Part shown: positions 1-45,425 of the stretch, one piece after another | How the letters are laid out: each line of letters opens with the position of its first letter | Numbering within the stretch: the first letter of the stretch is position 1 | Assembly (NCBI GenBank): GCA_902763685.1 | Contig: CACWTF010000018.1 | Coordinates: 1 to 45,425, forward strand | Length of the DNA: 45,425 bases | Direction: 5' to 3' | From: a methanogenic archaeon | GTDB lineage: Archaea > Thermoplasmatota > Thermoplasmata > Methanomassiliicoccales > Methanomethylophilaceae | Position numbers and translations under genes: made by a program | Notes under the pieces: generated by a model | What the model was told of the DNA's origin: nothing | The model's input: the letters and a program-made list of their open reading frames with translations, nothing else | Database searches by the model: none

Positions 1-3
1 CTT

Positions 4-333
4 TTATTCGAGAATCTCCTTGTGTACTACTCCTGATTTTGTGTATTCCCAATCAAAGACACGGATTCCCGGATATTTCTCCTTCATCTCCCGGATACTC
101 AGATAATCCCCGATCCAGACATACGGTTTGCCCCTGCATTCCGGCCTCAGCAGATCACTGCGGTGGCCCGGCTTGTAACGGATTCTGCCGCAGATCTGAC
201 AGCGTTCACCCCAGGAGTATTGCAGATACTTCAGGATGCAGGGTTCATATTTGTGCTTATGATTGCTGCGGGAGGAAGCCTTGCTTTTTGAGCTAGGTTT
301 CTTTTTCCTGTGGATGGGAGACTCTCTGTCCAT
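4..333 (-). CDS. Small basic protein with a CxxC zinc-ribbon-like motif, function unknown
   Basis: A 109-residue protein. The first ~25 residues are Lys/Ser-rich and probably disordered; then come a His-Lys-His motif, one Cys and a CQIC pair, which together look like a small zinc-binding fold. The ATG at 333 is chosen because a strong GGAGG lies 6 nt upstream of it (344-340); a TTG just before is less likely. The gene starts inside the 3' end of the alanyl-tRNA editing gene (41-nt overlap), so it is probably co-transcribed with and translationally coupled to it. It ends in TAA. I do not recognise the family. That it is a real gene rests on the Shine-Dalgarno site and the Cys pattern. Confidence 0.6.
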   Translation of the reverse strand: MDRESPIHRKKKPSSKSKASSRSNHKHKYEPCILKYLQYSWGERCQICGRIRYKPGHRSDLLRPECRGKPYVWIGDYLSIREMKEKYPGIRVFDWEYTKSGVVHKEILE

Positions 334-1450
334 CAAATACCTCCGTGTCTGCCTGATTTCTCCTTTCGCGGTCCGAGACTGTGCTGCTCATCTGACGGGT
401 GTTCTCGATCAGGTAGCCGACGTCTTTAGGGCAGCCGCGGCTTATTACTTTGCATTGCTTGTCTCGGATCGGATGAATACCGAAAGGCAGGTCAAAATCT
501 TTCGGGAAGACCCAGAGATGATATACGTCCTGTACGTCAACAAGGTTCTTTTGCTTCGGAAAAACCTCTATAGCCAGTCTCTTCTCACCGAATATTTCAT
601 TCTTGATCTGCTGTTTCACCATGGCCTTGGATGCCTCGGCGGCCACGGCCAGGTCGTGTTTCATGTTGGCGATGCTGCGGACGATGTCCTCGGGTTTGCT
701 GTTCGCTTCCTCGACGGCCTGCAGGCATATGTTGGCGAGCCTCATGGCGGAGCTCTGTGCCGCGTTGCCCACTTTGAAATGGATGGCGATGCCGTCCTTT
801 CCCGCGGAGACCTTCCTGTCGACGAACAGCATTCCCAGTTCCGACGTCTCCATGACGTGGATTCCGCTGCACGCGGAGTAATCGATGTCGCCGATGGATA
901 CGACGGTGATCTCCTCGTCCTCCTCGATACGGTCGAGCTTGATCCTAACCTTTTCGAGGTCTGGGTCATCTCTGCTCATTACGGTCTTCCTGACGGGGAG
1001 GTTGTCCCTGATGGCCTGATTGGCGAACTCCAGTGCGGCACCGATCTTCTCCCAGGAGATGTCGTGGTTGACGATTACATACTTCTCGTCGGGGCCGATG
1101 TAGATTTTGGTGATGGTGAGTTCGGGGTCCTGCCGGTGGAGCGCACAGAACAGCAGGTGCTCGCCGGTATGTCCCATCATGAGGTCGAAGCGTCTCTCCC
1201 AGTCCACCTCTCCCCAGATGCGGAGTCCGGGCCTCAGGTCGTTGCCGGGGACGACATGCACGATCTCCTTCCCGTTGTAATGGACGTCGGTCACTCTGAA
1301 ACCGTTGATCTTACCGGTATCGCATACCTGTCCTCCGCCTCCTGGGTAGAATGCGGTGCAGTCGAGGATGACCTCGTCCCCGTTGACGGAGACCACACCT
1401 GCCTCGAATACGGCCATGTATCCGTCGTGTCTGAAAACTTCGTCTGCCAT
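293..1450 (-). CDS. alaX: AlaX-type alanyl-tRNA editing protein
   Basis: A 385-residue stand-alone relative of the AlaRS editing domain, expected to hydrolyse Ser or Gly mischarged on tRNA(Ala). The N-terminal part has the GGGGQ motif (residues 37-41). The zinc and catalytic ligands are complete: HxxxH at H94/H98 and CxxxH at C194/H198. The remaining ~185 residues make it a long-form AlaX with a C-terminal DHHA1-like or helical region. The ATG at 1450 follows a TATA-like TTATAC near 1477-1484, so the mRNA is probably leaderless. The stop codon is TAG, the only amber stop among the genes annotated here; the next in-frame stop (TAA) is 11 codons on. Family call is secure; substrate is inferred. 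Confidence 0.88.
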   Translation of the reverse strand: MADEVFRHDGYMAVFEAGVVSVNGDEVILDCTAFYPGGGGQVCDTGKINGFRVTDVHYNGKEIVHVVPGNDLRPGLRIWGEVDWERRFDLMMGHTGEHLLFCALHRQDPELTITKIYIGPDEKYVIVNHDISWEKIGAALEFANQAIRDNLPVRKTVMSRDDPDLEKVRIKLDRIEEDEEITVVSIGDIDYSACSGIHVMETSELGMLFVDRKVSAGKDGIAIHFKVGNAAQSSAMRLANICLQAVEEANSKPEDIVRSIANMKHDLAVAAEASKAMVKQQIKNEIFGEKRLAIEVFPKQKNLVDVQDVYHLWVFPKDFDLPFGIHPIRDKQCKVISRGCPKDVGYLIENTRQMSSTVSDRERRNQADTEVFDGQRVSHPQEKET

Positions 1451-1474
1451 GATATCTGCGGCGGAATCGCCTTT

Positions 1475-1485
1475 GCGTATAATGT
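1475..1485 (-). promoter_or_regulatory. TATA box of the alaX transcript
   Basis: On the minus strand the sequence reads CATTATACGC, centred about 30 nt upstream of the alaX ATG at 1450. This spacing predicts transcription starting at or just before the start codon. Confidence 0.45.
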
Positions 1486-1611
1486 ACTATCCCCCAAATC
1501 GTTGAATGGACAAAATCGGCATAACGGACATTAAGTTTCTCTCGATTATCTACTATCAAAAGGAATATTAGCCATTCATACAGAAATTTTTGAGCGCCGT
1601 CCAAAAAAACG

Positions 1612-1619
1612 TATAAATA
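1612..1619 (+). promoter_or_regulatory. TATA box of the Lrp-family regulator gene
   Basis: TATAAATA preceded by a purine-rich stretch (AAAAAAACG) that fits a BRE. Transcription should start near 1638-1645. That is downstream of the possible ATG at 1633 and upstream of the ATG at 1654, which decides the start codon. Confidence 0.65.
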
Positions 1620-1653
1620 TTGTTCAGATGTAATGTGGGGGATAGGAAGAAAC

Positions 1654-2130
1654 ATGGGAGACCTAAGAGAGTTTGATGAGCTGGACCGCCGTATTATCGA
1701 GATGATGTGCAATTCTAGCCAAGGCTCTTACAGGCAGCTCGCCAAACAGCTGGGGGTTCACCCGACCACCCTTATCCAGAGGGTCAAGAACCTGGAATCC
1801 AAGGGAGTTATCAAGGGCTATCGTGCCAAGATCGATTACGTCGCCATGGGCTACGATTACACAGGACTCGTTCACATCTACTCCGACAACATCGTGGATG
1901 TAGAGAAGGAACTGTGCAAGATGCCCGAGGTCGTTGCGATCTACGACGTCACGGGAGAGGCCGACGCCGTGGTGCTGGTCACCTGTCTCACCAGGGACGA
2001 TTTCTCCGCTGCGGTCAAGAAGATCAACTCCATAGATGCGGTCAGCAAGACCAACACGTCCGTCGTGCTCAATGTCGTGAAGAGTGAGAACGAGTTCGTA
2101 CCCAATCTTCTGTCCGACGATTCCGAGTAA
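1654..2130 (+). CDS. Lrp/AsnC family transcriptional regulator
   Basis: A 158-residue regulator. Residues ~8-60 form an AsnC-type winged helix-turn-helix (LDRRIIEMM... SYRQLAKQLGVHPTTLIQRVKNLE). The rest is a RAM/Lrp ligand domain with the usual GEADAVVLV-like strand. Such proteins bind DNA as dimers or octamers and often respond to amino acids. The start at 1654 is preferred over 1633 because of the TATA position. Alone on its transcript; the next gene downstream is the MFS-Usp fusion, a possible target by proximity only. Confidence 0.9.
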   Translation: MGDLREFDELDRRIIEMMCNSSQGSYRQLAKQLGVHPTTLIQRVKNLESKGVIKGYRAKIDYVAMGYDYTGLVHIYSDNIVDVEKELCKMPEVVAIYDVTGEADAVVLVTCLTRDDFSAAVKKINSIDAVSKTNTSVVLNVVKSENEFVPNLLSDDSE

Positions 2131-2234
2131 CCGGCCCCAGCTTACCGATGTCTGATTTGCGTACTATAGGTGTCAATTTTTTACACTAAGCCGTTGGGTT
2201 AGACTTATACGCAAAACCACATTGCAACGGTTTC

Positions 2235-3905
2235 ATGGATATATCGAAACCGTTCACTCCTGGAAAGGTCACTCTGCTGACCATCCTCCTATCCTCCATG
2301 GTCATCCTCATGGGGGCAGCGGCAGTGGCTCCCGCCCTGCAACCGATAAAACAGCATTTCGGTGAAAGCGAGTTCATGACTTCCCTGATCGTGAGTCTGC
2401 CGTCCCTTTCGGTCGCCGTGACTGGATTCGGGGTCGGATATCTCGCTGACAGATTGGGGAAGGTCAAGGTGTTCTTCCTTGCGATGGTCATCTTCACGGC
2501 GTCCGGAGCGGCAAGTTTCTTCCTCGAGAGCTTCCCCCTGATCCTCCTGTGCCGTTTCATTCTGGGAATCGGTATCGCGGGGATCTCCCTGACCATCACC
2601 GCGCTCATCGGCGAGTACTATGCCGGACTGCAGCGTGCCAAGGTCATCGGATACCAGGCTGCGGCCATCGGTGTGGGTACCCTGGTGCTCGAGACACTCG
2701 GAGGGTCACTGGCGGATGTCGGATGGAACTATCCTTTCCTCATCTACCTGATAGGCATACCCATCCTGGTGTTCGGACTGATCTCGGTAAGGGATCCCGC
2801 AAGGATTCAGAGGGATCAGTCTCAATCGATGCCCATGCAGGACAAGCCTGCCGACGACGGCGGGAAGAGGAAGATTGCATTCTGTTATGCGATGGTCTTC
2901 TCCGAGATGTTCCTCATGTTCACGGTCCCCATGAACTTCTCGTATTACATCACCGAGATGGACCAGCCTTACGTGATGATGGGGATCCTCCTTGGACTTA
3001 TGGGAGTGGCACAGGCTGTCTTCAGCATCTTGTACACCCGCAGGGCCACCAAACTCAGCGACATCACAGCCTTCGCCATCGCCTTCCTGATGATGGGTGT
3101 CAGTCTGGTGATGCTGTACATCCCGTATCTGCCGCTCACCTTCGTGAGCATGATCGTCATGGGATGTTCGCTGGGTCTTCTGATGCCCACCGTCATCGCA
3201 AGGCTCTCCATGCTCTCCACGGTCCAGACCTCGGGAAAGATCATGGGCGGTTATTCCGTATTCCTGAACCTTTCCAATTTCATCACTACGCTGATCTTCA
3301 CCCCTGTACTCGCGGTCATGGGTTCTTACTGCAACTCCTACCTTGCGATGGGTGTGCTGGGTCTTATCATCGCGGTTGCCATCTTCGTGACCGGTATGAG
3401 GAAATCCGCAGCTTCCGCGACCGCTGCCAGGCCCGTTTCCCTGCCTGATGATCTGTCCGGTTCCCCCTCCATGTACAGGAGCGTGCTGGTGGCTACCGAC
3501 GGCAGCGAGAACAGCGATTTCGCGGTCAGGAACGCAGTGAACATCGCCAAGAAGAACGGGGCCCCGCTCACCGTCCTGTTCGTCATCGACCCGGACAAGA
3601 TGAGCGGTCTCGCGGGTGCGTTGGATACCTCGGAGAATATCTCCGAGGCCGCCAGACAGCTTTCTTCCGAAGCATTCGCCAGGGCGGAGGAGATGGGCAG
3701 ACAGGCGGGAATCTCCCTCAGCACCAAGATCGTGCAGGGGCACCCCGCTGACAAGATCGCCGAGGAATCCGCCAACCACGACCTCTGCGTTTGCGGTTCG
3801 CTGGGAAGGACCAATGCCAAGAGGGCGGTCATCGGTTCGGTGGCCGAGAAGGTCGTGAGGTCCGCGTACTGCCCCGTACTCGTATGCAGGAAGAACCAAG
3901 AGTGA
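2235..3905 (+). CDS. MFS transporter fused to a C-terminal universal stress (UspA) domain
   Basis: A 556-residue protein. Residues ~12-395 are a 12-helix major facilitator transporter with the A-like loop motif after TM2 (GYLADRLGKVK). From about residue 413 (MYRSVLVATDGS) to the end is a full Usp domain with the ATP-binding signature G-2x-G-9x-G-S (GSLG...IGS). The Usp part is cytosolic and may sense ATP or energy state to gate or stabilise the transporter; that coupling is inference. Substrate unknown. A TATA-like CTTATAC lies at 2203-2210, predicting a very short leader. A strong hairpin follows the stop. An internal ATG at 3471 sits exactly at the Usp domain start and could make a free Usp protein, though no clear Shine-Dalgarno site precedes it. 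Confidence 0.88.
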   Translation: MDISKPFTPGKVTLLTILLSSMVILMGAAAVAPALQPIKQHFGESEFMTSLIVSLPSLSVAVTGFGVGYLADRLGKVKVFFLAMVIFTASGAASFFLESFPLILLCRFILGIGIAGISLTITALIGEYYAGLQRAKVIGYQAAAIGVGTLVLETLGGSLADVGWNYPFLIYLIGIPILVFGLISVRDPARIQRDQSQSMPMQDKPADDGGKRKIAFCYAMVFSEMFLMFTVPMNFSYYITEMDQPYVMMGILLGLMGVAQAVFSILYTRRATKLSDITAFAIAFLMMGVSLVMLYIPYLPLTFVSMIVMGCSLGLLMPTVIARLSMLSTVQTSGKIMGGYSVFLNLSNFITTLIFTPVLAVMGSYCNSYLAMGVLGLIIAVAIFVTGMRKSAASATAARPVSLPDDLSGSPSMYRSVLVATDGSENSDFAVRNAVNIAKKNGAPLTVLFVIDPDKMSGLAGALDTSENISEAARQLSSEAFARAEEMGRQAGISLSTKIVQGHPADKIAEESANHDLCVCGSLGRTNAKRAVIGSVAEKVVRSAYCPVLVCRKNQE

Positions 3906-3911
3906 TACGTT

Positions 3912-3933
3912 CCGGGCCCCGCAAGGGGTCCGG
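3912..3933 (+). terminator. Hairpin with GCAA loop after the MFS-Usp gene
   Basis: A 9-bp stem (CCGGGCCCC / GGGGTCCGG, one G-U pair) closes a GCAA tetraloop at 3921-3924, 6 nt after the stop. There is no long T run, but the stem is very stable. Likely a transcript 3' end. Confidence 0.55.
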
Positions 3934-3953
3934 GATACCTCCTCTCCCGCGGG

Positions 3954-3968
3954 TTAATATTATAATAT
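3954..3968 (+). promoter_or_regulatory. TATA box of aspS
   Basis: A/T-only stretch TTAATATTATAATAT lies ~45-55 nt upstream of the aspS ATG, predicting a leader of about 20 nt. That leader carries GAGGGA at 4000-4005 as the ribosome binding site. Confidence 0.5.
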
Positions 3969-4010
3969 ACGCTGAGTATAGCGCGTTTTATAGATTATTG
4001 AGGGACCTCA

Positions 4011-5828
4011 ATGAGAAGAACGAACACTTGCGGAGAATTAAGGGCCTCCGATATCGGAAAACAGGTCTGTCTGGAAGGATGGGTCAGGTTTTCCAGGGAC
4101 CATGGAGGAGTAGCGTTTATCGACCTTGCGGACAGGTACGGAATCACCCAGGTCGTCTTCGATCCCGAAGACCTTCCTGCCGGAACCGACAGGACTGAGA
4201 TCGAGAATGTCATGAATACCTTCTCCCGCGAGTCCTGCGTTCTCATCGAGGGAACCGTCAGGAAGAGGGTCGAGGGAACCGCCGTGGAGAGCAACCCCAC
4301 CGGAGAGATCGAGGTCCTCATCACCCATGCGGAGCTCCTCGCCAAATCCAAGTTGCCTCCCTTCGAGATCGGTGACCAGAAAGAAGGTGTCCTCCCCGAC
4401 GAGGATACCAGGATGAAATACAGGTACCTCGACCTCAGGAGGACCGAGATGATCAGGAGCATGCAGTTCAGGAGCAAGCTCGTCCACCTCGCCAGAGTCT
4501 ACCTGGAGAGCCAGGGATTCCTGGAGATCGAGACCCCCATGCTCGGAAGGTCCACCCCCGAGGGAGCCAGGGACTACATCATCCCCTCCCGTGTTCACCC
4601 CGGAACCTTCTACGCCCTCCCCCAGTCCCCCCAGCAGTTCAAACAGATGCTGATGGTCGGCGGAATGGACAGGTACTACCAGGTCGCCAGGTGCTTCCGT
4701 GACGAGGACTCCCGTAAGGACAGGCAGCCTGAGTTCACCCAGCTCGACCTCGAGATGTCCTTCGTCGACAGCAAGGACATCCAGGCCCTCATCGAGGGTA
4801 TGGTCGCCCACATCTGGAAAGGACTCTACGGAACCGATCTGAAGACTCCCTTCCCCCACATCGGATACCGCGACGCCATGGAGAGGTTCGGATCCGACAA
4901 GCCCGACATGAGGTACGGCCTCGAATGGGTCAAGCTCACCGACGTCGTCAGGGACGTCCCCTACAAGATCTTCCAGAGCATCCTTTCCGAGGGCGGAATC
5001 GTCGCCGGAATCTGTGTGAAGAAGGAGTACGGAGAGGTAGGAAGGAACGAGGTCGACCGTTACATCCAGTACGCCAAGAAGGTCGGACTCGGAGGTCTCA
5101 CCTGGATGAGGTGCGAGAACGGTGTCCTCACCAGCAACATCACCAAATACTTCACTCCCGAGATCCTCGAGAACATCAAGAAGACCCTCGGTGCCGAGGA
5201 AGGCGACCTCGTGTTCCTCATCGCAGGTCCCTGGAAGGCCACCTACGAGGGCGGAGGATTCCTCAGGAAGAAGATCGCGGAGGACCTCCATATGGTCCCC
5301 GACAACGAGTTCATGTTCTTCTGGATGGACGAGAACCCCCTGTTCGAGATCGATCCCGTCTCCGGCAAGTACGATGCGTTCCACCACCCGTTCGTGCTGC
5401 CTCTCGGCGACATCAACGATCCCAAGTGCGGCGGAGCCAGTTTCGACCTCTGCCTGAACGGTAACGAGCTCGGTTCCGGTTCGGAGCGTATCCACACCGC
5501 CGAGATGCAGAGGGCCGTGTTCCACAAGCTCGGACTCACCGACGAGCAGATCGAGGCCAAGTTCGATTACTTCGTGGAGGCACTCAGCTACGGTGCCCCT
5601 CCCCACGGAGGAATCGCAATCGGTATCGACAGGCTCTGTGCCATCCTGCTCAACAAGGACACCATCAGAGAGGTCATCGCCTTCCCCAAGAACAAGAAGG
5701 CCGTGTCCCTGCTCGACGGTTCTCCCTCGCCTGTCGACGACGAGAAGCTCACCGAGCTGCAGATCATCTCCCTTGCGGGAGACTTCGACATCTCCGACGC
5801 CGAGGAATTCAACCCCGACGCGGAGTGA
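4011..5828 (+). CDS. aspS: Aspartyl-tRNA synthetase, bacterial type, probably non-discriminating
   Basis: A 605-residue class II synthetase of the bacterial subfamily, not the ~430-residue archaeal/eukaryotic one. Order: N-terminal OB fold (1-110), catalytic domain with the bacterial STPEGARDYIIPSR stretch and motif 2 (VARCFRDEDSRKDRQPEFTQ), a GAD insertion (~295-410), and motif 3 near the end (GGIAIGIDRL). The anticodon-binding loop reads RDHGG; His at this place is the residue linked to non-discriminating bacterial AspRS, which also charges tRNA(Asn). GatCAB, encoded just downstream on the other strand, would then convert Asp-tRNA(Asn) to Asn-tRNA(Asn). Codon use looks like the neighbours, so any transfer from bacteria is old. 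Confidence 0.95.
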   Translation: MRRTNTCGELRASDIGKQVCLEGWVRFSRDHGGVAFIDLADRYGITQVVFDPEDLPAGTDRTEIENVMNTFSRESCVLIEGTVRKRVEGTAVESNPTGEIEVLITHAELLAKSKLPPFEIGDQKEGVLPDEDTRMKYRYLDLRRTEMIRSMQFRSKLVHLARVYLESQGFLEIETPMLGRSTPEGARDYIIPSRVHPGTFYALPQSPQQFKQMLMVGGMDRYYQVARCFRDEDSRKDRQPEFTQLDLEMSFVDSKDIQALIEGMVAHIWKGLYGTDLKTPFPHIGYRDAMERFGSDKPDMRYGLEWVKLTDVVRDVPYKIFQSILSEGGIVAGICVKKEYGEVGRNEVDRYIQYAKKVGLGGLTWMRCENGVLTSNITKYFTPEILENIKKTLGAEEGDLVFLIAGPWKATYEGGGFLRKKIAEDLHMVPDNEFMFFWMDENPLFEIDPVSGKYDAFHHPFVLPLGDINDPKCGGASFDLCLNGNELGSGSERIHTAEMQRAVFHKLGLTDEQIEAKFDYFVEALSYGAPPHGGIAIGIDRLCAILLNKDTIREVIAFPKNKKAVSLLDGSPSPVDDEKLTELQIISLAGDFDISDAEEFNPDAE

Positions 5829-5839
5829 AACCATTCCCA

Positions 5840-5867
5840 GACCCGGGCATCTTCGGATGTCTGGGTC
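5840..5867 (+). terminator. aspS terminator hairpin with UUCG loop
   Basis: A 12-bp stem (5840-5851 with 5856-5867, two G-U pairs) closes a C(UUCG)G tetraloop, followed by ATTTATTTTA. It sits 11 nt after the aspS stop. Confidence 0.75.
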
Positions 5868-5898
5868 ATTTATTTTACAACTAAAAAGGAAAAGGATG

Positions 5899-5922
5899 CC
5901 CGGAACCCGTCGGGGTCCCGGG
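5899..5922 (-). terminator. gatCAB terminator hairpin
   Basis: A 10-bp stem with one mismatch (CCCGGAACCC / GGGTCCCGGG) and a 4-nt loop lies 8 nt beyond the gatB stop. On the minus strand it is followed by a T-rich run (CCTTTTCCTTTTT). Faces the aspS terminator. Confidence 0.7.
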
Positions 5923-5930
5923 GTTGAGTT

Positions 5931-7265
5931 TCAGAGCCTGGATTCGATGAGCTTCTTCGCGGTCTCGACGACCTCGGAGGAGGAGTACTGGCTGCCGGTG
6001 TTCTTCTTCACGTAACCGATGACGCTGTTGGCCGCCTTGACGTTACCCTTTCCATAGTCCTCAATGACCTTGGGGTTGGCATCCAGGTACTCGTTGATGA
6101 GGGTCTCCAGACCGGCGGAGCTCTCCTGGGCGTTCTCGGCGGATTCGCCGGTCATGGCGCACTTGATTTCGATTCCGCACTCGGTATCGTTGATCTCGCC
6201 GGAAGCGAACTTGCCGATGACGGCCAGGACCTCGTCGGTGCCACCGTTGCGGGACTCCAGTGCCTTCCAGTGGGCGGTGACGGGGCCGGCGACCCATTTT
6301 ATGGCGTTCTCGGTACCGTACTGCTTGGAGACGGTCTCGAAGAACTGTGCCAGATCGGTGGATGTGGAGACGAGCTGCTTGGCCATCTTCTGGTCGATCC
6401 CGTACTGGTCGGCCATCCTGGTGATCATCTTGGCGGGGGCTTCCTTGATGGTGATGCTGTCGGCCAGGGCCTTGATGTGGAATATTCCGAGATCGGGTTC
6501 GTCGATGTAACCGTAGTCGGCCTCGAACTCCTTCTTCCTGGCGCCGTAGGTGACTCCCCTGCTCTCGTCGAAGTTCATGGTGGCACGTTCGATCTTTCCG
6601 CCGGCCTTGAGCACCTTGATCTGCCTGACCATCTCGTAGGTGAGGGCGGTCTCCACGTTCTTGAGTCCGGTGACGTTCTTGATCTCGCACCTCTCCTTTC
6701 CGACGGAGATGTTGCAGTCGCACCTGATGCTCCTCTCACCGTTCTCGAGGTCGAGGGTGTGCTTGATGTCCTGGATGAGCTGGGCGAGGAAGGCCCTTGC
6801 CTCGGCGGGGGTGGAGAGGTCGGGCTCGGTGACAATCTCCGCCAGGGGGATACCGGACCTGTTGTAGTCGACGAGGGCGTGCATGTCGCCGGTCCTCTTC
6901 GTCTTTCCGGGGTCCTCCTCCAGGTGGATACGGGTGATCCTGATGGGCTTGCCGTTGAGGTACACCACTCCGCCCGTTCCGATGGGGTGGTCGTACTGGG
7001 TGATCTGGACGCTCTTGCTCATATCGGGGTAGAAGTAGGTCTTCCTGGAGAACCAGATTTCGTCCGCGATGGTACAGCCCAGCATCTTGGCGAGCTTGAT
7101 ACCGCAGACGAGCACCTCCCTGTTCAGCACGGGTCTTGATCCCGGCATACCGAGACATGTGGGGCACACATGGGTGTTGGGTGCGGGGGCATCCGTGGTG
7201 GGGCAGGAGCAGAACATCTTGGACTTGGTGGGGAGCTGTACGTGGATCTCCAATCCGATCTTCAC
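5931..7265 (-). CDS. gatB: Asp/Glu-tRNA amidotransferase subunit B
   Basis: A 444-residue GatB, the tRNA-binding and kinase-like subunit that phosphorylates the mischarged aminoacyl group before amidation. N-terminal IGLEIHVQL, the Cys cluster CSCP...CPTCLGMPG, and the C-terminal YqeY-like helical tail are all present. The GTG at 7265 is chosen because it overlaps the gatA stop as GTGA and has a full GGAGGTGA 4 nt upstream. An in-frame extension of 14 residues further upstream does not resemble GatB. Last gene of gatC-gatA-gatB. Confidence 0.95.
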   Translation of the reverse strand: MKIGLEIHVQLPTKSKMFCSCPTTDAPAPNTHVCPTCLGMPGSRPVLNREVLVCGIKLAKMLGCTIADEIWFSRKTYFYPDMSKSVQITQYDHPIGTGGVVYLNGKPIRITRIHLEEDPGKTKRTGDMHALVDYNRSGIPLAEIVTEPDLSTPAEARAFLAQLIQDIKHTLDLENGERSIRCDCNISVGKERCEIKNVTGLKNVETALTYEMVRQIKVLKAGGKIERATMNFDESRGVTYGARKKEFEADYGYIDEPDLGIFHIKALADSITIKEAPAKMITRMADQYGIDQKMAKQLVSTSTDLAQFFETVSKQYGTENAIKWVAGPVTAHWKALESRNGGTDEVLAVIGKFASGEINDTECGIEIKCAMTGESAENAQESSAGLETLINEYLDANPKVIEDYGKGNVKAANSVIGYVKKNTGSQYSSSEVVETAKKLIESRL

Positions 7266-8590
7266 AGGCTCACCTCCGCTTTCCTGATCTCGAACTGCTT
7301 GTCCCATTCCTCCGCCATGGTGAGGAGCTGGTCCTCGTTCCAGTGGTCGGTCACGAACTGCATACCGATGGGCATGCCGTCCGCGTTGTATCCGCAGGGA
7401 CAGTTGAGATGGGGGGTTCCCGCCAGGTTGGGGGGAACGGTGAGGAAGTCCGCCTTGTAGGATTCGACGGGGGTCATCCTGGAGATGTCGTCGAACTTGG
7501 GCGAGACGAAGGGCATGGTGGGGGTGAGGACCGCATCATGGTCGGCGAACACCTTCTTGTATGCGTCGATGACGACCATCCTGACCTGCAGGGCCTTGGC
7601 GTAGTACCTGTCCCTGAATCCTTCCATCCTGGTGTAGGTTCCCAGGAGGATCCTCCTCTTGGCCTCGTCGCCGAAGTACTGGGTCCTGAACGACGTGAAG
7701 TAATCGTCGAATCCGAGGGTGAGGTCGCCTTCCTGCTGGCCGTACCTCATACCGACGTACCTTGCGAGGTTGGTGGATGCTTCGGAGGTGGCGAGGATGT
7801 AGTACGCGGGCATGGCATACTTGAGCTCCGGCATGTCGACGTATTCGACGTCGATGCCCATGCTCCTGAGGTCCTCGAGGGCCTTGTTGAATGCGTCGAG
7901 GACATCCTTGGCGATGCCTTCCACGGCCTCCCTGGGGACGGCCACGGATTTCATTTTCTTATGGGTGATCTTGAGTTCGGGCTGTACACAGGATGTGGGG
8001 TCTTCCTTGTCCTTCCCTGCGATGACGGGCAGATACTTGGTCATCTGTTTGGGATCCATGGCGAGGATGCCGATCTTGTCCAGCGAGTTGCCGTAGTCGA
8101 TGAGTCCATACCTGGACACGCGTCCGTAGCTGGGGACGATACCGTAGGTCCCGCAGAAACTGGCGGGACAGCAGATCGAACCGCCGGTGGATACTCCGAG
8201 GGAGATGTGGTCGTCGATGACCGCCGCCGCGCAGGCGGAACCTCCGGAGGAACCGCCGCAGGACCTGGAGAGGTCGAAGGGGTTCCTGGGGATGCCGAAC
8301 CCGGAGTTGGTGGAGAAGGTTCCGAATCCGAACTCGTCCATGTTGGCCTTCCCGATCAGCTTTCCGCCCTCGGCCTTCAGTTTCGCGATGCAGGTGGCAT
8401 CGAATACGGGGCGGTAGCCTTCGAGGATCCTGGAACCGGCACAGGTCTCGTATTCCGCGGAGGTGAGGTTGTCCTTCACGGAGAACAGGAACTTGGCATC
8501 GCCGAGTTCGCCGTCCCTGCAGAAATCGTTGAACATCTGGTACTTGTCGTTGATCCTGCTGAGTTTGGAGAGGGTGTCAGCGTCGCTCAT
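7262..8590 (-). CDS. gatA: Asp/Glu-tRNA amidotransferase subunit A
   Basis: A 442-residue amidase-signature enzyme that releases ammonia from Gln or Asn and passes it to GatB. The Ser-cisSer-Lys triad is intact with the usual spacing: K39 (SVKDN), S114 (in GGSSGGSA), S138 (TGGSI). The N-terminus is short compared with bacterial GatA, as in other archaea. It overlaps gatC by ATGA and gatB by GTGA, so the three subunits are translationally coupled. Confidence 0.95.
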   Translation of the reverse strand: MSDADTLSKLSRINDKYQMFNDFCRDGELGDAKFLFSVKDNLTSAEYETCAGSRILEGYRPVFDATCIAKLKAEGGKLIGKANMDEFGFGTFSTNSGFGIPRNPFDLSRSCGGSSGGSACAAAVIDDHISLGVSTGGSICCPASFCGTYGIVPSYGRVSRYGLIDYGNSLDKIGILAMDPKQMTKYLPVIAGKDKEDPTSCVQPELKITHKKMKSVAVPREAVEGIAKDVLDAFNKALEDLRSMGIDVEYVDMPELKYAMPAYYILATSEASTNLARYVGMRYGQQEGDLTLGFDDYFTSFRTQYFGDEAKRRILLGTYTRMEGFRDRYYAKALQVRMVVIDAYKKVFADHDAVLTPTMPFVSPKFDDISRMTPVESYKADFLTVPPNLAGTPHLNCPCGYNADGMPIGMQFVTDHWNEDQLLTMAEEWDKQFEIRKAEVSL

Positions 8591-8859
8591 ACCAGCTTCG
8601 GCCCCCTGATGTAGTTCTCGTAGGTCTTCATGTCCCTGAGGAGTTCCTCCGAATCGAACTTCTCCTCGGGAACGTCGTCCCTGAGGACGTCGGCGATCTC
8701 CACGGGATTGATTCCGTTGCCGTCGTGGTTGGGTGCCTCGTCGAGAATCGCAAAATAATCGAGGATGTCGCCCAGATCCTTGCAGTATCTGTCGAGTTCC
8801 TCTTCGGTAAGTCTGATGTGCGAAGCTTTTGCCACCCTCGCTACTATCTCTTTGTCCAT
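8587..8859 (-). CDS. gatC: Asp/Glu-tRNA amidotransferase subunit C
   Basis: A 90-residue GatC, the belt subunit that holds GatA and GatB together. Shows the family's N-terminal pattern (VARVAKASHIRLTEEE) and the C-terminal LRDD...P segment. First gene of the operon. The minus-strand TATA box at 8892-8901 predicts a leader of roughly 12 nt. As archaea use GatDE for Gln-tRNA, this GatCAB most likely serves Asn-tRNA formation. Confidence 0.93.
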   Translation of the reverse strand: MDKEIVARVAKASHIRLTEEELDRYCKDLGDILDYFAILDEAPNHDGNGINPVEIADVLRDDVPEEKFDSEELLRDMKTYENYIRGPKLV

Positions 8860-8891
8860 GTTGAAGACCTACGTGCGATTATTCGAGCGCG

Positions 8892-8901
8892 TTATAAATA
8901 G
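8892..8901 (-). promoter_or_regulatory. TATA box of gatCAB
   Basis: Minus strand CTATTTATAA, centred ~37 nt upstream of the gatC start. Confidence 0.55.
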
Positions 8902-8954
8902 CTGACCGAGGAACGGGACACCGTTCGCACGGACAGGGTACAGATTTCTTCTCC

Positions 8955-8965
8955 ATTTATATATT
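8955..8965 (+). promoter_or_regulatory. TATA box of the TPR gene
   Basis: ATTTATATATT centred 26 nt upstream of the ATG at 8986, so transcription should start at the start codon (leaderless). Divergent from the gatC promoter within the 126-bp gap. Confidence 0.6.
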
Positions 8966-8985
8966 GAAACTCGGTTGTAGTACTC

Positions 8986-9528
8986 ATGGCAGAAGAGATG
9001 GCAACCTCCGCACCCGCAAGGGATGCAGCGGCACAGAAGAAATACGATGCTGCGATGAAAGTCATGGACCAGGGCGACTTCAAGAAGGCCCACGGTTCCT
9101 TCAAGAAATTCACCGAGGAGTATCCCGACGACGCTGAGGGATGGTACTGCAGGGCCGAGTGTGCCAACTACGCATCCGGCATGTTCGGTGCCAAGATTAA
9201 GGACGAGGAGATCATGGACGACTACATGAAGGCCATGGAACTCGACGACACCAACCCCCAGTACTACCAGTCCTACGGTCTCTTCTGTATCTCCATCGGA
9301 AAGTACGACGAGGCCGAGAAGGCCTACAACGAGGCCGCACAGATCGACGAATCCATGGCTCCCTCGCTCTATTCCGAGTTCGCCATCGAGTACTACAACA
9401 ACGTTCTCGGCACCTACGGTGAGATCCTCGACGACCCCAAGGCCAGGGCGAAGTACGCCAAGAAAGCCCTCGATTACATGCTCAAGGCACTTGACATGTC
9501 CGAGGAAGAGGCCAAGAGCCTGCTCTGA
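8986..9528 (+). CDS. Tetratricopeptide-repeat protein
   Basis: A 180-residue soluble, acidic protein with about three TPR-like helical pairs (residues ~18-55, 70-105, 106-140), e.g. AEGWYCRAECANYASG and YYQSYGLFCISIGKYDEAEKAYNEA split across repeats. No signal peptide or membrane segment. TPRs usually mediate protein-protein contacts; partner unknown. Single-gene transcript with its own TATA box. Confidence 0.8.
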   Translation: MAEEMATSAPARDAAAQKKYDAAMKVMDQGDFKKAHGSFKKFTEEYPDDAEGWYCRAECANYASGMFGAKIKDEEIMDDYMKAMELDDTNPQYYQSYGLFCISIGKYDEAEKAYNEAAQIDESMAPSLYSEFAIEYYNNVLGTYGEILDDPKARAKYAKKALDYMLKALDMSEEEAKSLL

Positions 9529-9588
9529 AACTTCACGCGGGTCCATCCCGCACACTCTTTTATTAACGCACTTTGCGATTCATACCGC

Positions 9589-10593
9589 ATGAATACCCGC
9601 GACGAGATCATCGAGGCACTGAAAGGCAACCGCGGGGACACCGCCCCTCCTGCGATCTTCACCCAGACCGGGACCGTTTCCCAGATGGACGGCTGCGGAT
9701 GCTGCTGGCCGGAAGCCAATTTCGACGCATCAAAGATGGCGGAGCTGTCCCTGCAGCCCAGCCGCATGTACGGGTTCGCGACCGCGAAGGTCCCCTTCTG
9801 CATCACCGTCGAGAGCGAGAGGTTCGGTGCCGAGATCAATCCCGGGGAGAAGGGCGCACAGCCCTCCGTGGCAGGTTCCCCGTTCTTCTCGGAGGAAGAG
9901 GTCCCGGATGTGCCAGAGTTCATGAGCCCCGCAGAATATGCGGCCGGGGGCAGATGCGCGGTTGTCTGTGAGGCCGCAGCGAAAATTCGCCGGGAGCACC
10001 CTGAACTGTTCACCATCACGGGCTGCACCGATCCGTTCACGGTATCGTATCTCCTCACGGGTGTCGACAATTTCCTCATGGGTATGCTCATGGATCCTGA
10101 CAGATGCGATGCCTGGGTCAGTGCGGTGACCCCCCGTCTGGAAGAATACGTAAAGGTATTGTCGGAGAACTCCGACGATGTCCAGATCATCGCGGAGGCC
10201 TCGTCCGAAATCATGCCTCCCGAGAACTTCGACCATTTCGTAGCGGAACCCGTTAGGAAGCTGATCTCCGCCGCCAAGGGGTTCACCACCATCCATTCGT
10301 GCGGGGAGACCTCCGAGGTCCTGGAGAACCTGGCCGGACTGGGGGAGGACGGACTCTCGGTGGAGACGTACACGGGTCCGGAGGAGATCTTCGAGAGGGT
10401 CTCTGGCAAGGTCCGCCTGCTCGGCGGCATACCCGCCGTCCCCTTGTTGTACCAAGGCAAACCCGAGGCGATCATCGCCAACGCCAAGAGGTATTCGGAC
10501 ATCGGTTATGCTCTGATCACCCCGGAATGTGGCGTGCCGCCCATGACCTCCGATGCCAACCTTAGAGCCCTGGCACAGTACCGCGAGTTCTGA
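9589..10593 (+). CDS. Methylcobamide:CoM methyltransferase, MtaA/MtbA family
   Basis: A 334-residue uroporphyrinogen-decarboxylase-fold protein. The N-terminal part matches MtaA/MtbA closely in pattern (TQTGTV, WPEANFD, VPFCITV, GAEINPG, QPSVAGSP). The zinc ligands that activate the CoM thiol are present: H236-x-C238 and C314 in PECG. These enzymes move the methyl group from a methylated corrinoid protein to coenzyme M in methanol- or methylamine-dependent methanogenesis. The corrinoid protein and MT1 genes are not nearby, so whether it serves methanol or methylamines cannot be told here. ATG 9589 is used; the T-rich stretch at ~9556-9566 may hold a promoter. Confidence 0.85.
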   Translation: MNTRDEIIEALKGNRGDTAPPAIFTQTGTVSQMDGCGCCWPEANFDASKMAELSLQPSRMYGFATAKVPFCITVESERFGAEINPGEKGAQPSVAGSPFFSEEEVPDVPEFMSPAEYAAGGRCAVVCEAAAKIRREHPELFTITGCTDPFTVSYLLTGVDNFLMGMLMDPDRCDAWVSAVTPRLEEYVKVLSENSDDVQIIAEASSEIMPPENFDHFVAEPVRKLISAAKGFTTIHSCGETSEVLENLAGLGEDGLSVETYTGPEEIFERVSGKVRLLGGIPAVPLLYQGKPEAIIANAKRYSDIGYALITPECGVPPMTSDANLRALAQYREF

Positions 10594-10653
10594 AACGACG
10601 TGAACGGGGTACGGTTACGGCGGGAGACGATCCGAAAGGAAGAGAAAACAAAA

Positions 10654-10731
10654 TGGTAGCGAGGGGACGATTTGAACGTCTGATCTCCGGGTTATGAGCC
10701 CGACGGGATATCCTGGCTACCCTACCTCGCT
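10654..10731 (-). tRNA. Initiator tRNA-Met (CAU)
   Basis: Minus-strand cloverleaf with anticodon CAT in loop CTCATAA, flanked by three G-C pairs (GGG/CCC), an A1-U72 acceptor pair (AGCGAGG / CCTCGCT), D-loop with AGCCAGG and T-loop TTCAAAT. The GGG/CCC anticodon stem and A1-U72 mark the archaeal initiator. CCA (minus strand of 10654-10656) is encoded. No intron. The outermost T-stem pair reads A-C, a mismatch as I fold it. Confidence 0.93.
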
Positions 10732-10754
10732 ATAATCTACCCTAAACCACTATC

Positions 10755-10763
10755 CTATATAAT
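10755..10763 (-). promoter_or_regulatory. TATA box of the initiator tRNA
   Basis: Minus strand ATTATATAG, 24-32 nt upstream of the mature 5' end at 10731. Confidence 0.6.
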
Positions 10764-10835
10764 GATAACTGGCATCGCCGAAAGCGGTCTTCTCCCCCAA
10801 AACACAAGTGCCAGCAAGATGGAAAATGGAAATCC

Positions 10836-10853
10836 CGCCCCTTGATCGGGGCG
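10836..10853 (-). terminator. Hairpin after the SCP2-like gene
   Basis: CGCCCC / GGGGCG, 6 bp, loop of 6, 16 nt past the stop. On the minus strand it is followed by GGATTTCCATTTTCC. Likely 3' end of the rnhB-SCP2 transcript. The rest of 10732-10869 holds the tRNA promoter and nothing else seen. Confidence 0.5.
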
Positions 10854-10869
10854 TAATGGTAGTTTGGGA

Positions 10870-11202
10870 TCAGAAGAACTTTTTCAGGAACATCAGGTCC
10901 TGGATCTTGCCCTTGATGGTGATCTTCTTAGTGAGGTATGCCCTCATGGGCCTGAGATCGCCGTCGAGGAGCTTCTGGAAGTTCTCGGGGGTACTGGTGA
11001 CCACGACGTCTGCGTCCTCGATGATGTCTGCCTTGAAGTCGAACATCTTGGCGTTCTCGAGCTTGACGGAGTACTTCTCGGTGTCAAGGTCGATGTTGAC
11101 GGTCTTCTTGAGGTGTTCGACCTCTTTCCTAAGGTTCTCGTCGGCTTCGGTCTTTGCGTTGAATTTGTCAACGAGAGCTTTGATCTGGGCTTCCATAGTC
11201 AT
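10870..11202 (-). CDS. SCP2 sterol-carrier-like protein
   Basis: A 110-residue protein. The C-terminal half has the SCP2 pattern: a VVTSTPENFQKLL strand-helix, then DLRPMRAYLTKKITIKG and IQDLMFLKKFF. SCP2 domains bind hydrophobic ligands; the ligand in archaea is not known. The ATG at 11202 is favoured over the GTG, TTG and second ATG (11196) because GGTGA (11212-11208) sits 5 nt upstream. That site overlaps the stop of rnhB, so the two genes are coupled. Confidence 0.75.
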   Translation of the reverse strand: MTMEAQIKALVDKFNAKTEADENLRKEVEHLKKTVNIDLDTEKYSVKLENAKMFDFKADIIEDADVVVTSTPENFQKLLDGDLRPMRAYLTKKITIKGKIQDLMFLKKFF

Positions 11203-11207
11203 ATGAT

Positions 11208-11852
11208 TCACCAATCGTCAAGACTCGTCATGCGCCGTGCGGATATCATCTTTTTCACGGGCTCCCAAGACTTGCGTGTATGAGGAGGGGCACAACCGTT
11301 ATCCTTAATCCACTTTTCTATGAATTGTACCGTGACGGTATCGCTGGGGTATCCTGAACCGATCTCGCAGTCGAATTCCTTCCGTAGGTCGTCCAGCATC
11401 CTGTCTCTGGTGACCTTCGCCATGATGGAGGCGGCGGATACGACGGGATACAGGGCATCGGCCTTGTGGGCGGCGACCACCTTCCTGCCTTCGAGACGCA
11501 CCGACATGATGTTCCCGAACCTGTCCGTATCCACATCCGGACAGTCCGCGTAGATGACGTCCGTAGGAATCTTCCCCACCGCTTCGACGAAAAGACCCAG
11601 CTCTATCATGTTGAGGGATTGGGATTTCATCTGGGCATCGATCTCCTCCGCTGACAGGGGCACGGTGCACCACATGGATGCCGCTTCGGCGATCTGGTCG
11701 AACATACGGTCCCTGGCGGAAGGCGTGAGCTTCTTCGAATCTTTTACGCCGATCTCCCTCAGGGCCGAATCGTCCTCGATGTAGACCGCACCGACCACGA
11801 GGGGTCCGAACATCGGTCCTCTGCCGGCCTCGTCCACTCCGCACATCATCAT
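11208..11852 (-). CDS. rnhB: Ribonuclease HII
   Basis: A 214-residue RNase HII that cleaves RNA in RNA:DNA hybrids and excises single ribonucleotides. Signature motifs: CGVDEAGRGPMFGPLV (first Asp/Glu pair), KDSKKL, and HKADALYPVVSAASIMAKVTRD in two blocks containing the remaining acidic residues. Starts with three consecutive ATG codons (11852, 11849, 11846); no Shine-Dalgarno site, so leaderless initiation at one of them is likely. A TATA-like sequence lies at 11873-11884 on the minus strand. First gene of a pair with the SCP2-like gene. Confidence 0.95.
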   Translation of the reverse strand: MMMCGVDEAGRGPMFGPLVVGAVYIEDDSALREIGVKDSKKLTPSARDRMFDQIAEAASMWCTVPLSAEEIDAQMKSQSLNMIELGLFVEAVGKIPTDVIYADCPDVDTDRFGNIMSVRLEGRKVVAAHKADALYPVVSAASIMAKVTRDRMLDDLRKEFDCEIGSGYPSDTVTVQFIEKWIKDNGCAPPHTRKSWEPVKKMISARRMTSLDDW

Positions 11853-11895
11853 AATGGGTGAATCGGAAGGCTGCTTTATCTAATGTCCGCCTTTC

Positions 11896-11911
11896 TACCA
11901 ACAAGTTGGTA
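11896..11911. promoter_or_regulatory. Palindromic operator candidate between rnhB and mptA
   Basis: Perfect inverted repeat TACCAAC-AA-GTTGGTA. It lies between the divergent promoters, ending 4 nt before the mptA TATA box and ~12-20 nt upstream of the rnhB TATA-like site. A dimeric repressor or activator could control both genes. Confidence 0.45.
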
Positions 11912-11914
11912 CGC

Positions 11915-11926
11915 CTATATCTTTTA
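11915..11926 (+). promoter_or_regulatory. TATA box of mptA
   Basis: CTATATCTTTTA, predicting a start near 11945, so a leader of under 10 nt before the ATG at 11952. Confidence 0.55.
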
Positions 11927-11951
11927 AGTAGTGCGTGGCTTTCCCTCATTT

Positions 11952-12857
11952 ATGGCATTGAAATGTGACGTACAGTACGGAAAGGGTTCTTCCGGATTCA
12001 AACTCACCAAGGTGGGTGTGTCTGGTGTCCGCAAGCCCGTGCTGATCAAGAGGCCCGAGCTGACCAATCCGCTCAACAGCGTCGTCAACTGCACCATCGA
12101 TATCTTCGTAGACCTTCCCGCTTCCCAGAGGGGTTCCCACCTCTCCCGCAATGTCGAGGTCCTGAGGGAGGTCGCCGAAGAGAGCACCTCCGAGCCTGTC
12201 ACCGGTCTGGAGAACATGGCCGTCGACATGATCCGCAAGCTCCTGGTGAAGCACGAGTACGCACAGAACGCCTACGTCAACATCAGGGCTGACTACTACA
12301 AGGCTAACAAGACCCCCTCCGGCAGGGACACCCTCGAACTCTACACCATCCACGCAGGTGCCCACGGTGTCAGGGACGGGGAGATCCGCAAGACCATCGG
12401 AGTGGAGGCCATCGGCATGACCGCCTGTCCCTGTGCCCAGGAGACCGTCGGTGAGATGCTGAACGTGGAGAATCCCGGATTCCCCATGATGTCTCACAAC
12501 CAGAGGAACGTCGTCACCATCGAGGTCACCACCGGTGTAGACGAGAACATCATCGTCGACGAACTCATCGAACTCGCCGAGAAATCCGTCTCCACCCCCA
12601 CCTTCGAACTCCTCAAGAGGGAGGACGAGGGACGCGTTGTAATCAATGCCCACACCAACACCCGCTTCGTGGAGGATGTGGTCAGGAACGGTCTGACCCT
12701 CGTCGTCCACCACTACAAGGACCTTCCCGACGATGCGGAGATCCTCGTCGTCAGCGATTCGCAGGAATCCATCCACAAACACAATGCCTATGCGGAGAGG
12801 ACTGCGACCATGGGCGAACTCAGGGAAGAGCTCGCTCAGAACATTCCCGCACTGTGA
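11952..12857 (+). CDS. mptA: GTP cyclohydrolase MptA (FolE2/COG1469 family)
   Basis: A 301-residue Fe(II)-dependent GTP cyclohydrolase of the first step in methanopterin (pterin) biosynthesis. Recognised from the family's TACPCAQ motif (Cys at ~159 and 161), the PMMSHNQRN segment, NCTIDIFVDLP and SRNVE. ATG 11952 begins MALKCDVQYG, close to archaeal homologues; the longer frame from 11931 lies before the predicted transcript start. Pterin synthesis fits a methanogen that needs tetrahydromethanopterin-type cofactors. Ends in a shared terminator with the convergent gene. Confidence 0.9.
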   Translation: MALKCDVQYGKGSSGFKLTKVGVSGVRKPVLIKRPELTNPLNSVVNCTIDIFVDLPASQRGSHLSRNVEVLREVAEESTSEPVTGLENMAVDMIRKLLVKHEYAQNAYVNIRADYYKANKTPSGRDTLELYTIHAGAHGVRDGEIRKTIGVEAIGMTACPCAQETVGEMLNVENPGFPMMSHNQRNVVTIEVTTGVDENIIVDELIELAEKSVSTPTFELLKREDEGRVVINAHTNTRFVEDVVRNGLTLVVHHYKDLPDDAEILVVSDSQESIHKHNAYAERTATMGELREELAQNIPAL

Positions 12858-12890
12858 ACCGGGGTGGGGGTTCCCCCTCACTCCCCGTTC
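12856..12890. terminator. Nested bidirectional hairpin between mptA and the CDIN1-like gene
   Basis: Inner stem GTGGGGG/CCCTCAC (loop TTCC) nested in an outer GAAC-GGGG/CCCC-GTTC stem with one bulge. It overlaps the 3' ends of both convergent genes and can fold in either transcript. Confidence 0.6.
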
Positions 12891-13654
12891 CAGGGCTTCA
12901 GACTTTTCTTAAGAATTCCGATATCCTCGAGGGTCACATCGGGAGGACATTCGAGACCGTCCAGATGGCCGGTCCAATATACCACTACGCCGGGTCCGAA
13001 GAGTTCGGTGTAGGGGATGAGCTGTTTCGTAGAATTGAATTTGAATTCGGGGGCATCGCCGAACGAGGCCTTGCTCTCGATCCAGAAGATCTTCTTCCCG
13101 CAGAAGTCCATGGGCTGGTCGAGGAGGCAGTCGGGGGTCTTGGAACCCTGCTGTCCGTCCTCCTGACGCTCGTCGGCCTCGGTCTTGTACTTCACGTTCT
13201 GGGAGTCGAGCCATTCCCAGAGGAGGCCCTCTCCCCACTGTCCCCTCAGCCTGCTCTTCTCGTTTCCTTCGATGGAGTAGACGAGATCCCTGCGGGATGC
13301 CTCCCTGAGCTCTTCGGCGGTGACCTCGCTGTCGAGCAGACTGGGGTCGCGTACGTATTCCCAGAAGTTCTTCCTCTTGCAGCCGTCCTCCTCGAAGATC
13401 ATCATGGCCATGAGGATCGGGGGGAACTCGTAGTTCTCCGCCAGCTGGCAGATTGAAGTTCCTTTCTGCCACTGCCTGAGGATGCGTGCGGAGTTCTTCT
13501 TGACGATGTGGTACCTCTTCTTGACGACCCTGTTGACCTTCTGGTTGTAGAGCGTTTCCAGCAGGTTGCGGTCGTAGCCCTCGGCAAGGAACCTGTCGAT
13601 GTCCTCGGGGGCCTGGAGGCCCTTGTACAGCTTCTGATACTCGTTTACGTCCAT
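12878..13654 (-). CDS. CDIN1/C15orf41-like (TPD-motif) putative nuclease
   Basis: A 258-residue protein. The C-terminal half carries the TPD motif (KTPDCLL, ~residues 171-177), followed by an IESKA strand (~190-196) and preceded by a GQWGEGLLWEWL helix: the E...PD...ESK layout of PD-(D/E)xK nucleases. The N-terminal half is helical with a helix-turn-helix-like stretch (TSICQLAENYEFPPILMAMMIFEE). The eukaryotic homologue is the codanin-1-interacting nuclease CDIN1, mutated in dyserythropoietic anaemia; archaeal copies are known but their role is not. Starts 6 nt after the stop of the flavoprotein gene, so the two probably share a transcript. Confidence 0.75.
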   Translation of the reverse strand: MDVNEYQKLYKGLQAPEDIDRFLAEGYDRNLLETLYNQKVNRVVKKRYHIVKKNSARILRQWQKGTSICQLAENYEFPPILMAMMIFEEDGCKRKNFWEYVRDPSLLDSEVTAEELREASRRDLVYSIEGNEKSRLRGQWGEGLLWEWLDSQNVKYKTEADERQEDGQQGSKTPDCLLDQPMDFCGKKIFWIESKASFGDAPEFKFNSTKQLIPYTELFGPGVVVYWTGHLDGLECPPDVTLEDIGILKKSLKPWNGE

Positions 13655-13660
13655 GTGGGA

Positions 13661-15025
13661 TCACAGGTTTCTGACGAGGTCTTCCACTGCGGCGAACACG
13701 ACGTCCCTTACCTGGGAGGTCGGCGGGCAGTAGGCGTTCTCGGAGTTGGCGAGGAACTCCTCTGCGGTGGTACCGTTGACGATGGCGGCAGTGAGCCAGT
13801 CGATACGGCCGGTGGCTTCCTCTCCGGCAAGGATCTGGGCACCGACCAGGCGGTGAGTGGTTCTGTCAGCGATGACCTTGACGGTCTGCTCCTTCGCATC
13901 GGGATAGTACCTGGCGCGGGTGCGGCCGGTGGCCTTGCCGGTGACGCAGTCCGCTCCGTACCAGGAAGCGAGTCCCAGGGACATTCCGGTACCTGCGATC
14001 TGCAGGTCGCCGATGATGCTGACCCACGGGCTGGCAACGGGGCCGAACTCGAGCTTTTTGCCGGCGGCGTTGGCTCCCGCGATCCTTCCTTCCTTGTTGG
14101 CGGAGGAACCGAGCTGGCTCATGGTGGGTCCGGGGTAGACCGCGGACTGGCACTGCATTACGTCCCCGGCGACGAAGACGTCAGGGACGAGCCTTCCCCT
14201 CTTGTATGCCTGGAGGGTGGGGGATACGAGCAGAGCTCCCATCTGACCCTTGTCGAGACCCATCTGGTCCGCGAGGTCGACGTTTGCACGTACTCCGGTG
14301 GCGAAGACCACCATGTCGCAGGGGACGGTCTGTCCTCCCGCGTTGACCGCTTCAACCTTGTCGGTTCCGATGACGCCCTGGACGGGGGTCTTCATCATGA
14401 ATTTGACACCTTTGCCCTCGAGGTACTTCTGGACGGGTTCCGCCATATCCCTGTCGGCGATACGGGGGATGACCTGGTCCATCATCTCGATGACGGTCAC
14501 ATCCTTGCCGATGTTGACGAGTGCGAGGGCGAGTTCGAGTCCGATAACTCCCGCACCTGCAATCGCTACCTTCTGGGACTTGTTGAGGTACGCTTCGAGC
14601 TCCTGTCCGCCCTTGACGGTCCTGACGGTGAATACGCCGGGGAGCTGGGTGCCCTCGATCGGAGGGATGAACACCTTTCCGCCGGTGGCGAGGACCAGGG
14701 AATCGTACTCGTAGGTCTTCCCGCCTGCGGTGACTGTCTTGGTGACGGTACCGTCCCTTGCACGGTCGTTGACTGCGGACTCCACTTTGGTCTCGGTGAT
14801 TACTTTGATGTTCCTTTCCTTGGCGTACCATGCGGGATCGTGCATGATGATACCGTTCCAGGTGGCCCTGCCTTCGAGGACCCAGGGGATCATGCAGGGG
14901 GAGTAAGCGACATCCCTGTCTTCGGTGAACACCGTGATCTCTGCGTCAGGATCTGCCGCTCTTGCAGCCGATGCCGCGGACATACCGGCCGCACCGGATC
15001 CGATGACGATGATTTTCTTTGCCAT
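13661..15025 (-). CDS. NADH oxidase / CoA-disulfide reductase family flavoprotein
   Basis: A 454-residue FAD-dependent pyridine nucleotide-disulfide oxidoreductase, class III. N-terminal FAD-binding GSGAAGMSAA, a redox Cys in YSPCMIPW (~residue 44), NAD-binding GAGVIGLELA (~155-165), ATG and FVAGD motifs for FAD, and a dimerisation domain (~335 to end). The single active-site Cys points to CoA-disulfide reductase, NADH oxidase or polysulfide reductase activity, i.e. oxygen or disulfide stress defence in an anaerobe. ATG 15025 is used; the longer frame to 15322 would run through the promoter and into the next gene. Divergent from the radical SAM gene across a palindrome. Confidence 0.85.
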   Translation of the reverse strand: MAKKIIVIGSGAAGMSAASAARAADPDAEITVFTEDRDVAYSPCMIPWVLEGRATWNGIIMHDPAWYAKERNIKVITETKVESAVNDRARDGTVTKTVTAGGKTYEYDSLVLATGGKVFIPPIEGTQLPGVFTVRTVKGGQELEAYLNKSQKVAIAGAGVIGLELALALVNIGKDVTVIEMMDQVIPRIADRDMAEPVQKYLEGKGVKFMMKTPVQGVIGTDKVEAVNAGGQTVPCDMVVFATGVRANVDLADQMGLDKGQMGALLVSPTLQAYKRGRLVPDVFVAGDVMQCQSAVYPGPTMSQLGSSANKEGRIAGANAAGKKLEFGPVASPWVSIIGDLQIAGTGMSLGLASWYGADCVTGKATGRTRARYYPDAKEQTVKVIADRTTHRLVGAQILAGEEATGRIDWLTAAIVNGTTAEEFLANSENAYCPPTSQVRDVVFAAVEDLVRNL

Positions 15026-15062
15026 GCTATAGCCTGAACACTGCGTAAGTGGGACCCTTATT

Positions 15063-15072
15063 AATTTATATC
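15063..15072 (-). promoter_or_regulatory. TATA box of the NADH oxidase-like gene
   Basis: Minus strand ATATAAATTA ~40 nt upstream of the ATG. Its upstream end overlaps the first arm of the palindrome at 15069-15092. Confidence 0.55.
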
Positions 15073-15092
15073 GCGGGTGAACGCCCGCGATA
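15069..15092. promoter_or_regulatory. Palindromic operator candidate between divergent flavoprotein and RaSEA genes
   Basis: Perfect 9-bp inverted repeat TATCGCGGG-(6 nt)-CCCGCGATA. One arm overlaps the TATA box of the flavoprotein gene; the other abuts the likely TTTAATT promoter element (15094-15101) of the radical SAM gene. Two half-sites ~15 bp apart centre to centre suit a dimeric regulator. Confidence 0.5.
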
Positions 15093-15125
15093 GGTTTAAT
15101 TGCGCGTGTAGGTGTGGGGTGGGCA

Positions 15126-16124
15126 ATGAAAGCGAAACGGATGCCCAATGAGCTGGAAGCCTCTTGGTCCGAAGACGATATGGTCTCGGGGGAGACCGTC
15201 AGGGCCCAGGTGTTGATCATGCGTACGAACGGATGCTGCTGGGCGAAGGCCGGCAGCGGAGGATGCACCATGTGCGGATACCGTACGGCATCCCTTTCCA
15301 ACGTGACCGAGGATGACCTCAACGCTCAGATCGACCAGGCACTGTCCAAGTACCGCGGCGAACCGTTCGTCAAGATCTACACCTCCGGGAGTTTCTTCGA
15401 TACTGATGAGATCCCTGTATCCGTCCGCGAGAGGGTGTTCCGCGAGTATGCATCCTGCAAGAGGATCCTCGTCGAGAGCAGGCCGGAGTTCCTCACCGAC
15501 GAACTCGTCGCCACCCTGCCGAAGAACCTGACCGTCGCGCTGGGTCTCGAGTCCTCCAACGAAGAGGTGCTGTGCAGATGCATCAACAAGGGATTCACCG
15601 CGGCACAGAGCCGGGAAGCGGGCATGAGGCTTAAGGCCGCCGGCATCGGCGTCAGAACCTATCTGCTTCTGAAGCCCCCGTTCCTCAGCGAGCAGGCCGG
15701 GATGGACGATGCCATCGCCTCCGCCAGGTTCGCGGACCCGTTCTCCGACGAGATCTCGATCAACCCCCTCAACATCCAACACGGCACCTATGTGGAGAGG
15801 CTGTGGAAGAGAGGGGACTTCAGATCTCCTTGGATATGGTCTCTCATCGAGGTCATGAAAAAGCTGTCTGGCACTGTTAATGCGAGGCTCATGTCATCCC
15901 CGTCCGGAGGAGGTTCCCAGAGAGGCGTCCACAACTGCGGCAAATGCGATGCCGCGGCCCTGTCCGCCGTGGAGAGGTTCTCCTTCTCCCAGAACCCCGC
16001 CGATCTCGAGGTGTCATGCGAATGTAAATTAACCTGGGAGCAATACCTGAAAGCAGAGAAGCTGTTGGGGACCTCCGCCGACATCGGACGTGCACTCGAC
16101 AGCGAACTAACGATAAGGATGTGA
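15126..16124 (+). CDS. Archaeosine-biosynthesis radical SAM enzyme RaSEA-like
   Basis: A 332-residue radical SAM protein of the TIGR01210/COG1244 type. The cluster motif region reads MRTNGCCWAKAG then GGCTMCGY, the unusual Cys spacing of this family; further Cys residues near the C-terminus (HNCGKC and SCECK) also fit. In archaea with this protein, RaSEA works with ArcS to convert preQ0-lysine-tRNA into archaeosine at position 15. No arcS or tgt gene is in the window. ATG 15126 is preferred; a GTG at 15114 is possible. Coupled to the next gene through ATGTGAGCGAAATG. Confidence 0.8.
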   Translation: MKAKRMPNELEASWSEDDMVSGETVRAQVLIMRTNGCCWAKAGSGGCTMCGYRTASLSNVTEDDLNAQIDQALSKYRGEPFVKIYTSGSFFDTDEIPVSVRERVFREYASCKRILVESRPEFLTDELVATLPKNLTVALGLESSNEEVLCRCINKGFTAAQSREAGMRLKAAGIGVRTYLLLKPPFLSEQAGMDDAIASARFADPFSDEISINPLNIQHGTYVERLWKRGDFRSPWIWSLIEVMKKLSGTVNARLMSSPSGGGSQRGVHNCGKCDAAALSAVERFSFSQNPADLEVSCECKLTWEQYLKAEKLLGTSADIGRALDSELTIRM

Positions 16125-16129
16125 GCGAA

Positions 16130-16474
16130 ATGGCAGGAGAGATGACTGAATTCGACATCAAGAGGGGATTCTACGCGAAAATCGAAGGCGACAATCTCGG
16201 TAAGCTGATGGAATCCGTCTTCGGGAACGTCACCAAAGAGGGCGATTCTTTCGTGTCCTCCTACGGTGCCATGGCAAGGATCGAGGCCAAGGTCCTTTCA
16301 AAGACCCAGATGGGACTTTTGACCGTCAATGTCGACGATGTGAAATCCCTCACCGACGATCAGATCCTCGCCTCCAAGAGGATGCTCAACAAGTTCCTCG
16401 AGGAGTCCACCGGTTTCACCGCCAAGCAGCGTATGGACCGTGCCAAGGCCAAGGCCAAGAAAGGCGAGCTCTGA
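16130..16474 (+). CDS. DUF5611-like small archaeal protein
   Basis: A 114-residue protein of alternating strands and helices (FDIKRGFYAKIEG, FVSSYGAMARIEAKV, GLLTVNVDD) with a Lys-rich tail (STGFTAKQRMDRAKAKAKK). From memory it resembles DUF5611, known from Thermoplasma and relatives; function unknown. It starts 5 nt after the radical SAM gene's stop, with GTGAG across that stop as ribosome site, so it is in the RaSEA operon and may assist tRNA modification (inference). Confidence 0.6.
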   Translation: MAGEMTEFDIKRGFYAKIEGDNLGKLMESVFGNVTKEGDSFVSSYGAMARIEAKVLSKTQMGLLTVNVDDVKSLTDDQILASKRMLNKFLEESTGFTAKQRMDRAKAKAKKGEL

Positions 16475-16752
16475 GCCTGCCGAAGGCCGGACCAAACCCC
16501 TTCCCATTTTTTCCCTTATTATTATAGGAGACGCGTGAGCAGTCTTTATATATAACCTGCCCATACCACGGTTTAGATTGGACATACTCTATGTCCGACC
16601 AGACACATCGGGCAATGCATCGCAACCCACGATCGCCACCAGCCTTCGGGCGTTTTGGCGGCGAACAAGGTGTCACGGTCGGTTCATGAAGGCGTTCGTC
16701 TGAAAATATAGCGCGAGGTTAGCGAAGAGACCCTCGCAGGTATGTGTAAAAT
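16475..16752 (+). promoter_or_regulatory. Leader region of the ribosomal protein operon with a structured RNA domain
   Basis: A 278-bp gene-free stretch. A TATA box (TTTATATATA, 16545-16554) predicts a transcript from about 16575. Hairpin 1: GGACATA-CTC-TATGTCC, 16580-16596. A larger domain follows: stems 16595-16600/16677-16682 (CCGACC/GGTCGG) and 16602-16606/16670-16674 (GACAC/GTGTC) enclose hairpins, including CGCCA/TGGCG (16634-16638/16656-16660) capped by GCC-UUCG-GGC. Hairpin 1 and the closing stem share bases 16595-16596, so they are mutually exclusive at that point. A second TATA-like AAAATATA (16703-16710) and a GCGAGG/CCTCGC hairpin (16713-16718/16732-16737) precede uL3. A 32-codon frame (16591-16689) lies across the domain. 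It could be an autoregulatory leader, a separate small RNA, or a leader peptide gene. Confidence 0.5.
16545..16554 (+). promoter_or_regulatory. Distal TATA box of the ribosomal protein operon
   Basis: TTTATATATA, the strongest TATA-like sequence in the gap; transcript start expected ~16575. Confidence 0.6.
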
Positions 16753-17748
16753 ATGCCGCAAAGAAGACGCCCAAAGAAGGGATCCAGGGCATTCGGCCCT
16801 AGGAAGAGAGCAAAATCGCAGACGCCCAGGTTAGACTCCTGGCCCGAGATCAGCGGAGCCCCTAAGATTCAGGGATTCGCCGGATACAAGGCAGGAATGA
16901 CCCACGCGTTTGTCGTTGACAAGAACGCAAAGAGCACCACCTCCGGCATGGAAGTCCAGACTCCCGTGACCGTTGTCGAGGTACCCCCCATGAAGATCGC
17001 TGCTGTCAGGTTCTACGAGCAGCAGATCGACGGACTCAAGACCGCCGGTGAGGTATGGGCAGCAGACGTTGACCCCATGCTTGACCGCAGGGTCAACATC
17101 CCCAAGAGGGGAGAGCCCGACTTCTCCAGGTTCGACAATCTCGACGTCGAGGACGTCCGCGTCCTCGCCTACACCCAGCCCAAGCTCATCAGCGGTGTAC
17201 CCAAGAAGGTACCCGACCTCATGGAGCTCAGGATCGGTGGAGGTGTGATGAAAGAGAGGATCGAGTACGCCAAGGGCATCCTCGGAAAAGAGGTCACCAT
17301 CACCGACTTCGCAGCCGAGGGAGCCATCATCGACGTCATCGCCATCACCAAAGGTAAGGGATTCCAGGGAGCCACCAAGAGGTGGGGAATCAAGCTGCTG
17401 TCCCACAGGAACAGCAAGCACCGCCGCGGAATCGGTAACCTTGGTCCTAAGAGGCCTGGATACGTAAGGTCCACCGTACCTCTTCCCGGACAGATGGGAT
17501 ACCACCAGAGGACTGAGCTCAACAAGAAGATCATCAAAGTCGGAACCGACGGCAAGGAAGTAAGCCCCAAGGGCGGATTCAACAACTACGGAGAGGTCAG
17601 GAACACCTACGTTCTCGTGAAAGGCTCCGTACCCGGACCCACCAAGAGGCTCATCAGATTCAGGGACGGAACCAGGGTCTCTGCAAAGATGGACACCAGT
17701 GCAGCCGAGGTCACCTATGTTTCGACCGAATCCAAGCAGGGAGCATGA
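16753..17748 (+). CDS. rpl3: Ribosomal protein uL3
   Basis: A 331-residue archaeal uL3, first gene of the operon. The N-terminus RRPKKGSRAFGPRKRAKS is the archaeal/eukaryotic form, and the central HRRGIGNLGPKRPGYVRST loop reaches the peptidyl transferase centre. Normal length for archaea. Preceded by a structured leader; only a weak AGGT lies before the start, so translation may depend on the leader or on the proximal promoter giving a short leader. Confidence 0.97.
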   Translation: MPQRRRPKKGSRAFGPRKRAKSQTPRLDSWPEISGAPKIQGFAGYKAGMTHAFVVDKNAKSTTSGMEVQTPVTVVEVPPMKIAAVRFYEQQIDGLKTAGEVWAADVDPMLDRRVNIPKRGEPDFSRFDNLDVEDVRVLAYTQPKLISGVPKKVPDLMELRIGGGVMKERIEYAKGILGKEVTITDFAAEGAIIDVIAITKGKGFQGATKRWGIKLLSHRNSKHRRGIGNLGPKRPGYVRSTVPLPGQMGYHQRTELNKKIIKVGTDGKEVSPKGGFNNYGEVRNTYVLVKGSVPGPTKRLIRFRDGTRVSAKMDTSAAEVTYVSTESKQGA

Positions 17749-17753
17749 TTTGA

Positions 17754-18530
17754 ATGACCACAACCAACGTTTATTCTGTTAAAGGTGAGGTTTCCGGTAC
17801 CATCGAGGTTCCCGCAGCATTCAACACCGCTTACAGGCCCGACATCATCAAGAAGGCCATTCTCGCAGCCGCAGCCAACAGCAGGCAGGCATACGGACCC
17901 AACCCTAGGTCCGGTATGAGGCACTCTGTCAGCACCTGGGGAAAAGGACGCGGAGTTGCACGCGTACAGCGTCTCCACGACGGAAGGAAAGCAACCCAGT
18001 CCCCCAACAACGTCTCCGGTAGGAGGGCACACCCCCCGAAAGTCGAGAAGATCTGGGACCAGAAGGTCAACAAGAAAGAGCTCAAGATCGCCCGCCTCTC
18101 CGCACTCGCCGCAACCGCATGTGCAGACTGCGTCAAGGCCCGCGGACACAAGTTCGACGACAACGTGACCTTCCCCATCGTAGTTGACGACGCATTCAAC
18201 GACGTCAAGACCACCGCAGAGGTCGAGGCATTCTTCGACGCAATCGGAATCGGATACGATATCGAGCGTGCCAAGGACGGAACCAAGATCCGCGCCGGTA
18301 AGGGAAAGATGAGGAACAGGAAGTACAGGACCCCTGTATCTGTTCTTATAGTAATATCTGATAAAGACAGGGCCGCAGCCGTATTCAAGGGCGCCAACAA
18401 CCTGCCCGGTGTCGAGGTCGAGGAGATCAGCACACTGAACACCAGCCTGCTCGCTCCCGGAGGAGACGCAGGAAGGCTCACTGTCTACACCAAATCCGCC
18501 ATCGCAAAGATCGGAGAGTGGACCGAATGA
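17754..18530 (+). CDS. rpl4: Ribosomal protein uL4
   Basis: A 258-residue uL4. The long tunnel loop carries GMRHSVSTWGKGRGVARVQ and the Arg-rich GRRAHPPKVEK. It starts 5 nt after uL3. In bacteria L4 represses its own operon by binding the leader; whether this archaeal copy does so with the structured region upstream of uL3 is open. Confidence 0.97.
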   Translation: MTTTNVYSVKGEVSGTIEVPAAFNTAYRPDIIKKAILAAAANSRQAYGPNPRSGMRHSVSTWGKGRGVARVQRLHDGRKATQSPNNVSGRRAHPPKVEKIWDQKVNKKELKIARLSALAATACADCVKARGHKFDDNVTFPIVVDDAFNDVKTTAEVEAFFDAIGIGYDIERAKDGTKIRAGKGKMRNRKYRTPVSVLIVISDKDRAAAVFKGANNLPGVEVEEISTLNTSLLAPGGDAGRLTVYTKSAIAKIGEWTE

Positions 18531-18808
18531 AGCAGAGTGACATTCTCGTAAGGCCGTACGTCACTGAGAAGGCTCTTAACCTCATGGGCGGAACCGCTGC
18601 TCAGGGATACAAGGACGGCAACAAGATTGAGTTCATCGTCAACAGGGACGCTGACAAGGCAGACATCAAGGCCGCCTTCGAAGAGCGCTTCGAAGTCAAG
18701 GTCGAGTGTGTCTGGACCAGAATCCAGAAAGACGGCAAACACGCCATCATCAAGCTCGCAGAGGGCTACTCTGCAGAAGATGTCGGTATGAGGGTCGGAG
18801 TATTCTGA
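18527..18808 (+). CDS. rpl23: Ribosomal protein uL23
   Basis: A 93-residue uL23, located at the tunnel exit and part of the SRP/translocon docking site. Starts MKQSDILVRPYVTEKA, typical for the family. ATG 18527 overlaps the uL4 stop (ATGA); the in-frame GTG nine bases earlier is rejected. Confidence 0.97.
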   Translation: MKQSDILVRPYVTEKALNLMGGTAAQGYKDGNKIEFIVNRDADKADIKAAFEERFEVKVECVWTRIQKDGKHAIIKLAEGYSAEDVGMRVGVF

Positions 18809-18817
18809 GGTGAAAAT

Positions 18818-19513
18818 ATGGGAAAAAGATTAATACCGCAGAGGAGGGCCCGCGGAGGCTCTCACTACCGCTCTCCCTCCCACAGGCACGTGGATGACAT
18901 CAGGATCCCCCACTACGAAGCACAGGGAACCATCAAGGACCTGATCCAGGCCCCCGGAAGGACCTGTCCTCTCGCAGTCATCGACTTCGAGGGAAAGAAG
19001 AGCTACCAGCTCGCAGTAGAGGGTACCAGGGTCGGTCAGAAGATCGATCTCGGCGGAACCGAGGTCAGGGTAGGAAACATCCTCGCCCTCGCCAACATCC
19101 CCGAGGGAACCCTTGTGAACAACGTCGAGGGACAGCCCGGAGACGGAGGAAAGTTCGTGAAGACCGCAGGAGCCTCTGCACTCGTAGTAAGCAGGGGTAA
19201 GGTCGTCGTCCTCAACATGCCCTCCGGAGAACTCAAGGAGTTCAACCCCGCATGCCGCGCCGCAATCGGTGTCGTCGCAGGCGGAGGAAGGATCGACAAA
19301 CCTCTCGGAAAGGCAGGAAAGAACTTCCACACCCTGAGGTCCAGGTCCGTCGCAAACAAGAAGACCAAAGGAGTTGCAATGAACGCAGTCGACCACCCCA
19401 ATGGAGGAGGAAGCCACCCGCACGTCGGAGGCCCCAACTGCCATGGAAGGAACGCACCTCCGGGACAGAAAGCCGGATTCATTGCGCCTAAGAAGAAAGT
19501 TAAGAGGAAGTGA
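18818..19513 (+). CDS. rpl2: Ribosomal protein uL2
   Basis: A 231-residue archaeal uL2, needed for subunit joining and peptidyl transfer. The catalytic-region loop with His (AVDHPNGGGSHPHVGGPN) is present near residue 195. TGAGGTGAAAAT before the ATG combines the uL23 stop with a GGTGA ribosome site. Confidence 0.97.
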   Translation: MGKRLIPQRRARGGSHYRSPSHRHVDDIRIPHYEAQGTIKDLIQAPGRTCPLAVIDFEGKKSYQLAVEGTRVGQKIDLGGTEVRVGNILALANIPEGTLVNNVEGQPGDGGKFVKTAGASALVVSRGKVVVLNMPSGELKEFNPACRAAIGVVAGGGRIDKPLGKAGKNFHTLRSRSVANKKTKGVAMNAVDHPNGGGSHPHVGGPNCHGRNAPPGQKAGFIAPKKKVKRK

Positions 19514-19518
19514 GCTCA

Positions 19519-19980
19519 ATGGCAAAGAAAATCATGGGATCCGCAAAAGCTTCCAGGAGAAAATCCAGGAAGAAGGCATCCGCAATTCAGGCTAGGAGAA
19601 AGAAGGAGTTCATGTTCCGTGGATACAACATGGAGCAGCTCCGTGCCATGCCTTTCGATGAAGTCCTCGAGCTTCTGCCTTCCAGGTCTAGGAGGACCTA
19701 CCTCCGCGGCCTGAACTACGAGCAGCAGCTCGTCTTCGACAAACTGAACGGTGAGTGCGATGAGGTCGTCAGGACCCACCGCAGGGACCTCCCCATCCTC
19801 CCCCAGTTCGTCGGAAAGACCGTCGCAATCTACAATGGAAAGGAGTTCGTCGAGGTCGAGCTCAAACCCGAGATGATCGGATGCTTCCTCGGCGAGTTCG
19901 TACAGAACAGGAAGGCCCCCGAGCACTCCGGACCCGGAGTCGGTGCTACCAGGTCTTCGAAGTTCATGCCGCTCAAGTGA
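19519..19980 (+). CDS. rps19: Ribosomal protein uS19
   Basis: A 153-residue uS19 of the head of the small subunit. Contains RTHRRDLPILPQFVGKTVAIYNG and the C-terminal GATRSSKF. The N-terminal extension of about 45 basic residues is typical of archaea and eukaryotes. ATG 19519 is used, with GTGAG over the uL2 stop as ribosome site; a GTG at 19510 is rejected. Confidence 0.96.
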   Translation: MAKKIMGSAKASRRKSRKKASAIQARRKKEFMFRGYNMEQLRAMPFDEVLELLPSRSRRTYLRGLNYEQQLVFDKLNGECDEVVRTHRRDLPILPQFVGKTVAIYNGKEFVEVELKPEMIGCFLGEFVQNRKAPEHSGPGVGATRSSKFMPLK

Positions 19981-19991
19981 GGTGAAGGAAT

Positions 19992-20444
19992 ATGACTAAC
20001 AAAGGATACACCACTGTTTCAGACCCCGACACCTCCGCGAAGGCACTGATCAGGGAACAGCCCATCTCCCCCAAGTTCGCACGCGAAGTCGCATGCGCAG
20101 TCAGGGGAATGACCGTCCCCCAGGCACAGGCCTTCCTCGAGAGCGTCATCGCAAAAGAGACCCCCGTCAAGCTCAGGAGATACAACAAGCGTGTCTCCCA
20201 CAAGCAGGGAGTCGGACCCGGAAGGTACCCCGTCAAGGTCTCCAAGGCAATCCTCGCAACCCTCAACAGCGCGGTTGCGAACGCCGACTACAAGGGACTT
20301 GACTCCGCGAGCATGGTCATCACGACCATCTCCACCTCCAGGGGCCAGGTCATTCCCGGTCACATGCCCAGGGCACAGGGACGTGCCACTGAGTGGAACC
20401 AGGACACCGTAAACATCGAGATCATCATCTCGGAGGTTGAGTGA
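19992..20444 (+). CDS. rpl22: Ribosomal protein uL22
   Basis: A 150-residue uL22, whose beta hairpin lines the exit tunnel. Shows SPKFAREVACAVRGMTV near the start and the GHMPRAQGRATEW tip motif. TGAGGTGAAGGAAT precedes the ATG. Confidence 0.96.
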   Translation: MTNKGYTTVSDPDTSAKALIREQPISPKFAREVACAVRGMTVPQAQAFLESVIAKETPVKLRRYNKRVSHKQGVGPGRYPVKVSKAILATLNSAVANADYKGLDSASMVITTISTSRGQVIPGHMPRAQGRATEWNQDTVNIEIIISEVE

Positions 20445-20445
20445 A

Positions 20446-21108
20446 ATGGCATCAGAGAGAAAGTTCGTCGCAGAGAACGTCCGCAGGGTCCTGCTCAAAG
20501 AGTACCTCATGAAAGAGGTCTCCCGTGCAGGATTCGGCGGTCTTGATGTTCAGAGGACCCCCCTGGGAACTCGTATCATCCTGACCACCGAGAGGCCCGG
20601 ACTCGTCATCGGACGCCGCGGTCAGACCATCAAGACCCTGACCACCGTCATCGAGGAGCGCTTCGGATTCGAGAACCCCCAGATCGAGGTTCAGGAAGTC
20701 GGAGACGTCTCCCTTAACGCACAGATTATGGCCGAGAAGCTTGCCTTCTCCCTCGAGAGGGGCTGGCACTTCCGCAGGGCCGGACACGCAACCCTCAGGA
20801 GGGTTATGGACGCCGGTGCCCGCGGATGCTACATCATCCTTGCAGGAAAGCTGAGCGGACAGAGGCACAGGACTGAGAAGTTCAAAGAGGGATCCATCAA
20901 ATACTGCGGAGACCCCAAACTCCAGTTCGTCGACCACGGATTCGCCGTCGCCACCCTCAAGATGGGAGTCATCGGTGTCACCGTCGAGATCATGCAGAGC
21001 GACGCAAAGCTCCCCGCAGAGATCAAGATCGCCGGCAAAGAGGAAGCCGCCCAGAAGCTCCCCGACCTCTTCAAGGTCGAGGCCTCTTCCCAGGTTAAGG
21101 AGGAGTGA
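20446..21108 (+). CDS. rps3: Ribosomal protein uS3
   Basis: A 220-residue uS3 with the N-terminal KH type II domain (VIGRRGQTIKTL) at the mRNA entry channel and the C-terminal domain with a GCYIILAGKLSGQRHRTEKF block. ATG 20446 is used; the TTG at 20437 lies in uL22. GAGTGAA across the uL22 stop serves as ribosome site. Confidence 0.96.
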   Translation: MASERKFVAENVRRVLLKEYLMKEVSRAGFGGLDVQRTPLGTRIILTTERPGLVIGRRGQTIKTLTTVIEERFGFENPQIEVQEVGDVSLNAQIMAEKLAFSLERGWHFRRAGHATLRRVMDAGARGCYIILAGKLSGQRHRTEKFKEGSIKYCGDPKLQFVDHGFAVATLKMGVIGVTVEIMQSDAKLPAEIKIAGKEEAAQKLPDLFKVEASSQVKEE

Positions 21109-21110
21109 AG

Positions 21111-21314
21111 ATGGCAGCACTCAAAATCGCCGATATCAGGAACATGACCGCTGAGGAGCGCAACGAGAAGCTCAAAGAGCTTCGCAACGAGCTCATGCAC
21201 GAGAGGGGTGTCTCCGCTATGGGAGGCGCTCCCTCGAGCCCCGGAATCATCCGCTCCATCAGGACCAGCATCGCCCGCATTCTGACCGTACAGAAGGAGG
21301 AGGAGAAGCTCTGA
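21111..21314 (+). CDS. rpl29: Ribosomal protein uL29
   Basis: A 67-residue two-helix uL29 (ADIRNMTAEERNEKLKELRNEL) at the tunnel exit beside uL23. GGAGTGAAG over the uS3 stop is the ribosome site. The stop overlaps the aIF1 start as TGATG. Confidence 0.95.
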   Translation: MAALKIADIRNMTAEERNEKLKELRNELMHERGVSAMGGAPSSPGIIRSIRTSIARILTVQKEEEKL

Positions 21315-21613
21315 TGTCCGAGATCTGCCCTAAATGTGGACTGCCGAAAGAACTGTGCATGTGCGAGGAGATCGCACGTGAGCAGCAGAGCGTTAGGATC
21401 TCTATCGACAGCCGCAGATACGGAAAGACCGTAACCGTCATCGATGGTATCGACGGGAACGACATCGACATCGTCGACCTGGCAAAGACTCTTAAGAGCA
21501 GGTGTGCAGCCGGCGGTACTTGCAAGGACGGACGCATCGAACTCCAGGGAGATCACAAGAAGAAAGTGAAACTCGTCCTGGAAGAGATGGGATTCCGCAC
21601 CGAAGTAAGGTAA
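21314..21613 (+). CDS. Translation initiation factor aIF1 (SUI1 family)
   Basis: A 99-residue eIF1 orthologue that monitors start-codon pairing on the small subunit. N-terminal Cys motif CPKCGLPKELCMC is the zinc-binding form common in archaea; the SUI1 core includes RRYGKTVTVIDGID and CAAGGTCKDGRIELQGDH. Overlaps uL29 by one base (TGATG), a re-initiation arrangement. Its place between uL29 and Rpp29 is the usual archaeal order. Confidence 0.94.
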   Translation: MSEICPKCGLPKELCMCEEIAREQQSVRISIDSRRYGKTVTVIDGIDGNDIDIVDLAKTLKSRCAAGGTCKDGRIELQGDHKKKVKLVLEEMGFRTEVR

Positions 21614-21617
21614 TCAG

Positions 21618-21872
21618 ATGAACAAGAGCGATATCATGAGATCTGAACTCATTGGCCTCGACGTGCTTGTGCTGTCAGCGCCGTTCTCCGGGATTTCCGG
21701 CAGAGTGGTCGACGAAACAAAGAACACGTTCACCATTGCATCGGCCGGAACTGAGAGAATGGTCCCTAAGTCGGGGAATGAGTTCAGGTTCACGTATCAC
21801 AACGAGCAGATAGACATCGAAGGAAGCAAGATCCTTCACCGACCTGAAGACAGAATGAAGAAGGTTAGGTGA
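21618..21872 (+). CDS. rnp1: RNase P protein subunit Rpp29 (Pop4 family)
   Basis: An 84-residue Sm-like barrel protein of archaeal RNase P, which processes pre-tRNA 5' ends. Pattern: ELIGLDVLVLSAPFSGISGRVVDETKNTF and a C-terminal basic tail (read in two blocks). Sits 4 nt after aIF1. Slightly shorter than many archaeal Rpp29 but with the core intact. Confidence 0.92.
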   Translation: MNKSDIMRSELIGLDVLVLSAPFSGISGRVVDETKNTFTIASAGTERMVPKSGNEFRFTYHNEQIDIEGSKILHRPEDRMKKVR

Positions 21873-21879
21873 GAATACT

Positions 21880-22212
21880 ATGACAGCAAAAGTAAAGAAC
21901 ATCGGAATCGAGGTCGCAGCGCCCCAGGGCGAGTGCAACGACCCCAACTGTCCCTTCCACGGAGACCTCTCCGTCAGGGGACAGATCATCGATGGAGTAG
22001 TCGAGACCATCAAGATGAACAAGACCGTCATCGTAAAACGCGACTATCTCCAGTTTGTAAAGAAATACGAGAGGTACGAGAAGAGGACTTCCAGGTTCGC
22101 CGCTCACGCAGCACCCTGCCTCGGACTCAAGGCTGGCGACTCCGTCAAGATCATGGAGTGCAGGCCTATCTCCAAGACCGTAGCTTTCGCAGTTATCGAG
22201 AAGAAGGAGTGA
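21880..22212 (+). CDS. rps17: Ribosomal protein uS17
   Basis: A 110-residue archaeal uS17 with the N-terminal CNDPNCPFHGDLSVRG block and the OB-fold core (KTVIVKRDYLQFVKKYERYE). C-terminal part GDSVKIMECRPISKTVAF. AGGTGAGAATACT precedes the ATG. Confidence 0.96.
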   Translation: MTAKVKNIGIEVAAPQGECNDPNCPFHGDLSVRGQIIDGVVETIKMNKTVIVKRDYLQFVKKYERYEKRTSRFAAHAAPCLGLKAGDSVKIMECRPISKTVAFAVIEKKE

Positions 22213-22218
22213 GATCAG

Positions 22219-22617
22219 ATGAAGGGAATCGCAGGAACTCAGACCCGCGGACTCCAGCAGCAGTCCGAACTCACCGTCATCGACAACACCGGAGCAAAGG
22301 TAATCGAGATCATCACCGTCCCCGGATACCACGGAGTCGCCAGGAGGAGCCCCAAGGCCGCTCTCGGAGACATCGTCATCGCATCCGTGAAGAAGGGAAC
22401 CCCCGCAATGAGGAGGCAGATCGTCTTCGCAGTGATCGTTCGCCAGAGGCGTCCCTTCAGGCGCCCCGACGGAACCATGGTCTTCTTCGAGGACAACGCC
22501 GCAGTGCTCGTTACCGAGACCGGTGAGACCAAAGGAACCGACATCAAAGGCCCCGTTGCCAGGGAGGCTGCCGACAGGTGGCCCAGGATCGCAGCGACCG
22601 CCAGCACTATCGTTTGA
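22219..22617 (+). CDS. rpl14: Ribosomal protein uL14
   Basis: A 132-residue uL14 with LTVIDNTGAKVIEIITVPGY and the C-terminal GPVAREAADRWPRIAA block. Contacts aIF6 and the subunit interface in other archaea. GAGTGAGATCAG gives the ribosome site. Confidence 0.97.
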   Translation: MKGIAGTQTRGLQQQSELTVIDNTGAKVIEIITVPGYHGVARRSPKAALGDIVIASVKKGTPAMRRQIVFAVIVRQRRPFRRPDGTMVFFEDNAAVLVTETGETKGTDIKGPVAREAADRWPRIAATASTIV

Positions 22618-22627
22618 GGTGAATTGA

Positions 22628-23002
22628 ATGGTAAGCAGCAAAGCAAGGGTTCAGAGGAAAGCTCAGGCTAACGCCCCTGCCCACAAGAAGAGAAAGATGC
22701 TCTCCGCACACCTCAGCAAAGATCTTGCAGAGAAATACGGAAAACGCACCGCAAGGGTTTGCGCCGGTGACACCGTCGCCGTCCTTCGCGGAGAAGAGAA
22801 CGTCCGCGGAACCGAGGGAAAGGTCATCGAGGTCTTCACCAAGACCGGCCGTGTCTCCATCGAGGGCGTTACCATCAAACAGGCAGACGGAACTGCCGTG
22901 GCGCGTCCTATCCACGCGTCGAACCTCGTCATCACCAAACTGAATCTCGAGGATCCCCTCAGGGCTGAAGCCCTTGGAAAGAAGAAGGAGGCTGCAGAAT
23001 GA
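22628..23002 (+). CDS. rpl24: Ribosomal protein uL24
   Basis: A 124-residue uL24 with a KOW motif (GDTVAVLRGEENVRGTEGKV) and the archaeal N-terminus (SSKARVQRKAQANAPAHKK). TGAGGTGAATTGA links stop, ribosome site and ATG. Overlaps eS4 by ATGA. Confidence 0.96.
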   Translation: MVSSKARVQRKAQANAPAHKKRKMLSAHLSKDLAEKYGKRTARVCAGDTVAVLRGEENVRGTEGKVIEVFTKTGRVSIEGVTIKQADGTAVARPIHASNLVITKLNLEDPLRAEALGKKKEAAE

Positions 23003-23676
23003 GCGACCACATGAAGAGACTTGCCATGCCCAAGACATGGCCTATCCCCAAGAAGGTCCACCTCTGGGCAACCAAACAGTCCGCCGGAGCACACTCCGTC
23101 GAGAACTCCATGCCCGCCACCCTGGTCCTTAGGGATATGCTCAAAGTCTGTGACACCGCCAGCGAGGCAAAGAAGATCGTAGCCGCCCGTGACCTCATCG
23201 TCAACGGAAAGGCTGTAAAAGACGCAAAGACACCCATCGGAATCATGGATGTCGTCTCCATCCCCAAGATGGGAGTCAACTACCGTGTCCTCCTGACCAG
23301 CAAGGGAAAGATCGCATTCGTCCCCATCAGCGCAGACGATGCGAAATGGATCCTCTGCAGGATCGAGAACAAGACCAAAGTCGCCGGCGGAAAGATGCAG
23401 CTCAACCTGAGCGGCGGAAGGTACAGCACCGGAGACACCGTCAAGATCAACCTTGAGGACAACTCCATCATCGCTGACTACCCCCTCGCACAGGACGCAG
23501 TCGTGCTCGTCATCTCCGGACGCCACATCGGTGCCATCGAGACCGTCGAGAAGTACACCGTCGTCAACAGGCCTACCGAGAACATCGTCACCTTCAAGAG
23601 CAACGCCGAGACCGTCAAGGCGAACATCTTCGTCATCGGTACCGGCAAGTCCGAACTCCCGGAGGTATCTGAATGA
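22999..23676 (+). CDS. rps4e: Ribosomal protein eS4
   Basis: A 225-residue eS4, found only in archaea and eukaryotes. Starts MSDHMKRLAMPKTWPIPKK, with an S4-like RNA-binding region (~40-100) and a C-terminal KOW-type segment (~170-205). Overlaps uL24 and uL5 by ATGA on each side. Confidence 0.96.
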   Translation: MSDHMKRLAMPKTWPIPKKVHLWATKQSAGAHSVENSMPATLVLRDMLKVCDTASEAKKIVAARDLIVNGKAVKDAKTPIGIMDVVSIPKMGVNYRVLLTSKGKIAFVPISADDAKWILCRIENKTKVAGGKMQLNLSGGRYSTGDTVKINLEDNSIIADYPLAQDAVVLVISGRHIGAIETVEKYTVVNRPTENIVTFKSNAETVKANIFVIGTGKSELPEVSE

Positions 23677-24191
23677 GCGAGAACCCCATGAGGGCCCTCC
23701 GTGTGGAGAAGGTCACCGTCAACATCGGTGTCGGCGAAGCAGGAGAGAAACTCGTCAAGGCACAGAAGGTCCTCGAAATGGTCACCGGACAGAAATCCGT
23801 CCAGACCATCTCCAAGACCGTCAACAGGGACCTCGGAATCCGTGTCGGAATGCCCCTCGGATGCAAGGTCACCCTCAGGGGAGAGGCAGCCGAGGCCTTC
23901 CTGGTCAGGGCACTCTCCATCAGGGAGAACAAGGTCTACTCCTACTCCTTCGACAAAGAGGGAAACATGTCCTTCGGAATCTCCGATTACACCGACTTTG
24001 ACGGTATGAAATACGACCCTGAGATCGGAATCTTCGGAATGGATGTCAACGTCGTCATCCGCCGTGTCGGCGGATGCCGCGTCGAGAGGAGGGCCCTCCT
24101 CAGCAGGAGGATCCCCAAGGAGCACCGTGTACAGCGCGACGAAGCAATCGAATTCGTCAAGAACAAATTCAAAGTTGAGGTGGTTCAGTGA
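23673..24191 (+). CDS. rpl5: Ribosomal protein uL5
   Basis: A 172-residue uL5 that binds 5S rRNA in the central protuberance. [19 protein letters not shown] and [16 protein letters not shown] are diagnostic. The stop overlaps the GTG of uS14 (GTGA). Confidence 0.96.
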
Positions 24192-24334
24192 AGCCTAAGA
24201 AACAGTTCGGAAGGCAGGTCGGATGCGACCGCTGCGGCCGCAGGCGCGGTATTATTAGGAAGTACGGAATGCACCTTTGCCGTCAGTGCTTCAGGGACAT
24301 GGCGCCGGAGCTCGGATTCAAGAAATATTCGTGA
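24188..24334 (+). CDS. rps14: Ribosomal protein uS14, zinc-binding type
   Basis: A 48-residue uS14 that is easy to miss because it is short and starts with GTG. The GTG overlaps the uL5 stop as GTGA, with GAGGTGG ~8-13 nt upstream. Zinc ligands are C13-x-x-C16 and C31-x-x-C34; the core reads [20 protein letters not shown] and continues [17 protein letters not shown]. Its position between uL5 and uS8 is the conserved one. Slightly shorter than the usual 50-56 residues. Confidence 0.95.
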
Positions 24335-24345
24335 GGTGAACAGAA

Positions 24346-24735
24346 ATGCAGTGCGATCCATTGAATGATGCAATGTGCGTGATCAAGAACGCTTCCCTCA
24401 ACGGAAAAGCGGAATGCGAAATCGCGCCTTCGTCCAAACTTATCGGCCGTGTGCTCAAGGTCATGCAGGATTACGGATACATCAACCAGTTCGAGTACGT
24501 CGAGGACGGAAAGGCCGGTAAGTTCCGTGTCCTTCTCAAAGGAGCAATCAACGACTGCGGCGTTATCAAGCCCAGGTACTCCGTGAAAGTCACCGACATC
24601 GAGAAATACGAAGCAAGGTACCTCCCTGCCCAGGATTTCGGTGTCCTTATTTTCACCACCACCAGCGGCGTCGTCGCACAGGCCCGTGCCAAAGAACTCG
24701 GCATCGGCGGAAAACTACTTGCCTACGTGTACTGA
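24346..24735 (+). CDS. rps8: Ribosomal protein uS8
   Basis: A 129-residue uS8, an early binder of 16S rRNA helix 21. Starts CDPLNDAMCVIKNA and ends with the TTSGVVAQARAKELGIGGKL block. GTGAGGTGAACAGAA before the ATG. Confidence 0.96.
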   Translation: MQCDPLNDAMCVIKNASLNGKAECEIAPSSKLIGRVLKVMQDYGYINQFEYVEDGKAGKFRVLLKGAINDCGVIKPRYSVKVTDIEKYEARYLPAQDFGVLIFTTTSGVVAQARAKELGIGGKLLAYVY

Positions 24736-24745
24736 GGAATGAACA

Positions 24746-25303
24746 ATGACATTTGCAGGGATAATCGAAAGCCGCATCGCCATACCCGATGGGGTCACCG
24801 TCTCTATGGACGGGAACGCCTTGAAGGTCAAAGGACCTAAAGGCGAATTGAGCAGAACCTTCTCGCACCCCCGCGTGAATGTAGTCGTCGCTGACGGCGA
24901 GGTAGTCGTCAGCTGCGAGTACCCGAGAATCAAAGACAAAGCAATGGTCGGAACCTTCCACGCCCATGTGAGGAACATGATCCGTGGAGTGACCGAGGGT
25001 TACACCTACCAGCTGAAGATCGTCTTCAACCACTTCCCTATGAAGGTGGCTGTCAACAAGAACGAGAAGAGGCTCGAGGTCAACAACTACATGGGAGGCC
25101 ACGCCACCCGTTACGCAAACTTCGTCGGAAACGTCGAAGTCAAAGTTGCTGGATCCGACGTTACCGTGACCGGACTTAACATAGAGGAAGTCGGTCAGAC
25201 CGCCGCGAACATCGAGAGGTGTACCATGAGGGGCGGCTTCGATAAGAGGGTATTCGAGGATGGAATTTACATCGTCCACAAATCTCACAAGGTGAAAGAA
25301 TGA
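24746..25303 (+). CDS. rpl6: Ribosomal protein uL6
   Basis: A 185-residue uL6 with two duplicated alpha/beta domains: IPDGVTVSMDGNALKVKGPKGE in two blocks at the start, and VAGSDVTVTGLNIEEVGQTA in the second. Lies near the factor-binding site. Overlaps eL32 by ATGA. Confidence 0.96.
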   Translation: MTFAGIIESRIAIPDGVTVSMDGNALKVKGPKGELSRTFSHPRVNVVVADGEVVVSCEYPRIKDKAMVGTFHAHVRNMIRGVTEGYTYQLKIVFNHFPMKVAVNKNEKRLEVNNYMGGHATRYANFVGNVEVKVAGSDVTVTGLNIEEVGQTAANIERCTMRGGFDKRVFEDGIYIVHKSHKVKE

Positions 25304-25986
25304 GCGTTAAAGAGTTCATGGACCTTCCCGGGTTCAAAGAGGCAAACGTCGAGGAGCTCGAGTCCATCGGAATCACCACCGTTGAGCAGCTCAGGGACGC
25401 TGTAAAAGATGAGGCGAAGATCAAGGAGATCGTCAAGACGCTCTCCGGAGTCGGACCCAAGACCGTAGAACACTGGGCAGAAGCATTCGAGTCCAACGAG
25501 GCCGCAAAGCCCGCCAAGACCGATGCACCCAAGGCTGAGGTCGTCGAGGCATCCGCATACGTAGTGGAGCCCAAGGCAGAGCTCAGCGAAGAACAGATCG
25601 ATGCACTCGCCAAGAGGGCTGTCATCTCCGGCAACCGCCCCGCCTTCAAGAGGCAGGAGTGGTTCAGGTACCAGAAGCTCGGCGAGTCCTGGAGAAGGCC
25701 CAGGGGAATCCACTCCAAGATGAGGAGGGGAATGAAGAGGAGGCCCCCGATGGTCGAGATCGGATACAGGGGACCCGCACTCGTAAGGGACCTTCACCCT
25801 TCAGGATTCGAAGAGGTCCTCGTCTACAACGTCGAGGGACTCGAGAACATCGACCCCAAGACCCAGGCAGCCCGCATCGGCGGTACTGTCGGAGTCAAGA
25901 AGAGAATCACTATCGAAAACAGGGCAAAGGAACTCGGAATCCGTGTGCTGAACAAGATGCCCACCGAGATCAAGAGGAGGGCTTGA
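25300..25986 (+). CDS. rpl32e: Ribosomal protein eL32 with N-terminal helix-hairpin-helix extension
   Basis: A 228-residue protein. Residues ~105-228 are a normal eL32 (RPAFKRQEWFRYQKLG, WRRPRGIHSKMRRG, RGPALVRDLHPSG). Ahead of this is an extra domain: residues ~1-70 with two helix-hairpin-helix-like units (VEELESIGITTVEQL and LSGVGPKTVEHWAEAF), then an Ala/Lys/Pro-rich linker. Such HhH extensions occur on eL32 in some euryarchaea and may bind DNA or rRNA. ATG 25300 overlaps the uL6 stop, which supports the long form. Confidence 0.95.
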   Translation: MSVKEFMDLPGFKEANVEELESIGITTVEQLRDAVKDEAKIKEIVKTLSGVGPKTVEHWAEAFESNEAAKPAKTDAPKAEVVEASAYVVEPKAELSEEQIDALAKRAVISGNRPAFKRQEWFRYQKLGESWRRPRGIHSKMRRGMKRRPPMVEIGYRGPALVRDLHPSGFEEVLVYNVEGLENIDPKTQAARIGGTVGVKKRITIENRAKELGIRVLNKMPTEIKRRA

Positions 25987-25987
25987 A

Positions 25988-26449
25988 ATGGCCGACCTTA
26001 AGAACCAGAAACGTCTGGCAGCCGAGATCCTGAAGTGCGGTGAGAACAGGGTATGGATCGACCCCACCAAAGAGGATGAGGTCCAGGACTGCATCACCCG
26101 CGGAGACATCCGCAACGCCATTGAGTCCGGTCACATCAAGGCCAAACCCAAGGCAGGCACTTCCAAAGGTAGGATAAGATACATAGCCAAACAGAAAGCC
26201 AGCGGTAAGCGCAAGGGACCTGGAAGCAGGAAAGGAACAGCAAACGCACGCGTTCCCTCCAAGCGCGCATGGATCGCGACCATCAGGCCCATCCGCGACG
26301 AGCTCAAGCAGCTCCGCGAGTCCGGCAAGATCTCGCCCTCCGTGTACAGGCTGTACTACAGGAAAGCAAAGGGAGGAGTCTACACTTCCCGCCGCAACCT
26401 TAAGCAGCACATGGTAGCCGACGGCAACCTGAAAGAGGAGGAGATCTGA
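25988..26449 (+). CDS. rpl19e: Ribosomal protein eL19
   Basis: A 153-residue eL19 of archaeal/eukaryotic ribosomes. LKNQKRLAAEILKCGENRVWIDP (in two blocks) and GRIRYIAKQKASGKRKGPGS identify it. One base after the eL32 stop; its own stop overlaps uL18 (TGATG). Confidence 0.96.
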   Translation: MADLKNQKRLAAEILKCGENRVWIDPTKEDEVQDCITRGDIRNAIESGHIKAKPKAGTSKGRIRYIAKQKASGKRKGPGSRKGTANARVPSKRAWIATIRPIRDELKQLRESGKISPSVYRLYYRKAKGGVYTSRRNLKQHMVADGNLKEEEI

Positions 26450-26949
26450 TGGCTACAGGACCTAGATACAAAGTTGCGTTCCGCAGAAGAAGAGAAAGCC
26501 GTACTAACTACTACACCAGGAAGAAGCTCCTGGCCAGCCACGAGACCCGTGCCGTAGTTAGAAGGTCCAACAAGAACATCACCGTCCAGTTCGTGGACTT
26601 CACCATGACTGGCGATGTCATCGTAGCCGCAGCCGACACCAAGGAATTCAAGGCAATGGGCTGGGAGAACTCCTGTTCCTCCGTCCCCGCAGCCTACCTC
26701 GTCGGCTACGCAGCTGGCCTCAGGGCCAAGAAAGCCGACATCGAGTACGCAGTGCTCGATCTCGGAATGCAGAACCCCCAGCACGGCGGAGTCCTCTTCG
26801 CTGTCGCCAAGGGAATGATCGATGCCGGACTCGAAGTCCCCTGCAGCGAGGATGTACTCCCCGACGAGGACAGGCTTATGGGAAAGCACATCGACGACAA
26901 GATCGAAGCTGACGTAAACAGCATGAAAGAGAAACTGGAGGCTGAGTAA
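26449..26949 (+). CDS. rpl18: Ribosomal protein uL18
   Basis: A 166-residue uL18, the 5S rRNA partner of uL5. Starts GPRYKVAFRRRRESRTNYY. ATG overlaps the eL19 stop by one base with GAGGAG 6-11 nt upstream. Uses TAA as stop, unlike most neighbours. Confidence 0.96.
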   Translation: MATGPRYKVAFRRRRESRTNYYTRKKLLASHETRAVVRRSNKNITVQFVDFTMTGDVIVAAADTKEFKAMGWENSCSSVPAAYLVGYAAGLRAKKADIEYAVLDLGMQNPQHGGVLFAVAKGMIDAGLEVPCSEDVLPDEDRLMGKHIDDKIEADVNSMKEKLEAE

Positions 26950-26950
26950 A

Positions 26951-27631
26951 ATGGTTGACTGGGTACCCAAAACCAGGCTTGGACACATGGTCCTCAACGG
27001 AGAAGTCACCACGATGAGCGAAGCTCTGGCAACCAAACTGCCTCTGCGTGAGCCCGAGATCGTCGACATTCTCCTTCCTGACCTGCAGGACGAGGTCATC
27101 GACCTCAACATGGTTCAGAGGACCACCGACTCCGGAAGGAGGGTAAGGTTCGCCGTCACCTGCATCGTAGGAAACGGAGACGGATTCATCGGCGTAGGCC
27201 GTGCAAAAGGAAAGGAAGTCGGACCTTCCATCAAGAAGGCCATCGACAACGCAAAGCTCAACATCATCGAGATCAAGAGGGGCTGCGGTTCCTGGGAATG
27301 CGGTTGTGGATCCGTCCACTCCCTGCCTTTCGAGGTCGTCGGCCGTTCCGGATCCGTCACTGTCTACCTCCGTCCCGCACCCCGCGGTATCGGACTCGCA
27401 GTCGGTGATGTCGCCAAGAGCCTGCTGACCCTCGCAGGAATCCACGATTCCTGGGGATTCGCACGCGGTAACACCAAGACCAAGGTCAACTACTGTGTCG
27501 CAACCTTCGACGCACTCAAGCAGACCTCCGTCGTCAGGGTCACCGACGCTCAGGCAGAGAAGCTCAACATCGTCGCCGGACCTGTGGGACTCAAGACCGC
27601 AGAGACCGACACCGATTCCATGGAGGAGTGA
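26951..27631 (+). CDS. rps5: Ribosomal protein uS5
   Basis: A 226-residue archaeal uS5 with the S5 RNA-binding fold (RFAVTCIVGNGDGFIGVGRAKG in two blocks), the Cys-rich GCGSWECGCGS typical of archaea, and the C-terminal domain (GIGLAVGDVAKSLLTLAGI). Part of the mRNA helicase and decoding surface. Confidence 0.96.
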   Translation: MVDWVPKTRLGHMVLNGEVTTMSEALATKLPLREPEIVDILLPDLQDEVIDLNMVQRTTDSGRRVRFAVTCIVGNGDGFIGVGRAKGKEVGPSIKKAIDNAKLNIIEIKRGCGSWECGCGSVHSLPFEVVGRSGSVTVYLRPAPRGIGLAVGDVAKSLLTLAGIHDSWGFARGNTKTKVNYCVATFDALKQTSVVRVTDAQAEKLNIVAGPVGLKTAETDTDSMEE

Positions 27632-27633
27632 AG

Positions 27634-28101
27634 ATGGCAGCATACGTCGTCATCCGTGTACTCGGACAGGCTGATGTCAACTACAACATCCAGCACACCA
27701 TGCACCTCCTGGGACTCAACAGGGTCAACCACGCCACCGTGGTCCCTGTCAACGATGCATACAAAGGCATGCTTCAGGTTGTCAAGGACTACTGCACCTT
27801 CGGACTCATCGACGAGGAGACCCTCGCCGCCATGATCAAGGCCCGCGGAAAGGTCGTCGGAGACGCACCCGTCACCGACGAGTATGTCAAAGAGAAGACT
27901 GAGTTCGCCACCATCGACGACCTTGCCAAGGCAATCGTCGCCGGCGAATACAAGATCAAGGACGTTGAGGGCATGAAGCCCGTCTTCCGTCTCCACCCTC
28001 CCGTCAAGGGATACGAGGGAAACAAACACTCCTTCGTCACCGGCGGTGCGCTCGGAGACAGGAAAGAGAAGATCAACGACCTGGTTATGAGGATGCTCTG
28101 A
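27634..28101 (+). CDS. rpl30: Ribosomal protein uL30
   Basis: A 155-residue long-form uL30 (archaeal/eukaryotic L7-type). Starts AAYVVIRVLGQADVNYNIQ and contains HLLGLNRVNHATVV. ATG 27634 is used; GTG 27628 lies across the uS5 stop. GGAGTGAAG is the ribosome site. Confidence 0.96.
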   Translation: MAAYVVIRVLGQADVNYNIQHTMHLLGLNRVNHATVVPVNDAYKGMLQVVKDYCTFGLIDEETLAAMIKARGKVVGDAPVTDEYVKEKTEFATIDDLAKAIVAGEYKIKDVEGMKPVFRLHPPVKGYEGNKHSFVTGGALGDRKEKINDLVMRML

Positions 28102-28111
28102 GGTGACCTAA

Positions 28112-28534
28112 ATGCCTAGCAGAACTAAGAAATTCAGGGGATCCAGGACCCACGGACGCGGAAAGAAGTCCGGACGTGGAGCAGGTATCATCGGAGGCCG
28201 CGGAAACGCAGGTATCGGAAAGACCGGCAAGATCTGGATGCTGAAATATGACAGGAACCACTACGGACACTACGGCTTCAAGAGGCCCCAGTCCGTCGTG
28301 AAGGCCAACAGCACCATCAACGTGTCCGAGCTCGCCAAGAGCATGGACAGGTTCGTTGCCATGGGCTTCGCGAAACAGGACGGAGACAAATACTCCGTCA
28401 ACCTGACCGACGCCGGAATCGACAAGCTTCTCGGAAGCGGAAACGTTGACATCGCAATCGAGGTCACCGTTGCTGAGGCATCTGCCAAAGCCAAAGAGAA
28501 GATCGAGGCCGCCGGCGGTTCTGTCGTTGAGTGA
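28112..28534 (+). CDS. rpl15: Ribosomal protein uL15
   Basis: A 140-residue uL15. N-terminal Arg/Gly-rich tail (KFRGSRTHGRGKKSGRGAG) threads into 23S rRNA; C-terminal domain is short and acidic at the end. TGAGGTGACCTAA before the ATG. Followed by secY as in most prokaryotes. Confidence 0.96.
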   Translation: MPSRTKKFRGSRTHGRGKKSGRGAGIIGGRGNAGIGKTGKIWMLKYDRNHYGHYGFKRPQSVVKANSTINVSELAKSMDRFVAMGFAKQDGDKYSVNLTDAGIDKLLGSGNVDIAIEVTVAEASAKAKEKIEAAGGSVVE

Positions 28535-28554
28535 GTCCGTAAGGAGTAATTCAG

Positions 28555-30093
28555 ATGGATGATGCAAAACCGAGCCTGTTGTACAAGGTGAAACCCCTAG
28601 GCGACAGGCTCCCCGCAGTCAAGCGTCCTGAAGGGCACGTGCACTTCAGGACCAAGATCATGTGGGTCGCGGTCATCCTGGTCCTGTACTTCGTAATGTC
28701 GAACGTTTATATCTGGGGATTGGACCAGTCCGATTCCCTGGATATATTCGCCCAGTACAGGACCATCATGGCCGGGGCTTCCGGTACCATTCTGCAGCTG
28801 GGTATCGGACCGATTGTTACCGCTTCCATCATCATGCAGTTGTTCGTAGGTGCCAAGATCATCAAATTGGACCTGAGCAACAAGAAGGACAAGGCCTGCT
28901 ACCAGTCAGTGATGAAGGTACTGGTCCTTGTCATGATTTTCATCGAAGCTGTACCGCAGGTATTCGGATATCTCATCCCTTCCAGTGCGTTCACCTCTCA
29001 GTTCGGGGACGGAGGAGCGAAGCTCCTGATCATCCTCCAGCTGTTCATCGGTTCGTACCTGGTGTTCCTCTTCGACGAGGTCATCTCCAAATGGGGAATC
29101 GGAAGCGGAATATCCCTGTTCATTGCGGCGGGTGTGGCGCAGGCCGTGTTCACCGGAGCACTCAACTGGTACCCCGTGAGTTCGGCTGCGGATTACTCTC
29201 TGAGCAATCCCCCTGCGGGAACCATACCCAAGGCTATCTACATCCTGATGAACACCGACAGTGCCGACATGGCCTCCGGCGGTTACGAGATGATCCTCCT
29301 GGGTCAGCCCAATCCGCTCATCGCCCTGGTCGGAACGTTGGTGATCTTCCTGATCGTAGTATACCTCGAATCCAGCCGTATCGAGCTGCCTCTGGCACAT
29401 GGTAATGCCAGGGGTGCGAGGGGTAAGTACCCCATCAAGCTGATGTACGCAAGCAACATCCCCGTCATCCTGATGTCCGCCCTCCTGGCAAACATCAGCA
29501 TGGTATGTCTGCTGTTCTACACCAGCGACTTCCTGAGCTCGATACCCCTCCTCGGACACAACGACGCGCTCGGAGTCTACGAGACCGGCAGCACCACGGC
29601 TTCCGGAGGTCTCGCCTGGTTCCTTTCCACGCCGCAGGGTCTGACCGATTGGCTCATGCCGATGCTCAACCCCGACAGTTACGGAAACGGACACGGCGTG
29701 CTCGAGAATCTCTGCCACGTGATGATCTACATCACCGTCATGGTGATCGGTTCCATAATGTTCGCGAAGTTCTGGGTCGAGACCACCAACCTCGGTGCGG
29801 AATCCGTCGCCAACAACATCCAGAGGAGCGGAATGCAGATTCCCGGATTCAGGAGGGACCCCCGTATCATCAAGAGGGTCCTCGAGAGATACATCCCTAC
29901 CATCACCATACTGTCCGGTGCACTGATCGGTCTGCTGGCCGCGGTCGCCGATATGATCGGTACCACGGGTAACGCCACCGGTACCGGTCTGCTGCTGACA
30001 GTGGGTATCATCATACGCTTCTACGAGGCACTCGGAAAGGAGCAGATGATGGAGATGAACCCCATGATGAGGGGATTCTTCGGCGGTGAGTGA
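28555..30093 (+). CDS. secY: Protein translocase subunit SecY (Sec61 alpha)
   Basis: A 512-residue channel subunit with about ten membrane helices. The plug and lateral-gate region follow TM1 (GASGTILQLGIGPIVTASII). Cytosolic loops that dock the ribosome include the Arg-rich HGNARGARGKYPIKLMYASN in two blocks and RDPRIIKRVLERYIP near the C-terminus. Somewhat longer than many archaeal SecY because of long outside loops (~residues 200-230 and 320-365). The adenylate kinase gene that often follows archaeal secY is absent here. Confidence 0.96.
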   Translation: MDDAKPSLLYKVKPLGDRLPAVKRPEGHVHFRTKIMWVAVILVLYFVMSNVYIWGLDQSDSLDIFAQYRTIMAGASGTILQLGIGPIVTASIIMQLFVGAKIIKLDLSNKKDKACYQSVMKVLVLVMIFIEAVPQVFGYLIPSSAFTSQFGDGGAKLLIILQLFIGSYLVFLFDEVISKWGIGSGISLFIAAGVAQAVFTGALNWYPVSSAADYSLSNPPAGTIPKAIYILMNTDSADMASGGYEMILLGQPNPLIALVGTLVIFLIVVYLESSRIELPLAHGNARGARGKYPIKLMYASNIPVILMSALLANISMVCLLFYTSDFLSSIPLLGHNDALGVYETGSTTASGGLAWFLSTPQGLTDWLMPMLNPDSYGNGHGVLENLCHVMIYITVMVIGSIMFAKFWVETTNLGAESVANNIQRSGMQIPGFRRDPRIIKRVLERYIPTITILSGALIGLLAAVADMIGTTGNATGTGLLLTVGIIIRFYEALGKEQMMEMNPMMRGFFGGE

Positions 30094-30095
30094 AA

Positions 30096-30782
30096 ATGGC
30101 TAACCCAGGCAGTCCAGAACAAATGAGAGAGATGCAGGCACAGAACATGCAGCCCATGCCCATGAGCACCATGTTCGGTATGCTGGCGGTCCTTGTCATC
30201 ATGATGGTCGTCATGATGTTCAGGGAACCCATCGGCAGTGCCCTGAACGTGGTATTCTGCGTGGTCGACTTCGGCGGTGACTACCCCGTACTGACCCTCG
30301 TGATCGCAGGACTCATCATGATCACTCTCAGTACCCTCGTGAGGGGGCTCCTGTCCGACCCTGTCGAGCAGGCGAAGACCCAGCACATCCAGAGCGAGTT
30401 CAATGCGGAGATGCGCAAGGCACGTACCGAGAACAATCTCTTCAAGCTCAAGAAGCTTCAGGAGATCCAGCCCCAGATGATGCAGGCATCCATGGCACAG
30501 AGCACCAAGATGATGAAGCTCATGCCCGTGACTATGATCTTCGTCATCCCCATCTATGCATGGATCTGGTATTTCGTGTCCAACACGGTTCCCACCGAAC
30601 TCTTGGACATCTCGATGCCCTGGGGTACGACCAACCTCAACGATACCCTCCTGAACTTCATGCCCAACTGGATCGTGATCTACACCCTGATCAGCCTTCC
30701 TATCGGACAGATGGAGAACAAACTAATCAACTACTTCATGTTCAAGAAGCGTCTTGCTAAGATGGACGCAGGAGCAGCATGA
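30096..30782 (+). CDS. EMC3/DUF106-family membrane protein insertase (Oxa1 superfamily)
   Basis: A 228-residue integral membrane protein. Met-rich N-terminus, TM1 (~25-45), TM2 (~68-88), a cytosolic coiled-coil (~92-150, KARTENNLFKLKKLQEIQPQ), then TM3 (~152-170) and TM4 (~200-215). This layout is that of archaeal DUF106 proteins, related to Oxa1/YidC, EMC3 and TMCO1, which insert membrane proteins beside the ribosome. GGTGAG across the secY stop is the ribosome site; ATG 30096 is chosen over GTG 30090. Confidence 0.88.
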   Translation: MANPGSPEQMREMQAQNMQPMPMSTMFGMLAVLVIMMVVMMFREPIGSALNVVFCVVDFGGDYPVLTLVIAGLIMITLSTLVRGLLSDPVEQAKTQHIQSEFNAEMRKARTENNLFKLKKLQEIQPQMMQASMAQSTKMMKLMPVTMIFVIPIYAWIWYFVSNTVPTELLDISMPWGTTNLNDTLLNFMPNWIVIYTLISLPIGQMENKLINYFMFKKRLAKMDAGAA

Positions 30783-31306
30783 GGATTACCATCAGTGGTC
30801 CTCCCGGATCCGGGAAGACCACTGTCTGCGGCAAACTGTCCGAGGCCCTCGGTCTCAAGGCAGTCGTCTTCGGCCAGGTCTTCAGACAGTTGGCCGCAGA
30901 GAAGGGTCTCACATTGGTGGAGCTCGGGGCTCTCGCCGAGCAGGACCCTCAGATCGATGCGGACATCGACGCCAAGATCGTCGAGACCGCACGCAACAGC
31001 CCCGACATAATTCTCGAATCCCGCCTGTCGGCATATATGCTCACACGCAACGGGATTCCCGCACTGCGCGTCTACCTCGACGCCAGTCCCGAGGTCAGGT
31101 TCGCCCGTATCGGCATCCGCGAGGAGCAGGAGCTCAAGCATGCCGTCGAGGAGACCAACGCCCGCCAGGCCTCCGAGGCCAAACGTTACAAGATGTACTA
31201 CGACATCGATATCAACGACAGGAGCGTCTACGACCTCATCATCAACACTGACAATCTCACCCCCGACGAGGTCCTCCAGAGGATCCTCGATGCGGTAAAG
31301 GCATGA
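30779..31306 (+). CDS. cmk: Cytidylate kinase, archaeal type
   Basis: A 175-residue P-loop kinase (GPPGSGKTT, residues 7-15) that phosphorylates CMP and dCMP. The following FGQVFRQLA and the DGRL-like LESRLSAYM segment match archaeal CMP kinases of this operon position. Overlaps its neighbours by ATGA on both sides. An adenylate kinase is less likely because of length and context. Confidence 0.88.
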   Translation: MRITISGPPGSGKTTVCGKLSEALGLKAVVFGQVFRQLAAEKGLTLVELGALAEQDPQIDADIDAKIVETARNSPDIILESRLSAYMLTRNGIPALRVYLDASPEVRFARIGIREEQELKHAVEETNARQASEAKRYKMYYDIDINDRSVYDLIINTDNLTPDEVLQRILDAVKA

Positions 31307-32295
31307 ACATGTTGGTAAAGGACCCCAAAGCAGTACCGGACAAGTGGGGCAAACGCCCGTCGGACCGTACCGTAGGGGAACTTCTCGAAGGCGGGGTCAT
31401 CGCACTCGACAAACCGTCGGGCCCCACCTCCCATCAGGTCACCGCCTGGGCCAAGGCCGCCCTCCACGCCGACAGGATCGGACACGGAGGAACCCTGGAC
31501 CCGTACGTCAGCGGTATCCTTCCGATATGCACCGGCAAGGCCGTGCGTCTCACGGATATCGTCCTTTCCTCCGACAAGGAGTACATCTGCCTGATGAAGC
31601 TCCACGGGGATGTTCCCGTAGCCCGCATCCGCGAGGTCATGGGGAGGTTCCAGGGCAAGATATACCAGCTCCCGCCCGTGCGTTCAGCCGTCAAGAGGCA
31701 GCTCCGCATCAGGACGGTCAGGGAACTCGAGATCCTCGACATCCGCGGCAGGGACGTGCTCTTCCGCATCTCCTGCGATGCAGGTACCTACGCGAGGACC
31801 CTTTGCATCGACATCGGCGAGATGCTCCTCTGCGGGGCATCCATGACCGAGCTGAGGCGTTCCCGTTCCGGTAAGATGCTGGAAGCCGACGCTGCGACCC
31901 TGCAGGACCTGACCGATGCGTACATATTCTGGCAGCAGGAAGGCCGCGGGGAGTGGCTCAGGAGCCTCATCAAACCCATGGAGGTACTCGTGGACCCTCT
32001 GCCCAAGATCATCGTCAAGGCGACCGCCGTGGATGCGGTATGCCACGGTGCCGATCTCTCGGTGAAGGGCATACACATGCTCGACGAGGACATCAGGAAG
32101 AACGCCCTGGTGGCGATGATGACCGCCCGCGGGGAACTGATCGCGGTCGGCAAGATGATGATGTCCTCGGACAAGATCATGGCCACCGATGCCGGGGTGG
32201 CCGTCAAGACCTCCCGCGTGTTCATGGAGGAAGGCCACTATCCCAGGATGTGGAAGTACTCCACGGATATCGAGGAACTGCAGTCCCAGGACTGA
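31303..32295 (+). CDS. cbf5: tRNA/rRNA pseudouridine synthase Cbf5 (TruB family)
   Basis: A 330-residue catalytic subunit of H/ACA ribonucleoproteins, also able to make pseudouridine 55 in tRNA. Catalytic Asp is D66 in GHGGTLDPYVSG. KPSGPTSHQV (~38-46) and a C-terminal PUA domain (~245-320, PKIIVKATAVDAVCHGADL) are present. Normal length. Last gene of the ribosomal operon, coupled to cmk by ATGA. eL34 and eL14, often next to cmk and cbf5 in other archaea, are missing. Confidence 0.94.
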   Translation: MNMLVKDPKAVPDKWGKRPSDRTVGELLEGGVIALDKPSGPTSHQVTAWAKAALHADRIGHGGTLDPYVSGILPICTGKAVRLTDIVLSSDKEYICLMKLHGDVPVARIREVMGRFQGKIYQLPPVRSAVKRQLRIRTVRELEILDIRGRDVLFRISCDAGTYARTLCIDIGEMLLCGASMTELRRSRSGKMLEADAATLQDLTDAYIFWQQEGRGEWLRSLIKPMEVLVDPLPKIIVKATAVDAVCHGADLSVKGIHMLDEDIRKNALVAMMTARGELIAVGKMMMSSDKIMATDAGVAVKTSRVFMEEGHYPRMWKYSTDIEELQSQD

Positions 32296-32338
32296 GTGCG
32301 GGCATAGGTTTTTTAGTGTATTCGCCATCTACCAATCG

Positions 32339-32680
32339 ATGGGATTCTTTTCTAAAGAGGAGACTGTATTCGAGCAGGAGGGCATCCGCTTAGGCGAATT
32401 CGACCCTACCAACTCCACGGGATCATGCTATTTCCATATCCTGAAGTTCCCTTTCGATGTGAAGAAGAATCGTATGGTCCGCGTACATGTGGTATCGGAG
32501 AAGCCCATCGATGTCGCTCTCGCATCCCCCGAGGGGCTGGTGGGCGAGGTCGGAGGGGTAACGGAGACCACGATCGGGCCGTACAGCACTAAGAACTATC
32601 CCGACATGTGCGTCTTCCTGGGTATCACCCCGGGAGAGAAATCCACCGTATCGGTAAAGGCCTGGCTTGACAGTAAATGA
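32339..32680 (+). CDS. Small beta-rich protein, function unknown
   Basis: A 113-residue soluble protein with no Cys cluster or membrane segment. After a short MGFFSKEETVF start it shows repeated beta-strand-like segments (CYFHILKFPFDV, MVRVHVVSEKPIDVALASPEG, KSTVSVKAWLD) suggestive of a beta sandwich, perhaps GOLD- or C2-like; this is a weak impression. Starts right after the cbf5 operon with a T-rich promoter-like stretch at 32309-32318. It overlaps the next gene by ATGA, so the two probably work together. Longer in-frame starts lie inside cbf5 and are rejected. Confidence 0.65.
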   Translation: MGFFSKEETVFEQEGIRLGEFDPTNSTGSCYFHILKFPFDVKKNRMVRVHVVSEKPIDVALASPEGLVGEVGGVTETTIGPYSTKNYPDMCVFLGITPGEKSTVSVKAWLDSK

Positions 32681-33795
32681 TGCATATCGAAGAAGGGGAC
32701 AAACACAACTTCTGGGCGGACGGACTCCCCGCTGGATTGACCGTCGTCCGTCAGTTCGACAAACTGGTGATGGGCGCCTGGGTACTGTGCCTAATAGCCT
32801 ACGCCGCGGCATTCGTCCTGCTGCGCAGCTATTACACCCTGGATCCGTACTTCCTGCTGTCCTTCATCGGGGTCCCGTTCGACCTCGTCGGTCTGATCTA
32901 CATCATCAACCGCAAGAACATCTCCTCGCTGGTGATCACCGTCATCCTGGCGATAGGCGGATATCTCGTGACCAATTCGCTGATGTACATCATAATCGTC
33001 GTCTACGTGTTCATAGGGGCATTGGGAGTCGCCTGCGTCGTCGATGCCATCCAGAGGATAATTTTCTACGATGTGGTCAGCCACATCAGGTACGTGAACG
33101 TGAAGGAGAAGCTCAGTATCAAGGACCGCCTGTATGCTTTCATCTTCAACGTGCCTCCGGACCTGGACACCAGGAACATAGTCATCAGCCCCAAGAAACT
33201 GGGCAACAAGTTCCCCTGGAAGGACATGGGCAGCACCATCGTGCTCTCGCTGATCGTGGGTATGTTCTTCTGGATCTACCTGTCCCTCAACCCCACCTTC
33301 ATGCAGACCGGTACCATATCCAGCGATGTGCCCACCTTCATCTTCGGCGTGATGCTCTACGTCCCCGTGATTGTATTGCCCTTCACCGTGTTCAAGTCGC
33401 TCGACGTGAAGATAGGTACCAACTACCGCGACTTCAGGCTGTTCAACGGTGCCCTGGCCACCATCCAGAGGATGGCCGTCCCCGTCTTCGCCGCACTGAT
33501 CTTCGTGCTCATGGCCATGAATGAACAGGATCCTGTCCAGGTACTGCTGTTCATAGGTCTGTCCGCGATCATCATCCTGTTCGTGGTCATCCTGACCTCC
33601 ATCATCTACTATTACGCGATGGAAGCCACCACCTCTTCGGACATCTCGAAGAAATGGAAGATATTCATCCCCGTACCGCTCATGATGACCCTCCACAAGG
33701 ATGACGGGTCGGAGAAGATCGTGTACCCTGGTACTCCCGAGAGGGACGAATCCGACATGAGCGAGATCTCGCTTACCGTACGTATGAAAGAATGA
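32677..33795 (+). CDS. Eight-helix membrane protein, function unknown
   Basis: A 372-residue protein. Four helices lie at ~29-50, 58-77, 83-102 and 104-125, then a cytosolic domain of ~60 residues (KEKLSIKDRLYAFIFN, LGNKFPWKDM), then four more helices at ~188-206, 218-240, 264-282 and 288-316, and a soluble tail ending in SLTVRMKE. No transporter, channel or enzyme motif that I recognise. Begins with tandem ATG codons (32677, 32680) overlapping the stop of the preceding small gene. Followed by a strong terminator, so this is a two-gene transcript. Confidence 0.75.
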   Translation: MMHIEEGDKHNFWADGLPAGLTVVRQFDKLVMGAWVLCLIAYAAAFVLLRSYYTLDPYFLLSFIGVPFDLVGLIYIINRKNISSLVITVILAIGGYLVTNSLMYIIIVVYVFIGALGVACVVDAIQRIIFYDVVSHIRYVNVKEKLSIKDRLYAFIFNVPPDLDTRNIVISPKKLGNKFPWKDMGSTIVLSLIVGMFFWIYLSLNPTFMQTGTISSDVPTFIFGVMLYVPVIVLPFTVFKSLDVKIGTNYRDFRLFNGALATIQRMAVPVFAALIFVLMAMNEQDPVQVLLFIGLSAIIILFVVILTSIIYYYAMEATTSSDISKKWKIFIPVPLMMTLHKDDGSEKIVYPGTPERDESDMSEISLTVRMKE

Positions 33796-33828
33796 TAGGA
33801 TCGTGCCGTCTGGCACAATCCTATTTTT
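33796..33828 (+). terminator. Strong hairpin plus T5 after the membrane protein gene
   Basis: TAGGATCGTGCC / GGCACAATCCTA, 11 pairs with one C-A mismatch, loop GTCT, then TTTTT. It begins in the first bases after the stop and lies 6 nt from the convergent gene's end, so it may act in both directions. Confidence 0.75.
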
Positions 33829-33833
33829 GATGT

Positions 33834-34280
33834 TTAATAACGGCTGTTCCCGGTGAAGTAGGGGTTGGGTTTCCCGGGGGCCACCCAGTCGCGGAAGATG
33901 GGTTTGAATACTTCTACGGAAGACATTCCGGGGGTCTTGCGGAGTCCGATGATCTCGGGTTCCTTGTCGTTGCTGATGATGATCTTGTACTTCTGCTCCG
34001 TTCCGTTGGCGGAGATGGGTGCACGGTCGTTGGTGACGATGGCGGCCATGGTCTGGTCGGCCATGAGCTGGATGTCCTCGGGGGTGTACTCGTCGGGAAC
34101 CTTGATGATGAAGCAGCATTCCTCGGATTCGCCGTTGATCATGAACGAGACCTCGGACTTGTCCATGAGTCCCTTGAATTTCTTCCCGTTCTCGTCGTCG
34201 GCGGCGAGTGCCAGGATCCTGTCTTTGAACTTATAGGGGATGTCGAGGTAGATGACCTCCTCTCCGAGTATGTTCCACAT
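33834..34280 (-). CDS. Hypothetical soluble protein
   Basis: A 148-residue protein without membrane segments or Cys clusters. Mixed alpha/beta with a central acidic stretch (KVPDEYTPEDIQLMADQTMAAI) and a C-terminus ending FTGNSRY. I do not recognise the family. Single-gene transcript: the TATA box CCTATAAGG on the minus strand (34303-34311) lies ~27 nt before the ATG, so the mRNA should be leaderless. Stop codon TAA. Confidence 0.75.
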   Translation of the reverse strand: MWNILGEEVIYLDIPYKFKDRILALAADDENGKKFKGLMDKSEVSFMINGESEECCFIIKVPDEYTPEDIQLMADQTMAAIVTNDRAPISANGTEQKYKIIISNDKEPEIIGLRKTPGMSSVEVFKPIFRDWVAPGKPNPYFTGNSRY

Positions 34281-34302
34281 GCCCCGTGGATAGTCTACGT
34301 CC

Positions 34303-34311
34303 CTTATAGGC
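34303..34311 (-). promoter_or_regulatory. TATA box of the 148-residue gene
   Basis: Minus strand CCTATAAGG, centred 27 nt before the ATG at 34280. Confidence 0.5.
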
Positions 34312-34357
34312 TTAACGAGCGGTAAACGGGGGTCTGGTACATCCTTCCCCGTTTAGC

Positions 34358-34366
34358 CTTATATAC
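34358..34366 (+). promoter_or_regulatory. TATA box of the trpS-pheS transcript
   Basis: CTTATATAC, centred 27 nt before the trpS ATG at 34389, predicting a leaderless mRNA. Confidence 0.6.
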
Positions 34367-34388
34367 ACGCGCGAATTATGGGAATCCA

Positions 34389-35510
34389 ATGGCCGAGGAC
34401 TTCAAAGTCACCCCTTGGGAAGTGACCGGAGACATAGATTACGACGTTCTGATGAAAAAGTTCGGGACGACCCCCATAGACGATAAGCTGATGAAAAGGC
34501 TGTCCAGGTACGGGGAGCCCCACCCTATGCTCAGGCGCGGCATATTCTACACGCACCGCGATGTGGACGTGCTGCTCGACGAGTACGAGAAGGGCAACGA
34601 ATTCTACATCTACACCGGCAGGGGACCTTCCGGCAACACCCACCTCGGACACATCATGCCGTGGATCCTCAACAAATGGATGCAGGACACCTTCAAGTGC
34701 AAGATGCTGTTCCAGATGACCGACGACGAGAAGTTCCTCTTCAAGGACCTGACCCTCCATGACACCCGCAACATGGCATACGAGAATGCCCTCGACTTCG
34801 TGGCCCTGGGATTCGATCCCGAGAAGACCAAGATCATCGTGGATACCGAGAACATCAAGACCCTGTATCCCCTCGCCCTCCGTGTCGCCAAGAAGGTGAC
34901 CTTCTCCACCGCCAAGGCGGTCTTCGGATTCGACGGCGAATCCAACATCGGTAGGATATTCTTTACCACGCTGGAATCGGCCCCGGCGTTCATACCTACC
35001 GAGATCGAGGGCAAGCCCACCCGCGTCATCATCCCCTGCGGTATCGACCAGGACCCCCACTTCAGGGTCACCAGGGACGTGGCGCCCGGACTGGGATACC
35101 CCAAGCCCACCATGCTCTACTGCAAGATGTGCCCCGGACTCAGCGGAGGCGACAAGATGTCCTCCTCCGACGAGAACGCTACTATCTACACCACCGACAC
35201 ACCCAAACAGGTCAAGAAGAAGGTCGGCAGGGCGTTCACCGGCGGATGCGTGAGCGTGGAGGAACAGAGGCAGAACGGAGGCAACCCCGAGGTCTGTGCC
35301 GTTTTCAAGTACAACTACTATCTCTTCGAACACGACGACGCCAAACTCAACGAGATGGCGGAGAAGTGCAGGAACGGAGAGATTCTCTGCGGCGAGTGCA
35401 AAGTAGCCCTCACCCAGAAGATCAACGTGTTCCTCGAGGCCCACCAGGCCAAGAGGGAAGAGGCAAAGGAGATTGTCGACAAGATGACCTTCGAAGGATT
35501 CAAGTGGTGA
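34389..35510 (+). CDS. trpS: Tryptophanyl-tRNA synthetase, archaeal type
   Basis: A 373-residue class I synthetase of the archaeal/eukaryotic kind. HIGH-like motif GNTHLGHI (~83-90) and KMSKS-like DKMSSSDE (~255-262) are present, and YTGRGPSGNTHLGH is typical. Two Cys pairs (CKMC, CGEC) are seen. First gene of a pair with pheS. Confidence 0.95.
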   Translation: MAEDFKVTPWEVTGDIDYDVLMKKFGTTPIDDKLMKRLSRYGEPHPMLRRGIFYTHRDVDVLLDEYEKGNEFYIYTGRGPSGNTHLGHIMPWILNKWMQDTFKCKMLFQMTDDEKFLFKDLTLHDTRNMAYENALDFVALGFDPEKTKIIVDTENIKTLYPLALRVAKKVTFSTAKAVFGFDGESNIGRIFFTTLESAPAFIPTEIEGKPTRVIIPCGIDQDPHFRVTRDVAPGLGYPKPTMLYCKMCPGLSGGDKMSSSDENATIYTTDTPKQVKKKVGRAFTGGCVSVEEQRQNGGNPEVCAVFKYNYYLFEHDDAKLNEMAEKCRNGEILCGECKVALTQKINVFLEAHQAKREEAKEIVDKMTFEGFKW

Positions 35511-35515
35511 ATCAG

Positions 35516-37033
35516 ATGGATATGAAAGAATTGCTCGAAGGACTCAGCTACAACGAGAAGAGACTGCTCCTGGCACTCGATAAGAACAACGGCAGGGGTT
35601 CCCCCGCCGACATGATCCGCATCGGCGGGTTCGGTCTCGAGGTAGAGGTCATGGGATCCGCCTCCTGGCTTGCTTCCAAGGGCCTTGCGGAGATCTCCGA
35701 GGAGAGCACCAAATACTTCGAACTCACCGACCCCGAGGCATCCCGCAAAGGGCTTCCCGAGAGGAACGCCCTCAAGGTGCTGGATGCCCACGGCGGCAGT
35801 ATCACGCTCACTGATTTCGCGGCCGAGATGAACGGCGAGGACAACATCGCCGTCGGATGGCTGATGAGGAAGAAACTCGCCTCCATGCAGGAGGTGGGCG
35901 GAGAGAAGGGACTCGTCCTTTCCGATAACGGTAAAGCGATGCTGAACGCCGTGATGCCCGACGAGGAGCTCATCTCCAGGATGCTGGACGCTCCCGTTCC
36001 CGAGTCCGAGGCCGACCCCAGGATCATCAAGGACCTGAAGGGTCGCAAAGGCATGATCAAGGAGGTCGTGGAGACCGTCAGGGAGATCCGTCTCACCGAC
36101 GACGGTGTGAATGCGGCACGTTCCGGCATAGAGGTCAGGGAAGAGGTCACCGAGGTGACCGACGAGATCATCCAGAGCGGCAAATGGAAGGACGTGGAAT
36201 TCAGGAAGTACGATGTCCAGACCTTCGCACCCGCTGCCTACACCGCCAAGAAGAACCCCCTCACCAGGCTCGGCAACGAGGTCCGCAGGATGTTCACCGA
36301 GATGGGATTCAGCGAGATGTCCTCCGAATACGTCCAGACCGCGTTCTGGAACATGGATACCCTCTTCATCCCCCAGGACCACCCCGCCAGGGACATGCAG
36401 GATACGTTCTTCCTCGACAACCCTTCCCGCATCGACCTCGAGGACAGGGAACTCGTCGCCAAGATCAAGGCCATACACGAGAACGGAGGGGACACCGGTT
36501 CCACCGGCTGGGGAGGCGAATGGTCTGAGGAGAAGGCATCCCAGGCACTCCTGAGGACCCATAGTACCGTCAGCAGTATCCGTTACATCGCGGAGCACCC
36601 CGATGCTCCCCAGAAGGCATTCTCCATCTCCAGGATCTTCAGGAAGGAGTCCATCGATGCCACCCACCTTCCCGAGTTCAGTCAGATCGAGGGAATCGTC
36701 ATCGACGAGAACGCCAACCTCGACATGCTGATCTCCCTCATCCGCGAGTTCTACGCCAGGATGGGATTCGACAAGATCAACGTACGTCCCAGCTACTTCC
36801 CCTACACCGAGCCCTCGTTGGAGCTCGAGGTGTTCTTCAACGGCAAGTGGCTGGAGCTCGGAGGTGCCGGAATCTTCAGGCCCGAGGTGCTCGCACCCTT
36901 CGGAGTGAAGACCCCCGTCCTCGCATGGGGATTCGGATTCGAGAGGCTGGCGATGCTCAAATGGAACATCACCGACATCAGGGACCTCTATATCTCCGAC
37001 CTCGATTCGCTGAAGAGGAACACCGTCTTCTGA
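35516..37033 (+). CDS. pheS: Phenylalanyl-tRNA synthetase alpha subunit
   Basis: A 505-residue archaeal/eukaryotic PheS. N-terminal winged-helix domains (~1-200) that recognise tRNA, then the class II catalytic core with motif 2 (AFSISRIFRKESIDATHLPEF) and motif 3 (GFGFERLAML). ATG 35516 follows GGTGA (35506-35510) made by the trpS stop, spacing 5; a much longer frame upstream only mirrors trpS. The beta subunit gene pheT is not in the window. Its stop directly abuts the stop of the next, convergent gene. Confidence 0.95.
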   Translation: MDMKELLEGLSYNEKRLLLALDKNNGRGSPADMIRIGGFGLEVEVMGSASWLASKGLAEISEESTKYFELTDPEASRKGLPERNALKVLDAHGGSITLTDFAAEMNGEDNIAVGWLMRKKLASMQEVGGEKGLVLSDNGKAMLNAVMPDEELISRMLDAPVPESEADPRIIKDLKGRKGMIKEVVETVREIRLTDDGVNAARSGIEVREEVTEVTDEIIQSGKWKDVEFRKYDVQTFAPAAYTAKKNPLTRLGNEVRRMFTEMGFSEMSSEYVQTAFWNMDTLFIPQDHPARDMQDTFFLDNPSRIDLEDRELVAKIKAIHENGGDTGSTGWGGEWSEEKASQALLRTHSTVSSIRYIAEHPDAPQKAFSISRIFRKESIDATHLPEFSQIEGIVIDENANLDMLISLIREFYARMGFDKINVRPSYFPYTEPSLELEVFFNGKWLELGGAGIFRPEVLAPFGVKTPVLAWGFGFERLAMLKWNITDIRDLYISDLDSLKRNTVF

Positions 37034-38266
37034 TCATCCGAACCTGATCTCGCCTGAGGAATCGTTCAGGGCGGAGATCAGATTCTGCAGGATCTTCTTC
37101 CTGTACGGCGGAGCCGCCGCATCGGCTTTCCCGAGAAGTGCCAGAGCCTCGTCCTTGTGTCCTTCGCGGTATGCAATCTCGGCCCTGATCTTGAGGATCT
37201 CGTCGATGTCCTTGGCATCTCCGATCTCACGCATGGTGTCGCAGGCCATCACCGCGAAACCGTTGGCACCCTTGAGGTCACCCATGGCGAGGCAGGCCTT
37301 GGACACGGTCACCGCGCACACAGGCAGGCGGAGATTGTAGTAAGCGGCCTCGGCCAGTTCGAAGGCTTTCCCGTACTTGCCGTGCATGAGCTGTATCTGG
37401 GCGTTGACCGCTTCCTCCAGCGGGGATTTCAGTTTGTGCAGGATGCGGGCACATTCGTCCGCCGCCCTGATGTTCCTGCAGTCCACGGCCACCCTGCTTC
37501 TTAACCACGCCAGTTCTTCCATGTACGATTCCGGGGCTTCGAGTTTGGAAAGGAGGTCCAGGAGGTCCTCGTTGGGATTGGACACGAACTCGTCGCTGTG
37601 GCGTACCGCGAACTTGACCGATTCCAGGTTCCTGCCCGCACGGATCAGGTGGTACAACCTCTCCTGTATGTTGCCCTGTTCCAGCCACCAGTCGGCAGCC
37701 CATCCGTGCCATTTCGCTATCTCCGCCTCGGGGATCCTGGCAAGATAGTCCCTGGCGGTCTCCGGCGGGATCATGATGTTGCCGCAGACGTCCGCGGGCA
37801 GATTGCCGACCTTGGTGGGAGGGAACACTTCGCGGGGGATGGGGACACGGAGCACACAGGCCTTTCCGAAGGTCTCCCTGTCACGGTCGTCGAGGGCATT
37901 CCATTTGATCTCCGGGGTGCACCTCTTCATGTCGAGGAATATATCGGGATCGATGCCCGCCGCAGTGAGTTTCTCGCTGATGAGCTCCGCCCGTCTCAGG
38001 CCGGCCGTGGTGATGCTGTATACCAGCCTCTTGCTGCGTACCCCCTTCTGGTGTGCCTGCCAGTTGGTGATCATCCCCTGGTCCATGAGCCTCTTGAGGT
38101 CGAGGGAGGCATGGGCACGGGTGATCCCGGTAACGCCTGCGATACCGTCCTGGGTGAGATCGAACGGGACGTTGTATTCCTGTCCGGGCTGTACGCTCGA
38201 GAACTTGGAGAGATGCAGGAGGATACGCTCCTTCACGGTTACGTCTCTGACGGTTATGGTTGCCAT
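37034..38266 (-). CDS. Winged-helix DNA-binding protein with TPR-like C-terminal domain
   Basis: A 410-residue protein. Residues ~1-95 form a winged helix-turn-helix (VKERILLHLSKF, TQDGIAGVTGITRAHASLDLKRLMDQGMI, VYSITTAGLRRAEL). Residues ~180-400 are all-helical and resemble TPR or MalT-like repeats (YHLIRAGRNLESVKF, ACLAMGDLKGANGFAVMACD). Likely a transcription regulator sensing a ligand or partner through the repeats. ATG 38266 gives MATITVRDV; the longer frame would start in a Phe-rich stretch upstream. TTTTTTATTC at ~38287-38296 (minus) may be its TATA element. Confidence 0.8.
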   Translation of the reverse strand: MATITVRDVTVKERILLHLSKFSSVQPGQEYNVPFDLTQDGIAGVTGITRAHASLDLKRLMDQGMITNWQAHQKGVRSKRLVYSITTAGLRRAELISEKLTAAGIDPDIFLDMKRCTPEIKWNALDDRDRETFGKACVLRVPIPREVFPPTKVGNLPADVCGNIMIPPETARDYLARIPEAEIAKWHGWAADWWLEQGNIQERLYHLIRAGRNLESVKFAVRHSDEFVSNPNEDLLDLLSKLEAPESYMEELAWLRSRVAVDCRNIRAADECARILHKLKSPLEEAVNAQIQLMHGKYGKAFELAEAAYYNLRLPVCAVTVSKACLAMGDLKGANGFAVMACDTMREIGDAKDIDEILKIRAEIAYREGHKDEALALLGKADAAAPPYRKKILQNLISALNDSSGEIRFG

Positions 38267-38340
38267 GATTGATATTCCGACAGATAGAATAAAAAACAAA
38301 GCGAGGCATTTACGACTAATTCTTCAGGGTGTCGTGACAA

Positions 38341-39186
38341 ATGCACAGGTTGTTAGTGAGGTACGAGAAGGACATCGCTTCGGTCAACATGGTCGATACT
38401 TACATCGCCCGCGGCGAATGGTCCGAGGCCGGGACCGATGCCGACGGCTGCCGGTACATCACCGACGGCTGCGACATGGTGGTCTATCTCCAGCACCACC
38501 ACATCAACGCGGAGCATCTCGACCGCAAGGCAGTCGAATTCGGTTTCCGTCCGGATATGGTGGTGTTCCCTTCCGTCCACAGTGCCAAGAGCGGGATGCC
38601 CGCCCTCACCGTCCACCCCATAGGGAACTATCATGACGCACAATACGGCGGCGAGCCGGGGAAACTGGTCAGGACCGTCCCGTCGCTGCTCTCCGATACC
38701 CTCCGCAGCATCAGAAGGAACTGCACCATCGAGGAGTACAACGTATGCTTCGAGGTCACCCACCACGGACCCTATCTCGAAACCCCCGCATATTTCCTGG
38801 AGATCGGGAGCGACGCCACCTGCTGGGGCAGGAAGGATGCCGCCGAGATCCAGGCGACCGTCCTGGGAGAGGTACGCGAGACCAACGATTATCCCACGGT
38901 AATCGGCATCGGTGGGGGTCACTACGCACCAAGATTCACAGAGCTGGCACTGTCCAGCAAAGTAAATTTCGGGCACATGCTCCCCAACTATCAGCTGGAA
39001 GGGTACGACGATGAGGACATCGCTCGTTCCGTGAAGGCCGCGATGGAGGCCAGCGGTACCCGTATGGCCTATCTTCACAGGAAATCCATGAAGGGGGCGC
39101 AGGCCTCCCGCATCACCGCCATCGCAGAATCGGTGGGATGCGAGTTCATGAAATCCGAGGATTTCGAACCGCTCACTGGGAATTGA
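38341..39186 (+). CDS. dtdA: D-aminoacyl-tRNA deacylase, DTD2 (archaeal/plant type)
   Basis: A 281-residue DTD2/GEK1-family enzyme that hydrolyses D-amino acids from tRNA and also clears aldehyde-modified aminoacyl-tRNA. Recognised from VTHHGPYLETPAYFLEIGSD, WGRKDAAE and the GIGGGHYAPRFTELAL block, plus a C-terminal LEGYDDEDIARSVKAAMEAS. Normal family length. Its 3' end overlaps the convergent pyrH by 14 nt. Confidence 0.92.
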   Translation: MHRLLVRYEKDIASVNMVDTYIARGEWSEAGTDADGCRYITDGCDMVVYLQHHHINAEHLDRKAVEFGFRPDMVVFPSVHSAKSGMPALTVHPIGNYHDAQYGGEPGKLVRTVPSLLSDTLRSIRRNCTIEEYNVCFEVTHHGPYLETPAYFLEIGSDATCWGRKDAAEIQATVLGEVRETNDYPTVIGIGGGHYAPRFTELALSSKVNFGHMLPNYQLEGYDDEDIARSVKAAMEASGTRMAYLHRKSMKGAQASRITAIAESVGCEFMKSEDFEPLTGN

Positions 39187-39862
39187 TGTAGGTACCGGAG
39201 AAAGGCTGTCCGAGGATGGCCTTCTCGAGTTCCTCCAGGTTCCTTCCGTCGACCATCTGGATATCGATCTTCTCCTTCTTGGCGATCTGGACTCCCAACG
39301 GGTCGAAGACGCTGGATTTCCCTGCTCCGTGGTCCTTGTAGACCAGGGCGTCGAGCTCGTCGATGGTGAGTTTCTCGTACCTTACGGCATCGGGGTTCTT
39401 GCGGGGGTCGTCGGAGTAGACCGCATCGACAGAGGTGGCGTTGATGACGCGTGCCCCTCCGAGTTCCACGGCCAGCATGGTCGCGACCGCATCGGTGGTG
39501 TGTCCGGGTTCGGTACCGCCCATGACCACGATCTTCCCTTCGGCGAACCTCTTGGCGGCAGCCTTCACATCGAGGGGGATATCGGTGGAAGAACAGTCCC
39601 CGAGGGCAAGTGCCAGAAGGGCCGCGTTGAGCCTTGTGCATCCAATACCAAGGAGGTCAAGCTGGTATTCATCGCCGCCGAGTTCCCTGCCGGTGACGGT
39701 GTAGTAGCGGGCGATCTTCCCTCCCCCGCACACGACACAGACCCTGACTTTTTGGGAGACTTTCTTGAGCATTTCCGCGAGTTTTCCTATAAACACCGAA
39801 TCATTTTGGTCCGGAATGAGAATGGAACCGCCTATCGATATGACGACAATGTCCTGGCTCAT
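39173..39862 (-). CDS. pyrH: UMP kinase, archaeal type
   Basis: A 229-residue amino-acid-kinase-fold enzyme making UDP from UMP. N-terminal VVISIGGSILIPD, then VCGGGKIARYY, GGTEPGHTTDAVA and VDAVYSDDPRKNP mark the archaeal UMP kinases. ATG 39862 gives MSQDIVVISIGGS; an upstream TTG is less likely. Convergent 14-nt overlap with dtdA; divergent from aRF1. Confidence 0.92.
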   Translation of the reverse strand: MSQDIVVISIGGSILIPDQNDSVFIGKLAEMLKKVSQKVRVCVVCGGGKIARYYTVTGRELGGDEYQLDLLGIGCTRLNAALLALALGDCSSTDIPLDVKAAAKRFAEGKIVVMGGTEPGHTTDAVATMLAVELGGARVINATSVDAVYSDDPRKNPDAVRYEKLTIDELDALVYKDHGAGKSSVFDPLGVQIAKKEKIDIQMVDGRNLEELEKAILGQPFSGTYINSQ

Positions 39863-39870
39863 GACTAACA

Positions 39871-39880
39871 CTATTTATAG
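39871..39880 (+). promoter_or_regulatory. TATA box of the aRF1-ArgRS-GNAT transcript
   Basis: CTATTTATAG, itself a near palindrome, predicts a start near 39900 and a ~20-nt leader before ATG 39924. It is too close to pyrH (10 nt) to serve that gene; TTTTATCCC on the minus strand (~39893-39901) may do so. Confidence 0.5.
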
Positions 39881-39923
39881 GGATGCGGGTTAGGGATAAA
39901 ATCATTGTTGAAGGTATGTCAAG

Positions 39924-41162
39924 ATGGCAAACGACAATTCCGCAAACAGGGCTCGCTATGATTTCAAGAAAGCCATGGAAGAAATCAGGAACTACCGAGG
40001 AAGAGGCACTGAGTTAATCTCAGTGTACGTACCCTTCGGAAAGCTGATCTCCGACGCAATGGCCTACCTCAGGGAAGAGCAGGGCCAGGCACAGAACATC
40101 AAATCGAAGACCACGATGAAGAACGTCACCAGTGCCATCGATTCCATCATGCAGCGTCTCAAGACGTTCGACAAGGTGCCTGAGAACGGTATCGTCATCT
40201 TCTGCGGAGAGGTCCCCCGTGCCGGCGACCAGACCAAGATGGTCCAGTATGTCATCAACCCCCCGGAACCCATCGGAGCGTTCCTCTACAGGTGCGATTC
40301 ATCCTTCTTTACCGACCCCCTCGAGACCATGCTCGTGGACAAGAGGTACTACGGACTCCTCGTCATGGACAGGAAGGAGGCCACCATCGGTATCCTCGCA
40401 GGACCCAGGATCCAGGTGCTCAAGCACTTCGAGTCCATGGTCCCCTCGAAGCACCACCAGGGAGGTCAGTCATCCGTCCGTTTCGAGAGGCTCATCGAGA
40501 TCGCCGCCCACGAGTTCTTCAAGAAGATCGCGGACAACTGCACCACCTGTTTCCTCGATTCCCTCCAGGACCTGGAAGGTATCATCATCGGAGGCCACTC
40601 GCCCACCAAGGACTTCTTCTACAACGAGCAGTACCTTCACCATGAGCTCCAGAAGAAGGTCATCAAGCCCCTCATCGATACCGGTTACACCGACGAGTCC
40701 GGACTGAAGGAGCTCGTCGACAACGCACAGGGATCCATCTCCGACCAGGCTCTGGCCGAGGAGAAGGAGATGATGCAGAGGCTCTTCCGCGAGATCAGGA
40801 AGACCGAGGGCGGATTATCCGCATACGGTGAGGCCCAGGTCCGCCACTGCGCAGACATGGGTGCCATCGACACCTTCCTCATCTCCAGCCAGCTCAGGAA
40901 GTTCCGCTGCAAGTGCCAGTGCAGCAGCTGCGGACACGAGTTCGAGGCCACCACCGACGATGACGAGTCCCCCGTCAAATGTCCCAAGTGCGAAGGGAAC
41001 GCCAAGATCGTCGAGAGCATGGACCTCATCGATAACTTCTTCGAGCTCTCGGATCTCTACAATTCCAACATGCAGCTCATCTCCGGCGATTCCGAGGAGG
41101 GAGAGATGCTCCTGAAGGCGTTCGGAGGAATAGCCGCACTCCTCAGGTACAACGTGGAGTGA
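39924..41162 (+). CDS. prf1: Peptide chain release factor aRF1
   Basis: A 412-residue class-1 release factor. Codon-recognition motifs are NIKS (58-61) and Y122-x-C124-DSSF128, the catalytic GGQ is at 180-182, and the C-terminal domain has a zinc-like CKCQCSSCG...CPKC segment. All three stop codons should be recognised by a factor with an intact NIKS, which matters if TAG also encodes pyrrolysine in this lineage. First gene of an operon with argS. Confidence 0.96.
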   Translation: MANDNSANRARYDFKKAMEEIRNYRGRGTELISVYVPFGKLISDAMAYLREEQGQAQNIKSKTTMKNVTSAIDSIMQRLKTFDKVPENGIVIFCGEVPRAGDQTKMVQYVINPPEPIGAFLYRCDSSFFTDPLETMLVDKRYYGLLVMDRKEATIGILAGPRIQVLKHFESMVPSKHHQGGQSSVRFERLIEIAAHEFFKKIADNCTTCFLDSLQDLEGIIIGGHSPTKDFFYNEQYLHHELQKKVIKPLIDTGYTDESGLKELVDNAQGSISDQALAEEKEMMQRLFREIRKTEGGLSAYGEAQVRHCADMGAIDTFLISSQLRKFRCKCQCSSCGHEFEATTDDDESPVKCPKCEGNAKIVESMDLIDNFFELSDLYNSNMQLISGDSEEGEMLLKAFGGIAALLRYNVE

Positions 41163-41167
41163 TTCCC

Positions 41168-42913
41168 ATGAAAGCAGTAGATCAGTTCGTAAACGAGTGT
41201 GAGGCCGCCGTAAGGGATATTCTCGCCTCCATGGGTGCCCCCGCCGACACCAAGATCGTCAAGGAGATCCCGGACAACGCGGACCTCGCAATCCCCTGTT
41301 TCACTTTCGCCAAGGCTCTGAAGATGGCCCCCGTCGCCATCGCGGAGAAGATCGCATCCGAGCTGAAGGTCCCCTGCGGGCTCATCTCCGGCGTGACCCC
41401 CCTCAACGGCTATCTCAATTTCACCATTTCCAACGACGCCCTCATCACCGACCTTCTTGAAGAGGTCGTGGAGAAGGGAGCGGATTTCGGTAAGTCCGCA
41501 CCGACCGGCATCAGGGTCAACGTGGAACACACCTCCACCAACCCCACTGGCCCCGTGCACGTGGGACGTGCCAGGAACCCCATCATCGGCGACACGCTCG
41601 CTAGGTGTCTCAAGATGCGCGGACACGAGGTCACCACCGAGTACTACGTCAACGATGTGGGAAAGCAGGTCGTCATGATGTCCTGGGCGGTTGCCAACGT
41701 GACCCCCGAAGAGGTCCAGAAGGAGATCGAAGAGACAGAGAAGGCGGATTACCGTGACAAGGTCGACCACAGGCTCGTATACAACTACAGGGTCGCCAAC
41801 AAGAAGGTGTTCCAGGTCCCCGAGATGGAGGCCGAGATTGCGGAGATCCTCCGTAAGTTCGAGGCCGGCGACCAGGCTACCATCGATCATGTGAAAAAAG
41901 TAGCCGAGACCATGCTGGGAGGGATCAACGAGACCCTCGCCGCCATCAACGTCACCCTCGACAGGTACACCTGGGAATCCACGTTCATCGCCAACGGTGC
42001 AGCCAAGGATGTCGTCCGCAGGCTGCAGAACACCCCGTACTCCGGTACCACCGACGACGGTGCGTCCTTCGTCGACCTGAAGGATTTCGGAATCCACGGT
42101 AAGAACACCAAGTTCACCTTCACCCGTGCCGACGGCACCACCCTCTACACCACCAGGGACCTCGCCTACCACGAGGACAAGTTCTCCCGCGCGGACCGTG
42201 TCATCGACGTCCTCGGAGAGGACCAGAAGCTCGGTTCCCAGCAGCTCTGTGCCGCACTCGAGATCATGGGCAGGAAGGAGAAACCCGAGGCACTCTTCTA
42301 CGCCTTCGTCTCCCTCCCCGAGGGAAGGATGTCCACCCGTAAGGGAGTCGTCGTCTACCTCGATGACCTCATCGAGGAGGCCATCGCCCGTGCATACGAG
42401 GAGATCAAGAAGAGGCGTTCCGACCTTTCGGAGGAAAGGATGCAGGCCATCGCCAAGGCCGTCGGTGTCGGAGCCGTCAGGTACAACATCGTACGCGTCG
42501 GAGCGGACAAACAGCTGATATTCAAGTGGGAGGATGCCCTCAGTTTCGACGGCAACAGCGGACCCTACCTGCAGTATGTGCACGCCAGGGCCTGCAGTCT
42601 CCTCAGGAAGGCCGGGGAGTTCGAGTGGGACACCGACGGTTCCAAGCTGACCGACGAATATGAGATCAAGCTCGCCAAGGCCCTCTCCAGGTTCGAAGGC
42701 GTTCTCAAGGACATCGATGAGAGCAAGAGGGTTAACATGATGCCCGCCTACGGACACGACGTGGCTGCCGCGTTCAACCAGTTCTACGCAGCAGTGCCAG
42801 TGCTCCAGGCCGGTGCCAGCAGGAATGCCCGCATCACCCTCGTCCAGGCCACCAAGGTCATCCTGAAGAACGTTCTCGACTGTCTCGGCATCGAAGCTCC
42901 TGAGGAGATGTGA
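41168..42913 (+). CDS. argS: Arginyl-tRNA synthetase
   Basis: A 581-residue class I synthetase. N-terminal tRNA-binding domain (~1-100), EHTSTNPTGPVHVGRARN with the HIGH-like HVGR at 131-134, the KMSKS-like GRMSTRKG (~385), and the C-terminal DALRD-type anticodon-binding domain (GPYLQYVHARACSLLRKAG). ATG 41168 with GAGTGA upstream is chosen over the GTG at 41159 that overlaps prf1. Confidence 0.96.
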   Translation: MKAVDQFVNECEAAVRDILASMGAPADTKIVKEIPDNADLAIPCFTFAKALKMAPVAIAEKIASELKVPCGLISGVTPLNGYLNFTISNDALITDLLEEVVEKGADFGKSAPTGIRVNVEHTSTNPTGPVHVGRARNPIIGDTLARCLKMRGHEVTTEYYVNDVGKQVVMMSWAVANVTPEEVQKEIEETEKADYRDKVDHRLVYNYRVANKKVFQVPEMEAEIAEILRKFEAGDQATIDHVKKVAETMLGGINETLAAINVTLDRYTWESTFIANGAAKDVVRRLQNTPYSGTTDDGASFVDLKDFGIHGKNTKFTFTRADGTTLYTTRDLAYHEDKFSRADRVIDVLGEDQKLGSQQLCAALEIMGRKEKPEALFYAFVSLPEGRMSTRKGVVVYLDDLIEEAIARAYEEIKKRRSDLSEERMQAIAKAVGVGAVRYNIVRVGADKQLIFKWEDALSFDGNSGPYLQYVHARACSLLRKAGEFEWDTDGSKLTDEYEIKLAKALSRFEGVLKDIDESKRVNMMPAYGHDVAAAFNQFYAAVPVLQAGASRNARITLVQATKVILKNVLDCLGIEAPEEM

Positions 42914-43413
42914 ATTTGGAATTCCGCCCCATGAAGCTGAAGGATCTGAAAAAGGTCCGCGAGCTCGAGATCTCCCTGATCAGGGAATATTTCTCCAGTA
43001 CCCTGGAGAACAAATGGGAGGACTTCCCCGACGAGTGGAAGGATAATCTCGGGGCCAGCAGCCCCAACCATTACAGGGTGTATCTCGACAGCGGTCTGAG
43101 TTTCGTGGCGGAGGAGGACGGGGAGATCTACGGATTCATCTTCGCCCAGATGCTGCATCATGTCGCCGATGTGACCAATCTCGTATGGATAGAGAACATG
43201 GGTGTGGACCCCATAGTCCGCAGGAACGAGATCGGGTTCAGGCTTCTGAGGGAAACGCTCCGGGCCGGACGCGAGATGGGTGCGGAAGTGGCCCACAGCA
43301 TGATCCAGCCGGACAATGCACCGTCGATCATGCTTCACAAGAAGATCGGATTCTTCATCGACGCCAGGCAGGTCGCGCTCATCGATCTGAAGGATCCTGC
43401 TCTGAAGATCTGA
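42910..43413 (+). CDS. GNAT family N-acetyltransferase
   Basis: A 167-residue acetyltransferase with the GNAT core: a beta strand FVAEEDGEIYGFIFAQM, the acetyl-CoA loop region VDPIVRRNEIGFRLLRETL, and a C-terminal NAPSIMLHKKIGF. Substrate unknown; protein N-termini or small amines are possible. The start is GTG 42910, overlapping the argS stop as GTGA, or TTG 42916, which has better spacing from GGAG at 42903-42906. Last gene of prf1-argS-GNAT; T-rich sequence at 43436-43453 (CGTTTTTTT) likely ends the transcript. Confidence 0.85.
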   Translation: MNLEFRPMKLKDLKKVRELEISLIREYFSSTLENKWEDFPDEWKDNLGASSPNHYRVYLDSGLSFVAEEDGEIYGFIFAQMLHHVADVTNLVWIENMGVDPIVRRNEIGFRLLRETLRAGREMGAEVAHSMIQPDNAPSIMLHKKIGFFIDARQVALIDLKDPALKI

Positions 43414-43435
43414 CTGTGCCAGCAGCCACAAACAT

Positions 43436-43453
43436 TTTACTTTTCGTTTTTTT
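43436..43453 (+). terminator. T-rich terminator of prf1-argS-GNAT
   Basis: TTTTACTTTTCGTTTTTTT about 20-40 nt after the GNAT stop, without a clear hairpin; poly-T signals alone terminate archaeal RNA polymerase. Confidence 0.45.
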
Positions 43454-43491
43454 GATCGAACAGATCTCTGCTTGATCGGCATGAATATTTC

Positions 43492-43522
43492 AAAAAAATG
43501 GGCCCCGCCCTTTCGGGCAGGG
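43492..43522 (-). terminator. GAAA-loop hairpin and T7 run after the DUF5654-like gene
   Basis: Minus strand CCCTGCCC-GAAA-GGGCGGGG (8 bp, one G-U), followed after six bases by TTTTTTT. About 21 nt past the stop. Confidence 0.75.
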
Positions 43523-43543
43523 TAAGAGTTTGATTGATTGCTT

Positions 43544-43813
43544 TCACTCTTTGTTCTTTGCAGACAGCTTGGCCTTGCGGATGGAGCGGGTGATGAGGAT
43601 GGCCATGATAACTGCGATGATAGTGACGATAATCGCATAGATGAACAGGCCAATCATCTCGTCGGCACCGAGGTACTTAGAGATAAGTGCCTTGATGGCG
43701 TCGTTCCACGCAAGTGCGGCAACGAGGGAGAATGCAGAAACAATCAGTGCGCTCATGGCCTCGAGGACCTGAACGACAAATGGATCATTTTCGTCAAAAT
43801 CAACCATGCTCAT
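43544..43813 (-). CDS. DUF5654-like two-helix membrane protein
   Basis: An 89-residue protein with an acidic N-terminus and two membrane helices (~18-36, with the telling LVAALAWNDAIKAL at its end, and ~52-75), then a Lys-rich C-terminus facing the cytosol. The pattern is that of DUF5654, a small archaeal family of unknown role. ATG 43813 is given; ATG 43807 fits the TATA position (43831-43839) equally well or better. Single-gene transcript with its own terminator and an upstream palindrome. Confidence 0.75.
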   Translation of the reverse strand: MSMVDFDENDPFVVQVLEAMSALIVSAFSLVAALAWNDAIKALISKYLGADEMIGLFIYAIIVTIIAVIMAILITRSIRKAKLSAKNKE

Positions 43814-43830
43814 GTATCGCTAGCCTCGGT

Positions 43831-43839
43831 AATTAAAGT
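43831..43839 (-). promoter_or_regulatory. TATA-like box of the DUF5654-like gene
   Basis: Minus strand CTTTAATTA, centred 22-28 nt before the two candidate ATG codons. Confidence 0.4.
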
Positions 43840-43860
43840 TTTGCCGTGCGGTGCCTCAAT

Positions 43861-43875
43861 GAAACGGACCGTTTC
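43861..43875. repeat. Perfect palindrome GAAACGG-A-CCGTTTC
   Basis: Seven-base arms around a single A, ~22 bp upstream of the TATA-like box of the DUF5654-like gene. May be an operator for that gene, or mark the end of the neighbouring TnpB element. Confidence 0.45.
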
Positions 43876-43904
43876 TGACATATTCGCTCAAAAAATCGAT
43901 TTCA

Positions 43905-44056
43905 TCCCATAATTGCTAGTTATAGCAATATTTGACAGACACCGCCGGTGCTCCGTGAGAGTCCGAACGGTTTCGGAAGACTGCCGGAACGATGTGCGTT
44001 TTTCACAGTCTGGGATAGTGGAAACCCGAGTATGACAGATAATCCTTGATTATCAA
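43905..44056 (-). ncRNA. Candidate omega RNA / right end of the TnpB element
   Basis: TnpB elements encode their guide RNA in the 3' end of tnpB and the right end of the element. This gap follows the tnpB stop and is rich in inverted repeats: GATAATC-CTT-GATTATC (44038-44054), CCGAA-CGGT-TTCGG (43963-43976), CACC/GGTG around 43941-43950, and ATTGCTA-GTTA-TAGCAAT (43912-43929). The RNA 5' end is probably within the last part of tnpB, and its guide would come from sequence just past the element's right end, which I cannot place. No gene is seen in 43814-44056. Confidence 0.4.
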
Positions 44057-45334
44057 TCAAACTGTAGTGCCGGCACACTCTTCTTCGGGTGTCTGGTTAT
44101 TCTGCTCCCTGTGGGGGAGCAAGGCTGGCGGGTCCAGCCATATAACGCCTATGAGTCCCGCAAGCTGAAGCATGTTGTAGCAGGAATTCACATCCCTATC
44201 CTCGACATACCCGCAGCAGGGGCACACATGCGTCCTGACGCTCAGGTCCTTCGGTACCTTCGTACCGCAGGACGAGCACAGCTGGGACGTATCCCTGGGA
44301 TCCACCAGGATCACATCGTGACCGGCGCTCGAAGCCTTGTCGGTGATCCTTTTCCTAAGCAGTCCGAGGGATGCGTCGTTATAACCGTTGGTCATCGTCC
44401 TGTTTTTTGATATTTTACGCAGGCTGTTGACCGACAGGTCCTCCATCACGATGACGGAGAAATTCTTCGCTATTTCCGAAGATATGAGTTCGATGTTGTT
44501 CTTTCTGTGGTTGTTTATCTTCTCGTATAAGTGGTCGATTCTGTTTTGGATCTTGCGATACCCGGGGGAACCGTACAGGGCCCTGCTCAGCTGTCTCTGG
44601 AGTTTGGCCAGTTTCTTCTTATACGTCCTAAAGATGTGATCGTTGGGATACGTCTTCTTCGTAGACAGCGCGGCGATGTTACTGACTCCGACATCCACCG
44701 CAACTGGCGGGAGAGGAGTCTCATCCTTCACCGGAGGTTCAGTCTCGTATGTGATACATGCGTAATACTGATGGTACGAGCCCATATCCTTCCTCTTGAC
44801 GGTGCAGGTCTTCACTCTTCCCTCTATCTTCGTGGATTGATTATAGCACCTTACAAGACCGGGCACCTTTCCCAATCTGAGATAGCGTCTCTTCTTTCCC
44901 TTCCTCCTCTCCGTCACGACAGAGAAATCGTTAGGACTAGGGTAGGTGAAAGAAGAGAACGAACCCTTGGGACGGTACCTTGGAAAATGAGCACTGCAGT
45001 TGGGTTCTTGCGGATCCTCTTCGGCGGTCGATTCAGCTTTGCGTTCACCCTTGTGCCTCTTACCGCCGAGTGTCTTCTCGCAGGCCTTGATGACACGCTT
45101 CGACGTTGCATTGAGCGTGGTGGAATAGGCACTGCCTATGTACCCGTGGTTGTGCCTCATCTGAGTTCCGAGCTTGTTCAGATCGAATACGGTCGGAAGG
45201 TGGCCTGTGGTATGGTAAACGATCTTGCAGGCGGTGATCATGGAATTGTAGACGAAACGGTTAGCATCGATGTTGTGGTCCACGACCTTCCTCTGCTCCG
45301 AGGTGAGTTCGATGCGCATCTTGATCGTCTTCAT
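44057..45334 (-). CDS. tnpB: TnpB RNA-guided nuclease of an IS200/IS605-type element
   Basis: A 425-residue OrfB/TnpB. N-terminal WED-like region (RIELTSEQRKVVDHNIDANRFVYN in two blocks), then the RuvC domain with catalytic D214 (AVDVGVSN), E298 (VMEDLS) and D379/D381 (EDRDVNS), interrupted by a zinc ribbon (C353-x-x-C356, C371-x-x-C374). All key residues are intact, so it is likely active. The usual Ala after the third RuvC motif Asn is Ser-Cys here. No tnpA is next to it, so it is a solo (IS1341-like) copy unless tnpA lies beyond the window. ATG 45334 sits 26 nt after the TATA box; MRIELTS at 45319 is an alternative. Confidence 0.9.
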   Translation of the reverse strand: MKTIKMRIELTSEQRKVVDHNIDANRFVYNSMITACKIVYHTTGHLPTVFDLNKLGTQMRHNHGYIGSAYSTTLNATSKRVIKACEKTLGGKRHKGERKAESTAEEDPQEPNCSAHFPRYRPKGSFSSFTYPSPNDFSVVTERRKGKKRRYLRLGKVPGLVRCYNQSTKIEGRVKTCTVKRKDMGSYHQYYACITYETEPPVKDETPLPPVAVDVGVSNIAALSTKKTYPNDHIFRTYKKKLAKLQRQLSRALYGSPGYRKIQNRIDHLYEKINNHRKNNIELISSEIAKNFSVIVMEDLSVNSLRKISKNRTMTNGYNDASLGLLRKRITDKASSAGHDVILVDPRDTSQLCSSCGTKVPKDLSVRTHVCPCCGYVEDRDVNSCYNMLQLAGLIGVIWLDPPALLPHREQNNQTPEEECAGTTV

Positions 45335-45356
45335 CGGATATTCCCAGAATCTCGGA

Positions 45357-45366
45357 GTATATAAGG
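45357..45366 (-). promoter_or_regulatory. TATA box of tnpB
   Basis: Minus strand CCTTATATAC, predicting transcription from about the ATG at 45334. The remaining bases to the window end should hold the left end of the element, whose border I cannot see. Confidence 0.55.
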
Positions 45367-45425
45367 TTAAGAGGGGGAGATGGCCGAAAGTGACCGAAAC
45401 TGAAGTTCTGAGATATATTTGAGAA

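Follow-up and report, generated by a model that had tools for sequence, protein, structure and literature searches.

A structured RNA domain conserved in the leader of the uL3 ribosomal protein operon of Thermoplasmatota archaea

The uL3 operon and its leader

The window, the whole 45,425-nucleotide stretch of DNA analysed here, is contig 18 in a 1.54-Mb draft genome. Methyl-coenzyme M reductase (mcrA) is present in this genome and the named relatives reached by our searches are Thermoplasmatota, so the host is a methanogenic Thermoplasmatota archaeon, probably of the Methanomassiliicoccales. The ribosomal protein operon is on the forward strand and opens with uL3 (16753-17748; PF00297, E = 9e-85), followed by uL4 (17754-18530; PF00573, E = 2.4e-36), the second gene, whose product is the candidate ligand considered below. 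On the 5' side of the leader lie a radical-SAM gene (15114-16124) and a DUF5611 gene (PF18446; 16121-16474), and this gene pair sits immediately 5' of the uL3 leader throughout the order. The 278 bases from the DUF5611 stop codon to uL3 contain the TATA box and the leader. The sole known RNA gene found in the window is a tRNA-Met (CAT) on the minus strand at 10654-10731.

The putative uL3 operon promoter has its TATA box, TTTATATATA, at 16545-16554 (+). The transcript is predicted from the TATA spacing to begin at 16575-16579 (+), where the motif AGATT, conserved in the family, lies about 26 nt past the centre of the box. Downstream is a domain of about 88 nt, D1 (16595-16682, +), a three-way junction of helices P2, P3, and P4 closed by P1 and P2, defined by covariance-model matches and by covariation. 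The 5' strand of P1 (16595-16600, +) pairs with 16677-16682; its outer pairs show two-sided changes and its inner CC/GG is kept in 86/86 diverse copies. The 5' strand of P2 (16602-16606, +) pairs with 16670-16674, and its first pair is GC in 68 copies, UA in 14, and AU in 3, while its fourth is GC in 41 and AU in 39. The two helices are separated by a 1x2 internal loop in which A16601 (+; A in 85/86) faces A16675-C16676 (AC in 86/86), and their 3' strands read GUGUC-AC-GGUCGG (16670-16682, +). Closing stems of 6 and 5 bp with a 1x2 internal loop had been proposed in the original prediction at exactly these bases. P3 (16610-16628, +) is a hairpin built from a nearly invariant GGG/CCC, a CAA/N internal loop, and the upper helix P3b, whose pairs vary among diverse D1 copies as UA:75/CG:6 and GC:61/UA:14/CG:4. 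The D1 copies of L109, L123, and L124 (family f8) are without P3b, which makes this upper part of P3 dispensable. The outer stem of P4 (16633-16664, +) is variable and the U-rich 3' internal loop is conserved; two-sided changes occur in 8/8 modelled pairs, and the helix also emerges when RNAalifold is run on a separately built MAFFT alignment. An enclosed hairpin with a UUCG cap had been predicted as well; the cap is present in the window at 16645-16648 but is not conserved, and the apical loop varies freely.

The remainder of the leader folds into hairpins on either side of D1. P0, GGACAUA-CUC-UAUGUCC (16580-16596, +; 16580-16586 with 16590-16596), overlaps P1 by its last two bases. Among leaders of the window's own family, 77% of P0 cells are paired and two-sided changes number 14 compared with 6.3 in shuffles, so that P0 is moderately conserved there with support below that of the other helices. 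P6 is a short hairpin, AGGC-GUUC-GUCU (16690-16701, +), with 67% of cells paired and two-sided changes at 4/4 pairs in an uncertain alignment; its support is weaker than that of P5. P5 (16713-16737, +) has the stem GCGAGG/CCUCGC and the loop UUAGCGAAGA.A and lies just 5' of the ribosome-binding region. In 28 sequences from the window's own family P5 is almost invariant, with 100% of cells paired and compensatory pairs GC:20/AU:8 and CG:27/UA:1, and it is also recovered by RNAalifold. Within the order, the P5 loop motif UUAGCG.AAGA recurs, by inspection, in sister families in a different stem context. The presumed ribosome-binding region, AGGUAUGUGUAAAAU (16738-16752, +), is assigned from its position between P5 and the start codon; the Shine-Dalgarno of the window's species is weak (-3.9 kcal/mol). 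Two further candidates in the leader were rejected. In the minimum-energy fold the 5' strand of P0 pairs at long range with the pre-start region, a pairing that by inspection is not kept where P0 changes, and the start codon of a short open reading frame, ATGAAGGCGTTCGTCTGA (16686-16703), is lost in relatives.

Covariation and invariant bases of D1

The 91-nt domain folds with -37.4 kcal/mol (z = -2.9; 0/200 shuffles as good) and the leader as a whole gives a folding z of -2.3. The folding energy of D1 alone is moderately unusual; conservation and covariation are much stronger evidence. Alignment A4 contains 86 diverse D1 copies and is fitted to the model, hence it leans towards the model; in it 91.4% of cells pair, 20/26 pairs show two-sided changes, and two-sided compensatory cells number 450 compared with 129.6 in shuffles. 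The A4 covariation score is 0.499, a value reached in 0/500 shuffles, versus 0.160 for shuffled alignments, and all slid registers score 0.111 or less. When 28 leaders from the window's own family were aligned independently with MAFFT, RNAalifold recovered P1 through P4 together with P5 unaided. Conservation and compensatory stem changes in related species had been set beforehand as a test of the prediction, and both were found, in A4 and in the family alignment. Fold, conservation, and covariation together confirm a structured RNA domain within the uL3 operon leader. A protein-coding origin of the conservation was rejected: loop lengths vary by 1-2 bases among relatives and the changes follow base pairing.

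The invariant bases read CCA.AC ... GGG-CAA ... CCC ... GU.ACGG and cluster in the P1/P2 loop and in P3, and this clustering suggests a specific surface for recognition. The sequence pattern makes A16601 and its opposing AC a likely recognition point. These bases also bear on the idea that D1 has no ligand and acts as a 5' mRNA stabilizer, a processing signal, or an enhancer of translation initiation. Such a role fits the predicted position of D1 at the transcript 5' end and calculated thermodynamics that show no ligand-dependent switch; nevertheless, the A/AC and CAA loops are nearly invariant in 86 sequences, beyond the needs of a plain stabilizing stem, and one family does well without D1. 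We consider a ligand-free D1 improbable.

Searches with Rfam models at gathering and at permissive thresholds returned chance matches only in the window and in 12 diverse D1 loci. The RF03135 model gave no match in the window (E up to 10) or in the 12 diverse loci (E up to 1). On these comparisons D1 is a new RNA family, absent from Rfam 15; a literature search, mainly outside subscription papers, found no report of D1, and an earlier description is possible. The original prediction had not recognised the domain as SRP RNA, RNase P RNA, or a tRNA, and this holds: Rfam gives no match, and ARAGORN and Rfam give just the one tRNA at 10654-10731. The genome's RNase P RNA sits elsewhere (G000:C74:716-1013). 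An E. coli-type S10/L4 leader was set aside for lack of an Rfam match and of a terminator-like site in a bacterial-type scan. Similarity to the rRNA sites of ribosomal proteins was sought in the 23S and 16S loci by covariance search with filters off (best E = 1.1) and by a motif scan for D1 likeness, which was negative. A 23S match at E = 3.9 was rejected because it joins CCAGAC to GUCACGG, segments that we take not to be paired with each other in the 23S structure. A resemblance between P3 and GGGCAAACUGAAUCCC of 23S domain I was also dropped, since the CCC of that segment pairs downstream (by inspection) and some leaders have no P3b. The likeness of D1 to 23S and 16S rRNA is no better than chance, so a ligand cannot be named from mimicry.

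Genomic position and distribution

A blastn search with the leader matched 44/61 genomes of the order, and in distant matches only the segment equal to the originally predicted domain remains. Two covariance models were used, R1, built from 43 sequences, and a broader model, R2. R1 located D1 in 128/147 genomes of the order, including 74/74 near-complete ones, and D1 occurs once per genome, save for one genome in which a weak second match was seen. In a phylum-wide draw of 293 genomes, R1 found D1 in 174 and R2 in 218. When 11 apparent misses were re-read with filters off, D1 was upstream of uL3 in 5/11, and two of these five copies carry large insertions in P3. Large P3 insertions (72 and 37 bases) characterize the D1 copies of L281 and L270, both missed by the default search filters. 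D1 is absent from five f7 genomes (L272-L275, L278) and from one f14 genome (L276); where these loci were read, a TATA-like box lies near the uL3 start and the leader is very short. D1 has thus been lost or replaced in f7 and in the f14 genome, with loss in at least one family. Outside the phylum, D1 was not matched in any of 631 genomes drawn from the phyla of Haloarcula (295), Methanocaldococcus (36), and Metallosphaera (300), in searches that used the stricter filters for large sets and had no positive control inside each set. Weak matches to the D1 model in Halococcus, Haladaptatus, Haloarcula, and Aramenus were rejected, none being at uL3. As delimited by model matches, D1 is a Thermoplasmatota-wide RNA family that extends across nearly the whole phylum.

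The position of D1 is constant. It lies upstream of uL3 at every locus read inside the order and directly upstream of uL3-uL4 at 40/40 sampled loci from more than 15 families outside it; six named Thermoplasmatota loci, five of them new and one already among the 40, likewise have D1 directly 5' of uL3-uL4. At 34/47 diverse loci a TATA-like box precedes the D1 core by 30-95 nt, compared with about 11% in shuffles. The operon transcript therefore most likely has D1 at its 5' end. The same 34/47 loci suggest a promoter upstream of D1 rather than only one near 16735; that proximal promoter had been considered and is without support, and the conserved P5 hairpin occupies its site. The original prediction had also allowed for a stand-alone RNA. 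A non-coding RNA merely adjoining uL3 would be consistent with the compact independent fold of D1 and with the 300-nt spacer in L117, but D1 was never found away from uL3, every one of about 90 loci examined places it directly 5' of that gene, a bacterial-type scan of the window detected nothing resembling a terminator in the D1-uL3 interval, and several genomes have a 5-nt spacer with the Shine-Dalgarno 2 nt after P1. These observations disfavour a stand-alone RNA, a reading that we regard as very improbable. D1 is almost certainly a conserved, cis-located structured RNA.

Proposed control of the uL3 operon and comparison with known leaders

We propose that D1 is probably a cis-acting ribosomal-protein leader (r-leader) through which a ribosomal protein of its own operon controls expression. 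An operon-made ribosomal protein in excess over rRNA would bind D1, and this binding would reduce the translation of uL3 and of the genes that follow. The protein would contact the invariant parts of D1, namely the A/AC loop that separates P1 from P2 and, in P3, the GGG-CAA/CCC element. The most likely candidate would be uL4, and next uL3; the assignment of uL4 is tentative and made by precedent, from the E. coli S10 leader (PMC10931766) and the predicted leader of Archaeoglobi (PMC7247131).

The output can be pictured most directly in f8 and f9, two Thermoplasmatales-like families. At 16/16 of their loci a Shine-Dalgarno (GGUGAU or AGGUGA) starts 2-15 nt past P1, and at 16/16 it precedes the start codon by 3-6 nt; the 16S tail read in related loci is GGATCACCTCC. 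Because the Shine-Dalgarno directly follows P1, a protein clamping D1 closed could block ribosome loading in these genomes. P1 as a bare Shine-Dalgarno switch was rejected: access changes little in most loci when P1 is forced or forbidden. Competition between P0 and P1 had been put forward as a switch, and part of that claim stands in that C16595 and C16596 are shared and P0 is moderately conserved; however, the overlap is merely two bases, and forcing or forbidding P1 generally leaves Shine-Dalgarno access unchanged in silico, so these models do not support the P0/P1 overlap as a thermodynamic switch. With a bare RNA switch not supported in silico, a bound factor would be needed.

The distance from D1 to the start codon is 23-300 nt in most lineages and 5 nt in several genomes, in which the Shine-Dalgarno begins 2 nt past P1. 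Outside f8 and f9, D1 is 23-300 nt from the start codon and its output must differ. In the window's order the signal would pass through P6 and P5 before the start codon, with P5 the likely output part. The recognition part of D1 thus appears conserved and the output part appears to differ between lineages. The 300-nt spacer of L117 (G261) apparently holds more hairpins. At L097, L099, L102, L103, L133, and L134 (f26, f34), an extended P1 3' strand continues into CUCC(U), complementary to the downstream Shine-Dalgarno GGAGG. This extension could be an output of opposite logic.

Signals other than an operon-encoded protein were weighed against this proposal. A riboswitch for a growth-tied small molecule or ion, controlling ribosomal protein synthesis, would account for two features. 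The invariant bases gather, like those of many aptamers, in the internal loops of a compact three-way junction. In addition, r-leaders are as a rule lineage-specific, and the phylum-wide range of D1 exceeds that of most of them (PMC7247131; PMC10931766 for the E. coli-type uL4 site). D1, however, is single-copy and found only at the uL3 operon, whereas metabolite riboswitches usually recur at biosynthesis or transport genes, and known cis-elements in such a place respond to ribosomal proteins. We hold a riboswitch to be unlikely. D1 might instead be bound by a regulator encoded elsewhere, such as L7Ae, another RNA-binding protein, or an assembly factor. L7Ae does control archaeal mRNAs through k-turns (PMC5539422), but the sole small asymmetric loops of D1, A/AC and CAA/N, are by inspection without tandem G-A pairs, and the protein bound by known r-leaders is one that their own operon encodes (PMC7247131). 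A regulator encoded elsewhere is accordingly given a low probability, and an L7Ae k-turn in particular was rejected by inspection because the consensus loops show no three-base bulge followed by tandem G-A pairs. Taken broadly, we allow a small chance that D1 is an ancient Thermoplasmatota RNA sensing a metabolite, an ion, or an assembly factor and not an operon-encoded ribosomal protein. If so, the whole phylum would couple ribosome synthesis to that signal via one aptamer with lineage-specific outputs.

Few archaeal cis-regulatory RNAs are known or even predicted (PMC7247131), and D1 stands nearly phylum-wide before a major ribosomal operon and is not in Rfam 15. Most r-leaders are narrowly distributed, whereas D1 is retained in lineages ranging from acidophiles to methanogens of the gut, which suggests selection that is both old and strong. 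D1 would be a well-supported family to add for archaeal genome annotation. As a defined 88-nt RNA, it has invariant bases that can be tested for uL3 or uL4 binding, and the natural series of D1 elements with start-codon distances of 5 to 300 nt makes the output mechanism comparable across lineages.

A close archaeal counterpart is the L4-Archaeoglobi r-leader (RF03135; PMC11701678), which has uL4 as its predicted ligand and was reported together with a general r-leader pattern (Eckert and Weinberg 2020, PMC7247131). Like D1, it is a structured leader of an archaeal operon starting with uL3, uL4, uL23, and uL2 (PMC7247131). It differs in being confined to Archaeoglobi and was called borderline by its authors (PMC7247131), and its model misses D1; the D1 model in turn was negative in the 295 genomes of Haloarcula's phylum, a set that may not include Archaeoglobi. 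In E. coli, uL4 acts on the S10 leader, also a structured 5' leader in the same position of the same type of operon, one encoding uL4 (PMC10931766). The E. coli leader has another fold and sequence, and E. coli also controls transcription via NusA and a terminator. The E. coli-type uL4 site occurs in some gamma-proteobacteria only (PMC10931766), whereas D1 spans a phylum. The eL15-Euryarchaeota and archaeal S15 r-leaders are likewise archaeal cis-acting elements that ribosomal proteins are presumed to read (PMC7247131), but they precede other genes, their Rfam models miss D1, and the rRNA mimicry that they display is not detectable in D1. Archaeal uL1 autoregulation is a further case of translational control by a ribosomal protein in archaea (PMC10931766); its sites are on other mRNAs and resemble the 23S site of uL1, in contrast to D1, in which no rRNA likeness is detectable. 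As an analogy only, given its different protein, gene, and sequence, the Bacillus/Thermus uS15 leader can serve as a working analogue of the Thermoplasmatales arrangement: it is a three-way junction near the ribosome-binding site that is stabilized by the protein and stops ribosome loading (PMC10931766).
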